A DNA stretch of 15,291 nt, taken from positions 1 through 15,291 of the forward strand of contig JALAGK010000348.1 of assembly GCA_022712475.1 (NCBI GenBank), written 5' to 3'. Position 1 is the stretch's first letter. Every line of letters starts with the position of its first letter. Made by a program: the position numbers and the translations under genes. Positions 1-15,291 of the stretch are shown one piece after another. This DNA is from Enterobacteriaceae bacterium. Its GTDB lineage: Bacteria; Pseudomonadota; Gammaproteobacteria; Enterobacterales; Enterobacteriaceae. The notes below the pieces were generated by a model. That model was given only the letters and a program-made list of their open reading frames with translations, had not been told where the DNA came from and made no database searches.

Positions 1-120
1 CAGCGCGCCCTGACTACTGCGGGCCATTGAGGAAATGTTGCCCGCATACTGGCGCGAGCGCTGTGCGATATTGCCGAGCAGGTCGATAATGATTGATGCG
101 CGATAATTTCGCCCGGCCAT
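1..120 (-). CDS. Tail tape measure protein, N-terminal fragment (Mu gp42-like)
   Basis: The first 40 codons of a leftward gene run off the left edge of the window. The visible protein begins MAGRNYRASIII and has no stop. I assign it as the tape measure protein because in Mu and most long-tailed phages this gene directly follows the frameshifted tail assembly chaperone pair, as here. Tape measure proteins set tail length and are chaperoned by gp41 and its extended form. Two ATGs are in frame, at 126-124 and 120-118. The AAAGGA ribosome binding site (about 129-134) is too close to the first and about 8 nt from the second, so I chose the second. The upstream ATG overlaps the TGA that ends the frameshift extension (125-123), so the two are probably translationally coupled. 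The product name rests on position, because too little protein is visible to see family features. Confidence 0.75.
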   Translation of the reverse strand, partial: MAGRNYRASIIIDLLGNIAQRSRQYAGNISSMARSSQGAL

Positions 121-122
121 TT

Positions 123-675
123 TCATTTTCCTTTTGTTATCTTTTCAGCTTGTTCGCAGTACCGGACAAGCCGCGATAACGGCAGAGCTAACGCCCACCC
201 GGGACCACTTTTCATGATGACTCCGACCGCTATCGCTGCCCGCTCTACATCATTCCGATACCGCAGCCACTCGCCCCCCCTGAGCTGCCAGTGAAGCGGC
301 AATTGCCGTATCTTTCAACTCGGAGGCAATGGACACGCGCTCAAAATCGACGGGCGACAGTTGCTTGAGCAACGCTGGTGATAACGGCCCCTTAATGCGG
401 CCCACCTGTGCAATCCGACGCCGTAGCAGCTCAACCCCCATCTGTGTAGGGGATGACACAAGCTGCGGGCCGTTACGCGTTTCAACGACACGCTCCGACG
501 CGAGCTGCGCGTCGATAATGTCGCCTGCGGACAGCTCACGAAACGTAACGTCATACTGAATCTCAGCATCGTCGCCGGTGCCGTATGGCAGGCCGTCAGT
601 CAGCATGAAACCACCGTTTTTAAGCTGCTCTAAAATTTCCTGCTCCATCGCTACCACATCAGTCGGTTGTGACAT
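123..675 (-). CDS. Tail assembly chaperone, -2 frameshift extended product
   Basis: Reading the gp41 frame up to the two GGG codons (279-274) and then slipping back two bases gives an uninterrupted extension of 50 residues. It begins GEWLRYRNDVERAAIAVGV, ends EKITKGK, and stops at TGA 125-123. The fusion would be about 184 residues. The extension fills the 127-nt gap before the tape measure gene, and its stop overlaps the first tape measure ATG. A -1 slip meets a stop after about ten codons, so -2 (or the equivalent +1) is the only shift that opens a long frame. Mu-like phages are known to use a -2 shift at a G-rich slippery site in this gene pair, the equivalent of lambda GT. The extension is seen in the sequence. 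Its use in translation is inferred from family knowledge. Confidence 0.8.
250..675 (-). CDS. Tail assembly chaperone, unshifted product (Mu gp41-like)
   Basis: This encodes a 141-residue protein beginning MSQPTDVVAMEQEILEQL. The open frame extends further upstream, but ATG at 675-673 follows GAGGGG at 7-9 nt and gives the family's usual length. It lies between the tail tube gene and the tape measure gene, where long-tailed phages encode chaperones that coat the tape measure protein during tail assembly (lambda G/GT analogues). The acidic, helical protein contains the FRELSAGD and RRRIAQVGRIKGPLS segments typical of Mu-like gp41. In the zero frame it terminates at TGA 252-250, about 20 nt after a run of seven G residues. 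Part of the translation is expected to shift frame there (separate entry). The assignment rests on synteny, the conserved segments and the frameshift signal. Confidence 0.85.
   Translation of the reverse strand: MSQPTDVVAMEQEILEQLKNGGFMLTDGLPYGTGDDAEIQYDVTFRELSAGDIIDAQLASERVVETRNGPQLVSSPTQMGVELLRRRIAQVGRIKGPLSPALLKQLSPVDFERVSIASELKDTAIAASLAAQGGRVAAVSE
271..280 (-). promoter_or_regulatory. Programmed -2 ribosomal frameshift site GGGGGGGCGA
   Basis: On the minus strand the zero frame reads CAG GGG GGG CGA GTG. Seven consecutive G residues allow tRNA-Gly to re-pair two bases back, after which decoding resumes as GGC GAG TGG CTG. The pattern matches the GGGGGGCGA type of slippery site described for Mu-like tail assembly genes. 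I saw no convincing downstream pseudoknot or upstream internal Shine-Dalgarno by eye. Confidence 0.75.
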
Positions 676-685
676 TTTTGTCCCC

Positions 686-1042
686 TCAATTAATCCGCTT
701 ACTTTCTTTGGCCGTGAACGAGATTGAGATCTCACCGCCGTCGTTTTTCGGCTCGTCTGACTGCCAGGCATTAGCCATCAGCCACGTCTCGCCGGTGTCG
801 GCCTGAAATTCGACCGTGACGTCATCCCATGCGATGACGTCATCCAGCCCGACATCGCCGCCGCCCGGAATTTTGCACTCCACCTTTGCGGCACGCGGTT
901 TACCCTTCCAGCCATATACACGGGAGCCGATAACCTCCTCGCGAGTCGTGCCGGATGGGGTAAAGGATGCCCCTTCGAGCGTCTCCAGTTCGCGGCCATT
1001 CACACGGATAAACGCGACGCCCTGACGTTGATTTCCTGCCAT
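686..1042 (-). CDS. M: Tail tube protein (Mu M / gp40-like)
   Basis: This encodes a 118-residue protein beginning MAGNQRQGVAFIRVNGREL. It lies directly after the sheath gene and before the tail assembly chaperone, the standard place for the tail tube in Mu-like phages. Its size matches Mu M (about 118 residues). It shows the family pattern of an early beta strand with RVNG, a SGTTREEVIG segment, and a beta-rich second half with DDVIAWDDVTVEF and NDGGEISISFTAKES. Hexameric rings of this protein would build the inner tube through which DNA is ejected. The start is preceded by AAGGGGGGG about 4 nt before ATG, a strong but closely spaced ribosome binding site. It is probably co-transcribed with its neighbours from an upstream late promoter. 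Confidence 0.9.
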   Translation of the reverse strand: MAGNQRQGVAFIRVNGRELETLEGASFTPSGTTREEVIGSRVYGWKGKPRAAKVECKIPGGGDVGLDDVIAWDDVTVEFQADTGETWLMANAWQSDEPKNDGGEISISFTAKESKRIN

Positions 1043-1053
1043 GCTTCCCCCCC

Positions 1054-2556
1054 TTACAGGATGAATCGAATTTGTTCAGCGAAGACCCTGAACTGGTTAA
1101 TCAGGTTTGGCCCGGCCAGCACATCAACGCGGTTGCGGTCGCTGGCGTTGCGCGTTACAAGCAACTCGTCTTTGTATGCGTCAAAATCCTCTACCAGTCC
1201 GCCGTGCTCCCATTCCTGGAACAGCGCCAGCAGCTCGGCGCGGATAATGGACGGTGTAACGACCGCCTGACCGGGCGCAACGCCGGTGCTGTCATCAGCT
1301 AATTTATGGCGTGGGAATTTCTGCGTGATACGCGCACGCGTTGAATAACGCAGGTAACTCAGCGTTGCGATGGTATTAGTGTCCAGATATGACGGGTCCG
1401 GGTCGCCGTAGCTGTTTGTCCGGTACATCGTAATCAGGCGCTCAATCTGCACCTCGCCGCCGTCATTGACTGTGAACGTTGAAATGCCGTCGAACAACAG
1501 AGAGTTGCGCTCCGACCAGGTAAAACGGTCGGCCAGCGCCGGTGGCATCAGGCCCGGAATTGTCAGGGTCTGGAGCGGGCGCGCAGGGTCAATGGTGAGT
1601 GATGCCGCAGCGACCGCGCAGAGGCTCGCGCTCCAGACATAATTCGGCTGCGGCGTGGATGGCACGCCGAGGCAACAAATCAGGTGGTCATTGCGGCTCA
1701 GACCAAATGTGGTCAGGTCGCCGAGCGTGCCGTGATATGACGCCACCGCAAAACCGTCTGCCTGATTCACCGGCCCCCAGCGGTCCTTTAATTCAGCGCG
1801 CAGGAGGTTCAGGTTTGGCTCGTCGAGGTACGGCATGACGATATATTTGTACTGCTGCTCGCCCATGTTCGCGACGGACGCTGCAATGCTCGGATTACTC
1901 GCGCTATCTGTTGACGCGGTCGCACTGGCATTGATACCGCCCGGCAGTGATTCGCTGCTGTAATAATTCCAGCGCACATCCAGTTTGCTCTCGCCGACAA
2001 ACTTCGGCGTCAGCACAACATCTGCGTGCGTGTTATCCGCCGTATCAGGCACCACGTTAGCGGTGACAGGCAGGTCAGACGTGCTGTTAATCAGCTCTGT
2101 GAGACTTTCTGCAATCTGTGCGCCGGTGTCACCTTCGAGGACTGAAACTGGCAGGCGCACGCCACCAACATACGTAACGAGCACGCCGTTCTCCGTCGCA
2201 GTACCGTTCAGGTTGACAGTTATTGTGGCAGTGCCGGTGCCGTCACCCTGCGGGATGCACCACAATTCAGCCGTGCGGTTGCCATCCAGAAATGCCTTAC
2301 ACATCAGGTGCAGCATTGAACCTGCGCCGAACGCAGCAGACGCCTGCGCGGCGGAGTAGATGCGCACCGGCATGTCGTTAGCAGCAGACCCGACCGGCAG
2401 ACCGTCTTTTGTTGCTCGCTGGCCGAACATCAGCACGCGCTGGCGCGGCTGCGGCGTACCTGTAACAGCGTTGCTGTTATCAAATTCAATGTACGTAATC
2501 GGGACGCGCAGCTCGCCACTACCCGGAATCTCGTTAAATGAAATAACGTTGCTCAT
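1054..2556 (-). CDS. L: Contractile tail sheath protein (Mu L / gp39-like)
   Basis: This encodes a 500-residue protein beginning [19 protein letters not shown], close to the 495 residues of Mu L. The N-terminal [15 protein letters not shown] segment, the LMFGQR motif, and the conserved C-terminal part containing [22 protein letters not shown] and [10 protein letters not shown] are characteristic of Mu-type sheath proteins. The protein polymerises around the tail tube and contracts during DNA injection, which marks this phage as a myovirus. Its ATG overlaps the TGA of the preceding small gene (ATGA at 2556-2553), so translation is probably coupled. The tube gene starts 11 nt after its stop, the usual sheath-tube order. 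Confidence 0.95.
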
Positions 2557-2795
2557 TCTGTCGCCTCGTCAGTTGCCGGAGTCGTTGCCTCAGCAGTGGT
2601 CGCAGTAGCTTTCTTCGCTTTCTGCTTTGTTGAACCGACAGCGTTAACAATCACAACGTCGCCGTCAGCGATACGACGCAGCCAGTATGCGCTGCGCGGT
2701 TTATTTGCTCCGGCCTGCGGTAGCAGTGTCATTGTGCGCGGGTCACGAACGGCGCGACCCGGCGCGGGCTGGAGAAAAAACACATCGTCAGCCAT
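2553..2795 (-). CDS. Small conserved protein, DUF2635 (Mu gp38-like)
   Basis: This encodes an 80-residue protein beginning [19 protein letters not shown]. The N-terminal [10 protein letters not shown] motif, with a following R..DGDVVIV segment, is characteristic of DUF2635 proteins found just before the sheath gene in Mu-like phages. The C-terminal 25 residues are a low-complexity Ala/Thr/Lys/Glu tail. The gene starts 8 nt inside the end of the gp37 homologue, has GAGAG about 9 nt before the ATG, and its stop overlaps the sheath start. The conserved position suggests a small structural or assembly role near the neck or sheath, but I know of no established function. Confidence 0.8.
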
Positions 2796-3330
2796 CGTTT
2801 TTAACTCTCTCGTTTACGTTGATATGAGCAGCAAACTCCGGCGCACCGTCCGGCTGCTGCCATGTCTGCCAGTGGCGCTCGAAGTCATCAAGCGACCCGG
2901 TCTCAACAAAATCGGGTAGCGGCGTTCTGGCGCTGAAGTACAGCCCGTACAGTGCCACCCCCTGGTTACCCTGAGCGTCTGTATACAGGTTCTGCGCCTT
3001 AGTCAGTGTCATGGCAGTAGACTGCCCGAACGAACCGCCATTGATACCGCCAACTAACCGCTCAACAATCTGATAAATCCCGAGCCTGTCAGCCTCGCGG
3101 CCATTGAGAAAATCAGCAGCAACGTAAAAAACCCAACGGCTCTCTACCTCACGCCGCGTGCGACCCTCGCCGCAGCCGAGCCATGCCAGGTAAACGGCAG
3201 GCGGCGACATCAGAATCCGGCGAATATCAATGTCGGACCATGTGCCGGGGTGTGTATCAACCTGCCGCAGCGTTTTACCAAACAGCTCCCGGACGCGGGC
3301 CAGTAACGCGGTTTCGGTTTCTCCAATCAT
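2788..3330 (-). CDS. DUF1834 family protein, probable tail terminator (Mu gp37 / K-like)
   Basis: This encodes a 180-residue protein beginning MIGETETALLARVRELFGKTL. The N-terminal helix, the PPAVYLAWLG strand, the RREVESRWVFYVAADF segment and the C-terminal LYFSARTPLPD strand are typical of Mu gp37/DUF1834 proteins, whose layout resembles phage tail terminators. Such proteins cap the tail tube and join it to the head. The ATG overlaps the preceding gene's TGA by one base (ATGATGA at 3330), and the end overlaps gp38 by 8 nt, so it belongs to a tightly coupled head-tail joining block. Family assignment is fairly firm, while the precise role is inferred from fold and position. Confidence 0.82.
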   Translation of the reverse strand: MIGETETALLARVRELFGKTLRQVDTHPGTWSDIDIRRILMSPPAVYLAWLGCGEGRTRREVESRWVFYVAADFLNGREADRLGIYQIVERLVGGINGGSFGQSTAMTLTKAQNLYTDAQGNQGVALYGLYFSARTPLPDFVETGSLDDFERHWQTWQQPDGAPEFAAHINVNERVKNDG

Positions 3331-3755
3331 CAGAGGAACCCTTTTTGATTTCGCCCAAATACCAGGGCATCGGACACCACCTGCGCCAGATTTTCACCCT
3401 CTGGCGCGGTGGCAGTACTGGCGTCCACGCCGAGCGGCGTTTTGCCGTCGCGCACGCTTTCGAGCCATTTAATGGCGTCCCGATAACGCTGCGTCGTCTG
3501 TTCAGTTGCACGTTGGTCTGACAGGTAATACCAGGCAATCACAGTGCAGGCCTGCGCCAGTGCGCCGGGGATGACAGACAGCGGCAACGTGTAGCGCGCA
3601 GAGATGTAGCTGTCTATCAGCGCCCCGGCGTCATCGAGCGCCGTCTGTGCGATTGCGTCATCCGGCTCGCCGCTATCGGTTTTTACTGCTGTGAGCATAT
3701 CGAGCTGGCGGCGCTGATAGCGCGTGCAGATATCGCTGACGGTGGCGTAAATCAT
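3330..3755 (-). CDS. DUF1320 family head-tail connector protein (Mu gp36 / J-like)
   Basis: This encodes a 141-residue protein beginning MIYATVSDICTRYQRRQL. The YAT..DI..RY....L opening, followed by an internal ALDDAGALIDSYISARYTLPL segment and VIAWYYLSDQRAT, is the signature of DUF1320 proteins such as Mu gp36. They are predicted head-completion (neck) proteins that dock on the portal, comparable to HK97 gp6-type adaptors. The ATG overlaps the gp35 stop by 4 nt (ATGA) and its end abuts gp37, so it is translated as part of the capsid-to-tail joining operon segment. Confidence 0.85.
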   Translation of the reverse strand: MIYATVSDICTRYQRRQLDMLTAVKTDSGEPDDAIAQTALDDAGALIDSYISARYTLPLSVIPGALAQACTVIAWYYLSDQRATEQTTQRYRDAIKWLESVRDGKTPLGVDASTATAPEGENLAQVVSDALVFGRNQKGFL

Positions 3756-4297
3756 TCCGCGCTACCTGCGGCAGGCGGTGTGTCAGTGGCCGCTGAATCA
3801 GTAGCGACTGGCTGCGTGTCGGCGGCTGGTGAATCTGTAGCAGCCATCGCTGCTGCGATTTGCTCCGCTGTCACATCCACCCCCAGTGCCTCACGAACGG
3901 CATTGACGCGTGGCGCACCCGCCTGGGTGTAGTCGCCTGCGCCGAACGCGGACACAGCATCACGAATTCTGGCGTACAGCGCGTCGTTGTCTTCTACGCC
4001 AACCATATCCAGAACGTCCAGCCGCCTCGCTTCAGCTCCCGCAGACACTGGCGTTGCAGATACAACTCCATCCTCGTCGATAATACGAACAGCCAGAACC
4101 GGGTCGGCCTGCAAAATTGCGAGAGCCTCATCTGAAACGCGGAGGAGCGTGTTTTCACCGCGAACCATTGGATAACCGGCACGGCGGTATTTTTCGCGCG
4201 TACAACGCGCAATGACGTTATACGGAGCCACCACTGCGTCAGCGCTGGCAGTAATCGCTGGCTGAGTGTCGCTAATGTTTTCAGTAGTTTCTGACAT
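3752..4297 (-). CDS. Mu gp35-like protein with N-terminal FRAG-type domain and Ala-rich tail
   Basis: This encodes a 181-residue protein between the major capsid and gp36, the position of Mu gp35. Residues about 26-70 (NVIARCTREKYRRAGYPMVRGEN) match the small R.G....RG domain of gp35/HI1506-like proteins. Residues about 125-145 (APRVNAVREALGVDVTAEQI) resemble a SAP/HeH-type helix-extension-helix that may bind nucleic acid. The last 35 residues are repetitive Ala/Thr/Asp/Pro (TDSPAADTQPVATDSAATD) and probably disordered. The start follows AAAGGAG with a rather long spacing of about 11 nt, and a GTG in another frame lies at better spacing, but only the ATG frame looks like the family. The function is unknown; a minor capsid or decoration role is possible. 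Confidence 0.75.
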   Translation of the reverse strand: MSETTENISDTQPAITASADAVVAPYNVIARCTREKYRRAGYPMVRGENTLLRVSDEALAILQADPVLAVRIIDEDGVVSATPVSAGAEARRLDVLDMVGVEDNDALYARIRDAVSAFGAGDYTQAGAPRVNAVREALGVDVTAEQIAAAMAATDSPAADTQPVATDSAATDTPPAAGSAE

Positions 4298-4329
4298 GGC
4301 ACAGATATCTCCTTTAAAGCGGATTTAAA

Positions 4330-4345
4330 GGGCGTTTAACCGCCC
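4330..4345 (-). other. Intercistronic hairpin after the major capsid gene
   Basis: After the capsid stop, the minus strand reads GGGCG GTTAAA CGCCC then TTTAAATCC, a 5-bp GC stem with a 6-nt loop. The T stretch is short. It could be a weak terminator that tapers expression after the very abundant capsid gene, or a 3' end stabiliser. Seen by eye only. Confidence 0.35.
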
Positions 4346-4351
4346 CCAAAA

Positions 4352-5269
4352 TTACAGGTAGTCAGCTACAACCAGCTCCAGCTTCCCGCGCATTTCATTG
4401 CTTGCAGTGCCGTCAGCGGTTGCGATCAACTCACGCTCCAGCAACTGAGTTGCGCGTTTTTCATCAGCCGTCGAAACAACGAGCACGGTAGGCTTGAGAC
4501 CCAGCTTCTTGCCACCATCCCCCACAAAATCGCGCATCTGCTGCCAGCCCGCCCACAGATTGTCCAGATTCAGTTCGGCCCTCATTGCAACGGCCATTTG
4601 CCAGAACGCAAAACCGACCGCACGACGAGCACTTGCGCCAAACAGGAATTCGTTTTCCCTAAAGACGTGGTCATCGCTAACGCTGGATTTGGTAACCAGC
4701 TCAGGCTTGCGTCGGTCCTGGAAAATCAGCGGTTTTACTGCTCGTGAACAATCGAGCAGATACCAGGGATTTCCGGACCAGCCCGCCTGCATATAGATAT
4801 TGCTGACACCGACAGCGGTGCCGGTGCCATCAACAGTCGGATAAACAGGGTGTTCAGTATCGAAAAAGTTGTTGCCGTCATAGCACGGCTGGGTGAAGCC
4901 GTTAGCCAGCAGTTCAAACGTCAGTTCGTCAGGCTGGACACCGGCAGCGCGCCCCATCTCCTCAAATACGGGTTTGTAAACACCGAGGTTGTCATCTTCA
5001 AAATCGTCGCGGGGGATGCCGACAGTGCCTTCATACGTTTTGTTGTTAACCGTGTAGCCGTGCGCCTGCATTTGTTTAATGACGCGGGGTCCGATCCATT
5101 CGCGTAGCGTTGGGAACTTACCGAGCCAGCCGTAGGTGTTCGACTTTGAGGATGACGGCACCGTCATAGCGATTTTCTGGTACTGGCTCGGTGCTGAGGT
5201 TAAGCCGCTCTGAAAATCCTTTTTATAGGACGTCATCAGTGCCGAGATTGAGGCGGGAGTAATAATCAT
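4352..5269 (-). CDS. T: Major capsid protein (Mu T / gp34-like)
   Basis: This encodes a 305-residue protein beginning MIITPASISALMTSYKKDFQ, the same length as the Mu major head subunit T. The family opening (L.......F..G), the LGKFPTLREWIGPR segment near residue 50, NKTYEGTVGIPRDDFEDDNLGVY near residue 77, and the C-terminal LKPTVLVVSTADEKRATQLL are highly characteristic of Mu-like HK97-fold capsid proteins. It assembles on the scaffold Z encoded within the upstream protease gene. Its ATG overlaps the protease/scaffold TGA (ATGA at 5269-5266). A GC hairpin follows the stop. Confidence 0.95.
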   Translation of the reverse strand: MIITPASISALMTSYKKDFQSGLTSAPSQYQKIAMTVPSSSKSNTYGWLGKFPTLREWIGPRVIKQMQAHGYTVNNKTYEGTVGIPRDDFEDDNLGVYKPVFEEMGRAAGVQPDELTFELLANGFTQPCYDGNNFFDTEHPVYPTVDGTGTAVGVSNIYMQAGWSGNPWYLLDCSRAVKPLIFQDRRKPELVTKSSVSDDHVFRENEFLFGASARRAVGFAFWQMAVAMRAELNLDNLWAGWQQMRDFVGDGGKKLGLKPTVLVVSTADEKRATQLLERELIATADGTASNEMRGKLELVVADYL

Positions 5270-5832
5270 GCCTGTTCATCCTCTTTTTTGATTGCCAGAT
5301 ACTCGGTGTCTGTCATGCCGAGTGCTTTTGCTGCGGCTTTTTCATCAGCAGACAGAGCTGCGATGCGTTCTTTTTTCGTCTGCACGCCGGGCGTAGTGGT
5401 GGTCTGCATTGCAGTTAACGCCGCGATAGGCTGTTTCTGTTCGAGCTGCGCAGACAGTGCGGCAACGCCAATCTGACCACCGAGTTTTTCGAGGTACTCG
5501 CGCTCAGACTTGAAAATGCGCCCCTCCCGTTCTGCCGCATCAAGCACCGCAGACAGCGTGGCCGTGGAGTGCTGGCCGCTCACATCTGCAAGCTGCGTGC
5601 GCAAAGCGTTGTACGTCTCAACCGGCACGTATTTCGTGAGGTCTACCGCGCCCGCAGCAGGCGCTGATTTCGCGCTTTCCAGCCCGGCAGACAGCGCCGC
5701 GACTTTTCCTGCCTCAGCTTTAACGGCATCGAATGCCGACAGCGCAGCAGTGGCCTGTTCATCAGTGATTTCGCCGTTTTCGGGCAAATCAATGCCGAGA
5801 CGCGCCAGTAGCTGGCGAATCTTTTCGTTCAT
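5266..5832 (-). CDS. Z: Internal in-frame scaffold protein (Mu Z / gp33-like)
   Basis: An ATG in the protease frame at 5832-5830 (residue 178, MNEKIRQLLARLGIDLPENG) is preceded by GGAG with 9 nt spacing, a better ribosome binding site than that of I itself. Initiation here would give a 188-residue helical protein rich in Ala, Glu and Gln, as expected for a capsid scaffold. It ends in LGMTDTEYLAIKKEDEQA. In Mu, the scaffold Z is known to be made from an internal start in I, and the same layout is common in lambda-like and Mu-like phages. The scaffold would be needed in molar excess over protease, which explains the separate strong start. Its production is inferred. Confidence 0.8.
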   Translation of the reverse strand: MNEKIRQLLARLGIDLPENGEITDEQATAALSAFDAVKAEAGKVAALSAGLESAKSAPAAGAVDLTKYVPVETYNALRTQLADVSGQHSTATLSAVLDAAEREGRIFKSEREYLEKLGGQIGVAALSAQLEQKQPIAALTAMQTTTTPGVQTKKERIAALSADEKAAAKALGMTDTEYLAIKKEDEQA

Positions 5833-6363
5833 CGGTTTTTTCTCCGGTTGGGTTGGTGTGTCGAGTTCAGCGGCGAGTGCCACAAGGCGTCTCATTCCCG
5901 TTGCGCCGGGGTCGTTGGTCAGCGCAGCCATGCGCAGCGCCAGCACCTCTCCGTTGGCGGCATAGGGGAACACGGCAGAGAGATAACCAAACTCTCCAGC
6001 GTCGATACGTTGCAGCGCAGCAGGCGTCCAGCGAGGCTTGATAAATAACCCCTCATTCTCGCGCCATAGCATTTCGTCGGCGTTGAACCACCCGGCAGCG
6101 GCGAGGGCTTCCGGCGGCAGCGCGATGTCCTGCTGCATTTTGCGGAGCTGGTTGTGCTCGTAATCAATCAGCACGTCCTGGCAGAGAGCGCGAACCCCCT
6201 CAATCAGGCGTGCTGCAATATCGGCAGTCATTAACCAGCCGTCAGGCGCATCGTGTGGGCGACCGTCACGTGCGCGGAACCTGCCAGCGGGGAGCAGTTG
6301 ATACCAGCCGTCGCCGGACGTAGCTGCGTTCAGAATCGCAATGCCAACGGCATTTTTTTTCAT
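5266..6363 (-). CDS. I: Prohead protease with C-terminal scaffold region (Mu I / gp32-like)
   Basis: This encodes a 365-residue protein beginning MKKNAVGIAILNAATSGDGW. Residues 1 to about 175 fit the Mu-like prohead protease family, with the LIDYEHN segment, AAGWFNADEMLWRENEGLFIKPRWTPAALQ, and EFGYLSAVFPYAANGEVLALRMAALTNDPG. The C-terminal half is Ala/Gln/Glu-rich, helical and scaffold-like. In Mu, gpI is the maturation protease that degrades the scaffold. Its C-terminal part is also made separately as gpZ from an internal start, and the same arrangement is present here (separate entry). The gene follows a 197-nt gap that carries a candidate late promoter. The ribosome binding site is weak (GCGAG). 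The start codon is followed by eight A residues, which may help initiation. Confidence 0.92.
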   Translation of the reverse strand: MKKNAVGIAILNAATSGDGWYQLLPAGRFRARDGRPHDAPDGWLMTADIAARLIEGVRALCQDVLIDYEHNQLRKMQQDIALPPEALAAAGWFNADEMLWRENEGLFIKPRWTPAALQRIDAGEFGYLSAVFPYAANGEVLALRMAALTNDPGATGMRRLVALAAELDTPTQPEKKPMNEKIRQLLARLGIDLPENGEITDEQATAALSAFDAVKAEAGKVAALSAGLESAKSAPAAGAVDLTKYVPVETYNALRTQLADVSGQHSTATLSAVLDAAEREGRIFKSEREYLEKLGGQIGVAALSAQLEQKQPIAALTAMQTTTTPGVQTKKERIAALSADEKAAAKALGMTDTEYLAIKKEDEQA

Positions 6364-6435
6364 GACATACTCGCGTTAGTGATGAGCAGCCATTTTCATG
6401 AGATTTGAGGGAGTGGCGGGTTTATGGCGTTTGAC

Positions 6436-6449
6436 TAAAAAAGCAGGGG
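6436..6449 (-). promoter_or_regulatory. Candidate late promoter upstream of I (P-I type)
   Basis: On the minus strand, CCCCTGCTTTTTTA is followed 9 nt later by CATAAA, a possible -10, about 60 nt before the I start. The same CCCCTnnTTTTTTA element occurs upstream of the lysozyme gene. Mu has C-activated late promoters in exactly these two places, and such promoters lack a good -35. Activation by the C homologue encoded at 14174-14593 is inferred. Confidence 0.5.
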
Positions 6450-6483
6450 GGAATGAGAAACGGAGCGGGAGGTTATTGCGGAG

Positions 6484-6524
6484 CGCGTTCAAACCGCGTT
6501 CAAATCGCGCTGTACGCGTTCAAA
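6484..6524. repeat. Three exact copies of CGCGTTCAAA in the G-I gap
   Basis: CGCGTTCAAA (TTTGAACGCG on the transcribed strand) occurs at 6484-6493, 6495-6504 and 6515-6524. The start-to-start spacings are 11 and 20 nt, about one and two helical turns. The repeats lie 35-88 nt upstream of the candidate P-I element in the direction of late transcription. Their helical phasing suggests a protein-binding array. No spacer regularity or length fits a CRISPR. Confidence 0.6.
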
Positions 6525-6532
6525 AGATTTCA

Positions 6533-6550
6533 GGCGCGTGATTGCGCGCC
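6533..6550 (-). terminator. Possible weak terminator or attenuator after G
   Basis: Shortly after the stop of G the minus strand forms GGCGCG CAATCA CGCGCC, a 6-bp all-GC stem with a 6-nt loop, followed by TGAAATCTTTT. The T tract is interrupted, so termination would be partial. It would separate readthrough from P-lys from new initiation at P-I. Confidence 0.35.
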
Positions 6551-6560
6551 CGGAATCGTA

Positions 6561-7031
6561 TCACGGCGCTGTGGCGCTTTCAGCGCGTTTTTTGATGGCG
6601 TCAAAAATTTCCTGCTCACCAGTTTTGTCGAGGCCCATGTACGAGCGCGCCGGAACCGCAGCCGGGCCGGGTGACATTCCGGCAGTACCACCCCATTGAT
6701 GAAGGGCTGCTGAAATTTTCGGTGACCCGAGCAACGCATAATCCGGCCCGTAATCCGTGGTAATACTGCGAGCCAGGTCCCCGTCGAGCGTCAGGATTTT
6801 ACCCGGCGTGCGACCGTGTTTTTCACGCCATGCCAGATACGGGTCGCTCCAGCGCGCCCAGTGCTCGCCCGTTACCGGGTCGGCTTCTTTTTCAAATGCC
6901 TGCTCAGTCGATGACAGCAGCGCACCGGCTGCGACACGCGGTATGTGCTGGTCGTTTGCCATCGCACCGAGCCGCGCAAACGCGGTGTGTATGCGACGGA
7001 CATCAACAACGACTGCTAAATCAATGCTCAT
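6561..7031 (-). CDS. G: Virion morphogenesis protein (Mu G / gp31-like)
   Basis: This encodes a 156-residue protein beginning MSIDLAVVVDVRRIHTAF. The pattern of an amphipathic N-terminus, an F..E.DP.TGE.W..W, and then PGKILTLDGDLARSI and a C-terminal PARSYMGLD is the hallmark of the phage virion morphogenesis family that includes Mu gpG. In Mu, gpG is needed for proper head-tail joining or tail completion. The start has a very good ribosome binding site, GGGAGGT with 7 nt spacing. That site lies inside the short dyad ACCTCCCGAGGT (7038-7049), which is also the spacer of a promoter reading the other way. The gene is separated from F by 106 nt holding the tRNA-like RNA, unlike the tight coupling seen elsewhere in the operon. 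Confidence 0.9.
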   Translation of the reverse strand: MSIDLAVVVDVRRIHTAFARLGAMANDQHIPRVAAGALLSSTEQAFEKEADPVTGEHWARWSDPYLAWREKHGRTPGKILTLDGDLARSITTDYGPDYALLGSPKISAALHQWGGTAGMSPGPAAVPARSYMGLDKTGEQEIFDAIKKRAESATAP

Positions 7032-7059
7032 TTACTGACCTCCCGAGGTATCGTATAAT
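7031..7059 (+). promoter_or_regulatory. Sigma70-type promoter for the tRNA-like RNA
   Basis: Reading rightward, TTTACT (7031-7036, 4 of 6 to the -35 consensus) is followed after 17 nt by a perfect -10, TATAAT (7054-7059). The expected start, 7 nt downstream, is A7066, next to the first paired base of the tRNA-like structure. The 17-nt spacer contains the dyad ACCTC-CC-GAGGT, a possible operator. It does not resemble the late promoters, so it may work in the lysogen. Its -35 overlaps the first base of the start codon of G on the other strand. Confidence 0.7.
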
Positions 7060-7064
7060 GACAC

Positions 7065-7140
7065 TAAGCCGGTATACGCTTAACGGTAAAGTGATGTGCT
7101 TCGGCGCATGTATGCAGGTTCAACTCCTGTTACCGGCTTA
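7065..7140 (+). ncRNA. tRNA-like RNA lacking an anticodon loop
   Basis: This is a 76-nt rightward RNA in the F-G gap, opposite to the late operon. Its ends are perfectly complementary over 10 bp (TAAGCCGGTA with TACCGGCTTA). Folded as a tRNA it has a 7-bp acceptor stem (7068-7074 with 7131-7137), U8 A9, and a D arm CGCTT/AAGTG with the loop AACGGTA containing GG. The canonical T arm has GCAGG/CCTGT closing the loop TTCAACT. G18/G19 and TTCAA, needed for the D-loop/T-loop contact, are therefore present. The anticodon arm is replaced by ATGTGC-TTCG-GCGCAT, a 6-bp stem with a cUUCGg tetraloop, so there is no anticodon. No CCA follows (the next bases are ATCA). A consensus-like promoter starts at its 5' end. 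It is likely a structured non-decoding tRNA mimic rather than a working tRNA. The last 3 nt overlap the F stop codon. Confidence 0.72.
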
Positions 7141-8466
7141 ATCAATCTTCCCCTCCAGCACTTCAAGCCAGCCTCCGGCAATATCTGTTATCAGGCTCTG
7201 CGCATCAACGCGATACGCATTTATCAGCACATCCAGTGAATCAGGCTGGCGCTTAACGCTCTGCGCCGCGTTGACCGCTACTTTTGCCGTACCGTCACGC
7301 GTGGTGACGATGTACAGCAGGTTATTGTGCCGGTTGTCCCATAGCACCGCCTGCGGTGCGGCCATCAGCGCAGGCAGTAATTGCAGGTCTTCTGGCCGGA
7401 GCGCAACGCCGGTTGCGTGGTGTTTGGGACTGTCTGCGTGCATCAGACTTTTTTCACTCATCACCAGCAGCCGCGACGGCTCTGAACCTGTGCGTTCACG
7501 CACCGCGTGCGCGATAGCCTCGGTCATAAATCCCAGCGTCTGCACGCCGTGACCGGCGCGGCGGGATTCGGTGAGGCGGCGAACCCACAACGAAAACGCG
7601 AGCTGGCGTTCGCAGCTGTTGTTCAGCACCTGCACAACCTGCTCACGCAGCGCAGCGTCGCGGGTTTCAACCAGCTTACGGATTAACGACTGGTCTGTGC
7701 CGAATGCCGCCGAGCCGGGGTTATACGACCAACCGACGTCGGGCGTCATTTTTACCCGCCCGTTATCAAACGTGGTTGACGTGGTGCGGTACAGCTCGCC
7801 GGTTGCTTCATCCATGCCCGCGTCCACGTCGTGCGTGTGAACGAAAGAGGCCCCGTAGCTGACCTGAAGCCCCAGCGCTTTCATGCGCGCTACTGACAAT
7901 GCCCGGACGCGGCAGCGGCAGCTCCAGCCGTTCGGCGGGTAATGCGCCCTCCAGAACGGGTCATCATAGCGGAACACCATCAAATGCAGCTTTGCGTGCT
8001 CCGGGCGTGTTCTGCCGTCTTCAATCGCTACGTATTGCCAGTACGGAAACTCCTCCGCAGTGTTCATCATCTGCGCGTAACGGCCTGCGTTATACGCAGT
8101 GCGCGTGTTGACGTTGTAAATTGTCGCCAGGCGGCGTGGGCTACCGAGCTGGATTTCTTTTGCGCCACCGGCACTGTCAACAACAATCTGCTTTCCCCAC
8201 CAACCCAGCTTTTGCAGGCGCGGGGCCAGGGTGCGGGTGAATTCCCGGCGGGTGATGCCGTCAGCAATGGCCCGGTCAACTTCCTCCCGGATTGTATTCA
8301 GCACATCAAGGCGCGCTGCTTTTGCCACGGTAAAAGCGCGGGCGTGCGCATCGGTCAGTTGTTCGAACCAGTTCCAGGTAACCGCGTGTCCCTTCGCCCG
8401 AAAATACGCGACGGCCTCTTTCGGTGGCAGGCGCGCTGCATAGGCCAGGTCAACGGTCTGTGGCAT
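7138..8466 (-). CDS. F: Head morphogenesis protein gpF with C-terminal PBECR-like nuclease domain (Mu gp30-like)
   Basis: This encodes a 442-residue minor head protein beginning MPQTVDLAYAARLPPKEAV. The frame is open for 9 more codons upstream, but ATG 8466 has GGGGG 7 nt before it and matches the family start. Residues about 60-190 are the SPP1 gp7/Mu F domain, with VNTRTAYNAGRY and the conserved H..L.....PFW...PPNGWSCRCRV end. Residues about 290-425 form a separate domain containing LLVMSEKSLMHADSPKHH, LPALMAAPQAVLWD and LLYIVTT. It resembles the PBECR (phage Barnase-EndoU-ColicinE5/D-RelE-like) nuclease domains reported at the C-termini of Mu gpF proteins. His343, Lys348, His349 and His350 are candidate active-site residues. 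The start overlaps the portal gene end by 17 nt. The tRNA-like RNA abuts the 3' end on the other strand. Confidence 0.88.
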   Translation of the reverse strand: MPQTVDLAYAARLPPKEAVAYFRAKGHAVTWNWFEQLTDAHARAFTVAKAARLDVLNTIREEVDRAIADGITRREFTRTLAPRLQKLGWWGKQIVVDSAGGAKEIQLGSPRRLATIYNVNTRTAYNAGRYAQMMNTAEEFPYWQYVAIEDGRTRPEHAKLHLMVFRYDDPFWRAHYPPNGWSCRCRVRALSVARMKALGLQVSYGASFVHTHDVDAGMDEATGELYRTTSTTFDNGRVKMTPDVGWSYNPGSAAFGTDQSLIRKLVETRDAALREQVVQVLNNSCERQLAFSLWVRRLTESRRAGHGVQTLGFMTEAIAHAVRERTGSEPSRLLVMSEKSLMHADSPKHHATGVALRPEDLQLLPALMAAPQAVLWDNRHNNLLYIVTTRDGTAKVAVNAAQSVKRQPDSLDVLINAYRVDAQSLITDIAGGWLEVLEGKID

Positions 8467-10000
8467 CGAGACGCCCCCACAAATCCGCGACAAAAATAGC
8501 GCGGGTTAACAGGTCAATCAGCGCGCTGTCGTCCAGGTCGCCATACAGCTCACTGGCTTTGCTCATGGCCGCCTCCGGTCCACTTTTAAGCACTTCCAGT
8601 ATCAACGGTTTCAGCATGGGTTCAGCGGTCTGTTGTAGTTCATCAGCCGTTACGCCTGCTGCCAGTTCGTCTGCTGCATCGCCATCAGCGACCGCTAAAT
8701 CCTGCGCTGACAACGCAGCACGGCCAGCCGGTGGCGTGGGGGCGTCTGTCGCTACCGGAGCCGCAAAAACCGGCTCATTGTTGACAGGCTGCGGAATGCC
8801 GAGCTTCGCCTGAACCCACGATACCGGCACAGGCATACCCGCAGCCAGCTTTGGAATAGCATCGGCAAATGTCGCAATGTCCTCGGATTCGCTGATATCA
8901 AATTTCAGCCGTGGCAGGCGTCGCGGGTCAACCGAGGTGCGACTGTTGAGTGCAAGCAGCGGAAACAGCAGATCACGCCCGACCGTGCGCTCAATCTGAC
9001 CGACATCGGCGTTGCGGATTTCGTGGCGCACCTCGTTGTGCACTTCACCGAGCGACCGCGCGCCTTTGTCGCCCGCCTCTGTTGTGAGCGTGCCGCCCAG
9101 GATGGCTTTTGACATTGCCCGCTCGGCCCAGCTAATCATTGCGACGAACGGGTCAGCCTGACCGTTGGCGGCGCTCTGAAAATCCAGCGTCATTCCCATC
9201 GGGATAATGCCGCCTGCGCGGCGACCAATGTCCATGACGGCCTGCATTAACGTTGATTTTTCGCGGGGTGTTGCGCCTGTCGGGTATTTCCCGACGCGCA
9301 TCGGCAGGCCGTACACCTCCAAAAATTCCGCAAAATCTCTGACAGAGTAGTTTTTGAAGATGAACGGCCAGACGAGCGTCCTGACCAGACCGTGTGTGCC
9401 TGCGTAGCCGGTGCGAGATTTAGCCTGATGGCGCAGCCACCCGAACGGCTGGAGCGGACAACCCTCATAGCTGCCGTCGCGCAGGCGCAGCTCGTGCAGG
9501 TTATCCGGGTTGGCGCAGAATAACGCCGCGTCGCGGTGATGCAGTGCGACCGGGACACGCATCTTCCCGAGCCAGCCCCATTCAATCTCCTGCATCGAAT
9601 ACCCTTTGAGGATGGCATCACCGGCGTCGAAAATGCCGTCTTCAAACCACGACGCATCGCGCAGCAGTTCGTCGAGCATTTCCGCGGCTTTCTTTTCCTG
9701 CGGCGTGGCGTTCTTCGGTGGCTGAATAGCCCATTCAAGCCCCTGGATAGCCAGTCTTCGCTTGCTCAACTCAGAAAAAAGGTGCGTATCTTTTTCTTCC
9801 ATGTCGAATGCCAGGTCAGCCTGCGCGGACAGGTCACCGCTCTCTGCATCGCGCAGCAGCTGCGCGGCGCGGTTTGGTGTAATGCCGCTCGACGGGTGCT
9901 CCTGGGTGCGCTTCATCACCAGCGCCAGCGCTTCCTGTGCCGTTTGTAGTTCATCGTCAAAATCAAACGGCTTACCTGTCAGATCCACAATCTGGCCCAC
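8450..10000 (-). CDS. Portal protein, DUF935 (Mu gp29-like)
   Basis: This encodes a protein of about 516 residues, close to Mu gp29 (512). It has the family features GITPNRAAQLLRDAESGDL, DMEEKDTHLFSELSKRRLAIQGLEW, LKGYSMQEIEWGW, YSVRDFAEFLEVYGLPMRVGKYP and GGTLTTEAGDKGARSLGEVHNEVR. The portal forms the dodecameric DNA channel of the head and the docking site of the terminase. Two GTG codons are possible starts. GTG at 10000-9998 lies 8 nt after AGGGGG and overlaps the terminase stop as TAGTG, whereas GTG at 10009 is almost on top of the same Shine-Dalgarno, so I chose 10000. The C-terminal 100 residues are Ala/Asp/Pro-rich and may contact gpF or scaffold. Confidence 0.93.
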   Translation of the reverse strand: MGQIVDLTGKPFDFDDELQTAQEALALVMKRTQEHPSSGITPNRAAQLLRDAESGDLSAQADLAFDMEEKDTHLFSELSKRRLAIQGLEWAIQPPKNATPQEKKAAEMLDELLRDASWFEDGIFDAGDAILKGYSMQEIEWGWLGKMRVPVALHHRDAALFCANPDNLHELRLRDGSYEGCPLQPFGWLRHQAKSRTGYAGTHGLVRTLVWPFIFKNYSVRDFAEFLEVYGLPMRVGKYPTGATPREKSTLMQAVMDIGRRAGGIIPMGMTLDFQSAANGQADPFVAMISWAERAMSKAILGGTLTTEAGDKGARSLGEVHNEVRHEIRNADVGQIERTVGRDLLFPLLALNSRTSVDPRRLPRLKFDISESEDIATFADAIPKLAAGMPVPVSWVQAKLGIPQPVNNEPVFAAPVATDAPTPPAGRAALSAQDLAVADGDAADELAAGVTADELQQTAEPMLKPLILEVLKSGPEAAMSKASELYGDLDDSALIDLLTRAIFVADLWGRLDATDR

Positions 10001-11643
10001 TACCAGCACCCCCTTTCAAATTCGTGATAATCGTCGTCATCCCTGGCGCTATCATTGCGCGCCGGGATAGCGCGCACGCTGTCTTCATCTATTACAAAGC
10101 CGTTCATATACGATGCCCGGACAGCCATACAGAGCGCGACGGCGCTGTCGCCGTGACGGCGGCTTTTGCCGTCCGTATCTTTGGTCCGGCCCTTGTCAAT
10201 CTGCGGCACCCCTTTGATGACTTTGATTTGCAGCAGGTCGTCCAGCGTGGTCTGGTGACGTGCAATTGTTATGTTCTGCGCCTCAAACTCGCCCTTAAGC
10301 TTCGGCATCCACTCCTGATACCAGGCGGCGCTCAGGTGAACGCAGTCAATCATTTCCGGGCCATAGATGAGGCGCGCAGCTTCGGCGAGGTAACCACCGT
10401 TACCGGTGGCATCAAATGCGGCACCAATGAAACGCGGCAGGCGAGCCAGAATAAACAGCATGATTTGCCGTTGCTGGTCATAAGTCAGATTGCGCAGTTC
10501 AACCCTGAAAGCCTCCCGCTTGCGCAGGTCTTCTGTGATTTCCAGTGGGATAAACACGGTCAGGTCGCCGCGTCGCGCAAAGTCCTCGCCGAACGCGTGC
10601 TTGTGGTTTACGTTCAGCCCGGCAAGCAGTGGAGCAAGTTCTGTTTCACACCACTCGTCAACCATGCTTTCACGCATCGCCGGTGACAGGGCTTCAAAAT
10701 TATCCGGGGCGGTATAACGGCAAATAGGGATGTCGCGCTCTGGCGTCATCGCGGCTTCAATCAGCACGCGTGACAAATACGCACCGCCCGATTTTTTCGG
10801 CACGCAGCCGTATTCCTCGTCGGCGCTTTCCTTATCCGGGGCGTTTCTGTACAGGTCATCGCGCCATTTCTTTTCAGCTTCCGGCGACCATGCCTGGTTG
10901 GTTACGTAACAAATGCGACGGTACAGGCCGTCTGCTATCGCATCATCGAGCGTGATGCGGTGGACGCTGTAATCTTTGCGACCCTCACGGGCGTCCTGAA
11001 TGTACTGATTAAACAAATTATCGACGCCATTGTGCGTCGATATAATGCGCACGCGAGCGCCCCACATCGTGAGCGCCATCGCGGCTTTTAGCAGCTCGTT
11101 AAGGGATTCGTGAAAGGCAGCTTCATCAATGACAACGTCACCCTGCAAGCCGCGCAGGTTAGACGGGCGGGAAGAAAGCGCCTGGATTTTAAATCCGCTG
11201 TTCGGGAATCGAATCATATAAGTCAGGATTTCTTCCTGACGACTGCTGTCCCAGAATGTCTGCTCGTAAACGTCCGCCTCTGCGAGCTGATTAAATGCCC
11301 TGGCGAACAGGGCGCACGCGGCGATGTATTCCAGCGCCATCTCCTGACGCGAACCTACGTAAAATACATTGCGGCCACCACGGCGGCGTGGCCTTGCTGC
11401 GGTGATAACATTGCGCCCGGCTTCGGCCCATGTCAGACCTGTTCGGCGTGATTTTTCAGCTATGCATATCGGGCTGTCATCCTCAAACCAGCGCTGCTGG
11501 TATGCGAGAAACACAGCTTCATTGGCGGGCTGAACTGCGGCGACATCGGTTGTAATCTGGACGCCGAGTTTGCTGGCTTCTTCCTGTAGGTCGATTTTTC
11601 GCGGGTCAGAGAGCGGAACCCAGTTCTTATTTTTGGTAGCCAT
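10000..11643 (-). CDS. Terminase large subunit (Mu gp28-like)
   Basis: This encodes a 547-residue DNA packaging motor, close to Mu gp28 (551). The ATPase half shows a Walker A-like EKSRRTGLT (residues 63-71), Walker B VVIDEAAF with D173/E174, and a coupling motif ISTHNG about 30 residues later. The C-terminal nuclease half shows AAFDATGNGGYLAEA with its acidic residue, and a late GDSAVALCMAV segment whose Asp is the usual metal ligand. It would cut host-flanked Mu ends by headful packaging and pump DNA into the prohead. The small subunit ends 2 nt upstream. The ribosome binding site is modest (AGG with 7 nt spacing), and the stop overlaps the portal start. Confidence 0.96.
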   Translation of the reverse strand: MATKNKNWVPLSDPRKIDLQEEASKLGVQITTDVAAVQPANEAVFLAYQQRWFEDDSPICIAEKSRRTGLTWAEAGRNVITAARPRRRGGRNVFYVGSRQEMALEYIAACALFARAFNQLAEADVYEQTFWDSSRQEEILTYMIRFPNSGFKIQALSSRPSNLRGLQGDVVIDEAAFHESLNELLKAAMALTMWGARVRIISTHNGVDNLFNQYIQDAREGRKDYSVHRITLDDAIADGLYRRICYVTNQAWSPEAEKKWRDDLYRNAPDKESADEEYGCVPKKSGGAYLSRVLIEAAMTPERDIPICRYTAPDNFEALSPAMRESMVDEWCETELAPLLAGLNVNHKHAFGEDFARRGDLTVFIPLEITEDLRKREAFRVELRNLTYDQQRQIMLFILARLPRFIGAAFDATGNGGYLAEAARLIYGPEMIDCVHLSAAWYQEWMPKLKGEFEAQNITIARHQTTLDDLLQIKVIKGVPQIDKGRTKDTDGKSRRHGDSAVALCMAVRASYMNGFVIDEDSVRAIPARNDSARDDDDYHEFERGCW

Positions 11644-11645
11644 AG

Positions 11646-12227
11646 TTACGCCTGCCCGAGCAGAACTCGCCGGATTTTTGCTTCCAGTTCTTCGCTCATG
11701 CCGTCCTGGCCGCGCAGTTCATCGCTGACCGCGTTTGCGGCTTCCTCAGCGAATGCTTGACGAATCTCTTTCTCGCGCTTATGGCTCGACATTGCTGTTG
11801 ATTCCAGACGCTGCGCCGCAAGCATGGCGTTTTTTAGCATGTCAATATCAACCGCCGCTTCGGGGTCTTCAATCTGCTGCATCATCGCTCTAAAGAGCTG
11901 GCTGCGGGCCATCTCAAGGATAAGCTTTGTGGTTTCACCCATCGGCTTGTCGCCAAGCTGGTCCGTCAGCGCGGTGGTCATTTCGCGCAACTGGCGTAGG
12001 TTTGCGCCTACCTGCTCAACGCTGGTTGCGTAACGGTTCAGGCCACTGCGGGAGAGCTTCATATCATCAGGCAAACCGGCGTCGGCAATCAGCGCGTTAA
12101 TCTCGTCCAGGATTTGCGCCTGGGGAATGGATTTATCACGCAGCATTTGATGCAGGGTTTTACGCACGTTTTCCGGCAATAAATCTACCTTCGAAGCCCT
12201 GCCTCGGGTTGGTTTGGTCTTTTCCAT
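11646..12227 (-). CDS. Terminase small subunit, DUF3486 (Mu gp27-like)
   Basis: This encodes a 193-residue protein beginning MEKTKPTRGRASKVDLLPE. The opening RGR.SK.DLLPE.VR..L..ML is the DUF3486 signature. DUF3486 proteins of Mu-like phages are the small terminase, which recognises DNA and regulates the large subunit. Residues about 15-65 form a helix-turn-helix-like region (SIPQAQILDEINALI.....LSRSGLNRYA). The rest is long, charged helix suited to oligomerisation. A GTG two codons upstream is in frame, but AAGGG lies 5 nt before ATG 12227, so I start there. It is followed immediately by the large subunit. Confidence 0.88.
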   Translation of the reverse strand: MEKTKPTRGRASKVDLLPENVRKTLHQMLRDKSIPQAQILDEINALIADAGLPDDMKLSRSGLNRYATSVEQVGANLRQLREMTTALTDQLGDKPMGETTKLILEMARSQLFRAMMQQIEDPEAAVDIDMLKNAMLAAQRLESTAMSSHKREKEIRQAFAEEAANAVSDELRGQDGMSEELEAKIRRVLLGQA

Positions 12228-12235
12228 ATCCACCC

Positions 12236-12526
12236 TTAACGCGCTCGCGGGCGCTTAACGCCGGTCACTTTCGCCCGGCCTTCGGCGACATCCTGCCCGC
12301 GCCCGGACAGGGTGGCGACGCAAAAACCGCCGCGCAGGCGCTCAACCGTGACCAGCCCCTGCTCGGCAAGCCAGTCAAGCTGTCCGCGCACTACATCACG
12401 CGACACGCTGTGGCCGTAGGCATCAAGACAATCCTGTAAAATCGACTCGTTAGCCTCACCATTACACTCAAGCAGCGAGCGCAGAATCACCAGGCGGCGG
12501 TCTTCGGTTAGAATGTCGTTAATCAT
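12236..12526 (-). CDS. Small winged-helix protein (Mu gp26-like)
   Basis: This encodes a 96-residue protein beginning MINDILTEDRRLVILRSLLEC. The layout fits a winged-helix DNA-binding fold. RRLVILRSLLECNGEANESILQDCLDAYG and VSRDVVRGQLDWLAEQGLVTVE form the helical part, and RLRGGFCVATLSGRGQDVAEGR forms the wing. Proteins with the same order sit between gp25 and gp27 in Mu-like phages, and I recognise this one as the gp26 type (VpaChn25_0724 family). The ATG overlaps the preceding TGA (ATGA). Its position next to the small terminase suggests a role in packaging or late gene control, but the function is not established. Confidence 0.8.
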   Translation of the reverse strand: MINDILTEDRRLVILRSLLECNGEANESILQDCLDAYGHSVSRDVVRGQLDWLAEQGLVTVERLRGGFCVATLSGRGQDVAEGRAKVTGVKRPRAR

Positions 12527-12825
12527 CGTTGTTTGCTTCCGTTTACAGCGTTTTCAAGTAAAAGGCCCAGCTGGTGAGAAATGGCCCTCATTTGCTGATT
12601 CAGCGCTTTGATTTCTCCGCCCATATCGGCAATCTGAAGCCGCAGCTCGTGCATGTCTTCGGCACGCGGGGCGCTGGCGTGCCGGGTTTCGATTTCAGTT
12701 AGACGGTTTTCCAGTCGCTCCACGCGCTCGGTTGTCGCAAACGTGCGCCGCAGCGCGTACCAGGCAACCCCGACAATCATGCTCAACGCCGCCAGTACAG
12801 CGGTTAATACCGGGTACGAATTCAT
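12523..12825 (-). CDS. DUF2730 membrane protein, releasin-like (Mu gp25-like)
   Basis: This encodes a 100-residue protein beginning MNSYPVLTAVLAALSMIVG. Residues about 5-25 are one transmembrane helix, followed by a positively charged YALRRTF and a long coiled coil to about residue 92 (RVERLENRLTEIETR ... EIKALNQQMRAISHQLGLLLE). This is the DUF2730 architecture of Mu gp25. In Mu this protein has been reported to act as a releasin, helping the signal-anchor-release endolysin leave the membrane without a classical holin. The SAR-type endolysin here and the lack of a visible holin are consistent with that. The ribosome binding site GGAGG has 6 nt spacing, and the start overlaps the zinc-finger gene stop (ATGA). 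Confidence 0.82.
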   Translation of the reverse strand: MNSYPVLTAVLAALSMIVGVAWYALRRTFATTERVERLENRLTEIETRHASAPRAEDMHELRLQIADMGGEIKALNQQMRAISHQLGLLLENAVNGSKQR

Positions 12826-13025
12826 TCACATCCTCCGGCGCGGCAGCGGTGGCAATGGCTCGCCATCGGCTGAACGGTCAGCACATCAGGCGTCAGTGGT
12901 GCGCTGCATGTCGCGCAGGTTCGCGGCGGGGTATAAGCCCTGCATGGTGGGGAGGAATACGCACACCCCTGTTGCTGCAAGATGTCACGGAGCAGGCTGT
13001 CCAGCTCGCGCATCTGTTCGTCCAT
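12822..13025 (-). CDS. TraR/DksA-type C4 zinc finger protein (Mu gp24-like)
   Basis: This encodes a 67-residue protein with Cys37-x2-Cys40-x17-Cys58-x2-Cys61, the exact spacing of the TraR/DksA zinc finger. An N-terminal helix (residues 1-19, MDEQMRELDSLLRDILQQQ) carries acidic residues. TraR-like proteins enter the RNA polymerase secondary channel and reprogramme promoters. This one is much smaller than DksA and similar in size to TraR (73 residues). Two extra cysteines (21 and 28) are unusual. The start has AGGA with 9 nt spacing and lies inside the end of Rz1, so the lysis genes and this regulator are translated from one message. Family identity is good, while activity on polymerase is unproven. 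Confidence 0.82.
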   Translation of the reverse strand: MDEQMRELDSLLRDILQQQGCAYSSPPCRAYTPPRTCATCSAPLTPDVLTVQPMASHCHRCRAGGCE

Positions 13026-13317
13026 AAATCAAATTCCTCTGTTCGTCCTGCTGGCGAGCCGCTTTTTTATCGCGGTTGCACTGACCGAGTGCGGCAAGCA
13101 GGTCGGCATTCCACATTAACGAACTTCGCCACACGAACGGCACCGGCATAGCCGGGACCGGCGTTGCGGCCAGCAGTTCTGCATCAATCCGGGGAGACAG
13201 CACCACCGGCGCGGGTGGCGTGTTCGAGCTGCTGCAACTCGCGAGCAGCATCAGCAGGAACGGGGCTGTCGCTGCACGCGTCAACCGCTGCGGCGCTGAT
13301 TTTTTGCTTTGCTTCAT
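12985..13317 (-). CDS. Outer-membrane spanin subunit Rz1 (lipoprotein)
   Basis: The ATG at 13317-13315 opens a 110-residue frame beginning MKQSKKSAPQRL. It has a hydrophobic stretch APFLLMLLA and the lipobox LLAS-Cys28, so signal peptidase II should make a lipoprotein from Cys28. The mature part is Pro-rich (SSNTPPAPVVLSP and TPVPAMPVPFVW), typical of Rz1. The first 134 nt lie inside the 3' part of Rz in another frame, and the rest continues past its end, an overlapping-spanin layout. Rz1 sits in the outer membrane and joins Rz across the periplasm to fuse the membranes at the last step of lysis. It is longer than most Rz1 proteins. The frame is open upstream, but only this start gives a lipoprotein. 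Confidence 0.82.
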   Translation of the reverse strand: MKQSKKSAPQRLTRAATAPFLLMLLASCSSSNTPPAPVVLSPRIDAELLAATPVPAMPVPFVWRSSLMWNADLLAALGQCNRDKKAARQQDEQRNLIYGRTDARAGQPAP

Positions 13318-13564
13318 CACGCTGACTCTCACCTGAAATGCGCGCTGCGTGGTTAGCGGCGCGGATTGCGGAAAAAACCTGTACAGTCTGTTCCTGACTG
13401 TGCAGCAGCCACTCAAATTTGCTGCGGGCCTGCCGTTCAGCGAGCAGGTCATTGCGCAGCTCGTCGTTATCATCGCTGAGGTCATCAATCCACCAGGCGG
13501 CGGCACCCGCAGCAACCACCACGGCCAGACCGACACTAATTAACAGGTAGTTACTTAAGGTCAC
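13184..13564 (-). CDS. Inner-membrane spanin subunit Rz
   Basis: This encodes a 126-residue protein from GTG 13564 (MTLSNYLLISVGLAVVV...). An ATG five codons upstream (13579) is an alternative, but the GGGGG that could act as Shine-Dalgarno lies between the two. One N-terminal transmembrane helix (about residues 6-25) is followed by a periplasmic coiled coil (about 26-95, DDLSDDNDELRNDLLAERQARSKFEWLL). This is the form of Rz spanins, which pair with the Rz1 lipoprotein to disrupt the outer membrane. The start overlaps the endolysin 3' end by about 14 nt, and Rz1 is nested in its last third. Spanins diverge fast, so the call rests on architecture and position. Confidence 0.83.
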   Translation of the reverse strand: MTLSNYLLISVGLAVVVAAGAAAWWIDDLSDDNDELRNDLLAERQARSKFEWLLHSQEQTVQVFSAIRAANHAARISGESQRDEAKQKISAAAVDACSDSPVPADAARELQQLEHATRAGGAVSPD

Positions 13565-14057
13565 CTGGCCCCCGCACATTCCAGATCGCCATTTCGACGT
13601 CGCGCCGGTTCATCAACCCGCGCCACTTGTGACCGCCAGCAAACACCCAGCGCGCCATTTGTTCACGCGCACCGGCAAAGTCGCCAGCGTTCAGCCTTTT
13701 CAGAAGTGTCGATTTTGAGAACGCGCTGGTGCCAACGTTGAAAATAAACGTCGCCAGCGCAGTGCGCTGATACTCTGTCAGCGGCACTTTTACGAGGCGG
13801 TCAATCGCGGCATAAACCGGCTTTAAATCTTCATCAAGCAGCGTTACACACTCGGCGTGCGTATAACGCCGTAACTGAATGTCCGGCCCGGTATGGCCCA
13901 CACAGACAGTCAGAACGCCTGCAACGTCGTAATACGGGTCGTAAACCACACCTTCGAGATGAACCAGCGTCTCGCGGGTCATTTCGTGATAACCACCGCC
14001 AGCCATCAGGATCGACAGGAGAGCAGCAACTAAGGGTTTGGGGATTTTTGAGGCCAT
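13551..14057 (-). CDS. lys: SAR endolysin, lysozyme family GH24 (Mu lys / gp22-like)
   Basis: This encodes a 168-residue muramidase beginning MASKIPKPLVAALLSILMAGG. The T4/P21-type catalytic triad is visible as Glu35, Asp44 and Thr50 in LEGVVYDPYYDVAGVLTVCVGHTG. Other conserved segments are EYQRTALATFIFNVGTSAFSKSTLLKRLN and W.GL..RR..E. Residues 8-23 form a weakly hydrophobic, Ala/Gly-rich signal-anchor-release segment after two lysines. The enzyme is therefore exported by Sec, tethered inactive to the membrane, and then released. It heads the late operon behind the P-lys candidate. The putative ribosome binding site CGGAA is 9 nt before the ATG. The cassette continues with Rz, Rz1 and the releasin-like protein. 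Confidence 0.95.
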   Translation of the reverse strand: MASKIPKPLVAALLSILMAGGGYHEMTRETLVHLEGVVYDPYYDVAGVLTVCVGHTGPDIQLRRYTHAECVTLLDEDLKPVYAAIDRLVKVPLTEYQRTALATFIFNVGTSAFSKSTLLKRLNAGDFAGAREQMARWVFAGGHKWRGLMNRRDVEMAIWNVRGPGDLK

Positions 14058-14076
14058 CGGGTCGATTCCGTGAGAA

Positions 14077-14103
14077 ATTAAACCGATGTTAAAAAATTAG
14101 GGG
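14077..14103 (-). promoter_or_regulatory. Candidate late promoter upstream of lys (P-lys type)
   Basis: On the minus strand, CCCCTAATTTTTTA (14103-14090) is followed after 7 nt by TTTAAT (14082-14077, 5 of 6 to -10). A start would fall about 12 nt before the lysozyme ATG region. No -35 hexamer is present, as expected for a C-activated Mu late promoter. The T-rich element recurs upstream of I. The 116-nt gap between the C gene and lys otherwise holds nothing I can name. Confidence 0.5.
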
Positions 14104-14173
14104 AGGTGTGGGGGTTTCTTACGCAATATGACAGTCAACCCGCGCTCTGGAGCACAGCCGGTTGCAGGGTGAT

Positions 14174-14593
14174 TCAGGCGAACATATCAGGCTGGCGGCG
14201 GCGGGTATGCAGGCGACGCTGCTGCGCAATAATGTTGTAAATCTGCGGCTGTGACAAGCTGTGCTGCCGTCGCAACTGCTCAATGTTACGACCATTAAAC
14301 TGACAATAGATAATGTCGTCGCGAATTGCGTTCATCATCCGGACGCCGGTCGGCAGATAATACGCCCGCCCGCCCATATAGTGGCTCATAGCTACGGCGA
14401 GTTTGCGAGCGGCACCGCGTGCGTCGCCTGTTTCGCCCTGGCGCACAAGCTCGGCCTCCATCACATCCACTAGATCAATCAGTGACTGCGGCCATGCCGC
14501 TTCAAGCTCGGCAGCGGGAATTTTGTCAATATGACTCAGAACCTGCTCTAGCACCGGATCACTGGCGAACATGTCTGTCTGCTGTTCTGTCAT
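14174..14593 (-). CDS. C: Late transcription activator, Mor/C family (Mu C-like)
   Basis: This encodes a 139-residue protein, against about 140 for Mu C. The C-terminal half has the family pattern GGRAYYLPTGVRMMNAIRDD, then I...FNGRNIEQL and LSQPQIYNII, a helix-turn-helix that binds late promoters. The N-terminal half (LEQVLSHIDKIPAAELEAAWPQSLIDLVDVMEAELVRQG) is the dimerisation region. Mor and C are paralogues. I call this C because it lies directly upstream of lys, as in Mu. In Mu, Mor turns on the middle promoter and C then turns on P-lys, P-I and further late promoters. The ribosome binding site GGAGG is 6 nt before the ATG. Confidence 0.9.
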   Translation of the reverse strand: MTEQQTDMFASDPVLEQVLSHIDKIPAAELEAAWPQSLIDLVDVMEAELVRQGETGDARGAARKLAVAMSHYMGGRAYYLPTGVRMMNAIRDDIIYCQFNGRNIEQLRRQHSLSQPQIYNIIAQQRRLHTRRRQPDMFA

Positions 14594-14627
14594 GCCACAC
14601 CTCCATTTAAACTATTGAGAAAGATCG

Positions 14628-14633
14628 ATTATT
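14628..14633 (-). promoter_or_regulatory. Candidate middle promoter -10 upstream of C
   Basis: On the minus strand AATAAT (5 of 6 to -10) lies about 35 nt before the C start. The hexamer 17 nt upstream is GTTATC, a poor -35. That is consistent with an activator-dependent promoter such as Mu P-m, driven by Mor, whose gene would be outside the window to the right. Confidence 0.35.
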
Positions 14634-14716
14634 CTGTCACCACTGGCATTGATAACGCACAGGTGCCTTGAAAATCCATTGAATTTTAACACGATATACA
14701 GAACGGACGAAAATTT

Positions 14717-15139
14717 ATGCAAATCAATCTGGATGAAATAAAAAGGATGTTAGGTGTTTTTATCGATGCGCCCGGCCCGTTTATTACCATCAAAGAGCTG
14801 GGGTTTGTCGATGAGGAAGACCAGGAAAAGCTGGACGTTGCGATTGGTCATTTTTTGCTGATTGTGGAGAATGGCCTTATCAGTAATATGCAGCTTGTAA
14901 CGGGGGATGCTAAAGCGGTTGGTCTGCACATGACTCCGAGGAATTTCAGCTATGTCGCAACCCCCCTCAGATTGACGCAGGCAGGGCACGACTTCATTAA
15001 TGTACTAAACCAGCGCCCGGTTTTTGAAAAGCTGAAAAAAGAAGCGCAGGAGGCACCATTTGCCGTCCTGCGCAAGCTGGGCGAAGCCCTGACAGAGAAG
15101 ATACTTAAAGATAAGTTAGGGCTTAAGAGCGGGGATTAA
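14717..15139 (+). CDS. DUF2513-like protein, probable moron
   Basis: This encodes a 140-residue protein beginning MQINLDEIKRMLGVFIDAP and is the only protein gene on the plus strand. It has a winged-helix-like N-terminus, KELGF..EEDQEKLDVAIGHFLLIVENGLI, then TPLRLTQAGHDFINVLNQRPVFEKLKKEAQ and a Lys-rich amphipathic C-terminus. The L.Q.GHDF.......FEKLK pattern resembles DUF2513 proteins, often found as accessory genes in prophages. It stands divergent from C and convergent with the gene at the right edge, and it is more AT-rich than its neighbours. These are typical signs of an inserted cargo gene. A weak ribosome binding site GGA lies about 10 nt before ATG. I saw no good promoter, although TTGAAA (14668) and TATACA (14695) are present at non-ideal spacing. 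The function is unknown. Confidence 0.72.
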   Translation: MQINLDEIKRMLGVFIDAPGPFITIKELGFVDEEDQEKLDVAIGHFLLIVENGLISNMQLVTGDAKAVGLHMTPRNFSYVATPLRLTQAGHDFINVLNQRPVFEKLKKEAQEAPFAVLRKLGEALTEKILKDKLGLKSGD

Positions 15140-15291
15140 ATCAGCAAGCTTTGCGGCGGCAATTGCTGCCGCTCTGTAATCCCCGGCTGCGCTGGCATCG
15201 CGAACAATTCGATCCAGTGTTTCGGTAACATGGTACAGATTCAACGTTGACGCCAGCACCCGGCGCGACTCCAGCGTTAGCTCATAGATCA
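15116..15291 (-). CDS. Unidentified leftward gene, C-terminal fragment
   Basis: An open minus-strand frame enters from the right edge and ends at TAA 15118-15116. It encodes the last 57 residues of a protein: IYELTLESRRVLASTLNLY, then HVTETLDRIVRDASAAGDYRA, then AAIAAAKLADLIPALKP. The sequence reads as helical and Ala-rich, with balanced charges. It overlaps the DUF2513-like gene tail to tail by 24 nt. Its position upstream of C would fit a middle-region gene of the prophage. I do not recognise the family, and the start lies outside the window. Confidence 0.55.
   Translation of the reverse strand, partial: IYELTLESRRVLASTLNLYHVTETLDRIVRDASAAGDYRAAAIAAAKLADLIPALKP
15131..15184. other. Large imperfect hairpin at the convergent gene ends
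   Basis: GGGGATTA (15131-15138) pairs perfectly with TAATCCCC (15177-15184). Inside it, GCGGCGGC AATT GCTGCCGC (15153-15172) forms an 8-bp stem with one G-U pair. The structure begins within the stop codon region of the plus-strand gene and lies in the coding end of the minus-strand gene. It could act as a bidirectional transcription barrier, but no U-run follows on either strand. Confidence 0.4.

Follow-up and report, generated by a model that had tools for sequence, protein, structure and literature searches.

Type III toxin-antitoxin systems (ToxIN) are based on a structured small RNA that directly neutralises a protein RNase, whereby the toxin, ToxN, has a MazF-like fold and the RNA repeats are located upstream of the toxin gene, on its strand. 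MuF polymorphic toxins, found in temperate phages only, combine a MuF N-terminus with an exchangeable C-terminal domain, next to which an immunity determinant is expected; in that study, the immunity factors are proteins from small ORFs, and the toxin status of the proteobacterial C-terminal extensions (Ct_MAD) is left open (Jamet 2017; PMC5576092). The PBECR / MuF-C domains have been predicted to be RNases, without a partner RNA being mentioned in section 19 of the report concerned (Iyer 2017; PMC5512222). Passages in print present MuF_C as a predicted BECR-fold RNase, predict its entry into the next cell with the DNA, and already call the MuF_C of phage Mu inactive. Finally, phage-encoded tRNAs that evade anticodon nucleases have been described (PMC10264068).

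The locus compared here with these systems is part of a DNA stretch of 15,291 nucleotides (the window; contig JALAGK010000348.1 of assembly GCA_022712475.1, an Enterobacteriaceae bacterium), in which a tRNA-like RNA gene occupies the gap between the genes F and G of a Mu-like prophage (Table 1). As in ToxIN, the direct neutralisation of a protein RNase would be the task of a structured small RNA. Unlike in ToxIN, this RNA is a cloverleaf, antisense and downstream of the putative toxin gene, and it is usually single (tandem in L269 and L270) instead of repeated. Unlike the MazF-like ToxN, the putative toxin forms the tail of a structural protein of the virion and is predicted to be of the BECR type. 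The combination of a MuF N-terminus and an exchangeable C-terminal domain is shared with the MuF toxins of Jamet 2017, whereas the neighbour is an RNA and not a protein as in that study; by name, the F domain belongs to the same family as the PBECR / MuF-C domains of Iyer 2017 (MuF-C; PF18819). With the tRNAs of PMC10264068, as far as that account describes them, it has in common that a tRNA-shaped phage RNA would take part in a conflict over RNases, but those tRNAs decode, whereas the present RNA lacks an anticodon loop and is closed by a stem of about 9 bp. The literature searched, with preprints and most subscription journals outside its coverage, yielded no paper describing an RNA of this kind.

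Table 1. Features of the F-G region of the window (R1, covariance model built from 40 first-type RNA sequences).
Feature	Positions	Strand	Basis or remark
Gene G, other border of the gap	6561..7031	-	Divergence does not track the RNA
Sigma-70-type promoter, TTTACT-17-TATAAT	7031..7059	+	10/12 matches; relatives have similar sites at this place
tRNA-like RNA gene, whole element	7066..7139	+	ARAGORN, Rfam, R1 (73.9 bits), covariation, energy fold
Closing (acceptor) stem, 5' strand, 9 bp, AAGCCGGTA	7066..7074	+	Read from the sequence; nine pairs covary
UAC connector, U8 A9 plus one extra base (C)	7075..7077	+	40-type alignment
D-like arm, GCTT AACGGTA AAGT	7078..7092	+	Alignment, covariation test
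Hairpin replacing the anticodon arm, 6 bp, ATGTGC-UUCG-GCGCAT	7094..7109	+	Hypervariable in relatives
T arm, GCAGG TTCAACT CCTGT	7114..7130	+	Sequence and covariation
Closing stem, 3' strand, TACCGGCTT	7131..7139	+	Overlaps the stop codon of F with its final bases
Gene F, MuF minor head protein, 451 aa as listed	7138..8493	-	Start as listed
F residues 300-451 with MuF_C (PF18819 at 356-434)	7141..7596	-	Predicted RNase, probable RNA partner

The first-pass annotation of the window had proposed a tRNA-like outline at 7065-7140, and all of its elements (acceptor, U8 A9, D arm, hairpin, and T arm) were retrieved at the places given. ARAGORN reported a tRNA-??? at 7067-7139, and the Rfam tRNA model (RF00005) matched the RNA with 46.0 bits (gathering score 29; E 3e-7); the tmRNA model (RF00023) had no match in the window. 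The minimum-energy fold is exactly the cloverleaf (-29.3 kcal/mol; z -3.3), with 2 of 200 shuffles being equally good. The closing stem counts 9 bp, or 10 bp with T7065-A7140, and a 4-nt loop on a 6-bp stem is found where a tRNA has its 7-nt anticodon loop. Compared with the RF00005 family, the window RNA possesses the cloverleaf and the consensus of the D and T arms and lacks the 7-nt loop with an anticodon, the corresponding hairpins of its relatives being variable; the 7-bp acceptor, the unpaired base 73, and the CCA (judged as encoded) are not shared by the RNA family. As anticipated, no CCA is encoded in the window RNA, nor does one occur at positions 74-76 in any of the 40 types aligned. 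A decoding tRNA is ruled out by the lack of an anticodon loop in the family members inspected. The F-G gap that holds the RNA measures 106 nt, with the start of G at about 35 nt from the RNA, and is crossed by a single frame (103 aa, plus strand, through the antisense of G; ORF minimum of 80 aa). One RNA locus was counted in the genome of the window; the next two R1 matches (38 and 36 bits) were at the level of an apparent ordinary tRNA in L185 (38.3 bits).

Homologues were sought by means of patterns, gene F, and the covariance model, because blastn gave no match, either in phage records (queried with the RNA region) or in E. coli (queried with the RNA alone). Similarity, pattern, and gene-F searches yielded at least 40 distinct first-type sequences, belonging to a large, fast-evolving RNA family that lies antisense in the F-G gap of Mu-like phages of Enterobacterales, Pasteurellaceae, and other gammaproteobacteria. 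The arrangement first read from the window, a tRNA mimic without anticodon antisense in the F-G gap of a Mu-like prophage, thus recurs in its homologues. Prophage Sp18 of E. coli Sakai and other E. coli strains have a homologue in this gap (the neighbourhood was matched in 60 of 5426 E. coli genomes; tRNA-OTHER is the annotation in 28 of the 30 E. coli records listed), and the homologue of Pasteurella phage Pmp9 has a different, compensated acceptor. R1 retrieved the RNA directly after F in 16 of the 26 loci of the first F set (none in the other 10) and in 29 of 58 further F loci, each time antisense and adjoining the end of F; none of the 23 F relatives at the greatest distance (L280-L302) gave an R1 match. 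Six loci missed by R1 (L256, L260, L261, L268, L271, and L272) are tRNA-like by eye, L260 also when folded. A class-wide R1 scan of 369 genomes (E 1e-9, stricter filters) found the window alone, indicating that such prophages are sparse or divergent. Matches of the pattern scan in Acinetobacter, which had one conserved coding frame in common, and other pattern-scan matches without a T arm were dropped by eye. In a scan of ten relatives, RF00005 (E 0.1) matched L206 and L269 alone, and RF00023 matched L230 only (17.6 bits versus 47 required). Two different tRNA-like RNAs occur in tandem within one F-G gap in L269 (3814-3973) and in L270. A contig of Bisgaardia hudsonensis (L169) contains two F-G junctions of Mu-like type, and the tRNA-like RNAs located at them (2909-2977 and 4455-4536) differ strongly from each other.

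In the alignment of 40 distinct homologues, 96.4% of the paired cells can pair, versus 79.6% in shuffles, and 12 of the 18 pairs show two-sided changes (shuffle mean of 9.3), including all nine pairs of the closing stem; sliding the pairing partners abolishes this signal. The T stem covaries as well, whereas the D stem hardly varies, with a first pair that does not form in 16 of the 40 types; the covariation expected across Mu-like F-G gaps was seen in the acceptor and T stems. The acceptor had been read as 7 bp, extendable to 10; the additional pairs are present, but the stem is not merely an extended one, with at least nine contiguous pairs in 32 and at least eight in 37 of the 40 types, and one mismatch in L057, L105, and L227. 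Since G-U pairs on the plus strand outnumber A-C mismatches by 49 to 2 cells (non-independent cells, 22 of the 49 stemming from one D-stem column that is T-C in 16 other types), the structure is placed on that strand, and a structure acting in the late mRNA (minus strand) is disfavoured. The acceptor and T-stem covariation, the retention of the hairpin, and this G-U excess bear out the idea of a fold under selection instead of random decay. Selection for a UUCG-type loop was not found: the hairpin changes in sequence, length, and loop among the members inspected, by eye with AACA, UCAU, GNRA, AGU, and longer loops, so that only some hairpin is kept. With this exception, the initial observation is confirmed and its interpretation supported; the link to the C-terminal nuclease domain of F, treated below, goes beyond it.

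The window promoter ends 6 nt ahead of 7066, which indicates that the transcript probably starts at about this position, where the closing stem begins. The promoter score ahead of this stem had a median of 11.3, versus 0.2 in antisense-of-G controls, and it exceeded the 95th percentile of the controls in 34 of the 48 loci tested (out of 51 intact loci, a closing helix being required); the 14 failures include L269, L270, and L321, for which the helix taken is probably wrong. In all four loci scanned outside the window (L250, L257, L273, and L278), the gene ends ahead of F in a terminator-like hairpin on the RNA strand; the scan of the window itself found none.

The F protein contains a MuF N-terminal domain and a C-terminal MuF_C domain. 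The window F matched PF18819 with 29.7 bits (curated cut-off of 27.6), and among seven F proteins three scored above this cut-off, one scored below, and three were unmatched; a search for sequence similarity to solved structures returned three matches, all at chance level. Eight key residues were discerned in MuF_C (H352, S355, K357, H358, G362, N391, N425, and Y427 in the window F) and compared between 46 F proteins from RNA-bearing loci and nine from loci without RNA, leaving out L164, L254, L273, and L275 (interrupted frames) and L202 (wrong start coordinate; one stop in F). Four of them (H352, H358, G362, and N425) were present in 46/46 of the former and 0/9 of the latter. Y427 was found in 45/46 (one Phe) versus 0/9, K357 in 43 cases as Lys and in three as Arg versus 0/9, and S355 in 45/46 versus 2/9. 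The F protein of Mu has lost the stretch with the histidine motif.

In a larger F set, from which duplicates over the last 110 residues were removed, F proteins with at least six of the eight residues were considered intact. A gap of at least 60 nt separated F and G in 49 of the 51 intact cases (16 clusters at 60% identity), versus 0 of 44 cases with an absent or degenerate MuF_C (5 + 16 clusters; range of -56 to 53 nt). The two intact loci below 60 nt, L152 (41 nt) and L260 (37 nt), both carry the RNA, an alternative start codon having been measured. The control group contains L317 (partial frame, variant motif, cloverleaf) and L275 (interrupted F with RNA) through their frame length only. 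A closing-helix test, which looks near the F stop only and misses RNAs with an intervening terminator, reached p 0.05 in 37 of the 51 intact loci and flagged five of the 44 controls, namely L148, L154, and Mu (one related group), L380, and L317. Among 44 further F proteins with other or variant C-termini, 26 had the gap, and cloverleaf-like folds were found again in the variants L336, L363, L310, and L317, the last being the control locus mentioned above.

The search for the RNA was negative in Mu and its relatives, whose F and G genes overlap or abut; an overlap is present in Mu (by 4 nt), D108, SfMu, Mu_3F6, and PhiR68_1, in which neither ARAGORN nor R1 detected the RNA. Outside the first F set, the F protein of Shewanella phage MuM16-1, close to those of L230 and L234 in its central part, has lost the histidine and N-x-Y motifs, and 9 nt without RNA lie between its F and G, as predicted from the association between motif and RNA. 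In a new genome sample, the motif-bearing F of L307 was a half success for this rule, the locus having a gap, a TATAAT, and by eye a candidate closing stem, with neither a clean cloverleaf nor an R1 match. Apart from this, a 9-bp complementary pair spans the F-G junction of the RNA-less phages L305 (Mu), L148, and L154, either by chance or as a remnant. A variant MuF_C with G.RHG..TF-like residues (L334-L336, L358, L363, and L395), accompanied by RNAs with a T arm often based on CCGGTTCGARTCCGG, perhaps represents a second subfamily, and other C-terminal extensions of F (L337, L339, L340, L341, L348, and L286) adjoin gaps of about 100-146 nt, in which further RNAs or small immunity genes may be located. 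In Pseudomonas phage JBD30 (L303:1865-2101), G is followed by the anti-CRISPR gene acrF1, at a distance of one gene from the RNA site, indicating that accessory genes enter Mu-like genomes here.

The RNA diverges together with MuF_C. A partial Mantel test on 50 loci, with the F N-terminus and G removed, gave r 0.60 (p 0.001) between the RNA and MuF_C distances, the RNA being taken as the 85 nt beyond F plus 4 nt of F, with long RNAs cut. The raw correlation with the RNA distance was 0.71 for MuF_C, 0.51 for the F N-terminus, and 0.45 for G; the partial correlation with G was -0.15, and RNA divergence followed neither G nor the F N-terminus. Furthermore, L152 and L155 are 94-99% identical in the F N-terminus and 97-99% in G, versus 55-80% in MuF_C and the RNA. 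Out of 13 pairs, hand-picked and not random, joint divergence of MuF_C and RNA on a conserved MuF N-terminus was clear in four (L152/L155, Sakai/L022, L257/L274, and L255/L274), weaker in two (Sakai/STEC299 and L252/L255), and absent in seven (Sakai/L014 dips elsewhere in F). Judged from these alignments, MuF_C and the RNA differ together as an exchanged cassette would, which is how toxin-immunity cassettes behave; an exchangeable C-terminal domain is likewise what marks polymorphic toxins.

Copies of the RNA also occur without F. L185 (Alishewanella aestuarii), L199 (a gammaproteobacterial MAG), and L137 (G293) have one R1 match each, and no F was found at E 1e-5 in any of these three genomes, of which the L199 MAG may be incomplete. 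The RNAs L185:4455-4528 and L199:3250-3328 each neighbour a CRISPR array that has about 40 or more repeats and is convergent with the RNA, the distance to its near end being about 130 bp in L185 and about 190 bp in L199; from their repeats, we take these arrays to be I-F-like and I-E-like, respectively, with the RNA at the apparent trailer end. The L185 orphan is probably not old, since only 2 of 31 genomes of its genus have the RNA, the other copy being the phage copy L202. A third RNA type (L232:2292-2368), at a locus where no F was found, is found upstream of a DUF2971 gene, with gpT and Mor genes nearby; it has a U-U mismatch in the closing stem, as do L057, L137, and L227.

Given what the sequences show (an RNA gene with a cloverleaf fold, which occurs together with the intact motif and diverges and is exchanged along with MuF_C), it is very likely that MuF_C is the protein partner of the RNA. 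It is also likely, with less certainty, that the RNA represents the immunity half of a toxin-antidote cassette of which the MuF_C tail of virion protein F is the toxin, and we infer with similar assurance that the RNA inhibits MuF_C. According to this antidote model, F, a minor head protein annotated as DNA pilot, would carry a BECR-type RNase tail into the next cell with the DNA, its target presumably being tRNA or a tRNA-like RNA. The lysogen would express the tRNA-like RNA from the RNA's own promoter, and the RNA would bind the RNase by mimicking the tRNA parts that the latter sees (closing stem, D arm, and T arm). Lacking a cleavable anticodon loop, it would occupy the RNase, thereby shielding the lysogen against related phages that enter the cell as well as against leaky expression of F, and it would be missing where the RNase is dead.

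Alternatively, the RNA may be a working partner of MuF_C, either a cofactor, a guide, a cut sensor, or a cargo packaged with F and injected. This would explain the co-occurrence, co-divergence, and co-exchange equally well, and a tRNA-like shape could be bound by a tRNA nuclease; it is nevertheless unlikely, as a pure cofactor would not be needed in the three genomes that keep the RNA without an F homologue (E 1e-5) nor beside interrupted F frames, and as an own promoter, on the strand opposite to the late genes, suits lysogens. Less probable still is a cis-antisense regulator that pairs with the F-G late mRNA and silences G or F in the lysogen. Wherever F and G were both found next to the RNA, it lies antisense between them, and hypervariable hairpins are usual in antisense RNAs, but the RNA overlaps F by a few bases only, a terminator-like hairpin stops it before F in the four loci mentioned, pairing does not require the tRNA hallmarks of the D-loop and T-loop, copies of three kinds are found apart from F and G, and RNA divergence does not follow G. 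A stand-alone decoy against tRNA-directed host defences such as anticodon nucleases, unrelated to F, would account for a tRNA-like shape without cleavable anticodon loop and for an accessory, fast-evolving gene with its own promoter, but it is improbable to a slightly higher degree, leaving the tie to eight MuF_C residues and the co-exchange with MuF_C unexplained. A decayed tRNA gene or chance fold, suggested by the lack of anticodon and CCA, is refuted by the strong covariation in 40 distinct sequences; a promoter at a conserved place and the occurrence of the RNA at the same site in many phages also speak against it.

If the RNA is an antidote to MuF_C, the two F-free copies at apparent CRISPR trailer ends would fit a guess made in print, that some PBECR RNases destroy CRISPR RNAs. 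It is conceivable, although doubtful, that the RNase injected with F attacks RNA-guided or tRNA-based host functions, that the tRNA mimic is the RNA immunity gene of a polymorphic toxin, and that hosts captured the antidote as a shield.

A partner RNA of MuF_C accounts for the fact that the model phage Mu shows nothing of this kind, as its domain is degenerate and the RNA is absent, and also for a number of E. coli genome annotations that read tRNA-OTHER. We know of no RNA immunity gene for a polymorphic toxin; if the antidote model is true, RNA would join the immunity factors of these toxins. Through the covarying partner RNA, the target of the MuF_C RNase and its immunity factor become testable together.
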